A DNA stretch of 64,000 nt from Rhodococcus sp. ABRD24 (lineage in GTDB: Bacteria; Actinomycetota; Actinomycetes; Mycobacteriales; Mycobacteriaceae): NCBI RefSeq assembly GCF_004328705.1, contig NZ_CP035319.1, positions 4,402,001 through 4,466,000 on the forward strand, written 5' to 3'. Below the pieces are notes generated by a model. That model made no database searches. It saw nothing but the letters and a program-made list of their open reading frames with translations, and had not been told where the DNA came from. Position numbers and translations under genes: made by a program. Below, one piece after another: positions 1 to 64,000 of this stretch. Each line of letters starts with the position of its first letter. The first letter of the stretch is position 1.

Positions 1-164
1 CGTTGTGTCAGCGCGGCCAGCGACTGATCGGTGCAGGCGACGGTGATCGTCCGTTCGCCGCTGGCCGCCTCCCGGCGTTCGAACCACGCACGCAGCACCC
101 CATTCTCGGTGTCCGTCATCGATTCGGTGAGGTAGATCCGCGGCCTGTCGTTTCCGTCACTCAT
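1..164 (-). CDS. 5' end of a lipid-acyltransferase-like gene (partial)
   Basis: An ATG at 164 (minus strand) opens a frame that stays open to the window edge, giving about 54 residues starting MSDGNDRPRIYLTES. A Shine-Dalgarno-like GGAAGGAG lies just upstream, inside the preceding acyltransferase gene, and the two genes overlap by 8 bp, so they are translationally coupled. The fragment is too short to identify. The pattern 'T-x-x-E-x-x-x-L-x-x-W' near residues 17-27 is reminiscent of the N-terminus of mycobacterial glycerol-3-phosphate acyltransferase (PlsB), which often follows a WS/DGAT gene. That assignment is inference only. Confidence 0.55.
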   Translation of the reverse strand, partial: MSDGNDRPRIYLTESMTDTENGVLRAWFERREAASGERTITVACTDQSLAALTQ

Positions 165-1632
165 CCCCGGCTCCTTCCGTCACCGTGCCCAGCGCAACCA
201 CCTCGTCGAGCCCCTCCTGCAGGCACCGCATGAACAGCGCCGGCTCGGTCACCGCGGCGGTGTCGAGGTTGACGCCGATGCAGCAGGTGCCCACGTGGGA
301 GACCATCGTCGCCATCACCGCGCAGCCCGGCGCGGGCCCGAACGGGAACATCCGCTCGATCCGCGCCCCGGCCAGGTACACCGGCACCGGAACCCCGGCC
401 ACATTGGACGCCTGCATGTCCAGGCCCTTCGACTGCGACAGGTACCACGTGGCCAGCAGCCGGTTCGGCAGCCGGACCAGAAGCGGCGCGGCGGCCTCGA
501 CGATGTCCAGCGCCGGCTCCTCGCGCAGCGCCAGCACGATTGCCCGTACCTTCCGGATCCGCGCCGCAGGATTGACCTCGGTTGCCGGCCCCGCGAACCG
601 TACCGCCGCAATTCGGTTGCCGCCGGACGGATCCGCGGCCGCGCGCATGCTGATCGGCATCCCCATCGGGATCTTGCCGATCGGCACGCCCAGCTCCTCG
701 TGGTAGCGGCGGAACCCGCCCAGCAGCGCCGCGACATAGGCGTCATTGACGGAGCCACCCGCCGCATGTGCGGCCGCCTTCAGCTCGGGTAGTCCCACCT
801 CGAGGATGCCGAACCAGCGGCCCAGACCACGCTCCCGCAGCAGCGGCGAACCCGTCGCCGGCGGCGGAGTGACCACCCGCAGCAGCGAACCGGCGTAGTC
901 CAGGGCCTCACCGGCCGCATCGAACGGGCTCGTGACGGCGGCGACGGCCGTGCGGACGGTGCCGGACACGAGCCCGGCGATCCGCCGCGGCGTCCGGCGA
1001 ATGCCGTCGAGCACCTCCTCGTAGAGCGCGGAGATGTCCGACAGGTGCTCCGGTGGTGCCGGTAACCGGTCGGGTTTGTTCGGGGTGGGTTCGGCGCGCC
1101 GGCTGTGCAGCAGCGCCATCATCTGGATGCCGCCCATGCCGTCGGTGATGCTGTGGTGCGTCTTGACCACATACACCGCCCGGCCGTCGTCGAGGCCCTC
1201 GATGAGCAACGCCATCCACGGCGGCCTGGCCTTGTCGAACGGCTCGGTGGCCAGATGCCGGCAGATCCGTAGCGCGTGGTCGAGATCTGCGGGCTCGGGC
1301 AGTCGCACGCGCCGCAGGTGGTAGTCCAGGTCGAACTCCGGGTCCACCGACCACATCGGATTGCCGAGCCCGAACGCCGGTTCCACGGCACGCATCCGGA
1401 TGCGCGGAACGATGTGCGACGCCCACTCGTGTGCCTGCACCAGCCGCTCCCAGTCCGGTGCCCGATCGAGGACGTCGACCGCGACGATGGGGGTGCGCAG
1501 CTCCGGCTCTACCTCCTCCATCCGCCACATTCCGGTCTCGAAGTCCGACATGGTCCGGCTCTGCCCCCAGCCGACCGCGGAGAGGTCGACATCCACCGCA
1601 CTCGGTGGAACGAAAGGTCGGCCGTCGGCCAT
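157..1632 (-). CDS. WS/DGAT family O-acyltransferase
   Basis: A 491-residue member of the bacterial wax ester synthase / acyl-CoA:diacylglycerol acyltransferase family, which esterifies long-chain acyl-CoA to diacylglycerol or fatty alcohols to make storage lipid. The catalytic HHxxxDG motif is visible as HHSITDG at residues 159-165, and the length is typical. The start at 1632 is chosen because GAGGAG lies 7 bases upstream; a GTG at 1668 would add 12 residues but has no ribosome site. It overlaps the next gene on the same strand by 8 bp, suggesting a lipid-synthesis operon. Whether it makes wax ester, triacylglycerol or another ester cannot be told from sequence. Confidence 0.9.
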   Translation of the reverse strand: MADGRPFVPPSAVDVDLSAVGWGQSRTMSDFETGMWRMEEVEPELRTPIVAVDVLDRAPDWERLVQAHEWASHIVPRIRMRAVEPAFGLGNPMWSVDPEFDLDYHLRRVRLPEPADLDHALRICRHLATEPFDKARPPWMALLIEGLDDGRAVYVVKTHHSITDGMGGIQMMALLHSRRAEPTPNKPDRLPAPPEHLSDISALYEEVLDGIRRTPRRIAGLVSGTVRTAVAAVTSPFDAAGEALDYAGSLLRVVTPPPATGSPLLRERGLGRWFGILEVGLPELKAAAHAAGGSVNDAYVAALLGGFRRYHEELGVPIGKIPMGMPISMRAAADPSGGNRIAAVRFAGPATEVNPAARIRKVRAIVLALREEPALDIVEAAAPLLVRLPNRLLATWYLSQSKGLDMQASNVAGVPVPVYLAGARIERMFPFGPAPGCAVMATMVSHVGTCCIGVNLDTAAVTEPALFMRCLQEGLDEVVALGTVTEGAGDE

Positions 1633-1660
1633 GCGCACGCTCCTCGGATCCGATCGGTGT

Positions 1661-1710
1661 CTTAACACGAGTGTTGCCTCGACTTAAGCGTGTTGTCTTC
1701 ACTTAAGTGT
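1661..1710. promoter_or_regulatory. palindromic operator-like cluster between divergent genes
   Basis: The gap between the acyltransferase and the formamidase operon holds three CTTAA cores at 1661, 1683 and 1702. The first is followed by the inverted repeat AACAC-GA-GTGTT (1664-1675). The third is the perfect palindrome CACTTAAGTG (1700-1709). Such clustered dyads are typical of repressor binding near a start site. Which protein binds is unknown. Confidence 0.4.
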
Positions 1711-1853
1711 GGACCCGTCTGCGCACATGCGTCACGGGTTTCGTCACTTCGCATTCCGGGCATCGAACACGAGGCCGTACCGACGCGCGCGACTGCTCGT
1801 CCTCGGTTAGTCTCGGACGGACTTCGATCCTTACCCGGTGAAAGGATGCGGTC

Positions 1854-2141
1854 ATTCCTCTCTACCAATTCCGATGTGCGCAGTGCGGCCCGTTCGACCG
1901 TTCCTTCTCGATGGCTTCCGTGCCCGACGCTGCCGCATGCCCCGATTGCGCCGCCGAGGCGCGCCGTCAGATCACCGCAAGCCGTCTCGGTCATGGCGCG
2001 TCCACGCCGATGCGACTACTCGACGCGACCGCCCGGTCCGCCAGCGAGCCCGGCGTCGTCTCCGGCCCCCGTCCGGGAGCTGCCCGTGCGGCACGGCCGG
2101 TCACCACCAATCCGCTGCACCGAAAGTTGCCCCGCCCCTGA
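1854..2141 (+). CDS. fmdB: FmdB-type zinc-ribbon protein, apparent ATT start
   Basis: A 95-residue zinc-ribbon protein of the FmdB family, the usual partner of formamidase and often called its regulator. Read from ATT at 1854 it begins (M)PLYQFRCAQCG, carries CAQC (residues 8-11) and CPDC (about 29-32) as the zinc knuckle, and ends in the family-typical KLPRP. No ATG, GTG or TTG lies in frame between the upstream stop (1839-1841) and the zinc ribbon. AAAGGA at 1841-1846 sits 7 bases before the ATT, which supports this rare start codon. The first conventional start (ATG 1911) would delete the first zinc-binding pair. It lies 33 bp before fmdA on the same strand. Confidence 0.75.
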   Translation: MPLYQFRCAQCGPFDRSFSMASVPDAAACPDCAAEARRQITASRLGHGASTPMRLLDATARSASEPGVVSGPRPGAARAARPVTTNPLHRKLPRP

Positions 2142-2174
2142 GTCTTTGCCCCTCGCGTCGTGAAGGAGACTGGT

Positions 2175-3428
2175 ATGCCCGAGTTGCTGTTCCCGCTGGA
2201 TTCGAGCAAGAAATTCACCGAGCAGGAGAAGGTCGGCCACAACCGGTGGCATCCCGACATTCCCGCCGCGGTGACCGTCAAACCGGGTGATTCCTTTCGC
2301 GTGCACTGTCGCGAGTGGTTCGACGGCGCGATCCGCAACGACGACTCGGCCGACGACATCCTGAACGCGCCGCTGACGACGGTGCACACCCTCTCCGGCC
2401 CGTTCGCGATCGAGGGGGCGAGGCCCGGCGATCTGCTGATCGTCGACATCCTCGACATCGGGCCCATTCCGCAGGAGGATTCGGGCCCGCTCGCCGGCCA
2501 GGGCTGGGGCTACACCGGCATCTTCCCGACCCACAACGGTGGCGGCTTTCTCACCGAGCAGTTCCCCGACGCCTACAAGGCGGTGTGGGACTTCTCGGGG
2601 CAGACCGCGACGTCGCGGCACGTGCCGCACGTCAAGTTCACCGGAATCGTGCACCCCGGACTGATGGGCACCGCCCCGTCGCACGACCTGCTCGGCAGGT
2701 GGAACACCCGTGAAGCGGCGCTCATCGCGACCGATCCGGACCGGGTGCCGCCGCTGGCGCTGCCGCCCGAGCCGCGCGACGCAATTCTCGGCACCCTCTC
2801 CGGCGCCGACTTCGACCGTGTCGCCGCCGAGGCCGCCCGCACCGCACCGCCACGGGAGAACGGCGGTAACCAGGACATCAAGAACCTCACCAAGGGCAGC
2901 CGCATCTTCTATCCGGTGTTCGTCGACGGCGCCAAGCTGTCGGTGGGGGACCTGCACTTCTCGCAGGGCGACGGCGAGATCACCTTCTGCGGCGCGATCG
3001 AGATGGGCGGATTCATCGATCTGCGTGTCGATCTGATCAAGGGCGGAATGGAGACCTACGGCGTCTCGGAGAACGCGATCTTCATGCCGGGCAACACCGA
3101 TCCGCAGTACTCCGAGTGGCTCGCGTTCTCCGGCACGTCTGTGACACTCGACGGCGAGCAGCGTTACCTCGACTCGCACCTGGCGTACCAGCGGGCGTGC
3201 CTGCACGCGATCGACTACCTCACGAAGTTCGGCTACAGCCCCGAGCAGGCGTACCTGTTGCTGGGGGCCGCTCCGATCGAGGGACGACTGTCCGGCGTCG
3301 TCGACATCCCGAACTCGTGCGCAACGGTGTACCTGCCGACCGCGATCTTCGACTTCCCGATAGCGCCGACGGCGGACGGGCCGGCGCGCATCGACCCGGG
3401 CATCGGGGCGCCGCGCTCGACGCGGTAG
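2175..3428 (+). CDS. fmdA: formamidase
   Basis: A 417-residue cytoplasmic amidohydrolase of the FmdA/AmdA (acetamidase/formamidase) family, which hydrolyses formamide to formate and ammonia. The N-terminal LFPLDSSKKFTEQEKVGHNRWHP region and the core stretch NGGGFLTEQFPDAYKAVWDF are characteristic, and the length matches the family. GAAGGAG lies directly before the ATG at 2175, preferred over a GTG at 2160 that overlaps it. It follows the zinc-ribbon gene fmdB, its normal operon partner. Substrate (formamide versus a longer amide) is assigned by similarity only. Confidence 0.9.
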   Translation: MPELLFPLDSSKKFTEQEKVGHNRWHPDIPAAVTVKPGDSFRVHCREWFDGAIRNDDSADDILNAPLTTVHTLSGPFAIEGARPGDLLIVDILDIGPIPQEDSGPLAGQGWGYTGIFPTHNGGGFLTEQFPDAYKAVWDFSGQTATSRHVPHVKFTGIVHPGLMGTAPSHDLLGRWNTREAALIATDPDRVPPLALPPEPRDAILGTLSGADFDRVAAEAARTAPPRENGGNQDIKNLTKGSRIFYPVFVDGAKLSVGDLHFSQGDGEITFCGAIEMGGFIDLRVDLIKGGMETYGVSENAIFMPGNTDPQYSEWLAFSGTSVTLDGEQRYLDSHLAYQRACLHAIDYLTKFGYSPEQAYLLLGAAPIEGRLSGVVDIPNSCATVYLPTAIFDFPIAPTADGPARIDPGIGAPRSTR

Positions 3429-3435
3429 CCGCCAG

Positions 3436-3933
3436 TCAGCTGCCGAAGGTGACGCGGACGGCGTCGACCAGCTTCGCCTTTCCGGTGCGGTACGCCGCGC
3501 GGAAGCCGTCGATGTCGTCGGTGCCGTCCGCCACCTGTGCGGTGAGGAAGTCGAACAGGGCCCCCGCCGGATCGAGGACGGCGGTGGGTGCGAGGATGCG
3601 TAGTTCGTTGACCATTCCGTCGAGATCGACGATGCCCTCCGCGAGCGTGCGCAGAATGGGATCCTCTGAGGCCAAAGCTTTTTCGAGATCGCTGTCGGCG
3701 AGCACCGCCTGGTCCACCTCGACGAAGCTGTTGTGCACGGCGTCGGCTGCGCCCAGGTATCGGACGTAGATCTCACGCAGTTCGGGCTGCCAGGACGCGA
3801 TGTCGACCGAGCGGGGCCGACGAGTTCCGATCCGCACCGCCAGCGCGCCGAGGAGCAATCCGATGGCCATCGCGGCGGGGACGGCCCACCAGGGCGCGGT
3901 CGTGGAGGTCAGCAGTTCCGGCAGCGTGTCCAC
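3436..3933 (-). CDS. membrane-anchored hypothetical protein
   Basis: 165 residues from a GTG start. Residues about 13-36 (ending GLLLGALAVRI) form one membrane segment near the N-terminus. The remainder is a soluble, acidic, mostly helical domain of about 125 residues. No family is recognised. It is convergent with fmdA, only 7 bp apart, and upstream of it lies the AT-richer control region before 4251. The anchored orientation is predicted, not shown. Confidence 0.65.
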   Translation of the reverse strand: MDTLPELLTSTTAPWWAVPAAMAIGLLLGALAVRIGTRRPRSVDIASWQPELREIYVRYLGAADAVHNSFVEVDQAVLADSDLEKALASEDPILRTLAEGIVDLDGMVNELRILAPTAVLDPAGALFDFLTAQVADGTDDIDGFRAAYRTGKAKLVDAVRVTFGS

Positions 3934-4250
3934 GCGCGGATGCTATCAGTGCGCAGCGTTCCTGACCCCGGGGTCAAATTGCACTCGAGTCCAAAAAAGT
4001 AGCGACTGATAGGTTTCTCATGTTCGGAGCCTGACTGCAACCGAAATCCTGCACGGCCACTGAACTCGTTACTCAATCGTAATGATCAATCCGTAACGAC
4101 CTGCTCTTTATCACGTTAGCGTCGTTTCAATCGCAGAGCGCGATCGAAGCGTTACGTGATGTGACCATGATCATTTTCCTTGCTGCGGGGAACGCACACC
4201 CGTTCCACGGAGCGAGAACAGGGCCGTCGGGGAGAAAGGGGCGCCGTATC
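3934..4250. promoter_or_regulatory. AT-richer intergenic control region with dyads
   Basis: This 317-bp stretch between two divergent hypothetical genes is less GC-rich than its surroundings and holds no convincing gene. It contains the perfect palindrome TGACCCCGGGGTCA (3963-3976), an inverted repeat CGTTAC...GTAACG (4068-4098), and related copies of ATCACGTTA (about 4110) and, inverted, near 4148-4161. These look like protein-binding sites or promoter elements for the rightward gene. No specific regulator is inferred. Confidence 0.4.
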
Positions 4251-4628
4251 GTGAGCGCTTCGTCGAGCTGCATCGAGGACTATGTCGCCGCCATGTTCTC
4301 GTACGAATTCCTGGACGGCGGAGTCGACTACGACTGCCTCGAGCGAATTCACCGTGGTGCTGTGGACGAGTGGGTCTCGGCTGTGGCCGGGTCTGGTCTG
4401 TTCACCAACTCCCAAGTCAGCCGCATCGACGGACACTGGCGACACGAGCCGAAGTCCCTGCTCGCAGCCCTGCTCTCCGAGGCCGACGAGATGACTGTCA
4501 AGCGCTGCGAGATGACCTGGTCCGCGCTCGACCGCCTGGCGCCACCCGCCGGGCAGCGCGAGCTCGTCGCGCTCAGCGGAGGTGGCTACACCAATATGGT
4601 GGTCTCGGCATCCACGACGATCGCCTGA
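4251..4628 (+). CDS. hypothetical protein
   Basis: 125 residues read from GTG 4251, chosen because GGAGAAAGG (4231-4239) lies before it; an in-frame ATG at 4161 would add 30 unlikely residues. No family is recognised. It is a mixed-charge soluble protein beginning VSASSSCIEDYVAAMFSYEF. Its last 43 bp overlap the 3' end of the peptidase gene on the other strand, so one of the two C-termini is constrained by the other. A long dyad-rich upstream region supports independent expression. Confidence 0.55.
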   Translation: MSASSSCIEDYVAAMFSYEFLDGGVDYDCLERIHRGAVDEWVSAVAGSGLFTNSQVSRIDGHWRHEPKSLLAALLSEADEMTVKRCEMTWSALDRLAPPAGQRELVALSGGGYTNMVVSASTTIA

Positions 4629-5224
4629 TCATCGGTCAGCGCCCGGAACTTCACCCCCGCCGCGTGGCATGCCGCGATCATTCGTGCGGCTTCGTTGTCG
4701 GGGTCCAGCGAGCTCGACCAGTGCGGCACGATCGTGAAGTCGACCAGGCCGAGCCCGTCCCACCGCGCCGACACCCCGCACGTCGGGGCTACTTCGGCGG
4801 GATCGTCGGCGAACTCGACTCCGGTCAATGACGGCGCCATCACGCATGCGCCCGCGCTGTAGCCGGCATAGGCGAGTTCGTCGCGTCGTAGTAGATCGGT
4901 GAGAACCGCGTCCGCCCCGCTGCGGGCGAACTGCGCACGCAGTACAAACGTGTTGCCACCGCGTACCCACACCCCACCGAATCCGGTGAGCGTCCGCTTC
5001 AACGCGTCCGGTCGCCCCACGAAGTCACGAAGGTCCACCTCGGTGGGTGTGAAACCCAGCCGGCGCAGGGGCGCCACATCGCTCATCACTGCCGACTCCC
5101 GGGCGCGCGCGGGCCATGCGTCGGCGGCGTTGGCGATTACGGCGATCGGGCCGGGGTTTCCGGTGAGCGCCAGGAATCGGTCGACGTGCGCGCCGAAGCG
5201 GTACGACGAGAGGAACAGTCGCAC
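4586..5224 (-). CDS. peptidase E-like serine hydrolase (family S51)
   Basis: A 212-residue cytoplasmic protein of the dipeptidase E / cyanophycinase fold (S51). The nucleophile elbow GYSAG is at residues 121-125 with Ser123 as the predicted nucleophile, and GGNTF at 89-93 matches the conserved GGNT motif. The founding members cleave N-terminal Asp-X dipeptides; the substrate here is unknown. It starts at GTG 5224 with GAGG just upstream and follows the mycothiol-type gene by 6 bp, forming the last gene of a three-gene operon. Confidence 0.85.
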   Translation of the reverse strand: MRLFLSSYRFGAHVDRFLALTGNPGPIAVIANAADAWPARARESAVMSDVAPLRRLGFTPTEVDLRDFVGRPDALKRTLTGFGGVWVRGGNTFVLRAQFARSGADAVLTDLLRRDELAYAGYSAGACVMAPSLTGVEFADDPAEVAPTCGVSARWDGLGLVDFTIVPHWSSSLDPDNEAARMIAACHAAGVKFRALTDDQAIVVDAETTILV

Positions 5225-5230
5225 GCGGCC

Positions 5231-6052
5231 TCAGATGGTGTAGGCGAGATTGTCGACGATCCGCCGGCCCACCTCGACGTCGCCGCCCAGTTCGAATTCC
5301 GCAGTGTGCTCGGCTGCGGTGACGCGACCCGTGGCGAGCCGGGTGAACAGCCGCGAATCCATCGCGATGGTCGACGTCGCCGGACCGGCGAGCTCCGGCA
5401 CCACCGCGGCACGGCCGTCCACCGCGACGTGCATTGTGCGGGCGAGCGGGCCGGACAGCTCGAAGGTGACGCGGGCGCCCTCCGGTGCGCGGCCGAGCTT
5501 GCCGACGATGAATCCGAGTGCCCCGGCAATCTCGCCGAACGCCAGCTCGCCGCGCGCACCACCCTCGTCCCCGGCGGGTGCGCCCAGTGCATCGCGGATG
5601 TCGTGCTCGTGAATCCAGCAGTCGAACAAGCGAATCCGCATGAACCGGCCGTAGGTCGACGGTCCTGCCGGGGTGATCGAGGGGGCGTCGAAGTCGTCCT
5701 GGGTCATTGCGCTCAGGGCCTCGCGTCGCTGCGCGATCGTCGCGCGGAACAGCTCCAGGATCTGGGCGCCGGTGTGCGCCCGCAGCCCCTCGACCCAGCG
5801 CTCGTTGAGCGCGGCGATCTCGTTTCGCACGTGCGGCAGCGCATGCACGTCGATCGCCGTGTCCGGTGGATTCTTCCCGGACAGAAAAGATTCCGTCCCG
5901 ATCAGGTGTGAGGTGATGTCGCGAACGGTCCAGCCGGGCAGCGAGCTAGGTGTGATCCAGGCGTCGCCTTCGACCGTCGCGAGCAGGTCGTCGAGCGCGT
6001 CCCACTGCGCGAACAGTGCGTCGACCAGTGGTGCCTTGGGGAACTCGCTCAT
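5231..6052 (-). CDS. maleylpyruvate isomerase-family (DinB-like, mycothiol-type) protein
   Basis: 273 residues. The N-terminal half is a DinB-like four-helix bundle with the hallmark [17 protein letters not shown] (about 38-54), where the His supplies metal binding, plus a later [11 protein letters not shown] motif. The C-terminal part resembles the SCP2-like tail found in mycothiol-dependent maleylpyruvate isomerases. Relatives use mycothiol as cofactor; the substrate here is not known. It overlaps the DsbA-like gene upstream by 4 bp, so a thiol-linked joint function is plausible. Confidence 0.85.
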
Positions 6053-6795
6053 GCTTCTTGCTCCGATTCCAGTCGGGAGAGGTCTACTACCTCACCGCGG
6101 TTGATGCTCTGCCAGTCCCGGCCCTGAACGTACGGCGTCAGGGCCTCGCCGATCGCTGCGGTGTCCGCCGGGCCCTTGACGCGCTGGATCTCGTACACGC
6201 GGGGGAACTCGAGCATCTCGGTCACGAGGTTCCACAGTCGCACGGCGGCCGCACCCTGGGGTGGATCGACCAGGACGGGCCCGAACAGCGCAGTGCCCTG
6301 CACGAACAGCGTCGGGACCCCGAAGCCGCCCGCCGTGGTGACGCGATCATGGTCGGCACGGACCTCGTCGTGCGTCGACGGATCGGCCAGAGCAGCGTCG
6401 AGCAGGGAGGCGTCCAGCCCCAGTTGGACGAGCAGCTCCCGCGCCACCTCCGGATCGTGCGGCTTGCCCCCCTCGACGTGGAGGAGATGGCCGGTAGCGG
6501 CGTACCAGCGATCGAGCAGGTCCATGCTCTCGCGGCGCAGTAGTGCGCCGATTCGCATCAGTGACCATCCATACGACCAGTCGCGCTCCCATGGATGCTT
6601 CTGGTCGTCACGGCGATTGATCTCCTCGAGGCTGAAGAAGCGCCATGCGATGTCGATACCGGTTTCGGCGCGGACATGCCGAATCCAGCGCGAGGTGTGG
6701 AAAGCGAACGGGCACATCGGGTCGAAGTGGAAGTCCACCGATGTGATTGCGTGGCCGACCGCGGGTAGCGGAGCGGCAGGAGTGTCCGTGCTCAC
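6049..6795 (-). CDS. DsbA-fold oxidoreductase, single-cysteine
   Basis: 248 residues with a DsbA/FrnE-like thioredoxin fold. It resembles the mycothiol-dependent nitroreductase group ([18 protein letters not shown] versus FDPLCPWCWITSRW in that group) and retains the cis-Pro region GVPTLFVQG. The active site reads CPFA (residues 28-31), so the second, resolving cysteine is absent. A monothiol mechanism using mycothiol is therefore likelier than dithiol exchange. It is the first gene of the operon with the mycothiol-type isomerase (4-bp overlap) and peptidase E. Confidence 0.8.
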
Positions 6796-6928
6796 TCTCC
6801 CACTCTATGGCCGATCTGCGTTCCGTGCGGCGGCATCGGGAATTGGAACGGAGGACCGGGGTGGCGCCGGTGGCGGCCGTTCGAATGATCCGGCTGCCCA
6901 AGGGTGTTCGCGGCCGACCGGGCGTCCT

Positions 6929-7294
6929 CTACCTCGCGTCCTGGAGGAACTGCTGCAGCACCGCCGCGTGGCTGTGCTCGACGTCTTGGGTTGCGGTGAG
7001 CAGGACGATCGGCCGATCGTGTGCGAGAGTCAGCAGACGGTCCACTGCGCTACGACCGTCCGGTGATTCGAGCTCGGCGAGATAGCGGGATCGAAACTCG
7101 GCAAATTCTGCGACGTCGTGGCTGTACCACCGTCGCAGCTCGGTCGACGGCGCAAGATCCTTCGCCCAGTCGTCGTAGTGGAACGAATCCTTGCGTAATC
7201 CGCGCGGCCACAGCCGATCGACGAACACCCGGAAGCACGGCTCAGCGCCCGGATGTTCGTACACACGTTCGATGTGAATGGTCCCCACGGGCAT
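6929..7294 (-). CDS. DUF488 family protein
   Basis: 121 residues of the DUF488 (YeaO-like) family: IERVYEHP near the start, RLWPRGLRKD in the middle, and a conserved YSHD near the centre. The function is unknown; relatives are small cytoplasmic proteins. The ATG at 7294 is preceded by GGAGGTGGGAG; a longer frame from 7342 lacks a ribosome site. It is a single gene with 133 bp of non-coding sequence between it and the DsbA-like gene. Confidence 0.85.
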   Translation of the reverse strand: MPVGTIHIERVYEHPGAEPCFRVFVDRLWPRGLRKDSFHYDDWAKDLAPSTELRRWYSHDVAEFAEFRSRYLAELESPDGRSAVDRLLTLAHDRPIVLLTATQDVEHSHAAVLQQFLQDAR

Positions 7295-7563
7295 CTCCCA
7301 CCTCCGCGTCATGGGCCGATTTCGTCGCCAGGTTACGTCCATGTGAAATCGTGAGCTGCATCACAAAAAATGGCACATAAGGTGGTATACCTCAGTTCAG
7401 ACTCGATTCAGACAACATCGACGACTTGCGTGTGTTCCCTTGCTCACGGTACTTCTGACTACCATCGTGGACCACTTGCATCGTTCGGGTCATCGTCCGT
7501 CGATCGCTCGAAAGTTGCCGCCCGTCGCGGCGCGCACACCATCTAACGCAGGAAGTCGGAACA

Positions 7564-8679
7564 TTGGATACATCGAAGAGCGCCGCACAGGTGCGCCCAT
7601 CGGTCGGCGTTGTTCGTGAGACGAGCGACGGCGAGCGGCGGGTCGCACTGGTGCCGAAGGTCGTGGCAGCGCTGTCGGCGAAGGGTGTCGACGTAGTCGT
7701 CGAACCCGGTGCCGGGCTGGGTGCCCTGATTCCGGATGAGTTGTACAAAGAAGCCGGCGCCACGATCGGTGACGCATGGTCGGCGGACATCGTCGCGAAG
7801 GTGTCGGCGCCGTCCACAGAGGAGATCGGGAAGCTGCGCTCGGGTTCGACCCTGATCGGCTTCCTGGCGCCGCGCAACGCGGACAACCGGATCGCGGATC
7901 TGAAGGCGGCCGGTGTGCAGGCGTTCGCAGTCGAGGCGATCCCGCGTATCTCGCGTGCCCAGGTGATGGATGCGCTGTCGTCACAGGCCAACGTCGCCGG
8001 CTACAAGGCCGTCATCGTGGCCGCGTCGGAGTCCACCCGGTACTTCCCGATGCTGACCACCGCCGCCGGCACCGTCAAGCCCGCCACCGTGCTGGTGCTC
8101 GGTGTGGGTGTCGCCGGTCTGCAGGCGCTGGCCACGGCCAAGCGTCTCGGCGGCCGTGTCACCGGCTACGACGTCCGTCCCGAGGTCGCGGACCAGGTCC
8201 GCTCGGTCGGCGCGCAGTGGCTGGACCTCGGCATCGACGCCGCCGGTGAGGGTGGCTACGCCCGCCAGCTCACCGAGGCCGAGCAGGCCCAGCAGCAGCA
8301 GGCGCTCGAGGAGGCAATCAAGGGCTTCGACGTCGTCATCACCACGGCGCTCGTCCCCGGCCGTCCCGCGCCGCGCTTGGTCACCGCCGCCGCCGTCGAG
8401 GGTATGAAGCCCGGTAGCGTCATCGTCGACCTGGCCGGCGAGACCGGCGGCAACTGCGAGCTCACCGAGCCCGGTCAGACCGTCGTCAAGCACGGCGTCA
8501 CGATCTGCTCGCCGCTGAACCTGCCGGCGACCATGCCCGAGCATGCGTCGGAGCTGTACTCCAAGAACTTGTACGCGCTGATCGAGATCATGCTCGACGA
8601 GAACGGCGCCTTCGCGCCGAACTTCGACGACGAGGTGCTCGCTGCTGCGTGCGTCACCCGTGAGGAGGCGACCGCCTGA
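7564..8679 (+). CDS. pntAa: NAD(P) transhydrogenase subunit alpha part 1
   Basis: 371 residues: the soluble NAD(H)-binding domain I of the proton-translocating transhydrogenase, which passes hydride from NADH to NADP+ using the proton gradient and supplies NADPH. GVVRETSDGERRVALVPK at the start and the nucleotide-binding VLVLGVGVAGLQA stretch identify it. The start is TTG 7564 with AGGAAG about 10 bases upstream. The gap before it (7295-7563) contains GGTGGTATACC (-10-like) and two TTCAGAC repeats, the likely promoter region. It overlaps pntAb by one base (TGATG). Confidence 0.93.
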   Translation: MDTSKSAAQVRPSVGVVRETSDGERRVALVPKVVAALSAKGVDVVVEPGAGLGALIPDELYKEAGATIGDAWSADIVAKVSAPSTEEIGKLRSGSTLIGFLAPRNADNRIADLKAAGVQAFAVEAIPRISRAQVMDALSSQANVAGYKAVIVAASESTRYFPMLTTAAGTVKPATVLVLGVGVAGLQALATAKRLGGRVTGYDVRPEVADQVRSVGAQWLDLGIDAAGEGGYARQLTEAEQAQQQQALEEAIKGFDVVITTALVPGRPAPRLVTAAAVEGMKPGSVIVDLAGETGGNCELTEPGQTVVKHGVTICSPLNLPATMPEHASELYSKNLYALIEIMLDENGAFAPNFDDEVLAAACVTREEATA

Positions 8680-9011
8680 TGTACACCGAACTGTTGGCGA
8701 ACATCGCGATCCTGGTCCTGGCCGGGTTCGTGGGCTTCGCTGTCATCTCCAAGGTGCCCAACACGCTGCACACGCCGCTGATGTCGGGCACCAACGCCAT
8801 CCACGGCATCGTCGTCCTCGGCGCACTCGTCGTGCTCGGGCACCTGCCCGGTGACGCGCCGTGGGGCATCAAGATCATTCTGTTCGTCGCGCTGGTGTTC
8901 GGCACCCTGAACGTCGTCGGCGGCTTCGTCGTCACCGACCGCATGCTCGCGATGTTCAAGCCGAAGAAGGACGCCCAGAAGGTGACCGAGAAGAAGGGGG
9001 CTGACTCCTGA
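8679..9011 (+). CDS. pntAb: NAD(P) transhydrogenase subunit alpha part 2
   Basis: 110 residues with three hydrophobic segments: the membrane part of the alpha subunit, separate here as in Rhodospirillum-type three-subunit enzymes. The conserved stretch VPNTLHTPLMSGTNAIHGIV is present, and a Lys-rich cytoplasmic tail follows the last helix. It is coupled by one-base TGATG overlaps to both neighbours, so the three subunits should be made in step. Confidence 0.95.
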   Translation: MYTELLANIAILVLAGFVGFAVISKVPNTLHTPLMSGTNAIHGIVVLGALVVLGHLPGDAPWGIKIILFVALVFGTLNVVGGFVVTDRMLAMFKPKKDAQKVTEKKGADS

Positions 9012-10435
9012 TGAGCTACCTCGTCACGATTCTGTACATCGTCGCGTTCGCGATGTTCATCTACGGTCTGTCCGGCCTCACCGGCCCGAAGACCGCGGTG
9101 CGCGGCAACTACATCGCCGCAGTCGGCATGTTCATCGCGGTGGTCGCCGTTCTGATCGACGTCCGCTCCACCGACAATTGGCTCCTCATCGCCGGCGGTC
9201 TGCTGGTTGGCATCGTGCTGGGAGTTCCGCCGGCCCTGCGCACCAAGATGACGGCCATGCCGCAGCTCGTTGCGCTGTTCAACGGCGTCGGCGGCGGCAC
9301 TGTCGCGCTGATCGCGTGGGCCGAGTTCCTGAACACGGACGGCTTCACCGCCGTCGAGTCGGTGCCGTCCGTGCCCTTCATCGTCGGTTCGCTCTTTGCG
9401 GCGATCATCGGTTCGGTCTCGTTCTGGGGCTCGCTCGTCGCGTTCGCCAAGCTGCAGGAGTTGCTGAACAAGAACCTCGAGAAGAAGGTCGTCGCGTCCG
9501 CGAAGGCGTTCCAGCTCGCGAACATCGTCCTCGCGCTGGTCTCGATCGGCCTGGCCGTCTACATCGGCCTGGGCTCCGACGGCGACCCGCAGTCGGCGTG
9601 GCTGATCGTCGGCCTGCTCGTCGCGGCCGGTGTCATGGGCCTGTTCGTGGTGCTGCCGATCGGCGGTGCCGACATGCCCGTCGTCATCTCGCTGCTCAAC
9701 GCACTCACCGGTCTGTCCGCCGCGGCCGCCGGTCTGGCACTGAACAATCAGGCGATGATCGTCGCCGGCATGATCGTCGGCGCGTCGGGCTCGATCCTGA
9801 CCAACCTCATGGCCAAGGCGATGAACCGGTCGATCCCCGCGATCATCTTCGGCTCGTTCGGTGGCGGTGACAGTGGTGCAGTCGGTGGTTCTGCTTCCGG
9901 CGGCACCGTGAAGGCCACCTCCGCATCGGATGCGGCGATCCAGATGGCGTACGCCAACCAGGTCATCGTCGTCCCCGGCTACGGTCTCGCGGTCGCACAG
10001 GCCCAGCACGCCGTCAAGGAGATGGCGGCGCTGCTCGAGGCCAGGGGTGTCGAGGTCAAGTACGCGATCCATCCGGTCGCCGGTCGTATGCCGGGCCACA
10101 TGAACGTCCTGCTCGCCGAGGCAGATGTCGCATACGACGCGATGAAGGAAATGGACGACATCAACGGTGAGTTCTCGCGCACCGACGTCGCCATCGTCAT
10201 CGGCGCCAACGACGTCACCAACCCGTCGGCACGCAATGACCCCAGCTCGCCCATCCACGGCATGCCGATCCTCAACGTCGACGAGGCCCGCTCCGTCATC
10301 GTCCTCAAGCGGTCGATGTCCTCGGGTTACGCCGGTATCGACAACCCGCTGTTCACCGCGGACCAGACGTCGATGCTGTTCGGCGACGCCAAGAAGATGG
10401 TCTCCGAGGTCACCGAGGAGCTCAAGGCGCTGTAG
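9011..10435 (+). CDS. pntB: NAD(P) transhydrogenase subunit beta
   Basis: 474 residues: the N-terminal half holds about nine membrane helices (domain II, proton channel) and the C-terminal ~180 residues are the NADP(H)-binding domain III. The latter contains VIVVPGYGLAVAQAQHAVKE and the family-typical RSMSSGYAGIDNPLF near the end. The size is standard. It is the last gene of the pnt operon, followed by a strong hairpin. Confidence 0.95.
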   Translation: MSYLVTILYIVAFAMFIYGLSGLTGPKTAVRGNYIAAVGMFIAVVAVLIDVRSTDNWLLIAGGLLVGIVLGVPPALRTKMTAMPQLVALFNGVGGGTVALIAWAEFLNTDGFTAVESVPSVPFIVGSLFAAIIGSVSFWGSLVAFAKLQELLNKNLEKKVVASAKAFQLANIVLALVSIGLAVYIGLGSDGDPQSAWLIVGLLVAAGVMGLFVVLPIGGADMPVVISLLNALTGLSAAAAGLALNNQAMIVAGMIVGASGSILTNLMAKAMNRSIPAIIFGSFGGGDSGAVGGSASGGTVKATSASDAAIQMAYANQVIVVPGYGLAVAQAQHAVKEMAALLEARGVEVKYAIHPVAGRMPGHMNVLLAEADVAYDAMKEMDDINGEFSRTDVAIVIGANDVTNPSARNDPSSPIHGMPILNVDEARSVIVLKRSMSSGYAGIDNPLFTADQTSMLFGDAKKMVSEVTEELKAL

Positions 10436-10471
10436 CCGAGCAAGAGCGGCCGGCGATACCCGGTCGGCCGA

Positions 10472-10510
10472 CGGGACCCTTCACTCGCCCCGCGCGCGTG
10501 AAGGGTCCCG
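10472..10510. terminator. bidirectional hairpin terminator between pntB and bkdC
   Basis: CGGGACCCTTCAC (10472-10484) pairs perfectly with GTGAAGGGTCCCG (10498-10510) around a 13-base GC loop. It lies between the convergent ends of pntB and the E2 gene and could serve both. No long T run follows, as is common in actinobacteria. Confidence 0.75.
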
Positions 10511-10530
10511 TCTGCTGTTGGGCGGCGAGT

Positions 10531-11676
10531 TTAGGCCTGGGCCAGGAGGGCCGGGACGGGGTCGATGAGAATCGCCGCGAGATCGGCGAGGAACCTCGAC
10601 GCCTGCTCGCCGTCGACGAGGCGGTGGTCCACGGTCAGGCTCAGGGTCGTCACCTCGCGGATCGCGAGCTCGTCGCCCAGCACCCACGGCCGACGGTTGA
10701 TCGCGCCGAGCGCGAGGATCGCCGCCTCGCCCGGGTTGAGGATCGGGGTGCCCGCGTCGACTCCGTAGATCCCGACATTGGTGATGGTGATGGTCCCGCC
10801 GGACAGCTGTTCCGGCGTCGCCTTCCCGTCTCGGGCCGTCGCGGTCAGGTCGGCGATTGCCCGGGCCAGCTCGGGCAGCGACAGCTTCTCGGCGTCCCTG
10901 ACGGTGGGGACGACGAGTCCGCGGTCGGTGGCTGTCGCGATGCCGAGATTGACGTAGCGTCGGGTGACGATTTCCTGGCTGTCCTCGAGCCACGCCGAGT
11001 TCAGTTCCGGATGTACCCGCAGCGCCAGCAGCAGGGCCTTGGCGACGAGTATCAGCGGAGTCAGGTGCAGCCCTTCGAACCGCGCCGACGCCCGCAGTTG
11101 CGCGAGCAGCCGCACCGACTCGGTGACGTCGGCCGTGAGGAACTCCGTCACCTGAGGCGCTGTGAATGCGCTACGGACCATCGCGGACGCTGTCTGCCGG
11201 CGCACGCTGCGGATCGGGGTGCGGGTTTCGCGGTCTCCGGGCTCGGGCAGGGCGGTCGGCGCCGGTGAAGGCGCTGATTCCTGGTGTCGGCGGACGGCGT
11301 CGGGGCGCTGTCGCGGAGTCCGGGGTGGAACGGGCGGAGGACGCCGACGCCGGCTGGGGGCGGGGGCCGACGGCCCGTAGCCGACGAGCACCGACTCGGT
11401 CCTCCGTTCACCGCCGCCGGAGAGCTGCGGGTCGGCGGTCTCGATCCGGATCACCGGCGCGCCTACCGGGACGGTGTCGCCGGGCTGGGCGAGCAGCTCG
11501 CGCACGACGCCGGCGTACGGCGACGGCAGCTCCACCACCGCCTTCGCGGTTTCGACCTCCCCGATTGCCTGGTTGAGCGCCACGGTGTCGCCGACGGCGA
11601 CCGCCCACGACACCAGCTCCGCCTCGGTGAGGCCCTCCCCGAGATCGGGCAGCCGGAACTCCTCGACGGCGCTCAT
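10531..11676 (-). CDS. bkdC: branched-chain 2-oxoacid dehydrogenase E2 (dihydrolipoyl acyltransferase)
   Basis: 381 residues. A lipoyl domain occupies residues about 5-80, with Lys45 in ETAKAVV as the lipoylation site, and the acyltransferase core runs from about 152 to the end with DHRLVDG near residue 350 carrying the catalytic His. Between them (about 103-150) is a Pro/Arg-rich linker with no recognisable peripheral subunit-binding domain, the module that normally docks E1/E3; neither of the other two reading frames across 11200-11370 shows one either. It overlaps bkdB by 4 bp (ATGA). It transfers isobutyryl/isovaleryl/2-methylbutyryl groups to CoA in Val/Leu/Ile breakdown. Confidence 0.9.
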   Translation of the reverse strand: MSAVEEFRLPDLGEGLTEAELVSWAVAVGDTVALNQAIGEVETAKAVVELPSPYAGVVRELLAQPGDTVPVGAPVIRIETADPQLSGGGERRTESVLVGYGPSAPAPSRRRRPPPVPPRTPRQRPDAVRRHQESAPSPAPTALPEPGDRETRTPIRSVRRQTASAMVRSAFTAPQVTEFLTADVTESVRLLAQLRASARFEGLHLTPLILVAKALLLALRVHPELNSAWLEDSQEIVTRRYVNLGIATATDRGLVVPTVRDAEKLSLPELARAIADLTATARDGKATPEQLSGGTITITNVGIYGVDAGTPILNPGEAAILALGAINRRPWVLGDELAIREVTTLSLTVDHRLVDGEQASRFLADLAAILIDPVPALLAQA

Positions 11677-12650
11677 GCGGCCAGCACCTCGTCGACAGCG
11701 CCGAGGATGCGGTCCGCGTCGGGCACGTGGTGCTTCTCGAGCTTCGCGGGCGGGTAGGGGATGTCGAAGCCGCCGACCCGCCGCACGGGCGCCGCGAGCT
11801 CATAGAAGCAGCGTTCGGAGATCCGGGCAGCGATCTCGGCGCCGAGCCCGGCGAACAATGGGGCCTCGTGCGCCACCACGAGGCGTCCGGTGCGGCGCAC
11901 CGATTCCTCGACGGTGTCGAAGTCGATGGGGGACAGCGACCGTAGATCCAGCACCTCGAGCGATGCTCCCTCGGTGTCGGCGATCGCCGCGGCCTGTAAC
12001 GCGGTCGGCACCATCGAGCCGTACGCGACGACGGTGGCGTCGGTGCCGCGGCGGGCGATCCGCGCGCGGTGCAACGGCAGCTCCGGGGTCGCATCGGTGT
12101 CCACCTCGCCGCGGTCCCAGTAGCGGCGCTTGGGTTCGAAGAACACCACTGGATCGTCGAGGGTGACTGCCTGCTGGATCATCGCGTATGCGTCCGCCGG
12201 AGTGCTCGGGCTGACCACGCGTAGTCCGGCCGTGTGCGCAAAATACGCCTCCGGCGACTCCGAATGATGTTCGACGGCGCCGATTCCGCCGCCGTAGGGA
12301 ATGCGAATCGTCAATGGCGCCTTCACATGTCCGCGCGTTCGGTAGTGGATCCGCGCGACCTGGGACACTATCTGGTCGAACGCGGGGTAGACGAAGCCGT
12401 CGAACTGGATCTCGCACACCGGCCGGTAGCCACGCAGCGCGAGCCCGAAAGCCGTTCCCACGATGCCGGATTCGGCGAGTGGAGTGTCGATGACCCTGGC
12501 CGGACCGAAGTCCTTCTGTAGTCCGTCGGTGATGCGGAAGACGCCGCCGAGCTTGCCGATGTCCTCACCCATCAGCACCACCTTGGGGTCACGTTCGAGC
12601 GCGCGGCGCAGGCCGGTGTTGAGGGCTGCGCCGAGGGTCATGGCGGTCAT
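11673..12650 (-). CDS. bkdB: branched-chain 2-oxoacid dehydrogenase E1 beta subunit
   Basis: 325 residues of the transketolase-like E1 beta family: GEDIGKLGGVFRITDGL (about 29-45), the conserved EIQFDGFVYPAFDQI, and the C-terminal GGFDIPYPPAKLE. With E1 alpha it forms the thiamine-diphosphate decarboxylase of the complex. The ATG at 12650 overlaps the E1 alpha stop by 4 bp. The same frame stays open far upstream, but that part is only the shadow of E1 alpha. Confidence 0.93.
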   Translation of the reverse strand: MTAMTLGAALNTGLRRALERDPKVVLMGEDIGKLGGVFRITDGLQKDFGPARVIDTPLAESGIVGTAFGLALRGYRPVCEIQFDGFVYPAFDQIVSQVARIHYRTRGHVKAPLTIRIPYGGGIGAVEHHSESPEAYFAHTAGLRVVSPSTPADAYAMIQQAVTLDDPVVFFEPKRRYWDRGEVDTDATPELPLHRARIARRGTDATVVAYGSMVPTALQAAAIADTEGASLEVLDLRSLSPIDFDTVEESVRRTGRLVVAHEAPLFAGLGAEIAARISERCFYELAAPVRRVGGFDIPYPPAKLEKHHVPDADRILGAVDEVLAA

Positions 12651-13744
12651 GTCAGGGCCTCCTCGCCGGCGGTCAGGGATTTCAGATACGCGTCGTAGGT
12701 GGCGCGTTCCTCGTCGATCAGTGGATGCGCGGCGGCGTAGACATGCTCGAACAACTCCTCCGGTCCGGGATCCGGCGCCTCCAGCGTGCCGGTCCGCAAT
12801 CGGGCGGCGACCTCGTCGGCCCGGGCCCGCACTCGCGAGTCGAACTCGTCGTCGAACAGCCTCTCGCGCTCGAGCAGCCGGCGCAGCCGGTCGATCGGGT
12901 CGCGAGCCTTCCACATCTCGATCTCCGCGGCCGCCCGGTAGCGGCTGGGGTCGTCGGCTGTGGTGTGCGGGCCCATCCGGTACGTGATGGCCTCGATGAA
13001 CGACGGCCCCGCGCCCTCCCTCGCGCGCCGGGCGGCCTGCCGGGTGACCGCGAGGACCGCGAGCACGTCGTTTCCGTCCACCTGCACCGCAGGCATCCCG
13101 TAGCCGACCGCGCGCCGCGCGATCGGCGCGGGACTCTGCAGCTGTACCGGCTCGCTGATCGCCCACTGGTTGTTCTGGCAGAAGAACACCACCGGGGCGT
13201 TGAAGCTCGTTGCGAACCCGAGCGCCTCGGACAGGTCGCCCTGGCTCGTGGCGCCGTCGCCGAAGTACGCGATCGTGGCGATCTCGGCACCGTCGAGGTG
13301 CACTCCCATCGCGTAGCCGGTCGCGTGCAGGCCCTGGGCGCCCACCACGATCGCCGGGTTGGTCATGTTCACGGTCGCCGGATCCCACCCCGAGTACGCG
13401 CAACCCCGCCACATGCGCGTCATCACCGCGGGGTCGACGCCGCGGCAGTACGCGACGGCGTGCTCGCGATAGCTGGTGAAGATGTAGTCGTCCGGATTCA
13501 GCGCGTGCACGGACCCGACCTGTGCGGCCTCCTGGCCGAGCAGGGGAGCCCAGATGCCGAGCTGTCCCTGACGTTGCAGGGCGGTGGCCTCGGTGTCGAT
13601 CCGCCGGACCACGACCAGGTCCTGGTACAGGGCGCGCAGCTGATCCGGTCCGACGTCGGCGATCAGCGCGGCGTAGTCGGGGCGGTGCACGCGGCGTCCG
13701 TCGGGTTGGACGAGCTGCACCGGAAACGCGGTCTTGTCGGCCAT
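12647..13744 (-). CDS. bkdA: branched-chain 2-oxoacid dehydrogenase E1 alpha subunit
   Basis: 365 residues. The thiamine-diphosphate motif starts GDGATSQGD (162-170) and ends NNQWAIS (191-197); the GQEAAQ substrate-channel region and the phosphorylation-loop-like SYREH are also present. It is the first gene of the bkdA-bkdB-bkdC operon, with 4-bp overlaps throughout. No lipoamide dehydrogenase (E3) gene is nearby, so E3 must be supplied from elsewhere. The divergent Lrp-type gene 177 bp upstream is the likely regulator. Confidence 0.93.
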   Translation of the reverse strand: MADKTAFPVQLVQPDGRRVHRPDYAALIADVGPDQLRALYQDLVVVRRIDTEATALQRQGQLGIWAPLLGQEAAQVGSVHALNPDDYIFTSYREHAVAYCRGVDPAVMTRMWRGCAYSGWDPATVNMTNPAIVVGAQGLHATGYAMGVHLDGAEIATIAYFGDGATSQGDLSEALGFATSFNAPVVFFCQNNQWAISEPVQLQSPAPIARRAVGYGMPAVQVDGNDVLAVLAVTRQAARRAREGAGPSFIEAITYRMGPHTTADDPSRYRAAAEIEMWKARDPIDRLRRLLERERLFDDEFDSRVRARADEVAARLRTGTLEAPDPGPEELFEHVYAAAHPLIDEERATYDAYLKSLTAGEEALT

Positions 13745-13921
13745 CGTGGGTCACCTCGCCGGCGGTGTGTTCGACGGATCCGAGTCCTCCTCGTGGGCGG
13801 ACGCAGGATCCCTGTGCTCTACCTCACAGGATCCCCCGTTCCGCGTTCTGCGCAAGTAGTGCGACTTGAAATGAGCAGAGTGCACGGTTCACGGTGATGA
13901 AATGCTGGCATACTGCGAAAC
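13745..13921. promoter_or_regulatory. divergent bkd / Lrp control region
   Basis: 177 bp between the start codons of bkdA and the Lrp-type gene must hold both promoters and the operator. GGCATACTG near 13911 could be a -10 element for the rightward gene, very close to its ATG. No single strong palindrome stands out; Lrp-type sites are usually degenerate. Confidence 0.45.
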
Positions 13922-14392
13922 ATGAGCACTCTGGACGCCACCGATGCCCGCCTGCTGCTCGAGCTCTCGCGCAATCCTCGCGCCACGGGGGTGGAGCTGG
14001 CGCAGCGGCTGGGGCTCTCGCGCAACACCGTGCAGGCTCGGCTGGCCCGATGGGAGGCGTCCGGCGCGCTCGGTGACTTCGACCGGCGCGTCGACCCGCG
14101 GGCACTCGGCTATCCGCTGGCTGCGTTCGTCGCGACCCAGGTGGACCAGCATCAACTCGACGCCGTTGTAGAGGCGCTCGCCGGCATTCCCGAGGTGGTG
14201 GAGGTGTACGGCATGACCGGGCTGACCGATCTGTCAGTGAAGGTGGTTGCGGCCGACGCCGACGACCTGTACCGACTTGCGGGTCAGATCCTGAAGATCC
14301 CCGGCGTCGAGCGCACCAACATGGCACTGGTGATGCGTGAGCTGGTCGGGCCGCGGACCGTGCCACTGTTGGAGCGTTCCGCCAGCCAGTGA
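13922..14392 (+). CDS. Lrp/AsnC family regulator
   Basis: 156 residues: an N-terminal winged helix (LDATDARLLLELSRNPRATG, then the recognition-helix region with the sequence LGLSRNTVQARL) followed by the RAM effector domain. Lrp/AsnC proteins sense amino acids as octamers. Divergence from bkdABC makes it the probable branched-chain amino-acid or 2-oxoacid responsive regulator (bkdR-like); this role is inferred from position. Confidence 0.88.
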   Translation: MSTLDATDARLLLELSRNPRATGVELAQRLGLSRNTVQARLARWEASGALGDFDRRVDPRALGYPLAAFVATQVDQHQLDAVVEALAGIPEVVEVYGMTGLTDLSVKVVAADADDLYRLAGQILKIPGVERTNMALVMRELVGPRTVPLLERSASQ

Positions 14393-14547
14393 GCAGCGGC
14401 GTTCTCCCCGCGCACCGGCACCGGGGAAGCTAGCATCGGCCAATGGACGTTCGGGGTCGTCCCGTCTGCCGTCTGGATTCGGTCGTTTGTCTTCGTCCGT
14501 CGTCTTTGTCTGGGAGTACGTGAGATGCGGTAGGGGAGTGATGCGCA

Positions 14548-15576
14548 GTGAGTACCGTCGGCCTGAACGAAGATGCCGTGTCAACGTGGATCGCCGGGTT
14601 GGGAGTCGGTGCCGTCGCGCCGCTGTCGTTCGAGCGAATCGGGAATGGACAGTCGAATCTGACTTTTGCCGTGCGTGATTCGGGAGGTGGACGGTGGGTC
14701 CTGCGCCGTCCACCGCTAGGGCAGTTGCTGGATTCTGCGCACGATGTGGTTCGCGAACACCGGATTCTCTCGGCACTGCAGGGCACTGGAGTGCCGGTGC
14801 CGAAGATGCTTGCACTGACTACGGATCCCACGGTCACCGATGCGCCGCTGGTGTTGATGAGCTACGTCGACGGACTCGTGATCGACGGCGGATCGGCGGC
14901 TGGGCAGCTGGACTCCGCGCGCCGGCGTGTCATCGGATTGTCGCTCCCCAAGGCGCTCGCGAGCATTCATCGCGTGGACCTGGAGATGGCGGGCCTGCTC
15001 GATCTGGCCAGCCGTAATCCGTACGCGGAACGTCAGCTCAAGCGCTGGTCAGCGCAGTGGGCGCAGTCCAAGACGCAGGAGCGGCCCGAGGTCGAGGATG
15101 TTGCGGCGCGGCTGGCCCGCAATGTTCCCGAACAGGCCGAAACTACCTTGGTGCACGGCGATTTCCATCTCGGGAACGTGATCACTGCCCCGGGCGACGG
15201 CGGCGTGGTCGCGGTCCTCGACTGGGAGTTGTGCACCCTGGGAGACCCGCTCGCCGACCTCGGTGGCCTACTGGCGTACTGGCCGCAGCGCAGCGACGGC
15301 GTGGTGTGGCCGTTCACAGCGTCGACGCTCGAGGGTTTCCCCACCCGTGACGAGCTGGTCGACGTTTACATCCACGAGACCAAGCGTGACGTGTCCGCCG
15401 TGGGATTCTGGCACGTCCTGGCATTGTGGAAGCTGGCCATCATCAGCGAGGGGGTTGTCCGTCGCACCGCCGATGATCCACGCAATCGGGCCGAGTTCGG
15501 TGGGCCGACCCGCGAGTTCGTCGACAGCGTCGTCAGGCGTGCAGTCGCGACCGCCGACGCGGTCGGGTTGGACTGA
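14548..15576 (+). CDS. phosphotransferase family protein (APH fold)
   Basis: 342 residues of the aminoglycoside-phosphotransferase/choline-kinase fold. The catalytic loop is HGDFHLGN (203-210), with DWE at 225-227 as the metal-binding Asp. The group containing FERIGNGQSNLTFAV and the C-terminal WKLAIISEGV is the one usually found with acyl-CoA dehydrogenases, where it is thought to phosphorylate hydroxy-acyl compounds, not antibiotics. It starts at GTG 14548 after a GGGAG. It ends 4 bp from the convergent thioesterase gene. Confidence 0.83.
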   Translation: MSTVGLNEDAVSTWIAGLGVGAVAPLSFERIGNGQSNLTFAVRDSGGGRWVLRRPPLGQLLDSAHDVVREHRILSALQGTGVPVPKMLALTTDPTVTDAPLVLMSYVDGLVIDGGSAAGQLDSARRRVIGLSLPKALASIHRVDLEMAGLLDLASRNPYAERQLKRWSAQWAQSKTQERPEVEDVAARLARNVPEQAETTLVHGDFHLGNVITAPGDGGVVAVLDWELCTLGDPLADLGGLLAYWPQRSDGVVWPFTASTLEGFPTRDELVDVYIHETKRDVSAVGFWHVLALWKLAIISEGVVRRTADDPRNRAEFGGPTREFVDSVVRRAVATADAVGLD

Positions 15577-15580
15577 TCGG

Positions 15581-16039
15581 CTACACCTCTCCTGACACGA
15601 GCAGGCTTGCTGCGCTTCGGATCTCGGGAGGAATCGGAACCGGACGGCGGGTCTCGGGATCGACGTACGCATGAACGAACTGCCCGGTGGCGGCCAGTTC
15701 CAGCAATCCCGCGGAATCCTCGCGGAAGATTGCGAGCGAGTACCCGATACTGGTGGGCCCGAGTCGATCCACAGCCAGCCCGACATGCAGCTGGTCGGGG
15801 AACGACAGTTCGCGGACGAATCGGCACGACGTCTCCGCGACGATCCCGATCGCAGGCAGCGTGCGGATGTCGAGTCCGGTGCTGGCCATCAACCAGCCGT
15901 TGATCGCGGTCTCGAAGTACGAGCAGCAGGTGGCGGTGCTGACGTACCCGTAATGGTCATTGTCCGACCAGCGGGTCGGGACCGGCCACAGCGCGGGATA
16001 GGCCTCGGCGCGCGGTTCGACCTCATCGGTGGCTGCCAT
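15581..16039 (-). CDS. acyl-CoA thioesterase (4HBT hotdog family)
   Basis: 152 residues with the single hotdog fold of the 4-hydroxybenzoyl-CoA thioesterase type. The catalytic-Asp region reads RWSDNDHYGYVSTATCCSYFE (D in WSDND), followed by the long helix and a strand-rich C-terminus. It hydrolyses an acyl-CoA of unknown chain length. The ATG at 16039 is preferred, as the same frame runs on upstream without sense. It is the last gene of a leftward cluster with the DUF6328, shikimate-dehydrogenase-like and hypothetical genes. Confidence 0.85.
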   Translation of the reverse strand: MAATDEVEPRAEAYPALWPVPTRWSDNDHYGYVSTATCCSYFETAINGWLMASTGLDIRTLPAIGIVAETSCRFVRELSFPDQLHVGLAVDRLGPTSIGYSLAIFREDSAGLLELAATGQFVHAYVDPETRRPVPIPPEIRSAASLLVSGEV

Positions 16040-16065
16040 GGAATCAGACGATAGCCCTGTGGGAT

Positions 16066-16551
16066 TCACTTGCGCAGTTCGTCGTCCGGTCGGAGCAGTC
16101 GTGGCACCGCGAACCACAGCCCGACGAAGAACACGGCCGTGACGGCCCCGATCACAATCGCGATCCAGCCGCCGACTGCGACCTCGGCGACGATGAGCAC
16201 GGTTCCGCTCATGGTGGCGGCAAGGAATCCGGAGCCGGCCAGTGCGCACAGGTTGGCGTGGCGAAGGATGTCCTCCCGTCGCCGATGCCGGAACAGGATT
16301 CGGTGCCACACCGCCGGCGCGATCAACAGTGCCGAGGACGCTGCCGCACTCAGCATGGTGACCAGGTGCAGGCCACGGACGAAGTCCGACTGTTCTTCGT
16401 ACGGTTCGGTGAACACGATTGCCAGCAGGAACGCGAAGAGAATCTGCACACCGGCCTGAGCGACACGCAGTTCTTGCAGCAGTTCGCTGAAGTTGCGTGC
16501 CAGGCGTGCACTGGGCGTCTCGCCGGGTTCGCTGGGCGGCAGCTCGACCAT
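16066..16551 (-). CDS. DUF6328-type membrane protein
   Basis: 161 residues with four predicted membrane helices after a short cytoplasmic segment; the conserved ELLQELRVAQAGVQILFAFL marks the DUF6328 group. Function unknown. GGAAAGG lies before the ATG at 16551, which is 11 bp after the stop of the shikimate dehydrogenase-like gene, so the two are co-transcribed. A Gly/Ala-rich last helix and a basic tail (RLLRPDDELRK) suggest a cytoplasmic C-terminus. Confidence 0.75.
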   Translation of the reverse strand: MVELPPSEPGETPSARLARNFSELLQELRVAQAGVQILFAFLLAIVFTEPYEEQSDFVRGLHLVTMLSAAASSALLIAPAVWHRILFRHRRREDILRHANLCALAGSGFLAATMSGTVLIVAEVAVGGWIAIVIGAVTAVFFVGLWFAVPRLLRPDDELRK

Positions 16552-16562
16552 CGGGACCTTTC

Positions 16563-17393
16563 CTACGCCCTCGAGAACTCGGAGGCCCGGCGGATCTGCT
16601 CGTCGGTGAGCCGCACCCCGGTGTACAGCGTGAACTGTTCGGCGGCCTGCAGCGCAATAACCTGGGCGCCGGTGATGGCCGGTTTGCTCAACGATCGGGC
16701 GGCCCGGATCAGCGGGGTGTCCGACGGCGCCGCGACAACGTCGAACACGGCGTCTGCCGCCGCAACGGCGGCCTCCGGGAACGGCAGCGCGTCGGCGTCG
16801 GGGCCGTCGGCCATGCCGACCGGGGTCGCGTTGATCAGCAGCTGCGGGCGGGCGACGCCGAGATCGGACCGCCATTCGAATCCGTACGTGCGGGCCAGCG
16901 CGGTTCCGGTGGACTCGTTGCGGGCGACGACGGTGACGGTCTGGAATCCGCTGTCCCGGAGCGCAGCAACCACGGCCTTCGCCATCCCGCCGCTCCCGGC
17001 GACCGCAGCCGTCAGCTCCGGAGCCAGCTCGGCGCGGTGCAGTAGATCGGCAACCGCCTGGTAGTCGGTGTTGTAGGCGTGCAGCTCGCCGTCATTGTTG
17101 ACGATCGTGTTCACCGAGTCGATTGCGGACGCCGACGGATGCACCACGTCGACGTGTTCGATGCAGTCCTCCTTGAACGGCATCGAAACCCCGCAGCCGC
17201 GGATGCCGAGCGCGCGGATTCCCGCGATCGCGGCCGGCAGGTCGGTGGTGGTGAAGGCCTTGTAGACGAAGTCCAGCCCGAGCTCGTCGTAGAGGTAGTT
17301 GTGGAAGCGGGTGCCGATGTTGCTGGGCCGGCCCGACAGCGACATGCACAGTCGGGTGTCCTTGGTGACATCTCTGGTGATCGTTCGGGTCAC
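16563..17393 (-). CDS. shikimate 5-dehydrogenase-like protein
   Basis: 276 residues of the AroE family (NADPH-dependent 3-dehydroshikimate reduction in the aromatic pathway). The substrate-site residues appear as SLSGRPSNIGTRFHN, the catalytic-Lys motif as SMPFKED, and NTDY follows; the nucleotide-binding loop is AGSGGMAKAV. It starts at GTG 17393. Its neighbours are not aromatic-pathway genes, so this may be a second, quinate/shikimate-type paralogue. The housekeeping function is unproven. Confidence 0.82.
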   Translation of the reverse strand: MTRTITRDVTKDTRLCMSLSGRPSNIGTRFHNYLYDELGLDFVYKAFTTTDLPAAIAGIRALGIRGCGVSMPFKEDCIEHVDVVHPSASAIDSVNTIVNNDGELHAYNTDYQAVADLLHRAELAPELTAAVAGSGGMAKAVVAALRDSGFQTVTVVARNESTGTALARTYGFEWRSDLGVARPQLLINATPVGMADGPDADALPFPEAAVAAADAVFDVVAAPSDTPLIRAARSLSKPAITGAQVIALQAAEQFTLYTGVRLTDEQIRRASEFSRA

Positions 17394-17480
17394 ACGCCCA
17401 CGCTAACCGGCCATCGCGCGCGATGCCTGCCATCTCGTCATCGGCACCGGGCGGCAGGCGCGCGGACCGACAGTCCAGGC

Positions 17481-17798
17481 TCAGGAGTGCGGGAACTTCG
17501 CGGCGTGGATCGAGGTGGCGGCGATGCCGTCGTGACCGATCAGCCATGAGCCGCCGTTCTGTCGGCACTCGGCGATAGTTCCGAAGATTCTGAGCAGGAA
17601 GTAGATGGACTCCTCTGGTGACGCGGTCGTGGCGAGGCGGTGGGATTCGCCCTGTTTCGTGACATCGAGCCACACACCGGATTGACCGTCGAGTCGCATC
17701 GCGACGATGTGGTCGGCGTCGATGAAGGCGTACTTGCGCTGCTGCCACGGCGTCGTGGGCGAATAGACCTGTTCGAGAACTTGAATCATGATCGTCAT
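17481..17798 (-). CDS. hypothetical protein
   Basis: 105 residues starting MTIMIQVLEQVYSPTTPWQQ at ATG 17798, with GGGAG 6 bases upstream; an earlier in-frame start has no ribosome site. No family is recognised. It is small, soluble and ends IHAAKFPHS. It precedes the shikimate dehydrogenase-like gene by 87 bp on the same strand and is divergent from the SNF2 helicase gene. Confidence 0.6.
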   Translation of the reverse strand: MTIMIQVLEQVYSPTTPWQQRKYAFIDADHIVAMRLDGQSGVWLDVTKQGESHRLATTASPEESIYFLLRIFGTIAECRQNGGSWLIGHDGIAATSIHAAKFPHS

Positions 17799-17879
17799 GA
17801 CCGACTCCCAGTTGACCGTCTGCCCAGTATGAGCCCGGGGGCAGGGTGAACTCCAGGTTTGTCGGCGGCGGCTGGTTGG

Positions 17880-20720
17880 ATGGACCGCATGCTGCACGGG
17901 CTGTGGTCACCGGGTGCGGGCCTCATGCTCTGGCGGGGCCCGGACAGCGACGTGCACGGCGATCTTCCCGAATCGCTCGCCCGGGTTCTGCGCCGCCGCT
18001 TTCGGCACCACCACACCGTCCACGTTCCCGGCCCCGACGGTCCGCAGCCGCAGCGTGTCCCCGTGCTCGCGCTGGCGCCGGCCGAGGCCGCGGACTTGCT
18101 GCTCGCCGTCCCGGACGATGCACCGGGCGTCGCGGGTGATGTGGTCTTCCTGTCGCACGTGGCTCGCGGGGTGCAGCGCTGGGCGCGCGGCGGGCGGGTG
18201 GTGCCCGAGCTGTACCGCGCCGAGGGGCACTGGTGGCCGCGCTGGCGACTGCTCGGCGGCGAGCGCCAGCGTGCCTGGCTGGCGGAACTCGCCGCGGCGA
18301 TGCCACCGGTGCAGCGGCACGAGGGCAACCCGCGCGAGATCCTCGACGACTTCGTGGGCGAACTCACCGACGCGGTGGTGCGGGATCTGCTCGGCGATCG
18401 TGACTCGGAGCATCCGCTGCTGCGGGCGCTGCTCCGAGGCGAACCGTACGGCGGCGGTAACCACAAGATGGCGAGCGGCCTCGAGGCATGGCGCGAAAGC
18501 CTCACCGTCGACGAACCGGAGCTGGTGCTGCGGCTGCTGGAACCTGATGAGGACGACAGCTCCGGCGACAGCCACGGGGCCGCCGACGCCGATCTGCTGC
18601 CCGACGCGCTGTGGCGCCTCCAGGTGTGCCTGCGTCCCGAGGGCGAGGCCCCAGCGCCGCTGCTGCTGCACCGCACCGAGGCCCGGCTGCTCGAGGTCGG
18701 GGTTCGTAAGCTTGCCGCCGCGGTCGCGGCCTACCCGCGGTTGCGTGACGTGCCTACCGATCCGGACAGCCTCGACCTGCTGCTGCCGACCCCCGTCGTC
18801 ACCGATTTGGTTCTGCACGGTGCACGGGCGCTGAACGAGGCCGGCGTGACGCTGCTGCTGCCGCGGGCGTGGGCGGTGGTCTCGCCCTCGCTGCGGGTGC
18901 GCGTGGTCTCGCCACCCGTTCCCGCCGCCGCCGAGGACCGTGCCGTCGGTATGGACGAAATCGTCGGCTACGACTGGGAACTCGCGCTGGGGGACACTGT
19001 TCTGGGTGCCGATGAGTTGGCCCGACTCGCGAATGCGCAGAGCGACTTGGTGCGACTGCGCGGGCAATGGGTGCAGGCCGACCACACGGTACTGGCGCAG
19101 GCCGCTCGCTATGTGACGCAGCGTAATTCGAGCGGCGACGACACGTTGTCCGGGTTGTTTGCACAGCTGACGGAGGCCGAGCGGCCGCCCGTGCCGGTGG
19201 AAGAGGTGCACGCCACGGGCTGGGTGGGCACGCTGCTCGACGGCACCCTCGAGCCGGCGCCGGTGCCGAAACCGAAGGGTTTGGAGGCAATCCTGCGGCC
19301 GTACCAGCAACGAGGCCTGGACTGGCTGGCATTCATGAGTGAGACGGGTCTCGGGGCTGTGCTCGCCGACGACATGGGCCTGGGGAAGACGGTGCAGTTG
19401 CTGGCGCTGCTCGCGCACGAGCGGTCCGACAGGCCGACACTGCTGGTGTGCCCGATGTCGGTGGTCGGCAACTGGCAGCGAGAGGCCGCGAAGTTCGTGC
19501 CCGATCTGAAGGTGCACGTCCACCACGGAGCCGGGCGCAGCCGGGGTGAGGAACTGGCCGCAGCGGTGCGCGCCAACGACCTGGTGATCACCACGTATTC
19601 ACTGCTCGCGCGGGATGTCGTCGCGCTCGGGGAGCAGAGGTGGCGGCGGGTGGTGCTCGACGAGGCGCAGCACGTCAAGAACTCGGGAACGGCGCAGGCG
19701 CGCGCTGCCCGTGCGATCCCGGCGGACCACCGGATCGCGCTCACCGGCACACCGGTGGAGAACCGCCTCGACGAACTGCGGTCGATTCTCGACTTCGTCA
19801 ACCGAGGGATGCTGGGCAGCCCGCAGGCATTCCGGGCCAGGTTTGCGGTGCCGATCGAACGCGATCAGGACGAGGCCGCGGTGACACGCCTGAGGGCAGT
19901 GACGTCGCCGTTCGTGTTGCGGCGGGTCAAGACCGATCCCACGGTGATCTCGGACCTGCCGGACAAGTTCGAGATGACGGTGCGGGCGAACCTGACGGTG
20001 GAGCAGGCCGCGCTGTACCGGGCGGTGGTCGACGAGATGCTGAAGCAGATCAAGGACACCGAGGGTATGCAGCGCAAGGGCGCGGTGCTCTCGGCGCTGA
20101 CCCGGCTCAAGCAGGTGTGCAACCACCCGGCGCACTTCCTGGGCGACGGCTCGGGGGTCATGCGGCGTGGACGGCACCGCTCCGGGAAGCTCGGCCTGGT
20201 CGAGGACATCCTCGACTCGGTGACCGCCGACGGTGAACGTGCGCTGCTGTTCACTCAGTTCCGTGAGTTCGGCGATCTTGTTGTGCCCTACCTGTCCGAG
20301 CGGTTCGGCGTGGACGTGCCGTTTCTGCACGGCGGCGTCACCAAGATTCGACGCGACAGAATGGTCGAGCGGTTCCAGGGGGCCGACGGGCCGCCGATCA
20401 TGCTGCTCTCCCTCAAGGCCGGCGGCACCGGACTCAACCTCACTGCTGCTAATCATGTTGTGCACCTGGATCGTTGGTGGAATCCGGCGGTGGAGAACCA
20501 GGCCACCGACCGCGCCTTCCGGATCGGTCAGCGCCGGGACGTCCAGGTACGAAAGCTGGTGTGCGTCGGCACACTCGAGGAGCGGATCGATGCGATGCTG
20601 GCCACCAAGCAGGAATTGGCGGACCTCGCAGTCGGCACCGGCGAGCGCTGGATCACCGAGATGAGCACCGATCAGCTCCACGACCTGCTGACTCTCGGTG
20701 ACGAGGCGGTCGGCGAATGA
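17880..20720 (+). CDS. SNF2-family helicase
   Basis: About 946 residues. The N-terminal ~430 residues are the SNF2-associated accessory region found in bacterial HepA-like proteins. The motor follows: Walker A in DDMGLGKT (about 500), DEAQH (about 594), LTGTPVENRL, and the second lobe ending QATDRAFRIGQRRDVQV. It translocates on double-stranded DNA using ATP, presumably remodelling protein-DNA complexes. The start could be ATG 17880 or TTG 17859; no clear ribosome site decides. A SWIM-domain gene follows by 10 bp, a standard pairing. Confidence 0.9.
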   Translation: MDRMLHGLWSPGAGLMLWRGPDSDVHGDLPESLARVLRRRFRHHHTVHVPGPDGPQPQRVPVLALAPAEAADLLLAVPDDAPGVAGDVVFLSHVARGVQRWARGGRVVPELYRAEGHWWPRWRLLGGERQRAWLAELAAAMPPVQRHEGNPREILDDFVGELTDAVVRDLLGDRDSEHPLLRALLRGEPYGGGNHKMASGLEAWRESLTVDEPELVLRLLEPDEDDSSGDSHGAADADLLPDALWRLQVCLRPEGEAPAPLLLHRTEARLLEVGVRKLAAAVAAYPRLRDVPTDPDSLDLLLPTPVVTDLVLHGARALNEAGVTLLLPRAWAVVSPSLRVRVVSPPVPAAAEDRAVGMDEIVGYDWELALGDTVLGADELARLANAQSDLVRLRGQWVQADHTVLAQAARYVTQRNSSGDDTLSGLFAQLTEAERPPVPVEEVHATGWVGTLLDGTLEPAPVPKPKGLEAILRPYQQRGLDWLAFMSETGLGAVLADDMGLGKTVQLLALLAHERSDRPTLLVCPMSVVGNWQREAAKFVPDLKVHVHHGAGRSRGEELAAAVRANDLVITTYSLLARDVVALGEQRWRRVVLDEAQHVKNSGTAQARAARAIPADHRIALTGTPVENRLDELRSILDFVNRGMLGSPQAFRARFAVPIERDQDEAAVTRLRAVTSPFVLRRVKTDPTVISDLPDKFEMTVRANLTVEQAALYRAVVDEMLKQIKDTEGMQRKGAVLSALTRLKQVCNHPAHFLGDGSGVMRRGRHRSGKLGLVEDILDSVTADGERALLFTQFREFGDLVVPYLSERFGVDVPFLHGGVTKIRRDRMVERFQGADGPPIMLLSLKAGGTGLNLTAANHVVHLDRWWNPAVENQATDRAFRIGQRRDVQVRKLVCVGTLEERIDAMLATKQELADLAVGTGERWITEMSTDQLHDLLTLGDEAVGE

Positions 20721-20730
20721 GGTGGTGTCG

Positions 20731-21531
20731 ATGAGCCCGAGGGAAGGGCGACCGGACTTCCGTGGCTTCGGCCCGAGGCTGCGGGTGGTCGGCGGTGTCG
20801 AGGCGCGGTCCAAGCGCGGCGCCATCGCGCGCGGATGGTGGGGGCGCGCCCTCACGGACGTGCTCGAGCGAATCGGCGATACCGGACGACTCAGCCGTGG
20901 ACGCACGTACGCCCGAGGCGGTCAGGTGGTGGCACTGCACATTGCGGCGGGCTGCGTCACCGGCGAGGTGCAGGGCAGCCAGATCACGCCGTTCACATCG
21001 GTCCTGATGCTGCGCACCCTCGACGATGACGAGGTGGCCGGATTCGTCGAGACCGTCCGCTCTACACCGGGAATGCTCGCCGCACTCGCGTCCGGCGCCG
21101 TACCGCAGGAATTGGCGCCGATGCTGCTACCGGAAGGCAGCGGTGAACTGGACTTCGACTGCACCTGCCCCGATCCGGGCTGGCCATGCAAGCACGTCGC
21201 GGCCGTCGCCTACCTGCTGGCCGAGCGCGTCGACCGTGACCCACTCACGATGCTCACACTTCGCGGCCTCGACCTCGACACACTGATTCGTGGCGTCGGA
21301 GGCGAGGAGGACCCGGCACCTGCCGGGGTGGGTGGCTACTTCGGCGACGGTGCCCTCCTGCCGGACCTTCCGACAGTCGAATACTGCGCGGCGGTAGACG
21401 ATCTCGACCCCGCGCTGCTGCGCAAGGTGTTGCAGGCCGATTCCGGCGATGCCCCTGACGTGGTTGCCGCGCTCCGAGACCTCGGTGCCTGCTACCGCGC
21501 GCTCGGTGCACGCGATCCGCGACGGCGGTAA
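20731..21531 (+). CDS. SWIM zinc-finger protein
   Basis: 266 residues. The SWIM motif CxCx(n)CxH is seen as CTCPDPGWPCKH at about residues 143-155. Such proteins commonly accompany SNF2 ATPases and are thought to target them to DNA or a partner. GAGGTGG precedes the ATG at 20731. The ~120-residue C-terminal part is less conserved and rich in Asp/Leu. It is co-transcribed with the helicase. Confidence 0.85.
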   Translation: MSPREGRPDFRGFGPRLRVVGGVEARSKRGAIARGWWGRALTDVLERIGDTGRLSRGRTYARGGQVVALHIAAGCVTGEVQGSQITPFTSVLMLRTLDDDEVAGFVETVRSTPGMLAALASGAVPQELAPMLLPEGSGELDFDCTCPDPGWPCKHVAAVAYLLAERVDRDPLTMLTLRGLDLDTLIRGVGGEEDPAPAGVGGYFGDGALLPDLPTVEYCAAVDDLDPALLRKVLQADSGDAPDVVAALRDLGACYRALGARDPRRR

Positions 21532-21562
21532 CGGGCGACCACTCCGCCCGGATAGACCGGAC

Positions 21563-21775
21563 ATGAACAAGATCAGGACTATAGCCGCCGTCGCGCTCGT
21601 GGGTGTGCTCCTGCTCGTTGGTGGTGGCGTCGCGAACGCCAGCCCTCCGGGCCCGAACCCGCTCGGAAGTCTGCCCGAACCATTGTGGCCGCTCGCCGCA
21701 GTGGTCGGCCAGATCTTCGCCGACACCTGGAACTTCTTCGCCGGTATCGCCGACCTGATCATGTTCGGCTCGTAG
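21563..21775 (+). CDS. small secreted protein
   Basis: 70 residues from ATG 21563 (MNKIRTIAAVALVGVLLLVG...). The first ~26 residues form a signal peptide with a likely cleavage after VANA. The mature part is about 44 residues, Pro-rich at first and then hydrophobic (AVVGQIFADTWNFFAGIADL). No family recognised. It could be exported or stay membrane-bound by its tail. It lies 31 bp after the SWIM gene but probably has its own role. Confidence 0.6.
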   Translation: MNKIRTIAAVALVGVLLLVGGGVANASPPGPNPLGSLPEPLWPLAAVVGQIFADTWNFFAGIADLIMFGS

Positions 21776-21786
21776 CTCCGCGGGGT

Positions 21787-22364
21787 GACCTGACCGACTA
21801 CGTGACGGACCTGGGCACCGACCCGGGCGTCGTCGAGCGTCTGGAGTGCGCGAGCGTCGACGTGCCACTGGACTGCCACTGGACTGCGACGACCCAGACG
21901 GCAGGACGGTTGAACTCGCCTTGAGCCGGCTCACCGGAACCGATCCGGCCGTCCCGCCGCTGTTCGTCAATCCGGGCGGTCCGGGAGTCGAGGGACGCAG
22001 CATGGCCGCCACGGTCGCATTGTCGCTCGGTCTCGACACCGCCGACTTCCACGGCGCCTCGTGGGGCACGGTCCTCGGGGCGGAGTTGCAATCCCGCTTC
22101 CCCAAACATCTATGCCGCGTGGTGCTCCACAGCATGGACTAGCCGGGCACATTCGCCGCGGAGGCGCTGCGAGTGCTCGCGACCGCCGACCCGGATGCCA
22201 CGCCGTATCCGTGGGTGCTGGACGCGCACGACGCGATGGGCGGTCGGCTCCTCACGATCGAGTGCAGCGTGCACGGTTCCACGGTCGGCTCGAGTTGCGG
22301 TGGGCTGGTCACCGAGTTCCTCGCGTCCGGCCGTCTGGCGCAGGATGTCTGCGCGCCGCAGTGA
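21787..22364 (+). pseudogene. decayed secreted tripeptidyl aminopeptidase-like gene
   Basis: Remnants of an alpha/beta-hydrolase exopeptidase of the Streptomyces Tap type remain in order. ERLECASVDVPLD comes first, then DCDDPDGRTVELALSRL, LFVNPGGPG, FHGASWGTVLGAE (nucleophile Ser) and a C-terminal stretch around TIECSVHGSTVG. The first two parts are in different frames because TGCCACTGGAC is duplicated in tandem (21871-21892 area); removing one copy restores VPLDCDDPDGRT. A large internal deletion joins the oxyanion region to the nucleophile region, and a stop sits at 22140-22142. The signal peptide and start are not recognisable. Confidence 0.8.
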
Positions 22365-22389
22365 CGGACTCTGCCGTGCAGGCTGGTGT

Positions 22390-22395
22390 TACCGT
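22390..22395 (+). promoter_or_regulatory. candidate -10 element for a leaderless leader ORF
   Basis: TACCGT fits the actinobacterial TANNNT -10 consensus and ends 7 bases before the ATG at 22403, which has no ribosome site. Transcription would begin at or next to the start codon, a common arrangement for leader peptides in this phylum. No clear -35 is seen. Confidence 0.4.
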
Positions 22396-22402
22396 CACCG
22401 GT

Positions 22403-22444
22403 ATGCACGCTTTCACATCGACGAAGTGGTGGCCCGCCGGCTGA
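22403..22444 (+). CDS. Trp-containing leader peptide
   Basis: A 13-codon reading frame encodes MHAFTSTKWWPAG and stops at 22442-22444. Two adjacent Trp codons (22427-22432) sit shortly before the stop, as in trp-type attenuators. There is no Shine-Dalgarno; a TANNNT -10 ends 7 bases upstream, so the transcript may be leaderless. It lies 96 bp before the methyltransferase start and overlaps one strand of the alternative RNA structure described next. It was found by reading, and translation is unproven. Confidence 0.55.
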   Translation: MHAFTSTKWWPAG

Positions 22445-22496
22445 GGCGGTCCATCGAGTGTGCATTCCCACACCCACCCCGCCTCGATCGAGGCGG
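22443..22496 (+). promoter_or_regulatory. candidate transcription attenuator with exclusive hairpins
   Basis: Segment A, GAGGCGG (22443-22449), is identical to segment C (22490-22496). Segment B, CCGCCTC (22479-22485), can pair with either. B-C makes a 7-bp GC hairpin with a GATC loop; A-B prevents it. A overlaps the leader stop codon, so a ribosome that finishes the leader hides A and lets B-C form, while one stalled at the Trp codons leaves A free. B-C would be the terminator or sequestering hairpin, though no T run follows. Confidence 0.5.
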
Positions 22497-22540
22497 CGTT
22501 CGTGGTGTCGGCTGGTCGGGGCTCTCGGTAAGGAGTTGTC

Positions 22541-23236
22541 ATGCCCCGTAAAGAAGTCCAGAGATCCGGCATCGGGAGAATGCTGATCTCGTCGCGCTCG
22601 TTCGACGAGTACGTCGCCATGTTCGATCTGCGGGACGAGGATCTGGCAGCAAGTGTTCTGGACTGCCCGGCCGGGGCATCGTCGTTCACTGCCACCGTCC
22701 GGGCCCGTGGCTTTGCGGTTACCGCGTGCGACACCGCCTACGCCGACGCGACAGATCTGATGGGCGTCGTGCGGGACGAGACGATCCGCGGCAACGCCTA
22801 CATCGCTAGGCAACCCGACCGGTATGCGGGCGGGTTCTTCCGAGACGCTGAGCATCATCTCGAACACCGGCTCGACTCCGTGGACAGATTCGCCGCGGAC
22901 CTGCTCGCGCACCCCGAGTCGTACGTTCACGCCGCGCTGCCGAAGCTGCCGTTCCGGGACAGGGACTTCGGACTGGTGCTGTCGTCGCACCTGCTCTTCA
23001 CGTATGCGGACCGGCTGGACCTGGACGACCACGATCGATATCTCACCGAACTGATCCGGGTGTCCTCGCGGGAGGTCCGGGTCTTTCCCCTCGTTCCGAC
23101 CGGAGACGGTCGCCGATACCTCGGGCTCGACGCGCTGCGCCGCCGCCTCGACGACCGCGGCATCCGGCACGAGCTGCGGCCGGTTACCTACGACTTCCAA
23201 GGCGGCGGCACCGAGATGCTGGTCTGCATGCGGTGA
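22541..23236 (+). CDS. class I SAM-dependent methyltransferase-like protein
   Basis: 231 residues. Motif I reads SVLDCPAGASSFTATV (about 38-53) with a following acidic strand end (ACDTAYAD), and the LSSHLLFTY region matches motif IV-V of Rossmann methyltransferases. The glycine loop is altered (CPAGAS instead of GxGxG). The substrate is unknown. TAAGGAG lies 6 bases before the ATG. The upstream Trp-codon leader and competing hairpins suggest expression tied to tryptophan supply, which would hint at a tryptophan- or indole-related role; this is inference. Confidence 0.75.
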   Translation: MPRKEVQRSGIGRMLISSRSFDEYVAMFDLRDEDLAASVLDCPAGASSFTATVRARGFAVTACDTAYADATDLMGVVRDETIRGNAYIARQPDRYAGGFFRDAEHHLEHRLDSVDRFAADLLAHPESYVHAALPKLPFRDRDFGLVLSSHLLFTYADRLDLDDHDRYLTELIRVSSREVRVFPLVPTGDGRRYLGLDALRRRLDDRGIRHELRPVTYDFQGGGTEMLVCMR

Positions 23237-23258
23237 TCGAGGCTGCAAGTGCCGCCGG

Positions 23259-24932
23259 CTAGCTCCCGAACGGCGCCGGAGTCAGACCGCGCGCCGGGGT
23301 GGTGCCGCAGCGGTTCATCACGTCGAACAGCTTGGCGTGCATGGTCATTGCCTGAGCCGGCGCGAACCAGGTGAGGTTCCGCGGATCGGCACGGTTGTGC
23401 AGTTCGAGGGGGTCTGTCTCGAGGTCGTACATCTCGAACTGCGGCGGCACCACCCCGGCGGGGTCGAAGTAGGCCGAGTACTTCCAGCGCCGGTCGCGGA
23501 TGGTCCGCATGTGGTTGGGCTGTGTGACGATGTTCTGGCCGTTCGGGGTGGCACAGTTCTGGTCGTCGTACGTGAAGTGGACCACGTCCTGAACCTGGGC
23601 GCTCGGCGACCCCGGATTCGTGGCGGCGTCGGTCACGACCGGCATCAGGTCGACGCCCTTGAATTCCCACGCGGAGCGGTCCGGGACATCGGCGAGTGTG
23701 GCCAGTGTCGGCATCACGTCGATCAGTGTCGCCAGGGCGCCGGTCCGGACGGGCTGCGGGAACATCACCGGGTTGCTGATCACCATGGGGACGCGCAGAG
23801 TCTCCTCGTAGGCATTGAACACCTTCTGTCGCAGCCCGCCGTGTGAGAGTCCCATCTCGCCATGGTCCGACATCCGGATCACGACCGTAGAATCTCTTCT
23901 GCCGGGCTGGGATTCGAGTGCGTCGAGCACTGAACCTATGTGCTCGTCGACCACCTTGTGCATGTATGCGTAGAAGTTGGCGTAGTTCAGGGACGCCTCG
24001 GGACCGATCAGCGGGCCGAGTCCGCCGGCGAGTAACAGTTGCGACTGCACCTGCGCGGTGGGTTTGAAGTTCGCGGCAAGCTTCTCGTCGAAGGTCGGTG
24101 GCAACCCGATGCCCTGCTGGAAGATGCCGGGCGCGTCGGAGCCGTAGTTGTCGCACGTGCCGTTGATTGCGTCCCAGGTCTGCGGGTAGGCCAGGACGTC
24201 GTGTGGATTGACGAACGAGACGATGACCGCGAACGGGGTGTCGTCGGCCGGGTCGAGGCCGTGCAGGAAGTCCACGGCCTCCGCCGCGTAACGGCTGTCG
24301 AGGTCGGCGCAACCGCCGCCGAAGTGGTCGGGGTTGGTGTCCTGGCCGCCCTCGGGCGGAATCCAGCCGTCGAATCCGTAAGCCGCCAGATCGGCGCTGG
24401 ACGGGTCGCCGCCGTCGGCTCCCTTGCTCATGTGCCATTTGCCGCGGTAGTGGACGTTGTAGCCCGCCGAGGCCAACAGCTTCGCCATGTTCTGGATGTC
24501 CAGGGGCAGAGTAGGTTCGGTGGGGGAGACGGTTCCGCCCTCGGTGAGGGTCGCGGTGACCCCGTGCTGAGCCGGGTAGAGGCCGGTGAAGAAGGTGCTG
24601 CGGCTCGGGGAGCACATCGCAGCGTTGCAGAATGCGTTGTCGAACGACAAACCGGTGTCGGCGAGGCGTTTACGGTTGGGAAGATTCTGATCGGCCCACC
24701 CCTCGGGCCAGAACATCGGCCGGCGTTCCTGATCGGTGATCACCACGACGATGTTGGGCCGGCGCGGAATAGAGCCCGGTTGCTGGGTCCGGGCCGGTTG
24801 CGGCGAGGCGCCGGCGTGCGTGGTCAGGCCGGCCATCCCGGCGAGCATCAGTGCGCCCGCTCCGCCCAGGAGGGAGCGTCGGCTCAGCGGGTGATCGATC
24901 GAATCGAGTATCGGCGCGTTCAGGGAGTCCAT
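23259..24932 (-). CDS. Tat-exported sulfatase
   Basis: 557 residues. A twin-arginine signal SRRSLLGG (17-24) is followed by a hydrophobic stretch and probable cleavage after THAGA. The sulfatase signature CSPSR is at 107-111; Cys107 would become formylglycine, the catalytic aldehyde hydrate. NIVVVITDQE (about 60-69) starts the metal-binding core, and RGKWHMSKG and MSDHGEMG complete it. It cleaves a sulfate ester outside the cytoplasm; the substrate is unknown. GGAG precedes the ATG. No formylglycine-generating enzyme gene is in the window. It is convergent with the methyltransferase gene. Confidence 0.9.
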   Translation of the reverse strand: MDSLNAPILDSIDHPLSRRSLLGGAGALMLAGMAGLTTHAGASPQPARTQQPGSIPRRPNIVVVITDQERRPMFWPEGWADQNLPNRKRLADTGLSFDNAFCNAAMCSPSRSTFFTGLYPAQHGVTATLTEGGTVSPTEPTLPLDIQNMAKLLASAGYNVHYRGKWHMSKGADGGDPSSADLAAYGFDGWIPPEGGQDTNPDHFGGGCADLDSRYAAEAVDFLHGLDPADDTPFAVIVSFVNPHDVLAYPQTWDAINGTCDNYGSDAPGIFQQGIGLPPTFDEKLAANFKPTAQVQSQLLLAGGLGPLIGPEASLNYANFYAYMHKVVDEHIGSVLDALESQPGRRDSTVVIRMSDHGEMGLSHGGLRQKVFNAYEETLRVPMVISNPVMFPQPVRTGALATLIDVMPTLATLADVPDRSAWEFKGVDLMPVVTDAATNPGSPSAQVQDVVHFTYDDQNCATPNGQNIVTQPNHMRTIRDRRWKYSAYFDPAGVVPPQFEMYDLETDPLELHNRADPRNLTWFAPAQAMTMHAKLFDVMNRCGTTPARGLTPAPFGS

Positions 24933-25044
24933 CGGGTGATCTCCATCCTGCGGGGCGTCGGCATGTGGCAGGCGTACGGATGGTCATTCTCACCCACCTT
25001 CGGCGCCCTGAGCTGCGGTTCGGGCAAATGTCGGGATCGAACCC

Positions 25045-25072
25045 TGGACTTACATGGACTTCCAACTATAGG
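25045..25072 (+). promoter_or_regulatory. promoter of the valine-catabolic operon
   Basis: TGGACT (25045-25050) and TATAGG (25067-25072) are spaced by 16 bases and lie about 75 bases before the mmsA start. The rest of the 215-bp gap between the sulfatase and mmsA has no gene. It is the only strong promoter-like pair there. Confidence 0.45.
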
Positions 25073-25147
25073 ATGGGCGAAGAATGCCGGAGGTGACGCA
25101 TGTCCCCTCCTCGTCACCGCATCGACCAGCGAAGGATGGATCCGGAC

Positions 25148-26689
25148 ATGAGCGTTCGAGAGCTCTCCCATTTCATCGGCGGCAAGCACATCCCGGGATC
25201 GTCCGGGAGGTTTGCTGACGTTTTCGATCCCAATACCGGGCGGGTGCAGGCACGGGTTCCGCTTGCGGACCAGGCCGAGACCGAGGCCGTGATCGCGAAT
25301 GCTGTTGATGCGCAGCGTGAGTGGGCGTCGTGGAATCCGCAGCGCCGCGCCCGCGTGCTGATGCGGTTCCTGCAGCTGATCCAGGAGGAGATGGACCCGC
25401 TCGCGCGTCTGCTCTCGTCCGAGCACGGTAAGACCATCGCCGACGCCAAGGGCGACATCCAGCGTGGCCTCGAGGTCGTCGAGTTCGCTGTCGGGATCCC
25501 GCACCTGCTCAAGGGCGAGTACACCGAGTCCGCCGGCAACGGCATCGACGTGTTCTCGATGCGCCAGCCCCTCGGTGTGGTCGCGGGTATCACCCCGTTC
25601 AACTTCCCGGCGATGATCCCGTTGTGGAAGGCGGCGCCCGCTCTGGCGTGCGGTAACGCGTTCATCCTCAAGCCGTCCGAGCGGGACCCGTCGGTGCCGC
25701 TGCGGCTGGCGGAGTTGTTCCTCGAGGCGGGGCTGCCGCCGGGGGTGTTCAACGTCGTCAACGGCGACAAGGGTGCGGTGGATGTGCTGCTGACCGATCC
25801 GCGGGTCAAGGCCCTCGGTTTCGTCGGCTCCACCCCGATCGCGCAGTACATCTACGAGACCGCGGCCGCGCACGGCAAGCGTGCCCAGTGCTTCGGTGGC
25901 GCGAAGAACCATGCGATCGTGATGCCCGACGCCGACCTCGACCAGGTCGCCGATGCTCTCGTCGGTGCCGGCTACGGCTCTGCCGGTGAGCGGTGCATGG
26001 CGATCTCCGTCGCGGTCCCGGTCGGTGAGGAGACCGCGGACGCGCTGGTGGCGAAGCTCACCGAGCGGGTCGCCACGCTCCGTATCGGCACCTCCGACGA
26101 CGAGAACGCCGATTTCGGTCCGCTCGTCGGCGCCGACGCCCTCGCCCGGGTGAACGACTACGTGCAGATCGGTGTCGACGAGGGCGCCGAGCTGGTCGTC
26201 GACGGCCGCGGTTTCACCCTCGACGGCCACGAGGGCGGATTCTTCGCCGGCGCAACCCTGTTCGACCGGGTCACCCCGGACATGCGGATCTACCAGGAGG
26301 AGATCTTCGGTCCCGTCCTGCAGGTGGTCCGCGCGGGTGACTACGAGGAGGCGTTGCGTCTGCCGTCCGAGCACCAGTACGGCAACGGTGTCGCGATCTT
26401 CACCCGTGACGGTGACACCGCCCGCGACTTCTGTGCTCGTGTCGATACCGGCATGGTGGGCGTCAACGTCCCGATCCCGGTCCCGATCGCCTACCACACC
26501 TTCGGTGGCTGGAAGCGCTCCGGATTCGGTGACCTCAACCAGCACGGCCCGGACTCGATCCGTTTCTACACCAAGACCAAGACCGTCACCCAACGCTGGC
26601 CGTCGGGCGTCAAGGAGGCGTCCTCGGGTCGCTCCGCAAGCTCCGCTCCTGAAGCGTCCAACCACTTCGTCATCCCGACGATGGACTGA
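25148..26689 (+). CDS. mmsA: methylmalonate-semialdehyde dehydrogenase (CoA-acylating)
   Basis: About 513 residues of the aldehyde dehydrogenase superfamily, MmsA branch, which converts methylmalonate semialdehyde to propionyl-CoA at the end of valine breakdown. PFNFPAMIPLWKAAPALACGN is the NAD-site region and the catalytic Cys lies in GERCM (about residue 283). Starts at 25100, 25136 and 25148 are possible; 25148 (MSVRELSHFIGGK) gives the family N-terminus, with GAAGGA somewhat far upstream. The last ~25 residues are Ser/Ala-rich and variable. It is first in a six-gene operon. Confidence 0.92.
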   Translation: MSVRELSHFIGGKHIPGSSGRFADVFDPNTGRVQARVPLADQAETEAVIANAVDAQREWASWNPQRRARVLMRFLQLIQEEMDPLARLLSSEHGKTIADAKGDIQRGLEVVEFAVGIPHLLKGEYTESAGNGIDVFSMRQPLGVVAGITPFNFPAMIPLWKAAPALACGNAFILKPSERDPSVPLRLAELFLEAGLPPGVFNVVNGDKGAVDVLLTDPRVKALGFVGSTPIAQYIYETAAAHGKRAQCFGGAKNHAIVMPDADLDQVADALVGAGYGSAGERCMAISVAVPVGEETADALVAKLTERVATLRIGTSDDENADFGPLVGADALARVNDYVQIGVDEGAELVVDGRGFTLDGHEGGFFAGATLFDRVTPDMRIYQEEIFGPVLQVVRAGDYEEALRLPSEHQYGNGVAIFTRDGDTARDFCARVDTGMVGVNVPIPVPIAYHTFGGWKRSGFGDLNQHGPDSIRFYTKTKTVTQRWPSGVKEASSGRSASSAPEASNHFVIPTMD

Positions 26690-26693
26690 CCCG

Positions 26694-27839
26694 GTGAAGA
26701 AGTACGTGCCGAGCTGGCACGACGACGAGGTCCGGGCGCTCTCCGAACTCGCGGCCGGATTCTTCGAACGCGAGGTCGTCGCCAACAACGAGAAGTGGGA
26801 GGCGCAACGCCGCATCGACCGCGATGTGTGGCTGACGGCCGGGAAACTGGGGCTGCTCTGCTGCTCGATTCCCGAGGAGTACGGCGGCGGCGGAGGCACG
26901 TTCGCACACGATCTCGCGGTGTTCGAGGCGCAGGGCTACGCGGGTGATCTCGCGTTCGGCGTCTCCGTACACAGCGGCATCGTCGCGCATTACGTCAACG
27001 AGTACGGCACCGAGGATCAGAAGCGGACGTGGCTGCCCGGCATGGCGTCCGGGGAGATCCTCGGCGCCATCGGCATGACCGAACCGGGCGCCGGATCGGA
27101 CCTCAAGGCCATCCGGACGACGGCGGTGCGGGACGGCGACCACTACGTCGTCAACGGCTCGAAGACGTTCATCACCAACGGTTCCTCCGCCGACATGATC
27201 GTGCTGGCGGTCAAGACCGACCCCAAGGCGGGTGCCCGGGGAGTCTCGCTGTTGATCGTCGACCTGCGGGACTGCCCCGGATTCACGGTGGGGCGGGTGC
27301 TCGACAAGGTGGGTCAGCACGCCGCGGACACCTCCGAGCTGTCGTTCGTCGATGTGAAGGTTCCGGTGTCGAACCTGCTGGGCGAGGAAGGCCAGGGTTT
27401 CGGCCAGCTCATCGCCCAACTCGTCCAGGAGCGGCTGATCATCGCGGCCCAGGCGTCGGGGGCGATGAACCGGGCCGTGGAGGAGACCGTTGCCTATGTC
27501 AAGTCCCGGCAGGCGTTCGGCCACAGCCTGTTCGAGTTCCAGAACACCGCGTTCGAACTCGCCGAGTGCCAGACGATCGCGCGCACGTGCGAGGTGTTCC
27601 TCGACCACTGCATCCAGGAGCACCTGCGCGGCGAGCTCGAGGCGGCCGAGGCGGCCATGGCGAAGTACTGGCTCACCGACAAGCAGTGCGAGGTCGTGGA
27701 CCGCTGCGTGCAGCTCTACGGCGGCTACGGCTACATGCGCGAGTACCTCGTCGCCCGGATGTACGAGGACGCCCGGGTGCAGAAGATCTACGCCGGTGCC
27801 AACGAGGTCATGAAGGGAATCATTGCGAAATCCCTCTGA
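26694..27839 (+). CDS. acyl-CoA dehydrogenase
   Basis: 381 residues of the FAD-dependent acyl-CoA dehydrogenase family. GMTEPGAGSDL (FAD/substrate loop), FITNGSSADM and the C-terminal QLYGGYGYMREY and KIYAGANEVMKGIIAKSL are present. It starts at GTG 26694, only 4 bp after mmsA. Close similarity in layout to medium/short-chain and isovaleryl-type enzymes leaves the substrate open. A second dehydrogenase follows in the same operon, so this one may serve a different branched or straight acyl-CoA. Confidence 0.88.
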   Translation: MKKYVPSWHDDEVRALSELAAGFFEREVVANNEKWEAQRRIDRDVWLTAGKLGLLCCSIPEEYGGGGGTFAHDLAVFEAQGYAGDLAFGVSVHSGIVAHYVNEYGTEDQKRTWLPGMASGEILGAIGMTEPGAGSDLKAIRTTAVRDGDHYVVNGSKTFITNGSSADMIVLAVKTDPKAGARGVSLLIVDLRDCPGFTVGRVLDKVGQHAADTSELSFVDVKVPVSNLLGEEGQGFGQLIAQLVQERLIIAAQASGAMNRAVEETVAYVKSRQAFGHSLFEFQNTAFELAECQTIARTCEVFLDHCIQEHLRGELEAAEAAMAKYWLTDKQCEVVDRCVQLYGGYGYMREYLVARMYEDARVQKIYAGANEVMKGIIAKSL

Positions 27840-27891
27840 CGACCGCGGCCACCACGTCATCGACGATGACGACGAACTAGGAGCGAAGGCA

Positions 27892-29040
27892 ATGTTCAGA
27901 CTTTCCGACGACGAGCGCGCGATCAGCGACACCGCGCGCGACTTCGCCGCGGAATACCTGGCGCCCAATGCGATCGAGTGGGACCAGAACAAGCACTTCC
28001 CGGTCGACGTGCTGCGCAAGGCCGGTGCGCTCGGCATGGGCGGCATCTACATCCGCGAGGACGTCGGCGGCTCGGGCCTCACCCGGCTCGACGGCGTCCG
28101 GATCTTCGAGCAGCTCGCCACGGGCTGCCCGTCGATCGCGGCATACATCTCGATCCACAACATGGTCACGTGGATGATCGACGAGTTCGGTGACGACGAG
28201 CAGCGCCGACGCTGGGTGCCCGGGCTTGCCTCGATGGAGCAGCTCGGCAGCTACTGCCTCACCGAGCCCGGGGCCGGCTCCGACGCGGCGGGCCTGTCCA
28301 CCAAGGCCGTTCGCGACGGGGACGACTACCTGCTCACCGGCGTCAAGCAGTTCATCTCCGGTGCCGGCACCTCCGATGTCTACGTTGTGATGGCCCGCAC
28401 CGGCGACGCGGGTGCGCGCGGCATCTCGGCGTTCATCGTGCCGAAGGACTCGCCGGGGCTGTCGTTCGGTGCCAACGAGAAGAAGATGGGCTGGAACGCC
28501 CAGCCGACCCGGCAGGTCATCCTCGACGAGGTGCGGGTGCCGGCCGCGAACCTGCTCGGCGGCGAGGGTGAGGGCTTCCGCATCGCGATGAAGGGCCTCA
28601 ACGGCGGGCGGCTCAACATTGCCGCCTGCTCGGTGGGTGGTGCGCAGGCCGCGCTCGGCAAGGCCGTCGCGTACCTCGGTGAGCGGAAGGCGTTCGGGGC
28701 GGCGCTCGTCGAGTCGCAGGCGTTGCAGTTCCGCCTGGCCGACATGCGGATCGAACTCGAGGCGGCGCGCTCCTTGCTGTGGCGGGCCGCGGACGCGCTC
28801 GATGCAGATAGCGCGGACAAGGTGGAGCTGTGCGCGATGGCGAAGCGCTTCGCGACGGACACCGGGTTCACGGTCGCGAACGAGGCCCTGCAGCTGCACG
28901 GCGGCTACGGCTATCTGGCGGAATACGGATTGGAGAAGATCGTGCGAGATCTGCGGGTGCATCAGATCCTGGAGGGGACCAACGAGATCATGCGGGTCGT
29001 GGTGGCCCGGTCGGTCATCGGATCGGCGGGCGCGGCGTGA
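27892..29040 (+). CDS. isobutyryl-CoA dehydrogenase-like acyl-CoA dehydrogenase
   Basis: 382 residues, acyl-CoA dehydrogenase fold with LTEPGAGSDAAGLSTKAV and the C-terminal LHGGYGYLAEYGLEKIVRD and ILEGTNEIMRVVVAR. The type resembles short/branched-chain isobutyryl-CoA dehydrogenases, which make methacrylyl-CoA, fitting the operon's valine genes. AGGAGCGAAGGCA precedes the ATG at 27892. Its stop is embedded in the first copy of a 36-bp tandem repeat that carries the next gene's possible starts. Confidence 0.88.
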   Translation: MFRLSDDERAISDTARDFAAEYLAPNAIEWDQNKHFPVDVLRKAGALGMGGIYIREDVGGSGLTRLDGVRIFEQLATGCPSIAAYISIHNMVTWMIDEFGDDEQRRRWVPGLASMEQLGSYCLTEPGAGSDAAGLSTKAVRDGDDYLLTGVKQFISGAGTSDVYVVMARTGDAGARGISAFIVPKDSPGLSFGANEKKMGWNAQPTRQVILDEVRVPAANLLGGEGEGFRIAMKGLNGGRLNIAACSVGGAQAALGKAVAYLGERKAFGAALVESQALQFRLADMRIELEAARSLLWRAADALDADSADKVELCAMAKRFATDTGFTVANEALQLHGGYGYLAEYGLEKIVRDLRVHQILEGTNEIMRVVVARSVIGSAGAA

Positions 29041-29118
29041 GCGAAGCGAACGGAGCAATCCAGCGTAGCGGCGTGAGCGAAGCGAACGGAGCAATCCAGC
29101 GCAGCGGCGTGAGCGAAC
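29032..29118 (+). repeat. 36-bp tandem repeat, 2 copies plus a partial third
   Basis: The unit begins GCGGCGTGAGCGAAGCGAAC and ends with GGAGCAATCCAGCG plus two bases (copies at 29032 and 29068, exact except for one base near the end; the partial third at 29104 covers GCGGCGTGAGCGAA). Each copy supplies a GTGAGCGA start context for the next gene, and the first copy also holds the TGA stop of the previous one. Translated through, each unit adds 12 residues (VSEANGAIQRSG). Confidence 0.85.
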
Positions 29119-30194
29119 TGAATGCGAACCACGAGGCCGAGGTCATCGTCGACCGCGTGGGCGATCTGGGCCGCATCACGCTCAACCGTCCCAGGGCGAT
29201 CAACGCGCTGAACCATGCGATGGTGCGGCAGATGGCCTCGGCGCTGCTGGAATGGTCGGACGACGACGCGGTTCGCGCGGTGCTGCTCAGAGGCGCCGGC
29301 GATCGTGGCCTGTGCGCCGGCGGCGACATCGTCTCGATCTATCACGACGCCCGCGAGGGCGGCGACGGGTCGAAGGAATTCTGGCGCGACGAGTACGTCC
29401 TCAATGCTGCGATTGCCCGCTACGGCAAGCCGTATGTCGCGATCATGGACGGCATCGTGATGGGCGGCGGCGTCGGTGTCTCGGCCCACGGCAACGTCCG
29501 GATCGTCACCGAGCGGTCGATGATCGGGATGCCGGAGGTCGGGATCGGCTTCGTTCCCGACGTCGGCGGCACACATCTGCTGTCCCGGGCGCCGGGTGAA
29601 CTGGGTACGCACATCGCGTTGACCACCGCCCGGCTGTCGGCCGGTGACGCGATCCATTGCGGGTTCGCCGACCACTTCGTACCGTCGGACCGGCTCGAAG
29701 AGTTCGAGCTCGCGTTGGCCTCCGGGCCGGTCGACGATGCCGTTGCGCGCTTCGCTCAGCCCGCGCCGGTATCGGCGCTGGCCTCGCAGCAGGGGTGGAT
29801 CGACGCCGCTTACGCGGCCGACACCGTCGAGCAGATCGTCTCGAATCTGCGATCGAGCGGTGTCCCTGAGGCTGCCACGGCGGCGGACCAGATCCTCGCG
29901 AAGTCGCCGACCGCGGCGAAGGTGACGTTGCGGGCGCTGCGGCAGGCGCGTGAGCTGGGCAGCCTCGAGGCAGTGCTCGATCAGGAGTATCGGGTGTCGT
30001 TGGCGTGCCTCGGATCCCACGATCTCGTCGAGGGAATCCGCGCGCAGGTGGTAGAGAAGGACCGTAATCCCGCATGGTCGCCGTCGACCCTCGATGCGGT
30101 CACCGACGAACACGTGGATCGATTCTTCGAGTCGCTCGGCGAGGCCGAACTAGGCCTGGCTGAGGCACTCGTGAATGGGGAGGAAGAACGATGA
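29109..30194 (+). CDS. 3-hydroxyisobutyryl-CoA hydrolase
   Basis: About 361 residues of the crotonase superfamily, HIBYL-CoA hydrolase type. [12 protein letters not shown], the oxyanion-hole Gly stretch [12 protein letters not shown] and [20 protein letters not shown] are diagnostic, and the ~100-residue C-terminal extension matches this group. It releases 3-hydroxyisobutyrate in valine breakdown. GTG starts at 29037, 29073 and 29109 are all possible because of the 36-bp repeat; 29109 ([12 protein letters not shown]) is the shortest and gives the family N-terminus. It overlaps mmsB by 4 bp. Confidence 0.88.
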
Positions 30195-31102
30195 GCAGCA
30201 CGAACGTCACCGTCGGATTCGTCGGGCTCGGCCACATGGGTGGACCGATGGCCGCGAATCTCGCGAAGGCGGGCTATCGGGTCAAGGGCTTCGACCTGGC
30301 TTCCGCAGCACTCGAACAGGCCGTGCGGGACGGCATCACCGTCGTCGAGTCCGCAGCCGATGCGGCCACCGACGCAGATGTCGTGATCACGATGCTGCCC
30401 AGTGGCAAGCACGTGCACGGCCTCTACGAGGGCGGGCTGCTGGCCGCAGCGCGGCCGGGAACGCTGTTCGTCGACTGCTCCACCATCGACGTCGCCGACG
30501 CCCGCACCGCCCACGAGATGGCCGAGCAGGCCGGACATCGTGGCCTCGACGCCCCCGTCTCCGGTGGTGTCATGGGCGCCGCTGCAGGCACGCTCGCGTT
30601 CATGGTGGGCGGGGCCGAAGAGGATTTCGAGGCGGCGCGACCGTTACTCGAGGTGATGGGCCGCAAGGTCGTTCACTGCGGTGGTGCGGGTGTCGGGCAG
30701 GCCGCGAAGATTTGCAACAACATGATCCTGGGTGTCTCGATGATCGCCATCAGCGAGGCGTTCGTCCTCGGGGAGAAGCTGGGGCTGAGCAACCAGGCGT
30801 TGTTCGACGTCGCGTCGAACGCGTCGGGGCAGTGCTGGGCGCTCACCACCAACTGCCCCGTCCCGGGGCCGGTGCCGACCAGCCCCGCGAACAACGAGTA
30901 CCAGCCGGGATTCGCGGCTGCGCTCATGGACAAGGATCTGGGCCTGGCCGCGAACGCGCTGCGCACCAACGGTGTCGACGCGGAACTCGGCATGCGGGCC
31001 GCCGAGCTGTACCGGCGGTTCCACGAGACCGGGCACGGCGGCGAGGACTTCTCGGCAATCATCAGGGACATCAGGGACAGGTCGAACGGAGGCACTCGAT
31101 GA
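30191..31102 (+). CDS. mmsB: 3-hydroxyisobutyrate dehydrogenase
   Basis: 303 residues. The N-terminal Rossmann domain has the [16 protein letters not shown] signature (dehydrogenase GLGxMG), the conserved [22 protein letters not shown] and catalytic Lys in [10 protein letters not shown] (about 170). It oxidises 3-hydroxyisobutyrate to methylmalonate semialdehyde, the MmsA substrate. It overlaps the hydrolase upstream (ATGA) and the enoyl-CoA hydratase downstream (ATGA). Confidence 0.95.
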
Positions 31103-31875
31103 CGGATTACGAGACCATTCTGGTCAGCCGGACGGGACGCGTGGGCATGATCACGCTCAACCGGCCGAAGGCGCTCAATGCGCTCAACGCACAGCTGATG
31201 TCCGAGGTGGTCGCTGCCGTCGAGGATTTCGAGCGCGACCGCAGCATCGGCTCGATCCTGATCACTGGTTCGGATCGCGCGTTCGCCGCCGGCGCCGACA
31301 TCAAGGAGATGCAGAGCAAGTCGTTCATGGACATGTACCTCGACGACTGGTTCTCGGCCTGGGACCGCCTCGCCGCGGCCCGTAAGCCGATCATCGCCGC
31401 GGTCGCCGGCTACGCGCTCGGCGGCGGCTGTGAGCTCGCGATGATGTGTGACGTGCTGCTCGCCGCCGACAATGCGAAGTTCGGCCAGCCCGAGATCAAG
31501 CTGGGTGTACTTCCCGGAATCGGTGGCTCGCAGCGCCTCACGCGTGCGGTCGGCAAGGCGAAGGCGATGGATCTGTGTCTGACCGGACGGACGATGGACG
31601 CCGCGGAGGCTGAGCGAGCCGGGCTGGTCGCGCGGGTGGTCCCGGCGATCGACCTGATGGACGAGGCCATCGCGACCGCGGAGAAGATCGCGGACATGTC
31701 GCTGCCGATCGCGATGATGGTCAAGGAATCGGTCAACCGCGCGTTCGAGTCGACGTTGTCCGAGGGTGTGCGCTTCGAGCGGCGAGTGTTCCACTCCGCG
31801 TTCGCAACCCAGGATCAGAAGGAAGGCATGGCGGCCTTCACCGAGAAGCGTGACCCGAGTTTCGGGCACCACTAG
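31099..31875 (+). CDS. enoyl-CoA hydratase
   Basis: 258 residues of the crotonase family: the oxyanion stretch [27 protein letters not shown] with the catalytic Glu, and [22 protein letters not shown] with the second Glu. Standard length. In this operon it should hydrate methacrylyl-CoA to 3-hydroxyisobutyryl-CoA, though it would also act on straight-chain enoyl-CoA. ATG 31099 overlaps the mmsB stop. It is the last gene, followed by a strong hairpin. Confidence 0.92.
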
Positions 31876-31885
31876 CGCCCTCGGC

Positions 31886-31920
31886 AGCGGCCCCGTATCG
31901 CACAGCGATACGGGGCCGCT
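31886..31920. terminator. hairpin terminator of the valine operon
   Basis: AGCGGCCCCGTATCG (31886-31900) pairs perfectly with CGATACGGGGCCGCT (31906-31920) around the loop CACAG. It lies between the convergent ends of the enoyl-CoA hydratase and the MarR gene and may serve both. Confidence 0.85.
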
Positions 31921-31939
31921 GTGCGTTCGGGCTACTGCG

Positions 31940-32476
31940 TCAGTGCCACTTGCCAGGCTGGTCGCCGGTATCGAAATCGCCTGCCCGATAGCGCAGTTCG
32001 GTGAGAATTCGGATCAGCGAATCCAGCTTGTCCGGGTCCAGGCCGGGCTCGGCGAACACCTGTGCATTGAGCGCCTCCGTGGCCCGCAGTGCGAGTTCCC
32101 GTCCCTCCCCGGTGATCTCGATGAGGGTCGCGCGACGGTCGGTGGGATGCGGTACCCGCCGGACCAGCGCCGCGTTCTCGAGTCGGTCGACGGCGTTGGT
32201 GACGCTCGTCGGATGTACCTGCAACCGGGCGCTCGCCTTGGCCATCGGCAGGGCACCGGTTCGGGTGAAGGTCAGCAGGGTGAGCAGCTCGTAGCGGGAG
32301 AACGTGAGGCCGAACGGTTTCAGCGTCTCCTCGACCCGGGCCATCATGATCTGCTGCGCCCGCACCACCGACGTCACCGCGGCCATTCCGTCGGCCACTG
32401 TGCCCCAGCCGTGCTGCGTCCACTGACGGTGCGCTTCCTCGATCGGATCCAGCGGCAGTGGTGACGGTGACGGCAT
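31940..32476 (-). CDS. MarR family regulator
   Basis: 178 residues. The winged helix spans about residues 57-120, with YELLTLLTF, the recognition region HPTSVTNAVDRLENAALV and the wing PHPTDRRATLIEIT. MarR dimers respond to small aromatic or acyl-CoA ligands. It is divergent from terB and convergent with the valine operon, so either is a possible target; none is shown. Start 32476 gives MPSPSPLPLDP; a GTG at 32503 would add 9 residues. Confidence 0.87.
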   Translation of the reverse strand: MPSPSPLPLDPIEEAHRQWTQHGWGTVADGMAAVTSVVRAQQIMMARVEETLKPFGLTFSRYELLTLLTFTRTGALPMAKASARLQVHPTSVTNAVDRLENAALVRRVPHPTDRRATLIEITGEGRELALRATEALNAQVFAEPGLDPDKLDSLIRILTELRYRAGDFDTGDQPGKWH

Positions 32477-32644
32477 GCATCGATCATCCCATGCTGCGCC
32501 CACGAATCGATCGCTGTACCTTCCCGAAACCCGCTCCGATCGTGCTCGGAGGGTCGACGGTGCCGGAATCCTGTCTGCCCGATTCGGCTATGCTGGCCGG
32601 GACCGTGTTCTACCGGGCGCAGAGCGTGAACGAGGAGGAAGTGC

Positions 32645-33100
32645 ATGGGGTTTTGGGATCAGCTCAAGGTGAAGACCCAGGAGATGAGCGGGCAACTTCA
32701 GACGAAGACCGCGCAGTTCAAGAACAAGGAGTTCGCGAACGGCTCCATGGCAATGTGCGCGCTCATCGCCGCTGCTGATGGCAGCATCGATCCGGCGGAG
32801 CGTCAGAAGACGGCCGCGCTGATCATGAACAATCAAGCGCTCCAGGTATTCGAGGCTTCCGAACTACGTGAGAAGTTCGACTGGTTCTGCGACAAGCTGG
32901 CAGGGGACTTCGACTTCGGCAAGGTCGAGGCCACCGCAACGATCGGCAAGCTCAAGTCCAAGCCGGAACAGGCGCGCGCGGTCATCCAGATCGGCATCAT
33001 CATCGGCGGCGCGGACGGCAACTTCGACCAGCACGAGAAGGCGGCCGTCAAGGAAGCCTGCTTCGCGGTCGGCATCGATCCGTCCGAGTTCGATCTCTGA
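32645..33100 (+). CDS. terB: TerB family tellurite-resistance protein
   Basis: 151 residues of the TerB fold, an all-helical cytoplasmic protein with a metal-binding acidic site. The repeated acidic motif appears as AAADGSIDPAE and GGADGNFDQHE, characteristic of TerB. GAGGAGGAA lies 4 bases before the ATG. It opens the Ter locus, separated from the other genes by its own terminator. TerB-type proteins link the Ter membrane and calcium-binding proteins; the exact role is unclear. Confidence 0.9.
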   Translation: MGFWDQLKVKTQEMSGQLQTKTAQFKNKEFANGSMAMCALIAAADGSIDPAERQKTAALIMNNQALQVFEASELREKFDWFCDKLAGDFDFGKVEATATIGKLKSKPEQARAVIQIGIIIGGADGNFDQHEKAAVKEACFAVGIDPSEFDL

Positions 33101-33114
33101 TCGTCTGACTTCTT

Positions 33115-33151
33115 GCCCTCGGCGTTCCGCATCATTGCGAACGCCGAGGGC
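33115..33151 (+). terminator. terminator of terB
   Basis: GCCCTCGGCGTTC (33115-33127) pairs perfectly with GAACGCCGAGGGC (33139-33151), followed by ATTCTTTTG, a T-rich tail. A clear intrinsic terminator. Confidence 0.88.
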
Positions 33152-33230
33152 ATTCTTTTGTCTCCAGGCGGTCCGTGAGAGGTGCGCGAGCCTCGTCGAG
33201 TGAGATCGACGTAGGCGGCGAGAGCGGATA

Positions 33231-33268
33231 CAGCAGCGGCAGCGAGTGGGAACTCGCTGCCGCTGCTG
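33231..33268 (-). terminator. terminator of the leftward Ter operon
   Basis: The 17-bp arms CAGCAGCGGCAGCGAGT (33231-33247) and its exact complement (33252-33268) flank a 4-base loop, 28 bp beyond the stop of the TerA-like gene on the minus strand. Confidence 0.8.
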
Positions 33269-33295
33269 GTTTCGGGTGTCGGGTGGGGGTGATAC

Positions 33296-33976
33296 CTACT
33301 TACGCCCCGCCTGCCATTGCATGCCCCAACCGTACGCGGCGTCCAGATCGGACTGGCTGCCGTTGATGTACTGGACGAGACGATTGACGGTGATGCCGTT
33401 GCCCGTGTTCTCGAGCATCGCGATGGCGCAGATTCGGGCGTTGTTGTCGGCCGAATCGAGGCGAACCTCGATCTGCGGGCCCACCGTGGGGAACAACGTG
33501 ACGACGCCGTCGACGGCCGCCCAGTTGGGGGCGCCCTGGTAGATCATGGCGAAGATCAGCACCCGCCGGAACATCTCCGGGCGGTCCAGATTCACGTGCA
33601 TGTTCTCGCCGCCGGAGACCGAACCGCTCCGATCGTCGCCATCGAGCTGGACGAACGGGGCAGTGTTCAGCGACCCGAAGCTGTTACCCAGGGCCTGAAT
33701 GACGCCCTTGGATCCGTCGGTCAGTTCGTAGAGGCAGCCGAGGTCGAGATCGACTCCGCCGCCACCGGTCAGCTTGGCGAAGAAGCCCTTCTTCTGGGGC
33801 TCGGCACCCTGCGACCAGTTGAGGTTCACGCGCATCGTGCCCTGGCGTTCACCGGCCTTGGTGAGGCTGACACTCGGAGCGCTCTTGGTCAGGCTGATCT
33901 TGCTGAGGTTCACGCCGCCCTGCGGCGTCGCGCCGGCCGGGGGTGTGCTCGGGCGGCGGGTGTAATCGATGGCCAT
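33296..33976 (-). CDS. TerA/TerD-like tellurium resistance protein
   Basis: 226 residues. After a Pro-rich N-terminus come two SLTK-type repeats (ISLTK, VSLTKAG) and the TerD-fold core beginning MRVNLNWSQG, with VDLDLGCLYELTDG and a calcium-site-like LDGDDRSGSVSGGENMHVNL. This set matches the TerA group. It is the last gene of the leftward operon (two TerD, the TerC-like protein, this). Calcium binding is inferred from family members. Confidence 0.85.
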   Translation of the reverse strand: MAIDYTRRPSTPPAGATPQGGVNLSKISLTKSAPSVSLTKAGERQGTMRVNLNWSQGAEPQKKGFFAKLTGGGGVDLDLGCLYELTDGSKGVIQALGNSFGSLNTAPFVQLDGDDRSGSVSGGENMHVNLDRPEMFRRVLIFAMIYQGAPNWAAVDGVVTLFPTVGPQIEVRLDSADNNARICAIAMLENTGNGITVNRLVQYINGSQSDLDAAYGWGMQWQAGRK

Positions 33977-34002
33977 CGTTGGCTCCTTCGGTTCGAGTCG
34001 GG

Positions 34003-35118
34003 TCAGCCGACTGCGGCGGGGGTGCGCTCGGAGAGCTCGTCTCCGTTGCCGGCCTTGCGGTTACGGATGAGGCTGGAGATGAATGCGGCCCCGATGAGGA
34101 GAATGCCGACGAGGCCGGTGATCAGCTCGTTCACGTGTACGCCGATCGACACGAGCAGGATCACGGCCAGGGCGCCGATCGCCCAGTGCGCGCCGTGCTC
34201 GAGGTAGACGTATTCCGAGAGGGTGCCCTTCCGGACGAGGAAGACCGTGATCGAGCGGACGAACATGGCGCCGACGAAGCCGAGGCCGAGGGCGATGATG
34301 ATCGGATCCGAGGTGATGGCGAATGCGCCGATCACGCCGTCGAACGAGAAGGACGCGTCGAGGACCTCGAGGTAGAGGAACAGGAAGAAGCCGGCCTTGC
34401 CGGTTGCCTTCGCCAGATTCGACGGCCCGCGGGAAGGCTCGCCCTCCTCGCCCTCCTCGGGGAGGTTGAACAGCTCGCCCAGACCGTTGACGACGATGTA
34501 GAGGATCAGGCCGGCCACGCCGGCCACCATGACCGTCGCACGGTTTTCGTCGTCGGCGAACAGGAACGAGGTGGCCAGCAGGAGGCTTCCGGCGACGACG
34601 ACCTCGAGCTGATCGAGCTTGCCGATCCTGGCCAGCGGGCGCTCCAGCCAGCTGAGCCAGGTGATTTCGCGTGATTCGAAGATGAAGTTCAGGAACAGCA
34701 TCAGCAGGAACATGCCGCCGAACGCGGCGATCTGCGGATGTGCATCAGTGAGAATCGTCTCGTAGCTCGCGCTGCCGTCGGGGAAGTACGCGGCGTCATC
34801 GGCGGGGGGATTGAGCGCCAGTCGCATTGCTTCGACCGGACCGAGCCCGGAGGCGACCCAGACGATCACCAGCGGGAAGACCAGGCGCATGCCGAACACG
34901 GCGATCACGATGCCGATGGTGAGGAAGATCTTCTGCCAGAACTCGCTCATCCTTTGTAGGACGGTGGCGTTGATCACTGCGTTGTCGAAGGACAGCGAGA
35001 TTTCGAGGATCGACAGGATCGCGACCAGGAAGACGGCTTCGGGGCCGCCGTAGATCCCAGCCACTATGAGAGAGAGCACTGTGACGACTATGGAGATGCC
35101 GAAAATGCGTAGAACCAT
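34003..35118 (-). CDS. TerC-like integral membrane protein (DUF475)
   Basis: 371 residues with about nine membrane helices; the conserved acidic membrane motif EISLSFDNAVINATVL is present in one half and EVLDASFSFDGVIGAFA in the other, as in DUF475/TerC-type proteins thought to move or sense metal ions. A cytoplasmic loop rich in Glu (LPEEGEEGEPSRGP) lies in the middle. It sits 26 bp before the TerA-like gene in the same operon, and 58 bp after terD. Confidence 0.9.
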   Translation of the reverse strand: MVLRIFGISIVVTVLSLIVAGIYGGPEAVFLVAILSILEISLSFDNAVINATVLQRMSEFWQKIFLTIGIVIAVFGMRLVFPLVIVWVASGLGPVEAMRLALNPPADDAAYFPDGSASYETILTDAHPQIAAFGGMFLLMLFLNFIFESREITWLSWLERPLARIGKLDQLEVVVAGSLLLATSFLFADDENRATVMVAGVAGLILYIVVNGLGELFNLPEEGEEGEPSRGPSNLAKATGKAGFFLFLYLEVLDASFSFDGVIGAFAITSDPIIIALGLGFVGAMFVRSITVFLVRKGTLSEYVYLEHGAHWAIGALAVILLVSIGVHVNELITGLVGILLIGAAFISSLIRNRKAGNGDELSERTPAAVG

Positions 35119-35176
35119 TGTGCGGCCGTTCTGTAGGGTCGCCGACCTGGACGGCCGGCGTCAGTAGATGGCTCGG

Positions 35177-35755
35177 TCAGCCGAGATTGACGCCGTAGTC
35201 GCGGGCGATGCCGGCCAGGCCGGAGGCGTAGCCCTGCCCGATGGCACGGAACTTCCATTCGGAGCCCCGGCGGTAGACCTCTCCGAAGATCATCGCGGTT
35301 TCGGAGGACGCGTCCTCGGACAGGTCGTAGCGGGCCAGTTCGATTCCGGTGTTCCGATCGACGACGCGGATGTAGGCATTGCGGACCTGACCGAACGACT
35401 GGCCGCGCGCATCAGCCTCGTGTATCGAGACCGGGAAGAAGATGCTGGTCACGTTGGCTGGCAGGGCGATCAGGTCGACATGGATGACCTCGTCGTCACC
35501 GTCGCCGTCGCCGGTGAGGTTGTCGCCGGTGTGCTCGACCGAGCCGTCCGGCGATCGCAGATTGTTGTAGAAGACGAAGTGCTGATCGGAGAGGACCTTG
35601 CCGGTTGCGCCCGTCAGCAGAGCCGAGGCGTCGAGGTCGTAGGCGACCCCGGTGGTGGCCCGTTCGTCCCAGCCGAGGCCGACAGCAACGGTGGTGAGGT
35701 TGTCGGTCTGCTTCGAGAGGGAGACGTTGCCCCCCTTGGTGAGCGTGACGCTCAT
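35177..35755 (-). CDS. terD: TerD family calcium-binding protein
   Basis: 192 residues of the TerD fold. It starts [15 protein letters not shown] and carries the acidic loop [19 protein letters not shown], the two-site calcium-binding region of the family, plus the conserved C-terminus [18 protein letters not shown]. It is cytoplasmic, probably membrane-associated in stress. It is closely related to the next TerD (35952-36527), so the pair arose by duplication. Confidence 0.93.
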
Positions 35756-35876
35756 GGTCTGGTTCCTCTTTAGGCAGCGGATTTCGGACTGCGGAACGAG
35801 GACGCTCCGAGGGCAGGAAAATGTTGTCCGGGCAGCGTGGCCGGACTGCCGGTTCGTCGGAGTTCCTGTTCCTGTG

Positions 35877-35920
35877 ACGTGCGGCCGCGGGATCCTGGCC
35901 CGGATTCCGCGGCCGCACGT
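35877..35920. terminator. hairpin between the two terD genes
   Basis: ACGTGCGGCCGCGG (35877-35890) pairs exactly with CCGCGGCCGCACGT (35907-35920), the stem extending further with mismatches. It lies 32 bp beyond the stop of the upstream terD and may limit read-through or set the expression ratio of the two. Confidence 0.7.
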
Positions 35921-35951
35921 TCAGGTGAATCGGTCGAACGTGCCGGAACGA

Positions 35952-36527
35952 CTAGACGTTGACGCCGTAGTCGCGGGCGATGCCGGCCAGGCCGGAGGCG
36001 TAGCCCTGGCCGACCGCGCGGAACTTCCACTCGGCGCCGTGGCGGTACAGCTCACCGAAGACCATCGCGGTCTCGGTCGAGGCGTCCTCGGACAGGTCGT
36101 AGCGGGCCAGCTCGTTGCCGTTGGCGCGGTCGACGACGCGGATGTAGGCGTTGCGGACCTGACCGAACGACTGGGCGCGGGTGTCGGCATCGTAGATCGA
36201 GACCGGGAAGAAGATGCTCTCGATGTTCGCCGGAACCGCAGCGAGATCGACGTTGATGACCTCGTCGTCGCCCTCGCCCTCACCGGTGGTGTTGTCGCCG
36301 ACGTGCTCGATCGAGCCGTCGGGCGAGCGCAGGTTGTTGAAGAAGACGAAGTGCTGGTCGGAGACCACCTTCTTGTCGGCGCCCGCGGCGATCGCACTGG
36401 CGTCGAGATCGAAGTCGGTGCCGGTGGTGCTGCGCACGTCCCATCCGAGACCGACCGCAACCGCGGTGAGATTCGGCGCCTCTTTTGTGAGGGAGACGTT
36501 TCCGCCCTTGGTCAAGCTGACGCCCAT
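35952..36527 (-). CDS. TerD family calcium-binding protein, second copy
   Basis: 191 residues, [20 protein letters not shown] at the start and the acidic loop [19 protein letters not shown], in which two of the Asp residues of the other copy are Glu. It is the first gene of the leftward Ter operon and is divergent from the coiled-coil gene. The difference in acidic side chains could tune calcium affinity. No other partner is needed to recognise it. Confidence 0.93.
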
Positions 36528-36693
36528 CGAGGAGTCCTTTCAGTGGTGTGGAATCCAGGCACCAACCTTCGGCCGCGTGCCCGATATGTCGTACTTCAGG
36601 ATCGTGCAACACCACAATATGCGGTGGGCCGACATCGTGCCGCCGCGCCGGTCGTCAAATCGTCGATCTGGGCAAATCCAGTACGATGCAGCG
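36528..36693. promoter_or_regulatory. divergent promoter region of the Ter locus
   Basis: 166 bp separate the leftward terD operon from the rightward metabolite-type operon. TACGAT (36682-36687) is a TANNNT -10 element ending 6 bases before the GTG at 36694, so the rightward message is probably leaderless. No strong palindrome was found. Confidence 0.5.
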
Positions 36694-37887
36694 GTGGCCG
36701 GCAGATGGTCGGGGCGGATCTTCGGAGAGTCCCGCGACGAGGACGAGGCGGTGCGCCGTGCTCGCGAATCGATGACCGCCGCGTTCCTCGACATGGACGG
36801 CCGCCAGCGTATCGCCGAGGCGTCCGTTTCGGCATCGAATCAGCTCTTTCCGGAGAAAGGCCTCCGGGGCCTGTGGTTGCCGGTCCGCGACACATGCTAT
36901 GAGGCAGGCGGTCGGTACGTGGCCATGTGCGAGGCGGGCGACCGCGATCGGGTCGCAGCCGTGGACCTCACAGCAACGACCCGTTCGCTGGTCGATGCTG
37001 CGCGCCGAGTGGACGAGTTCTACGAAGCCCATCGCGGTCACCTCGAGCACGCAGCGTCGTTGCTCGCCGCCATTCCGCGGGTCGCTGCTGAGGCCCAATC
37101 CGCTGGGAGTGCTGCTCGGCAGCGGGCAGTCGGACAGTTTGCGGGTTACTCCTCGGTCCGGGCCGGCGTTGCGGCGATCGACGAGGCCTCGCTCTTGTTG
37201 TCCGGTGCCCGTGCGCAGGACGACGTCCGAAGTGTCCGTGATGCGGCAGCGCGTCTCAACAGCGCGGCAGCCGAGCTGGAATCCGCGCTGGCTGCAGCCC
37301 CGAACCGGGAACGCGAGGCGCAGAAGGCGCTCTCATCGGTGTCGACCCGGATTGCTGCGGTCCGGCACCGGGCCGGAGAGCTCGGTCCGGCGTACTCATC
37401 GATCCTGCGCGAGTTCAATGCCGCGAGCTCGGACGATCTCGTCGGCAACGACACGGAGAGTGCCCGTCTCATCGACGAGTCCGAAGTGCTGCTCGCCGAG
37501 GCGAAGGATGCGTTGGTGGGGGGAGACCCAGACCTGGCATTGGAGCTGACCGCGCGGGTGCGGGCGAGGCTCTCGGATGCGGAGGGCGTCGTCGCTGCTG
37601 TCACCGACAGGCTTCGGCTTTTGCGTGAAGTACGCGCCGAACCTCGGGCCAAGGTCGATGCCGTACGCTTTCGGCTTCGGGACGCCCAGCTGCTCGCAGT
37701 CAATTCGGGGCTTGCCGCCGAGTGGGGTTCGGCTCTGGATGCTCAGGTGGACCGGATCGAACGGGCCGTCGATGGCCTGACCGGTACACATCCGGACTAT
37801 TGGGCCTACATCACCGAACTCGATGCAGTGTCGACGTTCGTCGCTGGAATTGTGCAACGCATGAGAGGGCAGAGCGCCACACCATGA
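36694..37887 (+). CDS. coiled-coil protein of the Ter operon
   Basis: 397 residues from GTG 36694, which has no Shine-Dalgarno but a TANNNT element 6 bases upstream. The protein is mostly helical with long Ala/Arg/Glu/Leu-rich stretches from about residue 95 to 350, predicted coiled coils; no catalytic motif is seen. It overlaps the aldolase gene by 4 bp. Its place as first gene suggests a scaffold or membrane-stress protein for the set. No named family is assigned. Confidence 0.7.
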   Translation: MAGRWSGRIFGESRDEDEAVRRARESMTAAFLDMDGRQRIAEASVSASNQLFPEKGLRGLWLPVRDTCYEAGGRYVAMCEAGDRDRVAAVDLTATTRSLVDAARRVDEFYEAHRGHLEHAASLLAAIPRVAAEAQSAGSAARQRAVGQFAGYSSVRAGVAAIDEASLLLSGARAQDDVRSVRDAAARLNSAAAELESALAAAPNREREAQKALSSVSTRIAAVRHRAGELGPAYSSILREFNAASSDDLVGNDTESARLIDESEVLLAEAKDALVGGDPDLALELTARVRARLSDAEGVVAAVTDRLRLLREVRAEPRAKVDAVRFRLRDAQLLAVNSGLAAEWGSALDAQVDRIERAVDGLTGTHPDYWAYITELDAVSTFVAGIVQRMRGQSATP

Positions 37888-39077
37888 CATGGGGGACTAC
37901 TACCGACGCGTGCGCGATGCGGCATTTCCATCACCTTGACGCCGAGACCGCCGATGCGCTGTTCCTGCATCGGCCCGAGTCGTTCGACGACAGTGCGGAC
38001 CGGGACCTGCTGGCCGTCGCACTCGGTGCGACCCTGTACGTCCCTGCCACGCGGGATGACCTCACTGCGACGATCCTGCGCCGTGCCGGCGGGGGTGTGT
38101 GCTCGATGGTCCTCGATCTCGAGGATGCCGTCGCGGACGACGAAGTCGAAGCGGGTATGGCCAATGCAGTCGCAGCGCTGAACGAGCTGGCCGGAACCGT
38201 CGCGGCCAACATGTTGCTGTTCGTGCGGGTCAGGACGCCGGGCGACATTCGGGCGATCACGGACGCGCTCAGCACCGGTGTGGTCGCGCTGACCGGATTC
38301 GTCGTCCCGAAATTCACCAGTGACAGTGGTGCCGCGTTCCTCGACGAGATCACGGAAGCGTCCGACCGGCTCGGCAAGCATCTGTACGCGATGCCGGTGC
38401 TCGAGTCGCCGGAGTTGGTGCACCGGCAGAGCCGCGACGTCGAACTGCATGCGGTCAGCGAACTGCTTGCGCGGCACCGCGACCGCGTCCTGGCGATCAG
38501 GATCGGTGCGACAGACATGTGCAGCACGTTCGGGATCCGCCGGGATCGGGACCTCACCATCTACGACGTCCGTGTGGTCGTCGACGTCATCGCCGACGTC
38601 GTGAACTATCTGGGTCGTGCTGACGGCACCGGGTTCGTCATCACAGGGCCGGTGTGGGAGTACTTCGCCGACCATGAGCGGATGTTCCGGCCGATGCTGC
38701 GCGCCACTCCGTTCGTCGAGCAGGACGCCGTACTCTTCCGGCAGCAACTCGTCAGCCGTGACCTCGACGGGTTGCTGCGTGAGATCGCGCTGGATCGGGC
38801 GAACGGCATTCACGGCAAGACGGTCATCCACCCCTCCCATGTGGCAGCCGTCCATGCGCTGTCCGCCGTTACGCACGAGGAATACCATGACGCGCTCGAC
38901 ATCCTCGGTAGCGGGGCCAACGGCGGCGTACAGGCATCGGGATACAAGAACAAGATGAACGAGGTTCGCCCGCATCGGAATTGGGCCGAGGCAACGCTGC
39001 GGCGCGCCAGGGTGTTCGGCGTCACCAACAAGGGTGTGACGTTCGTCGACCTGCTGACTGCGCTGGTGGCGCGTTGA
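37884..39077 (+). CDS. HpcH/HpaI aldolase / citrate lyase beta-like protein
   Basis: 397 residues of the CitE-like TIM-barrel lyase family. VCSMVLDLEDAVADDEVE contains the Mg-binding Asp/Glu stretch, LYAMPVLESPELV carries the metal-binding Glu, and IHGKTVIHPSH near the end matches the family. It is expected to make or break a C-C bond in a CoA- or sugar-acid compound. It overlaps its neighbours by 4 bp on both sides. In Ter loci this gene belongs to the proposed nucleoside-like metabolite module. Confidence 0.85.
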   Translation: MTWGTTTDACAMRHFHHLDAETADALFLHRPESFDDSADRDLLAVALGATLYVPATRDDLTATILRRAGGGVCSMVLDLEDAVADDEVEAGMANAVAALNELAGTVAANMLLFVRVRTPGDIRAITDALSTGVVALTGFVVPKFTSDSGAAFLDEITEASDRLGKHLYAMPVLESPELVHRQSRDVELHAVSELLARHRDRVLAIRIGATDMCSTFGIRRDRDLTIYDVRVVVDVIADVVNYLGRADGTGFVITGPVWEYFADHERMFRPMLRATPFVEQDAVLFRQQLVSRDLDGLLREIALDRANGIHGKTVIHPSHVAAVHALSAVTHEEYHDALDILGSGANGGVQASGYKNKMNEVRPHRNWAEATLRRARVFGVTNKGVTFVDLLTALVAR

Positions 39078-40381
39078 CCGCCCCGGACGTTCCGGTCGCC
39101 GAACCGTGGGCGACACGCGAGTTCGGACTCGCCCTCGGGCATTCGGAATCCGACGCCGGCTACACCGCCTCACAGCTAGTCGAACCCGGGCTGCGCCGCA
39201 ATCCGCGCCGCGCGCACCTGCTGGTTTCGACGGTCCTCGGCAAGCATCTGCCCACCGCTCCCGACGACGTCATCGCCGCCGGTGATCGACTCGGCGAGCT
39301 GGTTCTCGCCGCGCTGGCACTACCTGCCGGCCACGAATCCGAGGTCGATGCCACCGTCCTCGGATTCGCCGAGACGGCAACCGGACTCGGGCACTGCGTC
39401 GCCACCCGGATCAGAGCCCGGTGCTATCTGCATTCGACCCGGCGGGACGTGCCCGGAGCGGAGACCGTCGCTGGGTTCGAGGAGGGGCACTCCCACGCGA
39501 CGAGTCACCTCCTGCAACCCACCTCGCCGGACCTGCTGGCGAGCGACTGCCCGATGGTGCTGGTTGACGACGAGATCTCCACCGGCGCCACGGCCGTCGA
39601 CGCCATTCGTGCCCTGCACGCACACCATCCGCGCGGCCGATACATCGTTGCGGCGCTGGTCGACATGCGGACCGGGCACCATCGTGACCAGACCGCCGCC
39701 GCTGCCGCCGAACTCGGTGTCGCCATCGACTTCGTCAGTCTCGCGAGCGGTCACACCGTCCTCCCTGAGGGACTGATCGAGCGGGTCGTCGCCCTGCCGG
39801 ACCCGGTCCTCAATCCGGTGTCCGGCAATCGCGGCGAGTCCGAAGTGGTCGGGCTGTCCTGGCCGGCGGCGGTGCCGGACGGCGGCCGTCACGGATTCCT
39901 CTATTCCGACGCAGCGGGATTCGACGCGGCGATCACGGCGGCCGCGACGGAACTGGCGGCGCGCATCGATCCCGATCGCCCGATTATCGTCATCGGCCAC
40001 GAAGAGCTGATGTATCTGCCGCTGAGACTGGCTTCGGAACTGGCCCGGAACGGGCTCGCGGTGCGATTCCAAACCACTACGCGCTCGCCGGCGTACGTGC
40101 TCGATGAGCCCGGATACCCCCTGCGCCGCGGCTACATGTTCGTCGCACCCGAGGCCGACGACGCAGCGCCGCGGTACCTCTACAACGCCTACTGGTCCGA
40201 CGATCCGACGGTGCGTCCCCTTCTACTGGTCGTCGCGGACTCTCCCGCCGACACCGACCGGCTGCGCTGCGACGGTGGGCTGCTCGATGTCCTGACGGCC
40301 GCGGGCAACGACGTCCTGCTCGTGGTAGTCCCGGCCACCGACCCCCGGCATCTGGCGCGCATCCGACGGGATCCGGTGTGA
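39074..40381 (+). CDS. phosphoribosyltransferase with TRSP domain
   Basis: 435 residues from TTG 39074 (TTGA overlap with the aldolase). The PRPP-binding loop is VLVDDEISTGATA (about 162-174), as in orotate phosphoribosyltransferases. The C-terminal part carries the literal TTRSPAYV (about 334-341), the hallmark of the TRSP domain known from Ter gene clusters. It should transfer ribose-5-phosphate to an unidentified base. It overlaps the StiP-type gene by 4 bp. Confidence 0.85.
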   Translation: MTAPDVPVAEPWATREFGLALGHSESDAGYTASQLVEPGLRRNPRRAHLLVSTVLGKHLPTAPDDVIAAGDRLGELVLAALALPAGHESEVDATVLGFAETATGLGHCVATRIRARCYLHSTRRDVPGAETVAGFEEGHSHATSHLLQPTSPDLLASDCPMVLVDDEISTGATAVDAIRALHAHHPRGRYIVAALVDMRTGHHRDQTAAAAAELGVAIDFVSLASGHTVLPEGLIERVVALPDPVLNPVSGNRGESEVVGLSWPAAVPDGGRHGFLYSDAAGFDAAITAAATELAARIDPDRPIIVIGHEELMYLPLRLASELARNGLAVRFQTTTRSPAYVLDEPGYPLRRGYMFVAPEADDAAPRYLYNAYWSDDPTVRPLLLVVADSPADTDRLRCDGGLLDVLTAAGNDVLLVVVPATDPRHLARIRRDPV

Positions 40382-41487
40382 CCGCGCCATTGACCGGCCC
40401 CGACTTCGGCTCGTATCCGGCTGCCGACGTCCGCTGGCTGCTCAAGGACCTGTCGGCGGTGAATCTCGAGGCCGATGTCGCCGAACGGGAACGGCGTATC
40501 CAGTCGGGCCGCGCGCACTACGCGGAATCACTGCCCATCGAGTACCAGCCGGACGCGCAGTACCGGGAGCTCTTCGACAAGGTCCTGGTCGAGAGCGCCG
40601 AGCGGTTGGCCCGGGCGGTCGGTGCCGTCACCGAACTCGTACTGGCGGAGCGGGGCCACGACATCACGCTCGTCTCCCTCGCGCGCGCTGGAACCCCGAT
40701 CGGGATTCTGATGCGTCGCTGGGCAATGCGGATGCACGGTCTCGATCTACCGCACTACGCGGTGTCGATTGTCCGGGATCGCGGGATCGACATCGCGGCA
40801 ATGGAATACCTTGCTGCCCATCATGATCCGTCGTCCGTGGTGTTCGTCGACGGCTGGACCGGCAAGGGTGCGATCACTCGGGAACTCGACACCGCGCTGG
40901 CAGACCACGCCGCGGCGGGTGGGCCGGTGTTCAATTCCGATCTTGCCGTACTGGCCGATCCGGGCGCGTGTGCGCGTACATACGGCACGCGTGACGACTT
41001 CCTCATTGCGTCCGCGTGTCTGAACTCGACCGTCTCCGGACTCGTTTCGCGCACCGTCCTCAACGACTCGCTGATCGCGCCCGGCGAGTTTCACGGCGCC
41101 AAGTTCTACCGCGAACTTGCCGAGGACGACGTCTCCAACAATTTGCTCGACACGATCGGAGAGAGATTCACCGACGTGGAATCGGCGGTCGTGGGTGACG
41201 TGGCCGCGATCCGGTCCGGCGATCGGACTCCGACGTGGGCAGGTTGGGCTTCGGTCGAGAAGATTCGTCAGCGGTACGACATCTCGACGGTCAACTACGT
41301 CAAACCGGGCGTCGGGGAGACCACCCGGGTGCTACTGCGTCGCGTTCCGTGGAAGGTGCTGGTGCGAGATCTCGATGCGCCCGAACATGCCCATATTCGG
41401 CTTCTCGCGGATGCCCGCAGTGTCCCGGTCGAGGTCGTGCCCGACCTCGCGTATTCCTGTATGGGCTTGATCAAGGACATCACATGA
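40378..41487 (+). CDS. StiP/PELOTA-type PRTase-like protein of the Ter module
   Basis: 369 residues from GTG 40378 (GTGA overlap). The N-terminal ~280 residues resemble the StiP family (annotated as cysteine-protease or PRTase-like), with FVDGWTGKGAI (157-167) shaped like a PRPP loop and VSLARAGTPIGILMRR earlier. The C-terminal ~85 residues resemble a PELOTA RNA-binding domain. Whether it is a protease or a transferase is unsettled; the loop favours a phosphoribosyl role. Confidence 0.8.
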   Translation: MTAPLTGPDFGSYPAADVRWLLKDLSAVNLEADVAERERRIQSGRAHYAESLPIEYQPDAQYRELFDKVLVESAERLARAVGAVTELVLAERGHDITLVSLARAGTPIGILMRRWAMRMHGLDLPHYAVSIVRDRGIDIAAMEYLAAHHDPSSVVFVDGWTGKGAITRELDTALADHAAAGGPVFNSDLAVLADPGACARTYGTRDDFLIASACLNSTVSGLVSRTVLNDSLIAPGEFHGAKFYRELAEDDVSNNLLDTIGERFTDVESAVVGDVAAIRSGDRTPTWAGWASVEKIRQRYDISTVNYVKPGVGETTRVLLRRVPWKVLVRDLDAPEHAHIRLLADARSVPVEVVPDLAYSCMGLIKDIT

Positions 41488-42356
41488 CCATTCTCGTGGC
41501 GACCGACCTCGACCGGACGATGATCTACTCGCGGGCCGCGATGGACCTGGAGCCGACGACAGCCGAGTCCGACCTGCAGTGCGTCGAACACTATGACGGC
41601 GCGCCGCTGTCGTTCGTCACTGTGACCGGTGCGAGGCTGCTGCAAGCCGTGGCCAGGACGGCGGTTCTGGTACCGACCACGACTCGTACCATCGAACAGT
41701 TCCGGCGAATCGCCTTGCCTGGCAGCCCGTGGCGCTACGCCATCACCAGCAACGGCGGCAACATCCTCGTCGACGGTATCCCGGATCCCCGCTGGCGGAG
41801 CGGCATCGACGAGAGTGCCCGCAGTCGAGGGGCAGGGCTCGACGAGGTCACCACCGCACTGCGATCCAGGATCAGTGACGACTGGGTCCGCAACTGTCGG
41901 GTCGCCGACGAACTCTTCTGCTACCTGGTGGTCGATCTCGCGGCGCTGCCGGACGACTTCCTGGCCGAGTGGGGTACGTGGTGCGGTGCGCGTGGCTGGA
42001 ACGTCTCCCGGCAGGGCCGCAAGATCTACACCATGCCCGATGCGGTGTCGAAGAGTTCCGCGGTGGCCGAGGTTCGCAGGCGTCTGGTTGCCGATGGCTC
42101 GATTGCCGAGGTTGCGATGACGCTCGCGGCCGGGGACGGCGCGCTCGATGCCGACATGCTCGCCGCCGCGGACGCCGCGATCCGGCCGCGGCACGGCGAA
42201 CTCGACGCGCTCGACTGGCAGCATCCGCACCTGACCGTGACGAACAGGCGCGGAATCGCTGCGGGGGAGGAGATCCTGCGCTGGTTCCTCCTGCACGCCG
42301 AGAAGGATCCCGCTGTGCCGGCTGGGCAGAACCTGCCAGCCGGCGCCCACATCTGA
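41484..42356 (+). CDS. HAD-superfamily phosphatase-like protein
   Basis: 290 residues. The HAD motif I is at the N-terminus as ATDLDRTMIY (about 6-15; Asp8 nucleophile, Asp10 acid), with Thr/Ser motif II in PTTTRT and the acidic motif IV in LAAGDGALDADML. It would remove phosphate from a sugar-phosphate or nucleotide intermediate of the module. It overlaps the StiP-type gene by 4 bp. The substrate is unknown. Confidence 0.87.
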   Translation: MTILVATDLDRTMIYSRAAMDLEPTTAESDLQCVEHYDGAPLSFVTVTGARLLQAVARTAVLVPTTTRTIEQFRRIALPGSPWRYAITSNGGNILVDGIPDPRWRSGIDESARSRGAGLDEVTTALRSRISDDWVRNCRVADELFCYLVVDLAALPDDFLAEWGTWCGARGWNVSRQGRKIYTMPDAVSKSSAVAEVRRRLVADGSIAEVAMTLAAGDGALDADMLAAADAAIRPRHGELDALDWQHPHLTVTNRRGIAAGEEILRWFLLHAEKDPAVPAGQNLPAGAHI

Positions 42357-42394
42357 CCGAGTTCCGTACTGTCCAGCAGCGAAGGATGATTGCC

Positions 42395-43630
42395 GTGCCC
42401 CAACAGCTCACCAAGGGCCAGAATGCAGCCCTGTCCGTGAACGATGTCGTCGTCTCGATCGTCCTCACCGCGGCCGCGGACCTGTCCGCTCTGCTGGTGA
42501 CCGCGGCGGGCAAGGTCCGGTCCGATGACGACTTCGTCTTCTTCAACCAGCCGGCGGGGCCGGGTGTGCGTCTGCAGCCCGGGGCTACGGGGCAGGCCGC
42601 CGAACTTGCGGTGACGCTGTCGGCGATCCCGGCAGACGTGGAGCAGGTGCGGGCTGTCATCACCCTCGACGACGCCGCGAGCAGTTTCGGCCGGTCGGCA
42701 CCGCCGACTGCCCTGGTCTCCGATACGGCCGGGAATGTGTTGTACGAGTACCGCATCGAAGGACTGGATACCGAATCGATCGTCATTGCGCTCGAGTTGT
42801 ATCGACGCCAGGGGGCGTGGAAGGTACGTGCCGTCGGCCAGGGATATGCCGGCGGGTTCGCAGCGCTGGTGACCGATCATGGTGTGTCCGTTGACGACGC
42901 GCCCGCCCCCACACCGGTGTCGACCGGCTCCGCACCCACGATGACGCCGCCTGCAGTGCCCCCGCATCGATCCTCCAACGGCGCCACCGCCGGTACCCAT
43001 ACCGCGCCCGCCGCGGTGCCGGATGCCCCCGAAATCAGCCTCACCAAGCAGAAGCGGGTGAATCTGAGCAAGGGGCAGAAGGTCACTCTCCGTAAGGACG
43101 GCGGTGTCGCACTGACCCACATCCGGATGGGGCTGGGCTGGGATCCGGTGAGCAGCCGAGGACGATTCGGCGCACGTTCGTCCAGCATCGACCTGGATGC
43201 TTCGGCCGTGATGTTCGCCGGAAGTCAGGTCGCCGACATCGTCTACTACGGTGCGCTCGAGTCGGACGACCGCGCCGTCGTGCACTCCGGCGACAATCTC
43301 ACTGGAGACGGCGACGGCGACGACGAAGTGATCACCGTCGACCTACCCAGCGTCGCCTCTAAGATCACCGCCATCATTTTCGTTGTCACTTCCTATCGGG
43401 GGCAGACCTTCGAGCAGGTGGCCAACGCGTTCTGTCGACTGGTCGACTCGCCGCAGGGGGCCGAGTTGGCACGATTCACCCTTCAGGGCGGCATGCCTTT
43501 CACCGCTGTCGCTATGGCCAAGGTGTACCGGCAGGGCGGCGAGTGGAAGCTGCAGGCTATCGGGGAGGGCCTCAACGCGAAGACCGCGAAGAAGGCCGTT
43601 CCCCACCTAGGTCGATTCCTGAACGATTGA
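42395..43630 (+). CDS. tandem TerD protein
   Basis: 411 residues: two TerD folds (about 5-165 and 210-405) joined by a Pro/Ala/Thr-rich linker. The C-terminal domain has the acidic loop [19 protein letters not shown]; the N-terminal one has lost it (PGVRLQPGATGQAAELAVTL), so only one half should bind calcium. The GTG at 42395 is chosen because GAAGGA lies 8 bases before it; the ATG at 42386 overlaps that site. It is the last gene of the operon, 38 bp after the HAD gene. Confidence 0.88.
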   Translation: MPQQLTKGQNAALSVNDVVVSIVLTAAADLSALLVTAAGKVRSDDDFVFFNQPAGPGVRLQPGATGQAAELAVTLSAIPADVEQVRAVITLDDAASSFGRSAPPTALVSDTAGNVLYEYRIEGLDTESIVIALELYRRQGAWKVRAVGQGYAGGFAALVTDHGVSVDDAPAPTPVSTGSAPTMTPPAVPPHRSSNGATAGTHTAPAAVPDAPEISLTKQKRVNLSKGQKVTLRKDGGVALTHIRMGLGWDPVSSRGRFGARSSSIDLDASAVMFAGSQVADIVYYGALESDDRAVVHSGDNLTGDGDGDDEVITVDLPSVASKITAIIFVVTSYRGQTFEQVANAFCRLVDSPQGAELARFTLQGGMPFTAVAMAKVYRQGGEWKLQAIGEGLNAKTAKKAVPHLGRFLND

Positions 43631-43723
43631 TTCGGATCCCATTGCCGCGGAGGCGGTGCGACGCCGGGATGACGACGTAGGCGGATTCTGCTCACCAGAG
43701 TGTTTTCAGTGGCCCCGGACAGG

Positions 43724-43759
43724 CCGACGGGCCGGACTCCCATGAGTCCGGCCCGTCGG
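43724..43759. terminator. bidirectional terminator between TerD and small peptide genes
   Basis: CCGACGGGCCGGACTC (43724-43739) pairs exactly with GAGTCCGGCCCGTCGG (43744-43759) around CCAT. It lies after the stop of the TerD gene and just beyond the stop of the minus-strand small ORF, so it can end both messages. Confidence 0.82.
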
Positions 43760-43773
43760 TGTCCGCGCGGGGA

Positions 43774-43860
43774 TCAGCTCATCGAGCTCAGCTGCTGGAT
43801 GATCGGCAGGATGGTCTTGACGATGTCGATGACGGCGCTGATGGTGGAGAAGGAACCCAT
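43774..43860 (-). CDS. 28-residue hydrophobic/amphipathic peptide
   Basis: A short frame on the minus strand from ATG 43860 starts MGSFSTISAVIDIVKTILPI and ends IQQLSSMS. It is almost uncharged except for one Lys and one Asp, rich in Ile/Val/Leu/Ser, and long enough for one membrane helix or an amphipathic helix. AGAGGAC lies 4 bases before the start and a strong hairpin follows the stop, so it has the outline of a real gene. The function is unknown; a small membrane or toxin-like peptide is one possibility. Confidence 0.55.
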   Translation of the reverse strand: MGSFSTISAVIDIVKTILPIIQQLSSMS

Positions 43861-43973
43861 GTTTGTCCTCTGGTTCGATGTGGGGTGTGGCCCGACGCCA
43901 CTGGCCGTAAAGCTAGCAGGCATGTGCCGGATTCGCGCAGAATTTCCTGGACGTTTGTACAACTCGCATGTCG

Positions 43974-44024
43974 TTGACTGCTCCGCCGAATATCCATAGC
44001 GTGAGGTCACTCAGAACTGAGTGA
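43974..44024 (+). promoter_or_regulatory. promoter with overlapping palindromic operator
   Basis: TTGACT (43974-43979), 17-base spacer, TAGCGT (43997-44002). Directly after the -10 lies the perfect inverted repeat TCACTCAG-AA-CTGAGTGA (44007-44024), where a bound repressor would cover the transcription start. It controls the alpha/beta-hydrolase gene at 44038. Confidence 0.65.
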
Positions 44025-44037
44025 GGGGGCGACCCAA

Positions 44038-44871
44038 GTGAGCGGCCGGATTTCGTCGTACAGCCGTGACGGTCTGACGTTCGACGTCCGTGACGAGGGG
44101 CCGCTCGACGGGACGCCGGTAGTCCTGCTGCACGGGTTCCCGCAGGACGCCCGATCGTGGGACGGACTGGCTCCGCTGTTGCACACGCGCGGATTCCGCA
44201 CTCTGGCACCGGATCAGCGTGGTTGCTCGCCCGCGGCACGGCCCCGCTCACGATGGGCCTACCGGTCCGCGCAGCTCACGGCGGATGTCGTCGCGCTGAT
44301 CGAATGTGCCGGTGTCGGGCAGGTCCATGTGGTGGGACACGACTGGGGTGCGGCTGTTGCGTGGACGATCGCCGCACAGCGACCAGATCTGGTCCGAACT
44401 CTTACCGCGTTGTCGGTGCCGCACCCGGCGGCGTTCGTCCGTGCGCTGCTGACCAGCAAGCAGATCCGTATGTCCTGGTACATGTTCGTGTTCCAGTTGC
44501 CGCTGCTTCCGGAGCGCGCGCTGGCATCGGGAGGGTTTGCCCGACGTCACCTGATCGCGAGCGGCATGGCCGCAGCTGCCGCCGACCGAGACCTTGCGGC
44601 GATGCGCGATCGCAGCCGGGCGCGAGGGGGTTTGAACTGGTACCGGGCGATGGCGTTCACGAGGCCCGGTGCGAATGCGACCAAGGTCCGCGTGCCCACG
44701 CTGTACGTGTGGAGCGACGGCGACATCGCGCTCGGCCCGGTCGGGGCTCGTCTAGCCGCACGTTTCGTCGACGCGCCGTATACGTTCGAGACCCTCGAGG
44801 GGGTCAGCCACTGGATTCCGGAGGAAGCGCCCGAGCAGGTCGACGCGCTGCTCGGTGCGCACCTCCGATGA
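44038..44871 (+). CDS. alpha/beta hydrolase, epoxide hydrolase-like
   Basis: 277 residues. HGFPQDARSW (32-41) gives the oxyanion-hole HGFP, and the nucleophile elbow GHDWGAA (100-106) puts Asp102 as nucleophile, the epoxide-hydrolase/dehalogenase pattern. His at the C-terminal VSHWIPEEAPE is the likely base. It starts at GTG 44038 after GAGGGGG. Its promoter carries a strong palindrome. The substrate is not known. Confidence 0.85.
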   Translation: MSGRISSYSRDGLTFDVRDEGPLDGTPVVLLHGFPQDARSWDGLAPLLHTRGFRTLAPDQRGCSPAARPRSRWAYRSAQLTADVVALIECAGVGQVHVVGHDWGAAVAWTIAAQRPDLVRTLTALSVPHPAAFVRALLTSKQIRMSWYMFVFQLPLLPERALASGGFARRHLIASGMAAAAADRDLAAMRDRSRARGGLNWYRAMAFTRPGANATKVRVPTLYVWSDGDIALGPVGARLAARFVDAPYTFETLEGVSHWIPEEAPEQVDALLGAHLR

Positions 44872-44983
44872 GCCTGGCGGAGGTGCCCCCGAGGGCGCAT
44901 GACGGTGGAGGCGCGTCCCGAAATCGATCGAGTACTCCGCACCGGCCGATCACCGCACATGCCGAGTGGAAGCCGAGGGTCGG

Positions 44984-45613
44984 TCAGTCGGCTCCGAAAA
45001 CCGTGGTGAGATCCTGCTTGTCGCCACGGAGTCCGCCCGCGGCGATCGCCTGCTCGACGGTCAGCATTCCTGACGCAAGGCCAAGCACCACCGTTGGTTC
45101 TGCGCGAAGGACGGTCTGGTGTTGCCCATCGACGTCGAGCGCGACGTGGGTTCCCGTTTCGTCGACCCGCACCGTCAGGGTCGTGCCGTCGACCTCCACG
45201 CCGACGGTCGCCGGTACCTCGGCTCGCTTGCCGTCCAACAGTGACTCGAGCGCAACCACCAACCAATGAGTGCGGACGCTGTCGCCACCCGGGCCGGAAA
45301 CCATGAGCGGCGTGCTCCAGTTCACCAGCGCCGCGACAGCGCCGCGTAGTTCGCTGCCCCAGGGGGTCAGAGCGTAGGCGATGCCGTTGCTATCGGTGTC
45401 AAGCTGGCGCCGGATCACGCCGGCTTCCTCCAGTTCGCGCAGGCGATCGGTCAGCAGGTTGGTGGAGATCCCGGGCAGGCCTTCCTGGAGTTGCCCGTAG
45501 CGGGCCGGTCCCCGGAGTAGCTCGCGCACGATGAGCAGGCTCCACCGGTTGCCCACGACGTCGAGCGCCCGCGCCAAGCCGCAGTACTGTCCGTATGACC
45601 GCTTGATTGCCAT
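44984..45613 (-). CDS. HxlR-type winged-helix regulator with C-terminal SCP2-like domain
   Basis: 209 residues. The HxlR winged helix fills residues 1-105 (SYGQYCGLARALDVVGNRW, then LRGPARYGQLQEGLPGISTNLLTDRLRELEEAG), and the remainder is a sterol-carrier-like domain seen in a subgroup of actinobacterial members. GGAGAACAAC precedes the ATG at 45613. It could bind the palindrome before the neighbouring hydrolase gene, since it is transcribed toward it and is the nearest regulator; this is inference. Confidence 0.83.
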   Translation of the reverse strand: MAIKRSYGQYCGLARALDVVGNRWSLLIVRELLRGPARYGQLQEGLPGISTNLLTDRLRELEEAGVIRRQLDTDSNGIAYALTPWGSELRGAVAALVNWSTPLMVSGPGGDSVRTHWLVVALESLLDGKRAEVPATVGVEVDGTTLTVRVDETGTHVALDVDGQHQTVLRAEPTVVLGLASGMLTVEQAIAAGGLRGDKQDLTTVFGAD

Positions 45614-45637
45614 GTTGTTCTCCTTGTCTCCCATCGG

Positions 45638-45816
45638 TCAGCGCTCGATCTCGATCTTGTCGAAGTCGAGCGCCAGGAGCATCGGCCGGGGGAAAACTCG
45701 GGGAAGTGTATGGGCAGCAGACCGTCCAAATGTCCCCGCGCTGTGATCGCTGAAACAAATTGCCAGCGTTCAGCGCCGCCGTGTGCGGTCAGGACGTCGT
45801 CGAGTAGTTCGCCCAT
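45638..45816 (-). pseudogene. truncated remnant of a hypothetical protein gene
   Basis: From ATG 45816 the frame MGELLDDVLTAHGGAERWQF...PIHFPEF is open, then loses sense; the sense continues in another frame as RPMLLALDFDKIEIER and a stop at 45638-45640. Intact relatives in actinobacteria are several times longer, so the middle appears deleted, leaving only the two ends. No function is assigned. It precedes the HxlR gene on the same strand. Confidence 0.5.
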
Positions 45817-45908
45817 TCGGCCTCTCCCGTCTGTTACTTCATGTTTGATTGTGGACTAGAGAAGAACAAGTCAACTTGAGAATGGTAAGAAATGGGGAGG
45901 ATCGGAGC

Positions 45909-46832
45909 ATGGCGACCGCACAAGCTTCTGGTGAACGTCCGGCGTGGGTGGACGACGAGTTGTTCCCATTCGAAAGCCACTTCGTGGAGCTGGACGGGAA
46001 CGTCGTGCACTACGTGGACGAGGGTTCGGGGCCGATCCTGTTGTTGCTGAGCGGCAATCCGGTCTGGTCCTTCGTCTACCGCGACGTCATTGCAGCCTTG
46101 CGGGGCCGGTTCCGGTGCATCGCCGTGGATTTTCCAGGATTCGGCCTGTCCACCGGTGCGCCCGGCTATCGGTACCTGGCTCGCGACCACGCAGAGCTAC
46201 TCGTGTCCTTCCTCGACCGCTTGGAACTCTCGCGGCTGACGTTGGTCGGCCACAACTGGGGAGGTCCGTTCGGCTTGTACGCTGCCCAGCAACGGCCGGA
46301 CAAGTTCGAACGCCTCGTCCTCTCCAATACCTGGGCATGGCCATTGAACGGTGACCTGTCCAGCGAACTGTTCTCACGCGGCGTAGGGAACCCCATCGGA
46401 CGCGCGCTGATTCGGCGGTTCAACCTGTTCGTCAACTACTACATCCCGTCAGCGCACAAGCGCCGGAACCTATCCGGAGCTGAGATGGCGCACTACCGCG
46501 AGGCTATGCCCACGCCGGAGCGCCGACGACCCTGCGCAGCACTTCCGAGTGAAATCGTCGGCGCTCGTGGGTTCTTCACCGATCTTGCGGGCCGACTCAG
46601 CACTCTCGCGAAGTTACCCACGCTGATCGTGTGGGCCGAGGCGGACCCGATCTTCACCGACAAATACCGTGAGCGATTCGAAGCAATCTTCCCTAACCAC
46701 ACCACGAAGGTGCTCCACGGAGTCGGCCACTTCCTGCAATCCGACGCGCCAGCAGAGTTCAGCGAAGCCATCGTGACTTGGTGGGCGGCAGAACTGGCCG
46801 GTGGTGGCGAGACGGCCTCGTCGAAGCCATAG
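45909..46832 (+). CDS. haloalkane dehalogenase-like alpha/beta hydrolase with altered active site
   Basis: 307 residues closely patterned on haloalkane dehalogenases: SGNPVWSFVYR (48-58; the usual HGNPTWSF), AVDFPGFGLS, and VGHNWGGPFGLY. The nucleophile position of the elbow is Asn116 instead of the Asp normally seen (HDWG), and the oxyanion-side His is Ser48. The general-base region GVGHFLQSDAP is kept. The classical dehalogenase chemistry should not work, so either Asn is deamidated or the protein has another role. GGGAGGA lies before the ATG at 45909. Confidence 0.78.
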   Translation: MATAQASGERPAWVDDELFPFESHFVELDGNVVHYVDEGSGPILLLLSGNPVWSFVYRDVIAALRGRFRCIAVDFPGFGLSTGAPGYRYLARDHAELLVSFLDRLELSRLTLVGHNWGGPFGLYAAQQRPDKFERLVLSNTWAWPLNGDLSSELFSRGVGNPIGRALIRRFNLFVNYYIPSAHKRRNLSGAEMAHYREAMPTPERRRPCAALPSEIVGARGFFTDLAGRLSTLAKLPTLIVWAEADPIFTDKYRERFEAIFPNHTTKVLHGVGHFLQSDAPAEFSEAIVTWWAAELAGGGETASSKP

Positions 46833-46881
46833 GCCGAGCGATCGTCGGCTGAGGCGGACTCGCCACCGCGACCGGGACCGG

Positions 46882-48273
46882 TCAGTTGCCGATGCCGCGG
46901 CTTCGTGCCTTGGTCATCAGGGCACGTCCGTCCTCGAATCGCAGGAATCCCGCGGTGACTGCACGGTCGGTGGCGTCGGAGAACTGAGTCACGTACGTAT
47001 CCTGATCCGGGTAGAGCACGGCCAGCGTCTCGGTGTCGAGGGGCACGGTCGCCCCGTTGTTCGGCACCTGCACGGTCTCGCCGGTGAGAGTTGCGACCGG
47101 CACGTCGACATCCGGAGTGCGGACGCCGCCGAGCGCGTTGCCGAAGCGGTCGCGGACGATAGTGTCCGCGGTGGTCTCGATCGGATCGGCGGATGCGGGT
47201 GCGACGCCGTCGACTACCCAGTGCCGTAGCGCGCGCAGCGCCGCCGACACGACCTGGCTCTGCGGTCCGTCATTGACGATCGGGATCAGCGTGCTCAGCT
47301 CCCGGATCGCCCCGAACTGGGCGGTGTACTGCGGGTGCAGGATTCGCAGCGAGTGCGCGTCGGAATGGGCGGCACCGGCAATTTCCCACGTACGGATGCG
47401 CTCGGTGTCGGGCTGGCGAGCCGCGACGAACGAGTGTGGTCCGGGACCGCCGCCGAGCTCGAACAGGTCGGTCTCGGTGACCACCTGGAACACCGGCACC
47501 TCGAGATCCGTGCGTACACGCGCGGGGGCGATGCCCGTCGGGCCGCCCGGTCCGTCGAGTGTGGCGTCGCCGATCGGAGCACCTGCTCCGGCGCGGCCGT
47601 GGATGAACAGGCCGTCGAAGATCCGGGCCGAGGGCTGGATGGCGTTGGCATAGGTGAGCATCCGGAAGCCGGCCTGCGACTGTCCGACTGCGAGCAGCTT
47701 CTCCACCACCAGACCCGAGAGCGGGTTGGCGCCGCGGGGTGCGCGGATCGCGGCACCGGCCTGGGAGAAGATGTCGTACGAGTACGCATCGCCCGGATGA
47801 TGCAGCGGACCGTAGCGCTGCGGATCCCAGGCCTTGAGTCCGACGACGTTCGGCCCCAGAGGGCTGCCGCCGGTGCTGTTGACACCGGCCGCCTGAGCGG
47901 AGACGCCCACCCAGGCGTAGCCCTGCAGCAACTCCGGGTACATGTATCCGAAGTCGACGTCGGTATCGACGTTGCCGCTCACGTCGAGCCACTCGACGAC
48001 GACGGTGCCGTTGAAGCGGCCCGGGTCCTTCGGCATACGGACCAGGAGGCGCGTGCGGTACGGGGCCTGCCCGGCCTCGGTCACCGCCCAGCTGCCGTCG
48101 GAGTCCCAGGCCCCATCCTCTCGGTATGCGGTCGCGGTGCCGCTGAGGAAGAATTCCCGTTCGCTGTAGCCTGCCGCCGCCAAATCGACTGACGTCGATG
48201 TCCCTGGTGACCCGTGCATCCCGTCCGGGATCCGATTGCGGTCGTTGCCAAAACTTCGTGCGTGCAGGAACAT
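46882..48273 (-). CDS. alpha/beta-hydrolase domain-containing protein
   Basis: 463 residues, a large alpha/beta hydrolase of the group with the elbow LAVGQSQAGFR (Ser in GQSQAG). Earlier PGRFNGTVVVEWLDVSG and HPGDAYSYDIFSQAG are family-typical, as is a late AAHSDAH with the likely catalytic His. No signal peptide is seen. Substrate unknown; relatives act on esters or lactones. It has its own dyad upstream and follows the sulfotransferase gene by 116 bp in the same direction. Confidence 0.8.
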   Translation of the reverse strand: MFLHARSFGNDRNRIPDGMHGSPGTSTSVDLAAAGYSEREFFLSGTATAYREDGAWDSDGSWAVTEAGQAPYRTRLLVRMPKDPGRFNGTVVVEWLDVSGNVDTDVDFGYMYPELLQGYAWVGVSAQAAGVNSTGGSPLGPNVVGLKAWDPQRYGPLHHPGDAYSYDIFSQAGAAIRAPRGANPLSGLVVEKLLAVGQSQAGFRMLTYANAIQPSARIFDGLFIHGRAGAGAPIGDATLDGPGGPTGIAPARVRTDLEVPVFQVVTETDLFELGGGPGPHSFVAARQPDTERIRTWEIAGAAHSDAHSLRILHPQYTAQFGAIRELSTLIPIVNDGPQSQVVSAALRALRHWVVDGVAPASADPIETTADTIVRDRFGNALGGVRTPDVDVPVATLTGETVQVPNNGATVPLDTETLAVLYPDQDTYVTQFSDATDRAVTAGFLRFEDGRALMTKARSRGIGN

Positions 48274-48341
48274 GCGGATCGAGCCTCTCTGACAGGGGTC
48301 TGCGCCGTTGCAGGCCCCATGTATGCAACTTAGCCCGACAG

Positions 48342-48357
48342 TGTGTCTATAGTCACA
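48342..48357. promoter_or_regulatory. operator-like inverted repeat before the hydrolase gene
   Basis: TGTGTCTATAGTCACA is an inverted repeat (TGTG-N-CTATAG-N-CACA) about 70 bases upstream of the leftward hydrolase start. CTATAG itself is -10-like. It may be a GntR-type site; no regulator is next to it. Confidence 0.4.
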
Positions 48358-48389
48358 ACGGTGTCTCGTTGGGTGGGATCTTGCTCGGT

Positions 48390-49553
48390 TCAGCCCACCG
48401 CGTAGTCTCCGAACCGCTCGTCGACCTCTCCGGCGGTGAGCCCATACTCCTCGAGCGTGTACCGGTGGGCCGGCTTGCGGCTGCCGGAGCGGCTCTCGTC
48501 GTGCATATCCGTCATGGCCCGGCGCGCCGGCTCGGACATCGGAATTGCGAAGTGGGAGTAGATCTTCTCGACGGTCCCGAGGGGATCACCGACGAAGTCG
48601 CCGTATTCGACGTCGATGAACTGCGCGGGGTCGTAGTTGACCCGTGCCGCCGTGAAGTCCTCGAGCCCGCGTGCCCACAGGTCGAGCTGGCTGCGTCCGA
48701 TCACGTCACCGCGGAACTTGTTCGACCAGCCCTCGGTAGCGTGCTCGGCGAGGCTGCACACCGATGGGATGATCGTGCTCGGCGGCCGGTGGGTCTGCAC
48801 GATCAGCGCGTCGGGGTACACCGCCATCAACTCGTCGAGTGCGAACAGATGGCTGGGATTCTTGAGCACCCACCGCCGGTCCCGGTCCGGTAGGCCGATC
48901 AGCTGCAGGTTCTTCTTGTGTCGGGCGTATGCGTTGGTCCAGTCCTGGCCCTGCAGCCACTGGGAATAGGTCGGCAGGTTCGCCAGGCACTCGTAAGAAA
49001 CCGACTTGAATGTCTGACGCAGCAGTTGCCAGCACTCCTCGACCTCGCCGGCCGACATGTAGTGCACGCCCATGAACTCGGGGTGGTCCACGTGATGCTG
49101 ACTGAACGTGGCCTCGATCTTCTGGAACACGGGATTGGCGCCCCATGTATCGCGCGGCGGTCGCGGCTGTGGCATCTCCGTCAGCCACATCTCGAGGCCC
49201 TGGTGCGCGGGATCGGCCGTCAGTAGGCGGTGCAGCGCGGTGGTGCCGGTACGTGGCAGCCCGGTGACGAAGATCGGGCGATCGATCGGTACGGCGGTGT
49301 GCTCGGGGAACTGTTTCCATGCGGCCTCGGACAGCAGCCGGGCAACCAGCGCACCGCGCAGGAAGACGCGGGAGATCTTGCTGCCGAACGGGGTCAGATC
49401 CTCGTCTTGGGCGTACGAGTCGAGCAGGACGCCGAGGGCCTCGGTGTAGTCGTCGACGCCGAAGTCGGTGAGGCCGGTCATCCTGGTCGCGGACGCGTGT
49501 AGGTCTTCGACGGTGCCGACCGTGGTGCGATCGGGTCGGGTACTTTCAGTCAT
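48390..49553 (-). CDS. PAPS-dependent sulfotransferase
   Basis: 387 residues of the sulfotransferase family 3-like group found in mycobacteria and rhodococci. FVTGLPRTGTTALHRLL (95-111) is the 5'-phosphosulfate loop, and the later VLKNPSHLFALDEL and VQTHRPPSTIIPS contribute the 3'-phosphate site. It transfers sulfate from PAPS to a hydroxyl of an unknown, probably lipid, acceptor. It ends a three-gene leftward operon; its donor PAPS is made by the divergent cysD-cysNC genes under a matching promoter. Confidence 0.88.
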   Translation of the reverse strand: MTESTRPDRTTVGTVEDLHASATRMTGLTDFGVDDYTEALGVLLDSYAQDEDLTPFGSKISRVFLRGALVARLLSEAAWKQFPEHTAVPIDRPIFVTGLPRTGTTALHRLLTADPAHQGLEMWLTEMPQPRPPRDTWGANPVFQKIEATFSQHHVDHPEFMGVHYMSAGEVEECWQLLRQTFKSVSYECLANLPTYSQWLQGQDWTNAYARHKKNLQLIGLPDRDRRWVLKNPSHLFALDELMAVYPDALIVQTHRPPSTIIPSVCSLAEHATEGWSNKFRGDVIGRSQLDLWARGLEDFTAARVNYDPAQFIDVEYGDFVGDPLGTVEKIYSHFAIPMSEPARRAMTDMHDESRSGSRKPAHRYTLEEYGLTAGEVDERFGDYAVG

Positions 49554-49578
49554 GTTGCTCGCGTAACCCTTTCGGCCT

Positions 49579-50361
49579 TCAGTGGTGGAACTCGCCGCAG
49601 TTGACGTCCAGGCACTGCCCGGTGATGGCGTTCGCCATCGAGGAGGCGAGGAAGATCACCGCGTCCGCGACTTCCTCGGTTTCCGGTAGCCGCTTGAGGT
49701 CGGTACCGGCCGCGGTGTGCTCGTAGATCTGCTCGACGGTCGTACCGAACTTCTCGGCCTGGTGCGCGAAGTACTTTTTCAGGGTGTCGCCCCAGATGTA
49801 TCCGGGTGCAACGGAATTGACTCGAATGCCCTTGGGGCCGAGTTCGGTGGCCAGGGACTGGGACATGGCCAGGAGTGCGGCCTTGGCCATCTTGTAGCTG
49901 CCGTAGCGCTCCTGAGAGTGCCGCAACACCATCGAATTGATGTTGACGATCGACCCGTTGGTCTGCTCGAGTGCGGGCGTGAACAGCTGTGTCAGTCGCA
50001 GTGCGCCCAGCACCGTCAGCTCGATGCTGTCACGGATGTGCTGGTAGTCGGTGCGCTCGAGCGGCTTCATCGATGGAATCGAGAATGCGTTGTTCACCAG
50101 GGTGTCGATTCGGCCGTACGCCTCGAGGCCCGCCGATACCAGGTTCTCGGCCGAGGCCTGATCGGTGATGTCGGTGGACACCGTGACGGCCCGGCGACCC
50201 AGGTCGGTCACCTCCTTCGCCACCTCGTCGAGTCGGGACTGTGTGCGAGCGGCCAGCACCAGATCGGCACCGGCACCCGCGCACTGTAGCGCGAGCGTTC
50301 GGCCCAGTGCGGGGCCGACGCCCGAGATGACTACCACTTTGTCCTGCAACAGATTTGTCAT
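49579..50361 (-). CDS. SDR family oxidoreductase
   Basis: 260 residues of the classical short-chain dehydrogenase family. The nucleotide loop reads GVGPALGR (14-21) instead of TGxxxGxG-like forms, NNA at 90-92, and the catalytic Ser143, Tyr156 and Lys160 are present (SMVLRHSQERYGSYKMAK). It reduces or oxidises a carbonyl/hydroxyl of an unknown substrate, perhaps preparing the hydroxyl for sulfation. It starts 2 bp after the DUF1214 gene and lies 25 bp before the sulfotransferase gene. Confidence 0.88.
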   Translation of the reverse strand: MTNLLQDKVVVISGVGPALGRTLALQCAGAGADLVLAARTQSRLDEVAKEVTDLGRRAVTVSTDITDQASAENLVSAGLEAYGRIDTLVNNAFSIPSMKPLERTDYQHIRDSIELTVLGALRLTQLFTPALEQTNGSIVNINSMVLRHSQERYGSYKMAKAALLAMSQSLATELGPKGIRVNSVAPGYIWGDTLKKYFAHQAEKFGTTVEQIYEHTAAGTDLKRLPETEEVADAVIFLASSMANAITGQCLDVNCGEFHH

Positions 50362-50363
50362 GT

Positions 50364-51530
50364 CTACCCCAGCATCCGGTTGGCGACGGCGGCCTGGCGT
50401 GCCCCGATACGGGCAGCGAAGTCCTCCGGCGTGATCTTGTTCTGTTCGTAGTACGGCAGTTTCGAGGCAACCTCATCCAGCGAGACGACCTCGAGGGTGG
50501 GCCCGTCGGCGGCGGACAACTCGCGAGAGACCCGCTGCCACCGGAACTGGAGGTACCCGCGGGCATGGCCGAGCGTCTCGATCCAGTTGGTGACACCGGG
50601 GTTGCGTTCGCTGATCACGAGCCGGATGTTCCCGTCCGGATCGATCTGCGATTGGCTCGCATTGAGCGAAGTCTGGTGGTTGATGTAGTCGAGCGAGATG
50701 TACCACAGGCTCCCCAGCTGGAAGCCCTGGTATGGGACGTCTGCTGCCGGAACGGTGATGATCATCGCCTGATCGTCGGCGAGCTCGTAGTGGCCAGCCG
50801 ACGAATACTGCGTCGCGAGGCCGCCGGGGGTCAGTCGCGGCTCGACCATCGTGTTGACCGGGAGGTTCAGGTAGAACCACTCCGGGAACTGGAGCCACGT
50901 CTTGACCCGGCTCACCAGCGCGCGGCCGGCGCGGGCGAAACGCTTCTCGGTCTCCTCCCGGGTGAGCGGCGGCGGCGGAGTGCCCGCGACGTCGACGCGT
51001 TCGATCCGGATTGTGCCGCGCTGCTCGGTCCAATCGTTGTACACCTCGCGAACCACGAGCTGCGTCGAACCGGGGGCGAGGGTGAAGTAGTTGGTGCGGT
51101 CGTTCGCGGGCCCGGGACCGAACCAGGCAACGAATGAGCCGTCCTCCTCGATGTACAGTTCGCGGTCGTCGAAGGCTATCTCGCTACCCGGCACGTTGGA
51201 GTTGGTGTAGTTGCCGCTGAGCACTTGGAAGCTGAGATCGACTGTGCTGCCGCGTCGTCCGGTCACTTTGTACTCGGCGTCATCGTTGATGCGCGCACCG
51301 AAGTACATGGTGTCGGGGTTGTCGAGGCCCATCTTCGTGAAGGGGCCGGTGCCCTGGATGAAGTTCGGGTGCGTCTTCTCCGTGGCCCAGGCCGCATGGA
51401 CTGTGGCGAGGATTCCGCCGGCCAGGTATTGGTAGCCCTCGAGAAGATCCTGTTCGGTCCGGATGTGCGGGGCGCTCTCGACCAGCTTCTCGGCCTTGGC
51501 GATGGCCGCGGTCAGGGGATCGGTCAGCAC
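50364..51530 (-). CDS. DUF1214 domain-containing protein
   Basis: 388 residues. The C-terminal part carries the DUF1214 beta-rich domain (region around PNFIQGTGPFTKMGLDNPDTMYFG and later GFQLGSLWYISLDYINHQTS). No signal peptide. Function unknown; homologues often travel with SDR and sulfotransferase genes in actinobacteria. It starts at GTG 51530 with GAGGAG a few bases upstream; the frame extends further but not as protein. It is the first gene of the leftward sulfation operon. Confidence 0.8.
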   Translation of the reverse strand: MLTDPLTAAIAKAEKLVESAPHIRTEQDLLEGYQYLAGGILATVHAAWATEKTHPNFIQGTGPFTKMGLDNPDTMYFGARINDDAEYKVTGRRGSTVDLSFQVLSGNYTNSNVPGSEIAFDDRELYIEEDGSFVAWFGPGPANDRTNYFTLAPGSTQLVVREVYNDWTEQRGTIRIERVDVAGTPPPPLTREETEKRFARAGRALVSRVKTWLQFPEWFYLNLPVNTMVEPRLTPGGLATQYSSAGHYELADDQAMIITVPAADVPYQGFQLGSLWYISLDYINHQTSLNASQSQIDPDGNIRLVISERNPGVTNWIETLGHARGYLQFRWQRVSRELSAADGPTLEVVSLDEVASKLPYYEQNKITPEDFAARIGARQAAVANRMLG

Positions 51531-51551
51531 TGAAGACTCCTCGCGTCCGAT

Positions 51552-51567
51552 GGTACAAATATGTACC
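51552..51567. promoter_or_regulatory. GGTACA-N4-TGTACC palindrome (site 1)
   Basis: GGTACAAATATGTACC lies between the leftward promoter and the DUF1214 start. The same palindrome recurs before cysD (52665-52682), at a similar distance from its promoter. It is probably an operator or RNA-level site shared by the two operons. Confidence 0.6.
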
Positions 51568-51593
51568 TGTGTGGTAGACCTGATGATGATCCG

Positions 51594-51623
51594 ACCATAG
51601 AACGTGTTCCAAGGGGTGGTCAA
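51594..51623 (-). promoter_or_regulatory. leftward promoter of the DUF1214-SDR-sulfotransferase operon
   Basis: On the minus strand TTGACC (51623-51618), an 18-base spacer and TATGGT (51599-51594). The spacer holds GGAACACGTTCT (51610-51599), a near-palindrome. The promoter matches the cysD promoter base for base over most of its length. Its -35 overlaps the iclR start codon. Confidence 0.65.
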
Positions 51624-52585
51624 TGAATTCGCGACAATCCGGTGCGGCGGACTCGGCTGCCGGCGCAGATATCGACGGCGCCGGTGCGCGGGGCCGGAAG
51701 TCTCCACCGACGGAGCGCGTCGTCCAGGTGCTCGACTACCTCGTGGCCCGGCCGGACAAGCGGTTCGGGCTCTCGGAACTCGCCCGCGCGCTGGATATCT
51801 CGAAACCGACCTGCCTCGGCATCCTGTCGGCGCTCGTCGCCGCCGGCTACCTCACCCGTGACGGCGCATCCAAGCTGTACGGCCTGGGTCCGGCACTGAT
51901 CGCCGCGGGACGCGCCGCCCAGCACGGGTTCGCGATGGGACCCATTGCGCGCGAACAGCTCGAGCGGATCACCGCGGAGTTCGGGACAACCTGCACGGCA
52001 TCGACAGTGGTCGGCGACCAGATCACGGTGCTCGAGGTGACGGCGGTGCCCGGTGCTCCCACGCGGGCCAAGGTGGGACAGGTGTATCCGTTCGCGCCGC
52101 CGGTGGGTCTGATGTATGTGCTGTGGGGCAGCGACGAGGGGCTCGAGGCGTGGCTACGGCGCGAACCCGCGCTGCCGGTGCGCCTCGACCGCGACCATCT
52201 ACGGCGCGTCGTCGACGAGTGCCGGGACGCGGGCTATCTGGTGGAGACGCTGACGACCGTCGGGCAGCGGCTGCACTCGCTTATGGCCGGCGTCGCGACG
52301 CACGACCTGCCACCCGAGGTCCGGGAACTGCTGGGTGAGGTGGTCTCGAGCCTCGGGGAGCGGGTGTACCTCGCGCGCGATGATCACGAGGGCGAGCATC
52401 CGGTCAATCTCATTGCGGCGCCGACCTACGATGCCGAGGGTCAACAGGCGCTGGTGCTGACCATCTATGTGGGAGCGACCATCGGTCGCGCCGAGATCGA
52501 TCGGCGCGCTGCGGCACTGACCGCGGCGGCCGATGCGGTGACCGCGGCAGTCGGGGGTAGGCATCCGATGCGCACCCGCGTTTGA
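51623..52585 (+). CDS. IclR family regulator
   Basis: 320 residues. The N-terminal winged helix spans about 30-95 (ERVVQVLDYLVARPDKRFGLSELARALDISKP, LGILSALVAAGYL), and the C-terminal effector domain contains VLEVTAVPG and VGLMYVLWGS. IclR dimers bind small effectors. The ATG at 51623 lies inside the -35 element of the leftward promoter, so its own binding or transcription will affect that operon. It precedes cysD by 117 bp and is the natural regulator of both sulfation operons, whose promoters share one palindrome. Confidence 0.9.
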   Translation: MNSRQSGAADSAAGADIDGAGARGRKSPPTERVVQVLDYLVARPDKRFGLSELARALDISKPTCLGILSALVAAGYLTRDGASKLYGLGPALIAAGRAAQHGFAMGPIAREQLERITAEFGTTCTASTVVGDQITVLEVTAVPGAPTRAKVGQVYPFAPPVGLMYVLWGSDEGLEAWLRREPALPVRLDRDHLRRVVDECRDAGYLVETLTTVGQRLHSLMAGVATHDLPPEVRELLGEVVSSLGERVYLARDDHEGEHPVNLIAAPTYDAEGQQALVLTIYVGATIGRAEIDRRAAALTAAADAVTAAVGGRHPMRTRV

Positions 52586-52606
52586 CCGTCTGCTGGGCGG
52601 GAGTCA

Positions 52607-52636
52607 TTGACCACGGCATGGAACGCGTTCTATTCT
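52607..52636 (+). promoter_or_regulatory. rightward promoter of the cysD operon
   Basis: TTGACC (52607-52612), 18-base spacer, TATTCT (52631-52636). GGAACGCGTTCT (52620-52631) in the spacer equals the leftward site but for one base. The conserved block ATTGACCAC also matches, so the two promoters are twins read in opposite directions. Confidence 0.65.
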
Positions 52637-52664
52637 CGGCGCAGAATTCAATTTCGAACCACCT

Positions 52665-52682
52665 CGGTACAAATGTGTACCG
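52665..52682. promoter_or_regulatory. GGTACA-N4-TGTACC palindrome (site 2)
   Basis: CGGTACAAATGTGTACCG, a perfect dyad apart from its 4-base centre, lies about 20-40 bases before the cysD start. It is the counterpart of the 51552-51567 site. Confidence 0.6.
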
Positions 52683-52702
52683 AACTCGAGAGTGAGCTGC
52701 AG

Positions 52703-53629
52703 ATGAGCATGCTGCATTCCCCGCCGGCCTACGAGCTGACCCATTTGGGGGCGCTGGAGGCGGAGGCGGTCCATATCTTTCGTGAGGTTGCCGCGACATT
52801 CGAGCGTCCGGTGCTCCTGTTCTCCGGTGGCAAGGACTCCGTGGTGATGCTGCACGTCGCTGCCAAGGCGTTCTGGCCCGCGCCGCTGCCGCTGCCGGTG
52901 ATGCACGTCGACACCGGGCACAACTTCGATGAGGTCATGGACTTCCGCGACCGCACCGTCGACCGCCTGGGGCTGAGGCTTGTCGTCGCGAGCGTCGAGG
53001 AGGACATCGCCGCCGGACGTGTCGTCGACGAGAGCGGCCCGCGCGCGAGCCGCAACCGGCTGCAGACCCACGCACTGCTGCGCGGTATCCGGGACAACAA
53101 ATTCGACGCCGTCTTCGGTGGTGCCCGCCGCGATGAGGAGAAGGCCCGCGCCAAGGAGCGGGTGTTCAGCTTCCGGGACGAGTTCGGTCAGTGGGATCCG
53201 CGTGCACAGCGTCCCGAGCTGTGGAGCCTCTACAACGGCCGGCACCGCAAGGGTGAGCACATTCGGGTGTTCCCGCTGTCGAACTGGACCGAACTCGACA
53301 TCTGGCAGTACATCCTCGAGGAGGGCATCGAGCTGCCGTCCATCTACTACGCGCACCGCCGGCCCGTCGTCGAGCGCGATGGAATGCTGTTGGCGCACAC
53401 GCGGTTCCTCACGTTGCTCCCGGGGGAGGAGCCCCACGAGGCGCTGGTCCGCTTCCGTACCGTCGGCGACGCGACGTGCACCGGCTGCGTCGAGTCGTCG
53501 GCGGGCACCGCGGCCGAGGTCGTGACCGAGGTGGCCGCGAGCCGCATCACCGAGCGCGGCGCGACCCGCGCCGACGACCGGATCTCCGAGGCCGGGATGG
53601 AAGACCGCAAGAAGGAGGGCTACTTCTGA
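52703..53629 (+). CDS. cysD: sulfate adenylyltransferase subunit 2
   Basis: 308 residues from ATG 52703 (MSMLHSPPAYELTHLGALEAE). The PP-loop ATPase motif is LLFSGGKDSVVMLHV and the family C-terminus AGMEDRKKEGYF is present. With CysN it forms APS from ATP and sulfate. An in-frame ATG at 52673 would add 10 residues but lies within the operator palindrome. It is coupled to cysNC by TGATG. In this context it feeds the sulfotransferase more likely than cysteine synthesis, since no reductase genes follow. Confidence 0.93.
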   Translation: MSMLHSPPAYELTHLGALEAEAVHIFREVAATFERPVLLFSGGKDSVVMLHVAAKAFWPAPLPLPVMHVDTGHNFDEVMDFRDRTVDRLGLRLVVASVEEDIAAGRVVDESGPRASRNRLQTHALLRGIRDNKFDAVFGGARRDEEKARAKERVFSFRDEFGQWDPRAQRPELWSLYNGRHRKGEHIRVFPLSNWTELDIWQYILEEGIELPSIYYAHRRPVVERDGMLLAHTRFLTLLPGEEPHEALVRFRTVGDATCTGCVESSAGTAAEVVTEVAASRITERGATRADDRISEAGMEDRKKEGYF

Positions 53630-55473
53630 TGCCGCAGCTACTTCGTGTGGCCACCGCGGGTAGCGTCGACGACGGCAAGTCGACGCTCATCGGCCGGTTG
53701 CTCTACGACTCCAAGTCGATCTTCGAAGATCAGCTCGAGGCGATCGAGCGCAGCAGTCGCGAACGCGGCGACGAGCACACCGATCTGGCACTGCTCACCG
53801 ACGGGTTGCGCGCCGAGCGTGAACAGGGCATCACGATCGACGTCGCACACCGCTACTTCGCGACTCCGCATCGCAAGTTCATCATCGCCGATACTCCCGG
53901 GCACGAGCAGTACACCCGCAACATGGTCACCGGGGCTTCGACCGCGGACCTTGCGCTGATTCTCGTCGACGCCCGCAAGGGGGTGCTGGAGCAGACTCGG
54001 CGGCACGCCTTCCTGTCGACACTGCTCGGCATCCCGCACCTCGTACTGTGCGTCAACAAGATGGACCTCGTCGACTGGTCGCAGGAACGGTTCGACGAGA
54101 TCAAGGACGAGTTCGGTCAATTCGCAACGAAACTCGACGTCCACGACCTGACGTTCATCCCGGTCTCGGCTCTCGGGGGCGACAATATCGTTTCCCGAAC
54201 CGAGAACATGCCATGGTACGAGGGTTCGTCGCTGCTGCATCATCTCGAAGAGGTGCACATCGCGTCCGACCGCAACCTCATCGATGCTCGGCTGCCCGTT
54301 CAGTACGTGATCCGCCCGCAGCGCCAGACGGATGCAGATCTGCGCGACTTCCGCGGCTACGCCGGCACCGTCGCCAGCGGCGTGTTCAAGCCCGGCGACG
54401 AGGTCGTCGCGCTGCCGTCCGGTTTCACGTCGACAATCGCCGCGATCTGGGGGCCGGGCGGACGCCCGCTTCAGGAGGCGTTCGCACCGTCGGCGGTGTG
54501 TGTGCAGCTGTCCGACGACCTGGACGTCAGTCGTGGCGACACTCTGTGCCGGCCCAACAATCGTCCCCTCGTCGGGCAGGAGCTCGATGCGATGGTCTGC
54601 TGGCTCACCGAGCAGTCGACGCTCGACGAGGGCGCCCGGTACACGGTGCTGCACACCACGCGCGCGACGAAGGGGCAGATCGTGCGCCTCGACTACCGTC
54701 TCGATATCAATACGCTCCACCGAGAAGAGACCGCACAGTCGTTGAAGCTCAACGAGATCGGACGAATTCAGCTCCGTACCCAGCAGCCGCTGCTGTTCGA
54801 CCCCTATCGGCGTAATCGCGTCACCGGCAGCTTCATCCTGGTCGACGATTCGACCGGCAACACCGTCGCCGCCGGCATGATCACCGGGCCGACGCTCAAG
54901 GAATCCAAGGTGGTCTGGCATGCGGCAGCCGTGTCCCGCGACGAGCGGGCTACTCGCGGCACCACGGTGTGGCTCACCGGGCTGTCGGCGTCCGGGAAGT
55001 CCACCGTGGCAGTGGAACTCGAACGCCGGCTGGTCGCGGCGGGGGTGCCCGCCTACCGGCTCGACGGCGACAACCTGCGGCATGGGCTCAACGCAGACCT
55101 CGGGTTCAGTGCTGCGGATCGCGCCGAGAACGTCCGGCGGGTCGGTGCCGTCGCGCAGTTGCTCGCCGATTCGGGGATGGTGGCTGTCGCGTCGCTCATC
55201 AGCCCGTACCGCGTGGACCGGGACCGGGTTCGGCAGCAGCATCTCGATGCCGGGCTGCCGTTCGTCGAGGTGTTCGTCGATACCCCGATCGAACAGTGTG
55301 AGGCGCGGGACCCGAAGGGCATGTACGCCAAGGCGCGGGCCGGGGAGATCACGGGTTTCACCGGCGTCGACGACCCCTACGAAGCGCCCGAGGGCGCTGA
55401 ACTGGTGCTGCGGCCCGAGGACGGCGATCCGGTCGCGCAGGCCGCCAAGATCATGGAGTATCTGAACCTGTGA
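53629..55473 (+). CDS. cysNC: bifunctional sulfate adenylyltransferase subunit 1 / APS kinase
   Basis: 614 residues, a CysN-CysC fusion like that of mycobacteria. The N-terminal ~430 residues are the GTPase: AGSVDDGKSTLIGRLLYD (P-loop), DTPGHEQYTRNM, and NKMD. The last ~175 residues are APS kinase with Walker A LSASGKSTVAVELE and LDGDNLRHGLN. Together with CysD it makes PAPS, the donor for sulfotransferases. It overlaps the CysQ-type gene by 4 bp. Confidence 0.95.
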   Translation: MPQLLRVATAGSVDDGKSTLIGRLLYDSKSIFEDQLEAIERSSRERGDEHTDLALLTDGLRAEREQGITIDVAHRYFATPHRKFIIADTPGHEQYTRNMVTGASTADLALILVDARKGVLEQTRRHAFLSTLLGIPHLVLCVNKMDLVDWSQERFDEIKDEFGQFATKLDVHDLTFIPVSALGGDNIVSRTENMPWYEGSSLLHHLEEVHIASDRNLIDARLPVQYVIRPQRQTDADLRDFRGYAGTVASGVFKPGDEVVALPSGFTSTIAAIWGPGGRPLQEAFAPSAVCVQLSDDLDVSRGDTLCRPNNRPLVGQELDAMVCWLTEQSTLDEGARYTVLHTTRATKGQIVRLDYRLDINTLHREETAQSLKLNEIGRIQLRTQQPLLFDPYRRNRVTGSFILVDDSTGNTVAAGMITGPTLKESKVVWHAAAVSRDERATRGTTVWLTGLSASGKSTVAVELERRLVAAGVPAYRLDGDNLRHGLNADLGFSAADRAENVRRVGAVAQLLADSGMVAVASLISPYRVDRDRVRQQHLDAGLPFVEVFVDTPIEQCEARDPKGMYAKARAGEITGFTGVDDPYEAPEGAELVLRPEDGDPVAQAAKIMEYLNL

Positions 55474-56606
55474 GCACCGATGCCGACTTCGCGGCCGAGC
55501 TGGCCACCCGTGCGGGGGAGTTGCTCGTGGAACTGCGGTCCCGGGCACTGGGGGAGGCCCCGCTCGAGAAGGCGGCAGCCAAGGAGCTGAGCCGGCGCGG
55601 TGACAAGGCTGCGAATGCGCTGCTGCTCGAGCGGCTGGCCGCACAGCGCCCGGACGACGCCGTGCTCTCCGAGGAATCCGCGGACGACGCGGCGCGCCTG
55701 GGTAATCCGCGGGTGTGGATCATCGACCCGCTCGACGGCTCCCGCGAGTACGGACTCGCCGGGCGCACCGACTGGGCGGTACATGTCGCACTGTGGGAAC
55801 GCGGCGCGGGGATCGTTGCGGCGGCCGTCGCGCAGCCCGCTCGGGGTGAGGTGTACGTCAGCGGCAGGGACCGCGCTGTCTCCTCGGACCGCGCCCGTCC
55901 GCTGATCCTGGTGAGTGACAGCCGTCCTCCGGAGTTCATCGGCGCGCTGGCCGAGCGGGTCGGCGCCGATGTTGCCCCGATGGGCTCGGCGGGCGCCAAG
56001 GCGATGGCCGTGCTCCGCGGCGAGGCCGACGCCTACGTCCATGCAGGTGGGCAGTGGGAATGGGACTCGGCAGCACCGGTGGGCGTCGCGCTTGCGGCCG
56101 GCCTGCACTGTTCTCGGATAGACGGAACGCCGTTGCAGTACAACGAGGTCCATCCGTATCTGCCCGACGTCCTGATCTGCCGTCGCGACCTCGCGGTCCC
56201 GCTCCTCGCCGGGATCGCCGAGGAGTCCGGCGGACCGGTCGACAGCCCCCGCGTGGCAATGGCGCGGGAGTACGTGATGTCGCTCGTCACACACGACACG
56301 AGCAAGGTTCGCCTCGCGCGGCACTGTCACCGATACGAGAACGGTCAGCGCACAGGAGATTCCGGTGACGAGATCCGGGGGATGCTGGAAACCGGAGAGC
56401 AGTACCGGTCGATCAGCGCGGTCCGCGATCTCGACTTCCGAGAGTGGGGATCGGACGTCGTCGCACGATTCCTGCTCGATATGACGGCCGGCCGCGACAC
56501 GCTCACCGTCGCGGTCACCGAGCACTTCTCGATACCTAGCGCAGAGATCGACGCGATCACCGCGGTCATCGAGCCGCAACACTTGGGTGTCCGGACTGCC
56601 AGGTAG
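55470..56606 (+). CDS. cysQ: CysQ-type 3'(2'),5'-bisphosphate nucleotidase with C-terminal extension
   Basis: 378 residues. The N-terminal ~250 are an inositol-monophosphatase-fold nucleotidase: SEESAD (metal site), WIIDPLDGSREYG (catalytic), and WEWDSAAPVGVA near 195. It would hydrolyse PAP, the inhibitory by-product of sulfotransfer, back to AMP. The remaining ~125 residues (AREYVMSLVTHDTSKVRLA and onward) are not part of that fold and form an unassigned domain. A role in recycling PAP for the sulfotransferase fits the neighbours. Confidence 0.88.
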   Translation: MSTDADFAAELATRAGELLVELRSRALGEAPLEKAAAKELSRRGDKAANALLLERLAAQRPDDAVLSEESADDAARLGNPRVWIIDPLDGSREYGLAGRTDWAVHVALWERGAGIVAAAVAQPARGEVYVSGRDRAVSSDRARPLILVSDSRPPEFIGALAERVGADVAPMGSAGAKAMAVLRGEADAYVHAGGQWEWDSAAPVGVALAAGLHCSRIDGTPLQYNEVHPYLPDVLICRRDLAVPLLAGIAEESGGPVDSPRVAMAREYVMSLVTHDTSKVRLARHCHRYENGQRTGDSGDEIRGMLETGEQYRSISAVRDLDFREWGSDVVARFLLDMTAGRDTLTVAVTEHFSIPSAEIDAITAVIEPQHLGVRTAR

Positions 56607-56615
56607 GCTCGCCCT

Positions 56616-56879
56616 GTGGCATTCGACGACGACGAACGGGCGGCTCTGCTGGCATTGAAGGGCGTCGGACCGACCGTGGTGCGACGGCTCGAGGAGATGG
56701 GCCACGACAGCTTCGACGCGCTGCGTGCCGTTGGTTCCGACGAGATCCTGGATGCCGGTGCGGCCATGACCGGATCGACGTGCTGGCGCAACAGTCCTCA
56801 GGCGAGGGCCGCGATCGACGCGGTGCTCGAGTTCGCGCGAGCAGGACGAGAACCTGGCGGCGGGTCGAAGACGCTGTAG
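56616..56879 (+). CDS. helix-hairpin-helix protein
   Basis: 87 residues from GTG 56616. A helix-hairpin-helix motif is visible in LLALKGVGPTVVRRLEEMGHDSF (about 11-33), the sort that binds DNA non-specifically. A conserved WRNSPQARAAI follows. The function is unknown. It lies 9 bp after the CysQ-type gene and is likely co-transcribed. Confidence 0.75.
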   Translation: MAFDDDERAALLALKGVGPTVVRRLEEMGHDSFDALRAVGSDEILDAGAAMTGSTCWRNSPQARAAIDAVLEFARAGREPGGGSKTL

Positions 56880-56888
56880 AACGAACGG

Positions 56889-57914
56889 ATGAAGGTCTAC
56901 TCCGGCACGGACCCGCAGATCGACCTCCGCAATGTCGGCGCGTACGCGAAGCGCGTCGAGGCCGTCGGCTACGACGGCTTGCACGTCTCGGAAACAGTGC
57001 ACGACCCGTTCCTGCTCGCGTTGCTCGCGTTGCAAGCCACTCGACGGATTACCGTCCGCACCTCGGTCGCGCTCGCCTTCGTGCGCAGCCCGCTGCTTAC
57101 CGCCTACACCGCATGGGATCTGTCGAAGATGTCGGGCGGCCGGTTCCACCTCGGGTTGGGCAGCCAGGTCCGGCAGAACATCGAGGAACGGTACGCAATG
57201 CCGTGGAGCCCGCCCGCTGACAGAATGCGCGAGTACATAGGTGTCGTCCGTGCGGCGTTCGACACCTTCCGGTCCGGTGAACTCGTTCCATACGAGGGGG
57301 ATCGGTACCGCTTCACCCGGATGCAGCCGTACTTCAACCCGGGGCCCGACACCGCAACGGTGACGCCGCCGATCTACCTCGGCGGCGTCGGGCGTCGGAT
57401 ATGCGCTGTCGCTGGGGAACTCGCGGACGGACTGCTCACCCATCCCACCAACTCGGATCCGCAGTATCTGCGCACGGAGTGTCGGCCGGCGCTCGAGTCG
57501 GGTGCGACCGCTGTCGGCCGCACACTCTCAGACTTCGAGGTCGTGGCCGGCCTACAGGTGATCACCGGCCTCACCGACGCCGACGTCGCCACCGAGCGCG
57601 AACGGCGCCGACGACTGTTCGCATTCCTGTACTCCACGCCGGCGTATCGGCCCGCGCTCGACCGGTACGGACTCGGCGACCTGCAGGCGCGGCTCGCCGC
57701 GATGGCTCGCCGGGACGACTGGAGTGCACTGCCATCCGTCGTCACCGATGAGATTCTGGAGCAGTTGGTTCCGACGGCGCGTTACGGCGAACTTCCCGTG
57801 GTGGTGCGCGAGCGACTCGCCGGTGTCGCAGACGGTGTCACGCTCGCGCTGCCCGAGGATCCCGCGCATGATCGCCGGATGGCCAGGGTGGTCGCGGAGT
57901 TGCGCGCCGGATAG
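56889..57914 (+). CDS. LLM-class F420-dependent oxidoreductase
   Basis: 341 residues of the luciferase-like monooxygenase TIM-barrel family in its F420-dependent branch. MKVYSGTDPQIDLRNVGAYA starts it; VGYDGLHVSETVHDPFLLA and MSGGRFHLGLGSQVRQNIE are the cofactor and substrate segments typical of the group, and PPIYLGGVG is later. It would move hydride between F420H2 and an unknown compound. It closes the cysD operon (9 bp after the HhH gene); a link to the sulfated product is possible but unproven. Confidence 0.85.
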   Translation: MKVYSGTDPQIDLRNVGAYAKRVEAVGYDGLHVSETVHDPFLLALLALQATRRITVRTSVALAFVRSPLLTAYTAWDLSKMSGGRFHLGLGSQVRQNIEERYAMPWSPPADRMREYIGVVRAAFDTFRSGELVPYEGDRYRFTRMQPYFNPGPDTATVTPPIYLGGVGRRICAVAGELADGLLTHPTNSDPQYLRTECRPALESGATAVGRTLSDFEVVAGLQVITGLTDADVATERERRRRLFAFLYSTPAYRPALDRYGLGDLQARLAAMARRDDWSALPSVVTDEILEQLVPTARYGELPVVVRERLAGVADGVTLALPEDPAHDRRMARVVAELRAG

Positions 57915-57960
57915 TCGACCCCGGATAGTCGACCCGGATGGTCGGGTCGGGAACGGGGAG

Positions 57961-59229
57961 ATGGTGAAGTCGGTAGCTCGGTGGCTGCTAGCGATCGCGG
58001 GACTGCTCGGTGGTGTGGTGGCGGGTCACGTTCTGTGGCAACCCATGCCCCCTGGCCACATCGGCATCGGTGGCGGTGTGCAGGCGATGCTCACCTCGAA
58101 CGGTGCCGGTGTCGCGTGCGTGGCGGTGGTCGCGGTGCTGGTGACGGTGGGGCTCACGCGTCGCCGTTCGGTGGCGTCCGCGACGGGTGTCGCGGCGGCC
58201 GGGGCGCTGCTGCTGGCGCTACCCGACGTCGTCCGATATCCATCCGAGGCTTCGGTGATGCTGTATTCGAATGCTGTTGCGGCCGGGCTGCTCCTGGGTG
58301 CGACATCGTTACTGGTGTCGCGAACGCACACAGGACAGGCGGCTCTGGCCACCGGGATGCTCGCCGCTTTCCTGCTGTCGGGCAACGCCGTAGAGCTACG
58401 CCGGTTCGGCGCGAACGAAGGTTGGACCGCCTACGCCCCGTTCCGTACGTGGGAGCCGACGGCGGTGGTGCCGCTGTGGGTGGCGGTCGTCACGGCGGCG
58501 GTGATCCTGGCGGCGGGGGTGATCGAACGCCGGGCGTCGTGGTCGGGGAGGGTCGACTCGCAGGTGCTCCTCGGCGCGATCGCGCTGCCGGTGACCGGTT
58601 TCGTCGCCAACTGGATTCTGATCGAATCGGATGCCCGGCCGGTGTGGTGGTGCGGGTACGTCGGCTTGATGGTCGCCCTCGTGGTCTGGGTGGCGTGGCG
58701 ACTGCCCGGTTCCGATGGGGCGGTCGTCTTCGCGGGAGCAGCGGTGCTGGCGGCGGTCGTCGGGGGTGTGCCCTCGTGGGGAACCGACTGGTGGTTCCTT
58801 GCAATTCCTGCCGTACTCCTCGTCGGGGGAATCGCGGTGGGCCTTCGCTGGCCCCGACCGCCGCTGGGCTTCGCGTTGCTGGCTGTCACCGCCGCGGCAG
58901 CCTTGCTGAATCCGGATTCGTGGGCGGAGATTGCGCTGGTCGCTTCCGTATTCGTGCTGCCGACCGCCTCGGGATACGTGCTGGCGTCATGCCTGCCCAC
59001 CTCGGCGCCCGCATCGACGATCGGATTCTCGCTCCCGTTCACGATCGGGATACCCGGTGTCGCGGCGGCCGCGTGGACCGTCCGTCCGTCGCACGCGGAC
59101 TTCGCGTCGGCCCTCGAATGGCAGGTATCGGTGACCGTATCCGCGGTGGTGGTCGCCGTCGGAGTGATTGTCGTGTGTGGTGTGGGGGCGTGGGGTCTGG
59201 CCCTGCGGTCGGGTCCGGGCGTCCGCTGA
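57961..59229 (+). CDS. polytopic membrane protein
   Basis: 422 residues with about ten to twelve hydrophobic helices and short loops, beginning MVKSVARWLLAIAGLLGGVV. No transporter or enzyme motif is recognised. GGGGAG lies directly before ATG 57961; the adjoining GTG at 57964 is also possible. Short repeats of GGATAGTCGACCC lie upstream (57910-57936). It is followed by a strong terminator and the tRNA on the other strand. Confidence 0.7.
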   Translation: MVKSVARWLLAIAGLLGGVVAGHVLWQPMPPGHIGIGGGVQAMLTSNGAGVACVAVVAVLVTVGLTRRRSVASATGVAAAGALLLALPDVVRYPSEASVMLYSNAVAAGLLLGATSLLVSRTHTGQAALATGMLAAFLLSGNAVELRRFGANEGWTAYAPFRTWEPTAVVPLWVAVVTAAVILAAGVIERRASWSGRVDSQVLLGAIALPVTGFVANWILIESDARPVWWCGYVGLMVALVVWVAWRLPGSDGAVVFAGAAVLAAVVGGVPSWGTDWWFLAIPAVLLVGGIAVGLRWPRPPLGFALLAVTAAAALLNPDSWAEIALVASVFVLPTASGYVLASCLPTSAPASTIGFSLPFTIGIPGVAAAAWTVRPSHADFASALEWQVSVTVSAVVVAVGVIVVCGVGAWGLALRSGPGVR

Positions 59230-59267
59230 ACGGTGCCACCCTGAGGGAGTCGGCCACACGAATGACC

Positions 59268-59301
59268 GAAGGCCCCCACTCGCGAACGAGTGGAGGCCTT
59301 C
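59268..59301. terminator. hairpin terminator between the membrane protein and tRNA-Arg
   Basis: GAAGGCCCCCACTCG (59268-59282) pairs with CGAGTGGAGGCCTTC (59287-59301) with one mismatch, around CGAA. It serves the tRNA on the minus strand and probably the rightward gene as well. Confidence 0.8.
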
Positions 59302-59305
59302 TCTG

Positions 59306-59378
59306 TGCCCCCGGCAGGATTCGAACCTGCGGCCTTTCGCTCCGGAGGCGAACGCTCTATCCCCTGAGCTACGGGGGC
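59306..59378 (-). tRNA. tRNA-Arg (anticodon CCG)
   Basis: On the minus strand the 73-base molecule begins GCCCCCGTAGCTCAGGGGAT and folds into a full cloverleaf. The acceptor GCCCCCG pairs with CGGGGGC, the anticodon loop CTCCGGA gives CCG, and the T-arm GCAGGTTCGAATCCTGC is standard. The discriminator is A and CCA is not encoded. It reads the CGG Arg codon, frequent in this GC-rich genome, and lies 1.9 kb from argS. Confidence 0.97.
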
Positions 59379-59493
59379 GCACCGAAAATCTCGGTGTGCC
59401 AGTGGGCGGAGTTAGCGTAGCGCATTGTCGTCGATCATCCACATCGCCTGGTAGATCGTGGTTTTTCGAGTGGCGCGACCGGACAGAAACCGA

Positions 59494-60219
59494 CTAGTTC
59501 ATCGGCAGCGGCGATACGCCCCTCTCGGCGAGCATGCTCGTGATGAGCGTCGACTCGCCCTGCTGTGTCGACATCATCTTCTGGGCCAGGTTGCGTACCA
59601 CCGGTACGTCTGCGTACTGCTTCGCGTACTCGATCATCGGTAGCCCGCCCTGATGGTGCCGCAACATCAGTTGCAGGAACATCACGTCGAGGGCCGAGCC
59701 GGACGCCTGACCGAGCGCCGCCATCTCCTCCGCGGTGGCCATACCCGGCATCTTCCCGGCGTTCGGCTGGGCGGGCGCGGCCGTTGTGGCAGCCCCGTGA
59801 CCCGAATGGCCGCCGTCTCCCTCGGTCATCCACGTCATATAGCCCTCGGTGGGCAGCGGGGCCCGGTCCCACAGGGCGAGCCAGCCTTGCATCTGGCCGA
59901 CCTGGTTCTGCTGGCTGGTCAGAATGTCGAAGGCAAGGTCCTTGACTTTCCTGTCGCCCGACCTGGTCAGCGTGATCGTCGCCATGTCGATTGCCTGGTT
60001 GTGGTGGACGGTCATGTCCTGAGAGAAGCCGACATCCACCGAATCCGCTCCCGGGTGTGCCGGTTCACGGTCGTCGATCGGCAGCCGTGCAAAGAAGCCG
60101 AGTGCGAAGCCGATCGCGATCGCGCCGATCAGGCCGATGACGGCCAGTGCGGTCCGTTGGCTGCGTTTGGAGGTCGCGGACGCCGTCGACTGCTCGGCAT
60201 CGGTCTCAGGCGCGGTCAT
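59494..60219 (-). CDS. DUF305 family membrane-anchored protein
   Basis: 241 residues. One membrane helix (about 24-44, ALAVIGLIGAIAIGFALGFF) anchors an extracytoplasmic domain made of two DUF305 halves: DMTVHHNQAIDMA and LMLRHHQGGLPMIEYA, His- and Met-rich motifs of a ferritin-like, metal-associated fold. Met/His content suggests copper or other metal binding. The start is ATG 60219 or GTG 60225. It follows the DUF3105 gene by 8 bp, its normal partner. Confidence 0.87.
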   Translation of the reverse strand: MTAPETDAEQSTASATSKRSQRTALAVIGLIGAIAIGFALGFFARLPIDDREPAHPGADSVDVGFSQDMTVHHNQAIDMATITLTRSGDRKVKDLAFDILTSQQNQVGQMQGWLALWDRAPLPTEGYMTWMTEGDGGHSGHGAATTAAPAQPNAGKMPGMATAEEMAALGQASGSALDVMFLQLMLRHHQGGLPMIEYAKQYADVPVVRNLAQKMMSTQQGESTLITSMLAERGVSPLPMN

Positions 60220-60227
60220 TGCCACGA

Positions 60228-61103
60228 TCAGCCGTTCCCGCCGCCGGCAGCGGGCGCGGTGGGCAGTCCGGCGCCGCCGGTCGCCTCGCTGGCGTCCGGC
60301 GTGATACCGCCGCCGTCCATCGGTACCGCGTCCGAGCCTGGGGCTGTCGGATCGAATGGCGGCGGGTTCGACGGATCGTACGAATCCGGAATGGTCGAGC
60401 AGCTGGCGCCGACCTCGGGGTAGACGTAGCGGTTCAGGCGCAGCGCGGCGATGAACTGGTCGATGCGCGGGTCGTCGACGCTGTCGAGCTTGAGCTGATG
60501 GCCCCATGACTGCAGCGAGACCGCGGTGTCCAGGCCCGGGTACGGCGACATCAGCAGATAGCCGCTGGAGTCGTCGACGCGGCTGCTCAGCTGATCACGC
60601 TGAGCGTCGTCGACCTTGTCCGGGTTGTACGTGATCCACACCGCGCCGTGCTCGAGGGAGTGGACCGCGTTCTCGGTGCGGATCGGATTCGGGTAGACGG
60701 TGCCCATGCAGGTGGCCCACACCGCGTCGTGTGGTCCGCCGAACGGCGGCGACTGGTCGTATGCGACCCGCTGCGCCGGCGAGACGTGCATACCGGCCTC
60801 GTAGTCGACCTTGACGACGCCGTCGATCGCGCTGGACGGATCCTGATTCGATGCGGAGGGGGCGAACTTCGCCACCGCCTCCTTGTCTTGGTACTTCGGG
60901 AGCAGGTTGACGAACAGCACGCCGATCAGGGCGGCCACTGCGACGACTGCACCGATCGTCAACCACGGGATCTGACGCTTCACGCCACCTCCGCGCTTGG
61001 AAGCGGGCACGCCGCCCTGCTTCTTGGCCGCTTTGATCGCCTTGGCTGACTTGGCCGCCGTGTTCTTACTGCCGGGACCGCGATTTTCCGAACCGCTGGG
61101 CAT
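60228..61103 (-). CDS. DUF3105 domain-containing membrane protein
   Basis: 291 residues: a Lys/Gly-rich cytoplasmic start, one membrane helix (about 46-68), then the DUF3105 domain outside the membrane with PPFGGPHDAVWATCMGTVY and the conserved AVHSLEHGAVWITYNP, a His-containing motif, and a Pro/Asp/Gly-rich tail. Function unknown; it pairs with DUF305 proteins in many actinobacteria, possibly in metal handling. Its promoter region is shared with argS (61104-61270). Confidence 0.85.
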   Translation of the reverse strand: MPSGSENRGPGSKNTAAKSAKAIKAAKKQGGVPASKRGGGVKRQIPWLTIGAVVAVAALIGVLFVNLLPKYQDKEAVAKFAPSASNQDPSSAIDGVVKVDYEAGMHVSPAQRVAYDQSPPFGGPHDAVWATCMGTVYPNPIRTENAVHSLEHGAVWITYNPDKVDDAQRDQLSSRVDDSSGYLLMSPYPGLDTAVSLQSWGHQLKLDSVDDPRIDQFIAALRLNRYVYPEVGASCSTIPDSYDPSNPPPFDPTAPGSDAVPMDGGGITPDASEATGGAGLPTAPAAGGGNG

Positions 61104-61256
61104 CTATGAGTGCTCTTTCGGTGTGTGGGCAAAGGGCTTCCCCGAGAGGTATCAGGCCTCCCGCGTCCCCCTCGAGGCTTCATCACTGTACGTTCTGAGT
61201 CTGAGGGAAACCTGGGAGTGGGCGATACTGGGTAATCGTCGCGGTCGTCCAGGCAA

Positions 61257-61262
61257 TAGGAT
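61257..61262 (+). promoter_or_regulatory. -10 element of argS
   Basis: TAGGAT fits TANNNT and ends 8 bases before the GTG at 61271, so the argS message may be leaderless or have a very short leader. No convincing -35 is seen. Confidence 0.4.
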
Positions 61263-61270
61263 GGACTCCT

Positions 61271-62923
61271 GTGACTCCAGCCGACCTTGCCGAATTGCTC
61301 CGAGGGACCGCCGCAAAGGTGCTCGCCGAGCACGGAATCGACGTATCCGTACTGCCCGCGACGTTGACGGTCGAGCGCCCCCGCAATCCTGAGCACGGTG
61401 ACTATGCCACCAATGTGGCCATGCAGGTCGCGAAGAAGGCCGGCGTGAATCCCCGTGATCTGGCGACGTGGTTGGCCGCGGCCCTGACCGCCTCCGACGG
61501 CATCGACTCGGCCGAGGTGGCCGGTCCCGGCTTCCTCAATATCCGCCTCGCGGCCGACGCGCAGGGCGCGATCGTCGCGAAGGCACTCGAGGCCGGTGCC
61601 GCCTACGGCGACGGAGATGTGCTCGCCGGCAAGCGCATCAACCTCGAGTTCGTTTCCGCGAACCCCACCGGCCCCATCCACCTCGGTGGCACCCGCTGGG
61701 CCGCCGTCGGTGACGCGCTCGGCCGGATCCTGACCGCGCAGGGCGGAGAGGTGACGCGCGAATACTACTTCAACGACCACGGTGCCCAGATCGACCGCTT
61801 CACGCGTTCGCTGATCGCCGCGGCGAAGGGTGAACCGGCACCGACGGACGGCTACGCCGGTGCGTACATCGTCGACATCGCGGCCGAGGTGCTCGAGCAG
61901 AATCCGGAGGCGCTCGCGCTGCCCGAGGATGCGCAGAACGAGGCGTTCCGCTCGATCGGCGTCGAGCTGATGTTCCAGCACATCAAGCGCACCCTGCACG
62001 AGTTCGGCGTCGACTTCGACGTCTACTTCCACGAGAACTCGCTGTTCGAGTCGGGCGCCGTGGAGAATGCGGTCGAGACGCTCAAGGGCTCCGGCAATCT
62101 TTACCACGAGGACGGCGCGTGGTGGCTCAAGAGCACCGATTTCGGTGACGACAAGGACCGCGTCGTCATCAAGTCCGACGGCAACGCCGCCTACATCGCC
62201 GGTGACATAGCTTACTTCCAGGACAAGCGCGCGCGCGGCTTCGATCTGTGCATCTACATGCTCGGCGCCGACCATCACGGCTACATCGGCCGCCTCAAGG
62301 CCGCCGCGGCCGCCTTCGGCGACGACCCCGACACCGTGGAGGTCATGATCGGCCAGATGGTCAACCTCGTCCGAGGCGGTGTCGCGGTGAAGATGAGCAA
62401 GCGCGCCGGCACGGTCATCACGCTCGACGACCTCGTCGAGGCGATCGGCGTCGACGCCTCCCGCTACGTTCTCGTGCGTTCGTCGGTGGATCAGAGCATC
62501 GACATCGATCTCGAGCTCTGGGCGAGCACGACCAACGAGAACCCGGTGTACTACGTCCAGTACGCACACGCACGCCTGTGTTCGATCGCCCGCAACGCTG
62601 CCGATCTGGGTCTGAGCGCGGCGAACCCGAACCTCGCGCTGCTCACGCACGACCGTGAGGGCGACCTGATCCGCACGATCGGTGAGTATCCGCGGGTTGT
62701 CGCGAAGGCTGCCGATCTGCGCGAGCCGCACCGAGTCGCCCGGTACCTCGAGGAGCTTGCGGGTACGTACCACCGCTTCTACGACGCGTGCCGCATCCTG
62801 CCGCAGGGTGACGAGGAGGCCGGCGAGCTGCACACGGCACGCCTCGCGCTGTGCGACGCTTCTCGTCAGGTTTTCGCCAATGGCCTCCGCCTGCTCGGCG
62901 TCAGCGCACCGGAGCGCATGTGA
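61271..62923 (+). CDS. argS: arginyl-tRNA synthetase
   Basis: 550 residues, class I synthetase. The HIGH-type motif is in [18 protein letters not shown] and the KMSKS-type motif in [12 protein letters not shown]; the N-terminal tRNA-D-loop-binding domain and the DALR anticodon domain at the C-terminus are present. It charges tRNA-Arg. The start is GTG 61271. It overlaps lysA by 4 bp (GTGA), the conserved actinobacterial argS-lysA arrangement. Confidence 0.97.
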
Positions 62924-64000
62924 ACGCCCATCCCGCTGGACCGCGGCACGCCGAGATCCAGCACGCCCCAGGCCTGCCGCCGCGCCCGGCGACGCCGTCG
63001 GAGATGACGGCGCTGCCGGAGCAGGTGTGGCCGCGTGGTGCCCGTCGAGGCGACGACGGCGTCGTGCGTATCGCCGGGGTGCCCGTCACCGAGCTCGCCG
63101 AGAAGTACGGCACCCCGCTGTTCGTCGTAGACGAGGACGACTTCCGCTCGCGCTGCCGCGAGACGGCGCGTGCGTTCGGCGGTGCCGAGCGCGTGCACTA
63201 CGCGTCCAAGGCATTCCTGTCTGCGGAGATCGCCCGCTGGGTGCGCGACGAGGGACTGTCGATGGATGTCGCCTCGGGTGGCGAACTCGCCGTTGCGCTG
63301 CACGCCGGATTCCCGGCTGAGCGGATCACGATGCACGGCAACAACAAGTCCGTCGCGGAGCTCGAGAGCGCCGTCACCAGCGGGGTGGGGCACGTCGTAC
63401 TGGACTCGATGGTCGAGATCGACCGGCTGGACGAGGTGGCCGCGCGCCACGGCGTCGTGCAGGAGGTGCTGATCCGCATCACCGTCGGCGTCGAGGCGCA
63501 CACGCACGAGTTCATCGCGACGGCGCACGAGGATCAGAAGTTCGGGTTCTCGCTGTCGGGGGGCAAGGCCATGGAGGCGGTGGCTCGCGTCTTCGAGAGC
63601 CCCCACCTGCGTCTGGTCGGCTTGCACAGTCATATCGGTTCGCAGATCTTCGAGGTCGACGGGTTCGAACTTGCCGCGCATCGTGTGATCGCGCTCATGC
63701 GCGAGATCATCGACCGCTTCGGTGCGGAGAAGACCGCGGCCATGACGATCGTGGATCTCGGCGGCGGACTCGGCATCTCGTACCTGTCGAGTGACAACCC
63801 GCCGCCGGTCGACGAGCTGGCCGCCAAGCTCGCGCACATCGTCGCGACCGAGTCCGAGGCCGCCGGCCTGCCCGTGCCGACGTTGATGGTCGAGCCGGGC
63901 CGTGCCATTGCCGGCCCCGGCACCATCACGCTGTACGAGGTCGGCACCATCAAGGATGTCAGCCTCGACGGCGGTGCCACCAGGCGTTACGTCAGTGTCG
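62920..64000 (+). CDS. lysA: diaminopimelate decarboxylase (partial)
   Basis: About 360 residues are in the window; the gene runs off the edge. GTG 62920 overlaps the argS stop. The fold-type III PLP enzyme is recognised by [10 protein letters not shown] (about 92-101, Lys97 binds PLP), [17 protein letters not shown] and [10 protein letters not shown]. It makes L-lysine from meso-diaminopimelate. The first ~45 residues are a Pro-rich extension seen in actinobacterial enzymes. It should be followed by hom/thr genes outside the window, by synteny. Confidence 0.95.

Follow-up and report, generated by a model that had tools for sequence, protein, structure and literature searches.

We propose that the locus described here probably encodes a sulfation unit that is derepressed by sterols and has its own supply of PAPS, in which the cholesterol repressor KstR would act on both operons and the acceptor of the sulfo group would probably be derived from a sterol. 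It lies in a window of 64,000 nucleotides, by which we mean the whole stretch of DNA that was analysed. The guess of a sterol-like product, already made in the preliminary description of this DNA, finds strong support from regulation, namely from KstR-type boxes, and a sterol-type substrate of the predicted sulfotransferase is what these boxes suggest.

The bacterium carrying the locus is a relative of Rhodococcus equi. Two operons flank an iclR gene, and the genes claimed earlier for the sulfotransferase and cysD-cysNC-cysQ operons were indeed found at their places. The IclR-family regulator (51623..52585, plus strand) has an HTH domain over the cut-off (PF09339, 33.5 bits, cut-off 22) and an effector domain at 23.8 bits against a cut-off of 24. 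On one side, the minus strand carries a DUF1214-like gene as the first gene of its operon (50364..51533), a short-chain dehydrogenase (SDR) gene of the PRK07890 subfamily (49579..50361; NF005909, 429 bits, cut-off 258; PDB 3ucx, E 1.5e-115) and the sulfotransferase gene (Sulfotransfer_3, 48390..49553; PF13469, 199.7 bits, cut-off 27). On the other side, the plus strand carries cysD2 for the ATP sulfurylase small subunit (52703..53629; TIGR02039, 457.1 bits, cut-off 396.6), cysN2C for the ATP sulfurylase GTPase subunit fused to APS kinase (53629..55473; NF004035, 969.1 bits, cut-off 715) and a gene for a cysQ-like PAP phosphatase (55470..56606). An F420-type LLM gene follows (56889..57914, plus strand), which adjoins cysQ in only 5/80 related loci (best 80 of the 164 loci found with the sulfotransferase as query) and is therefore not a core part of the unit, so that the F420-type step once assigned to the route has to be dropped as not conserved.

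Both operons start from twin promoters, each with a predicted TTGACC -35 element and an 18-base spacer, followed by a predicted -10 element that reads TATGGT for the DUF/SDR/sulfotransferase operon (-35 at 51618..51623, -10 at 51594..51599, minus strand) or TATTCT for cysD (-35 at 52607..52612, -10 at 52631..52636, plus strand). A 14-base box begins 12 bases past the start of the -35 in both promoters and thus lies between the -35 and the -10, as TGGAACACGTTCTA on the minus strand for box 1 (51598..51611) and as TGGAACGCGTTCTA for box 2 (52619..52632). Two places in the genome of 5,098,030 bases match the full 26-base pattern exactly, the next best three showing 3 mismatches, and a reversed 26-base control pattern has zero matches in the genome. 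The promoter evidence rests on this exact pair, since GGAACRCGTTCT alone, with at most 2 mismatches, is mildly above chance in the window (19 matches against 11.1 expected; 19 is reached by 2 of 100 shuffles). The twin promoters first noticed as TTGACC, an 18-base spacer and a TATNNT -10 are real, and as an exact pair they are unique in the genome. The DUF promoter has a -35 that overlaps with the start codon of iclR; some of the conservation of this element may therefore stem from iclR.

Judged by its letters, GGAACRCGTTCT is the box of KstR. Indeed, the KstR box consensus TnnAACnnGTTnnA is matched exactly in both window promoters, the genome encodes KstR (NF033703, 336.6 bits, cut-off 280), and the same kind of box stands upstream of its kstR gene. 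Box 1 is letter-identical to boxes at cyp125/steroid thiolase (L115), at a gene for an FAD-binding protein (L120) and at a zinc alcohol dehydrogenase gene (L122), and box 2 to the box at a thiolase gene (L111). With a matrix built from 12 sites elsewhere (chosen by the same consensus, some sharing a neighbour gene), the two window boxes score 24.9 and 24.0 bits, within the leave-one-out range of the 12 (19.3-27.6). The matrix scan gave no further KstR-type site in the window down to 17.3, and its best score in the cysteine cluster was 7.4.

The boxes are also conserved among related loci. Among the best 80 of the 164 loci (L055, at a contig end, being excluded from promoter counts), a box of at least 10 bits is present in 76/79 DUF upstreams and 70/74 cysD upstreams, while one shuffle of each gave at least 8 bits in 3/79 and 0/74, respectively, with a maximum of 12.8. 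Exact boxes number 86 in 33 kb of DUF/cysD upstreams, against 4 in 1.6 Mb from other parts of these loci (best 80 of 164). A clear box is absent from three DUF upstreams (L027, L047, L057) and four cysD upstreams (L038, L056, L087, L095), and the cysD box is weak (13.7 bits) in many Nocardia loci. In nine further genomes, the DUF upstream has the box in seven and lacks it in L169 and L174; L168, L166 and L173 have operon and box, with cysD absent at the locus. As for experimental data, the available text of PMC1995591 reports that KstR bound the site of M. tuberculosis Rv3531c in a gel shift, that MSMEG_5932 was up 6-fold in a kstR mutant of M. smegmatis, and that KstR left 1/13 M. tuberculosis sites assayed unbound, which means that a match to the consensus does not ensure binding. 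The published MSMEG_5932 primers (PMC1995591) encode TSLNGT and KGYLQF, and the consensus of the DUF1214-like family has TSLN and GYLQF. KstR binding and derepression at the DUF/SDR/sulfotransferase operon can hence be regarded as demonstrated by others for its apparent orthologues; from the sequence, we infer KstR control of the cysD operon as well. KstR targets include genes without a proven sterol role, a point against the reading preferred here.

In the preliminary description, the GGAACRCGTTCT twins were taken as sites of the IclR protein. The position of iclR between both boxes would fit such a role, and IclR proteins bind short palindromes. We nevertheless consider this very improbable, as the twins match the KstR boxes of the genome in both sequence and score, the same box being found at kstR and cyp125, and as they persist where IclR is absent: the DUF box is kept with at most one mismatch in 12/12 loci without IclR (best 80 of 164 loci), and a search at E 1e-30, run without a positive control of its own, found no IclR orthologue in those 12 genomes. 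A second twin palindrome, GGTACANNNNTGTACC, had been missed; a genome-wide exact search places it at two positions only in 5.1 Mb (51552..51567 and 52666..52681). At most one mismatch to GGTMCANNNNTGKACC is seen in 66/67 DUF upstreams with IclR versus 1/12 without (best 80 of 164 loci). The GGTACANNNNTGTACC pair is a likelier IclR operator than GGAACRCGTTCT, and IclR probably acts on these palindromes. The palindrome is absent from 26/65 cysD upstreams with IclR, mostly in Nocardia (best 80 of 164 loci), and L076 and L091 keep it although IclR is absent.

The distribution of the sulfotransferase follows that of KstR. Among the 199 genomes of the order, KstR scores over the cut-off in all 53 carriers of a sulfotransferase orthologue, and the 140 genomes without KstR are all without the orthologue as well (P = 5.7e-42, shared ancestry ignored); one of 54 initial matches, G040 with 38% identity, was dropped before this count. 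The orthologue is missing from six of the 59 KstR genomes, and not all sterol users therefore require the step. As an example, G193 is the only genome with either kstR or the operon among 29 sampled from its genus, and there kstR stands ~9 kb from the operon with a 3-oxosteroid 1-dehydrogenase between them; its sulfotransferase match stops at residue 336 of 387.

Concerning the proteins themselves, the activities of all members of the unit are predictions from sequence. CysD and CysNC carry the motifs SGGKDS, GSVDDGKST and GLSASGKST and pass the cut-offs of their NCBIfam models. The CysQ-like protein falls below the curated CysQ model (TIGR01331, 89.9 bits, cut-off 228.8); it nevertheless matches PDB 5djf, titled '3'-phosphoadenosine 5'-phosphate phosphatase' (E 1.7e-71, residues 3-251), beyond which it has a C-terminal extension (about residues 252-378). 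The DUF1214-like protein fails the Pfam DUF1214 cut-off (21.3 versus 25 bits), and its predicted fold matches 6ans, a structure of unknown function; the alignment used to predict the fold comprised 36 of 45 listed sequences, and L047 was excluded from alignment A2. The sulfotransferase is the only PF13469 match of the genome and resembles PDB 2zq5 over residues 5-382 (E 2.2e-171), an entry which we take to be Rv3529c.

The genome has a second sulfate-activation cluster at ~643-648 kb, in the order sulfite reductase-cysH-cysD1-cysN1-CbiX-type chelatase, so the cysDN genes of the window are not the only ones. Its CysH has the APS-reductase motifs CCALRKVAPL, SIGCAPCT and KTECGLH, with cysD1, cysN1 and the NIR_SIR sulfite reductase as neighbours. 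No APS kinase domain was found on CysN1, cysN2C being the only APS kinase found in a search of the genome, and a separate cysH-cysD pair occurs in 14/15 relatives. The separate cluster and the sole APS kinase in the window bear out, at the sequence level, the earlier idea of a dedicated PAPS supply. Because a separate APS-reductase route is present, the window cysNC is expected to be dispensable for cysteine, and neither CysD nor CysNC of the window is expected to be needed for it.

KstR control and PAPS supply could also serve a non-steroid acceptor, such as an envelope lipid, a quinone or a polyketide made when sterol-derived propionyl-/acetyl-CoA is plentiful. This appears rather unlikely to us, even though KstR governs many genes of general lipid metabolism (PMC1995591) and PMC6469627 ascribes the sulfation of a menaquinone, following a P450 step, to another mycobacterial sulfotransferase. 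Indeed, none of 155 neighbouring ORFs of at least 150 aa (from 14/80 loci) recurs in more than 37/80 (best 80 of 164 loci), the recurrent neighbours resemble a MarR/enoyl-CoA hydratase/hydroxyisobutyrate dehydrogenase block and not lipid assembly, and the G193 unit is located in a sterol island.

It is improbable that the cys genes are there for handling sulfite or for a general demand for PAPS, with the sulfotransferase as a passenger. Indirect sulfite oxidation to PAPS was proposed for the Stf0-linked CysN2CD2 set of R. qingshengii IGTS8 (accessible text of PMC8557817), but the IGTS8 gene order fits the Stf0 locus L176 and not the window locus, both sets occur in one R. qingshengii genome at different places, and KstR-type boxes at both operons tie the cys genes to the sulfotransferase. 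That the sulfotransferase homologue transfers no sulfate and has another role instead strikes us as extremely doubtful. The literature covered yielded no transfer activity for this family, the PDB title of 2zq5 is only 'putative uncharacterized protein', and work cited in PMC8882603 has the M. tuberculosis orthologue, Rv3529c (Stf1), interfering with MyD88 signalling of the host; on the other hand, R101, G103, T104 and T105 of the phosphosulfate loop (GLPRTGTTAL), together with R256 and S264, are invariant among 19 orthologues, and cysD is present at the locus in 74/80 (best 80 of 164).

Altogether, in a sterol-derepressed sulfation unit, KstR would occupy the box between the -35 and the -10 of both operons until sterol uptake provides the sterol acyl-CoA ligand that relieves repression, and both operons would then be co-expressed. 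CysD and CysNC would convert sulfate and ATP into APS and then PAPS, the sulfotransferase would pass the sulfo group to a hydroxylated, probably sterol-derived compound, the SDR would set its hydroxyl/keto state with the DUF1214-like protein also taking part in the route, and CysQ would clear PAP. Cysteine would come from the separate cysH-cysD1-cysN1 operon, which would use APS directly, and IclR, on the two GGTACANNNNTGTACC copies just upstream of the first gene in each operon, would probably form a second gate sensing a metabolite of the unit.

More tentatively, with somewhat less confidence than would make it our expectation, regulated sulfation may form a branch of actinobacterial sterol metabolism that has escaped recognition, in which KstR would link the uptake of sterols directly to the activation of sulfate and an intermediate of the sterol pathway would become a sulfate ester, which would either serve for storage, signalling or export or be an activated intermediate losing its sulfate later. 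In the open-access literature searched (subscription papers lying outside its scope), no statement linking KstR to PAPS supply was found: KstR and cysD stand apart in the covered text of PMC2151136, PMC9283954 and PMC7846781, the word sulfotransferase is absent from the 20 sterol papers searched, and 'sulf' has no match in the main text of PMC4810484 or PMC4881515. If true, it is precisely while they feed on sterols that such cells would invest ATP and sulfate in a sulfated product, and a sulfation step in bacterial sterol metabolism would seem to have been overlooked; the unit would also hint at a metabolic role for a mycobacterial sulfotransferase whose structure is solved and for which the literature covered gives no substrate. 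Work on cholesterol degradation by actinobacteria concerns lung pathogens as well as the industrial production of steroids.

Several known systems can be compared with the window. The mycobacterial operon of the KstR regulon, whose gene order is presumably Rv3531c-Rv3530c-Rv3529c, is expected to hold the orthologues of the window DUF, SDR and sulfotransferase genes. L168, whose genus is taken as Mycobacterium, has iclR, duf, sdr and stf with the box as in the window, but no cysD/cysNC at the locus, where a PAPS supply linked to the operon and subject to the same repressor is thus missing. By sequence, M. tuberculosis has the same enzymes in its CysD-CysNC sulfate activation complex and its CysQ (4bzp and 4rfv for the CysN/CysC chains; PAP phosphatase 5djf; all presumably M. 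tuberculosis entries), whereas the window set is a second, sulfation-linked one and cysteine synthesis is served by its own cysD1-cysN1. The earlier statement that a regulated sulfation route of this kind would be new is too strong in view of a Bacteroides cholesterol-sulfate cluster (PMC9417993), the R. qingshengii Stf0-CysD-CysNC set (PMC8557817, L176) and the KstR control of the mycobacterial operon reported in 2007 (PMC1995591), as far as these sources were covered. In Bacteroides thetaiotaomicron BT_0411-BT_0416, a sulfotransferase lies beside putative PAPS synthesis genes, Bt_0412 and Bt_0416 are cholesterol-induced, and cholesterol-3-sulfate was shown as product (PMC9417993). By description, this cluster is analogous to the window unit, but the accessible part of that source describes neither a KstR/IclR layout nor sterol breakdown. 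The Stf0-CysD2-CysN2C-sulfatase set of R. qingshengii IGTS8 (covered text of PMC8557817; L176) likewise links extra CysD/CysNC to a sulfotransferase in the same genus, whereas its sulfotransferase belongs to the PF09037 family, its locus is a different one, and its CysD and CysNC are 64% and 50% identical to those of the window.

The element GGAACRCGTTCT, found in the promoters of both operons flanking the IclR gene, becomes TGGAACRCGTTCTA when one base is added on each side, and this form fits the motif TnnAACnnGTTnnA reported for the cholesterol repressor KstR (PMC1995591, PMC8228715). In the strain's own genome, the form TNGAACNNGTTCNA occurs at 30 exact places (2 of them in the window), and with one mismatch 200 times per strand versus 83 for the reversed control. 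Neighbours were examined for 18 of the 28 exact places outside the window: one lies upstream of the KstR gene itself (NF033703, 336.6 bits for a cut-off of 280), whose four best PDB matches are three KstR-named chains and 3mnl (named as a probable TetR-family regulator), and another separates a CYP125 gene (product with E 1e-197 to CYP125 structures) from a steroid 3-ketoacyl-CoA thiolase gene (726.6 bits, cut-off 515). Further exact places accompany a ferredoxin-reductase-type gene, acyl-CoA dehydrogenases, an SDR, an MlaE-type permease and an HsaD-like hydrolase (248 bits, under its cut-off of 400); some of the 18 (e.g., L107 and L119) have no evident sterol-type neighbour. With a matrix built from 12 of these outside sites, the window boxes score 24.9 and 24.0, within the leave-one-out range of 19.3–27.6, while the rest of the window stays below 17.3 and the cysteine cluster (see below) has a top score of 7.4.

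Conservation was followed in the best 80 of 164 loci found with the sulfotransferase as query, in which cysD is present 74 times, cysNC 75, iclR 67, cysQ 49, and the sulfotransferase, SDR, DUF1214-like, iclR, cysD and cysNC genes occur together 63 times. The preliminary description took IclR as the binder of the GGAACRCGTTCT twins. Indeed, with at most one mismatch, the box precedes the DUF1214-like gene in 64/67 of these loci with IclR, but also in 12/12 without it; ahead of cysD the counts are 43/65 (61/65 with up to two mismatches) and 9/9, respectively. Since the boxes are kept where IclR is gone, their binder is probably not IclR, and the fit to the published motif points to KstR instead. 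By matrix, 76/79 DUF and 70/74 cysD upstreams from the same best 80 loci reach at least 10 bits; single shuffles of each gave 3/79 and 0/74 at 8 bits or more (top 12.8), and a one-mismatch box appeared in at most 0.7% of shuffled upstreams. Exact boxes number 86 in the 33,230 bases of these upstreams versus 4 in 1,603,354 bases elsewhere in the loci. Among nine further genomes, the exact DUF box is found in seven (absent in L169 and L174), and the cysD box (at most one mismatch) in all six having cysD. Note that in Antrihabitans (L056, L087) no SDR gene lies between the DUF and sulfotransferase genes, and the cysD upstream is devoid of the KstR box.

A second twin offers IclR a more suitable site. 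The palindrome GGTACANNNNTGTACC has exactly two copies in the genome, which lie 56 and 59 bases downstream of the first base of the respective −35 element. In the best 80 of 164 loci, its form GGTMCANNNNTGKACC (at most one mismatch) occurs in 66/67 DUF upstreams with IclR and 1/12 without (L076), and in 39/65 and 2/9 (L076, L091) cysD upstreams, respectively, those missing it despite IclR being mostly from Nocardia; exact copies number 76 in these upstreams and 0 outside. Because the palindrome tracks IclR at DUF upstreams and is confined to these regions, it is the best candidate IclR operator, with good support at the DUF operon and less at cysD in Nocardia. Where the locus lacks IclR (12 genomes), no orthologue was found elsewhere in the genome at E 1e-30, in a search run without its own positive control.

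The unit also travels with the KstR regulon. Among 199 genomes of the order, 54 match the sulfotransferase at E 1e-60, leaving 53 once G040 (only 38% identical) is set aside; KstR exceeds its cut-off in all 53 (59/199 in total), and the orthologue is found in 0 of the 140 genomes of this sample without KstR, any P value for this co-occurrence being inflated by shared ancestry. One genome, G193, is an independent case of the link: of the 29 sampled genomes of its genus, it is the only one with KstR over cut-off and also the only one with the sulfotransferase, whose match stops at residue 336 of 387. The two are ~9 kb from each other there, separated by a 3-oxosteroid 1-dehydrogenase (876 bits, cut-off 788), and a lipid-transfer protein is encoded close by. 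The window sulfotransferase has a match to PDB 2zq5, which we take to be Rv3529c, with E 2.2e-171. PMC8882603 uses the name Stf1 for Rv3529c and refers to studies of how it affects host MyD88 signalling. Experimental data exist for the mycobacterial orthologues: in a gel-shift assay KstR bound 12 of the 13 sites tried, among them the one at Rv3531c/Rv3532, and loss of kstR raised expression of MSMEG_5932, given there as the Rv3531c orthologue, 6-fold (PMC1995591). The MSMEG_5932 primers of that study translate to TSLNGT and KGYLQF, and TSLN and GYLQF are found in the consensus of the unit's DUF1214-like family.

As the preliminary description proposed, the PAPS supply seems distinct from cysteine synthesis, and a second cysD/cysN set is present in the genome. 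Three PF01507 proteins were identified, namely the window CysD and an adjoining pair at 644.7–646.1 kb, within a cysteine cluster (L018) that encodes a 581-aa NIR_SIR protein (188.5 bits), CysH, CysD1, CysN1 and a CbiX-type chelatase. The APS-reductase route to cysteine does not require PAPS. CysH has CCALRKVAPL, SIGCAPCT and KTECGLH, motifs of APS reductases as defined in PMC8557817, and CysN1, without an APS-kinase domain, aligns with the window CysNC over residues 3–419 only. Because no second match in the own-genome search covers the kinase part of CysNC, the window CysC is the only APS kinase found; the window sulfotransferase is likewise the sole PF13469 match. A separate cysH-cysD pair is present in 14/15 named relatives, the exception being an Amycolatopsis genome (G213). 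In an R. qingshengii genome there is a third set, made up of Stf0-CysD-CysNC plus a sulfatase in convergent orientation (L176:6417-11459); CysD copies in the window genome number just two. In addition, the genomes of L019, L022, L042 and L044 (G199, G200, G204, G205) encode an extra strong PF01507 protein (191–195 bits) apart from their cys clusters and distinct from the three of the window genome.

Downstream of cysQ come a small gene and one for an F420-type LLM oxidoreductase, with gaps of ~10 bases (56616-57914); the F420 step, counted as part of the unit in the preliminary description, is not a core component, as the LLM link recurs only in L024–L028 (5 of the best 80 of 164 loci). Past its match to the PAP phosphatase 5djf, CysQ has a C-terminal extension of ~126 residues (56223-56606) that gave no significant hit in Pfam and is covered in most Rhodococcus copies. 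An Abhydrolase_10 gene (PF20091) lies after the sulfotransferase (46882-48273), as in 10 of the best 80 of 164 loci, most of them from Prescottella and the R. globerulus group.

Altogether, gene content, sites and their conservation are established directly, and the other steps of the following mechanism are a proposal. KstR would sit between −35 and −10, blocking both promoters, until a sterol acyl-CoA takes it off (3-oxocholest-4-en-26-oyl-CoA is a named KstR ligand; PMC8228715) and both operons are expressed. PAPS would then be made beside its consumer, the acceptor converted to a sulfate ester, and PAP cleared by CysQ. Since the unit accompanies a regulon for sterol use, we favour, with moderate confidence, a sterol-derived alcohol as the most likely acceptor, followed by a lipid or quinone built from sterol carbon; the survey of neighbouring genes in the best 80 of 164 loci revealed no additional conserved partner naming the compound.

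A comparable arrangement is described in Bacteroides, where a cholesterol-responsive sulfotransferase with adjoining PAPS genes, putative in that case, makes cholesterol-3-sulfate (PMC9417993). The CysD/CysNC set with Stf0 of R. qingshengii IGTS8 (PMC8557817) is of the type found in L176 (Stf0, CysD, CysNC and sulfatase), a locus different from the window unit. For mycobacteria, control of the DUF-SDR-sulfotransferase operon by KstR, at its first gene, is already on record (PMC1995591); the word stem 'sulf' is absent from the main text of that paper. The open-access literature searched, as far as its accessible text goes, yielded no statement on KstR control of a cysD-cysNC-cysQ operon or on the IclR palindrome pair. 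Relative to these systems, the putative placing of cysD-cysNC-cysQ under KstR and the candidate IclR palindrome pair appear to be new.
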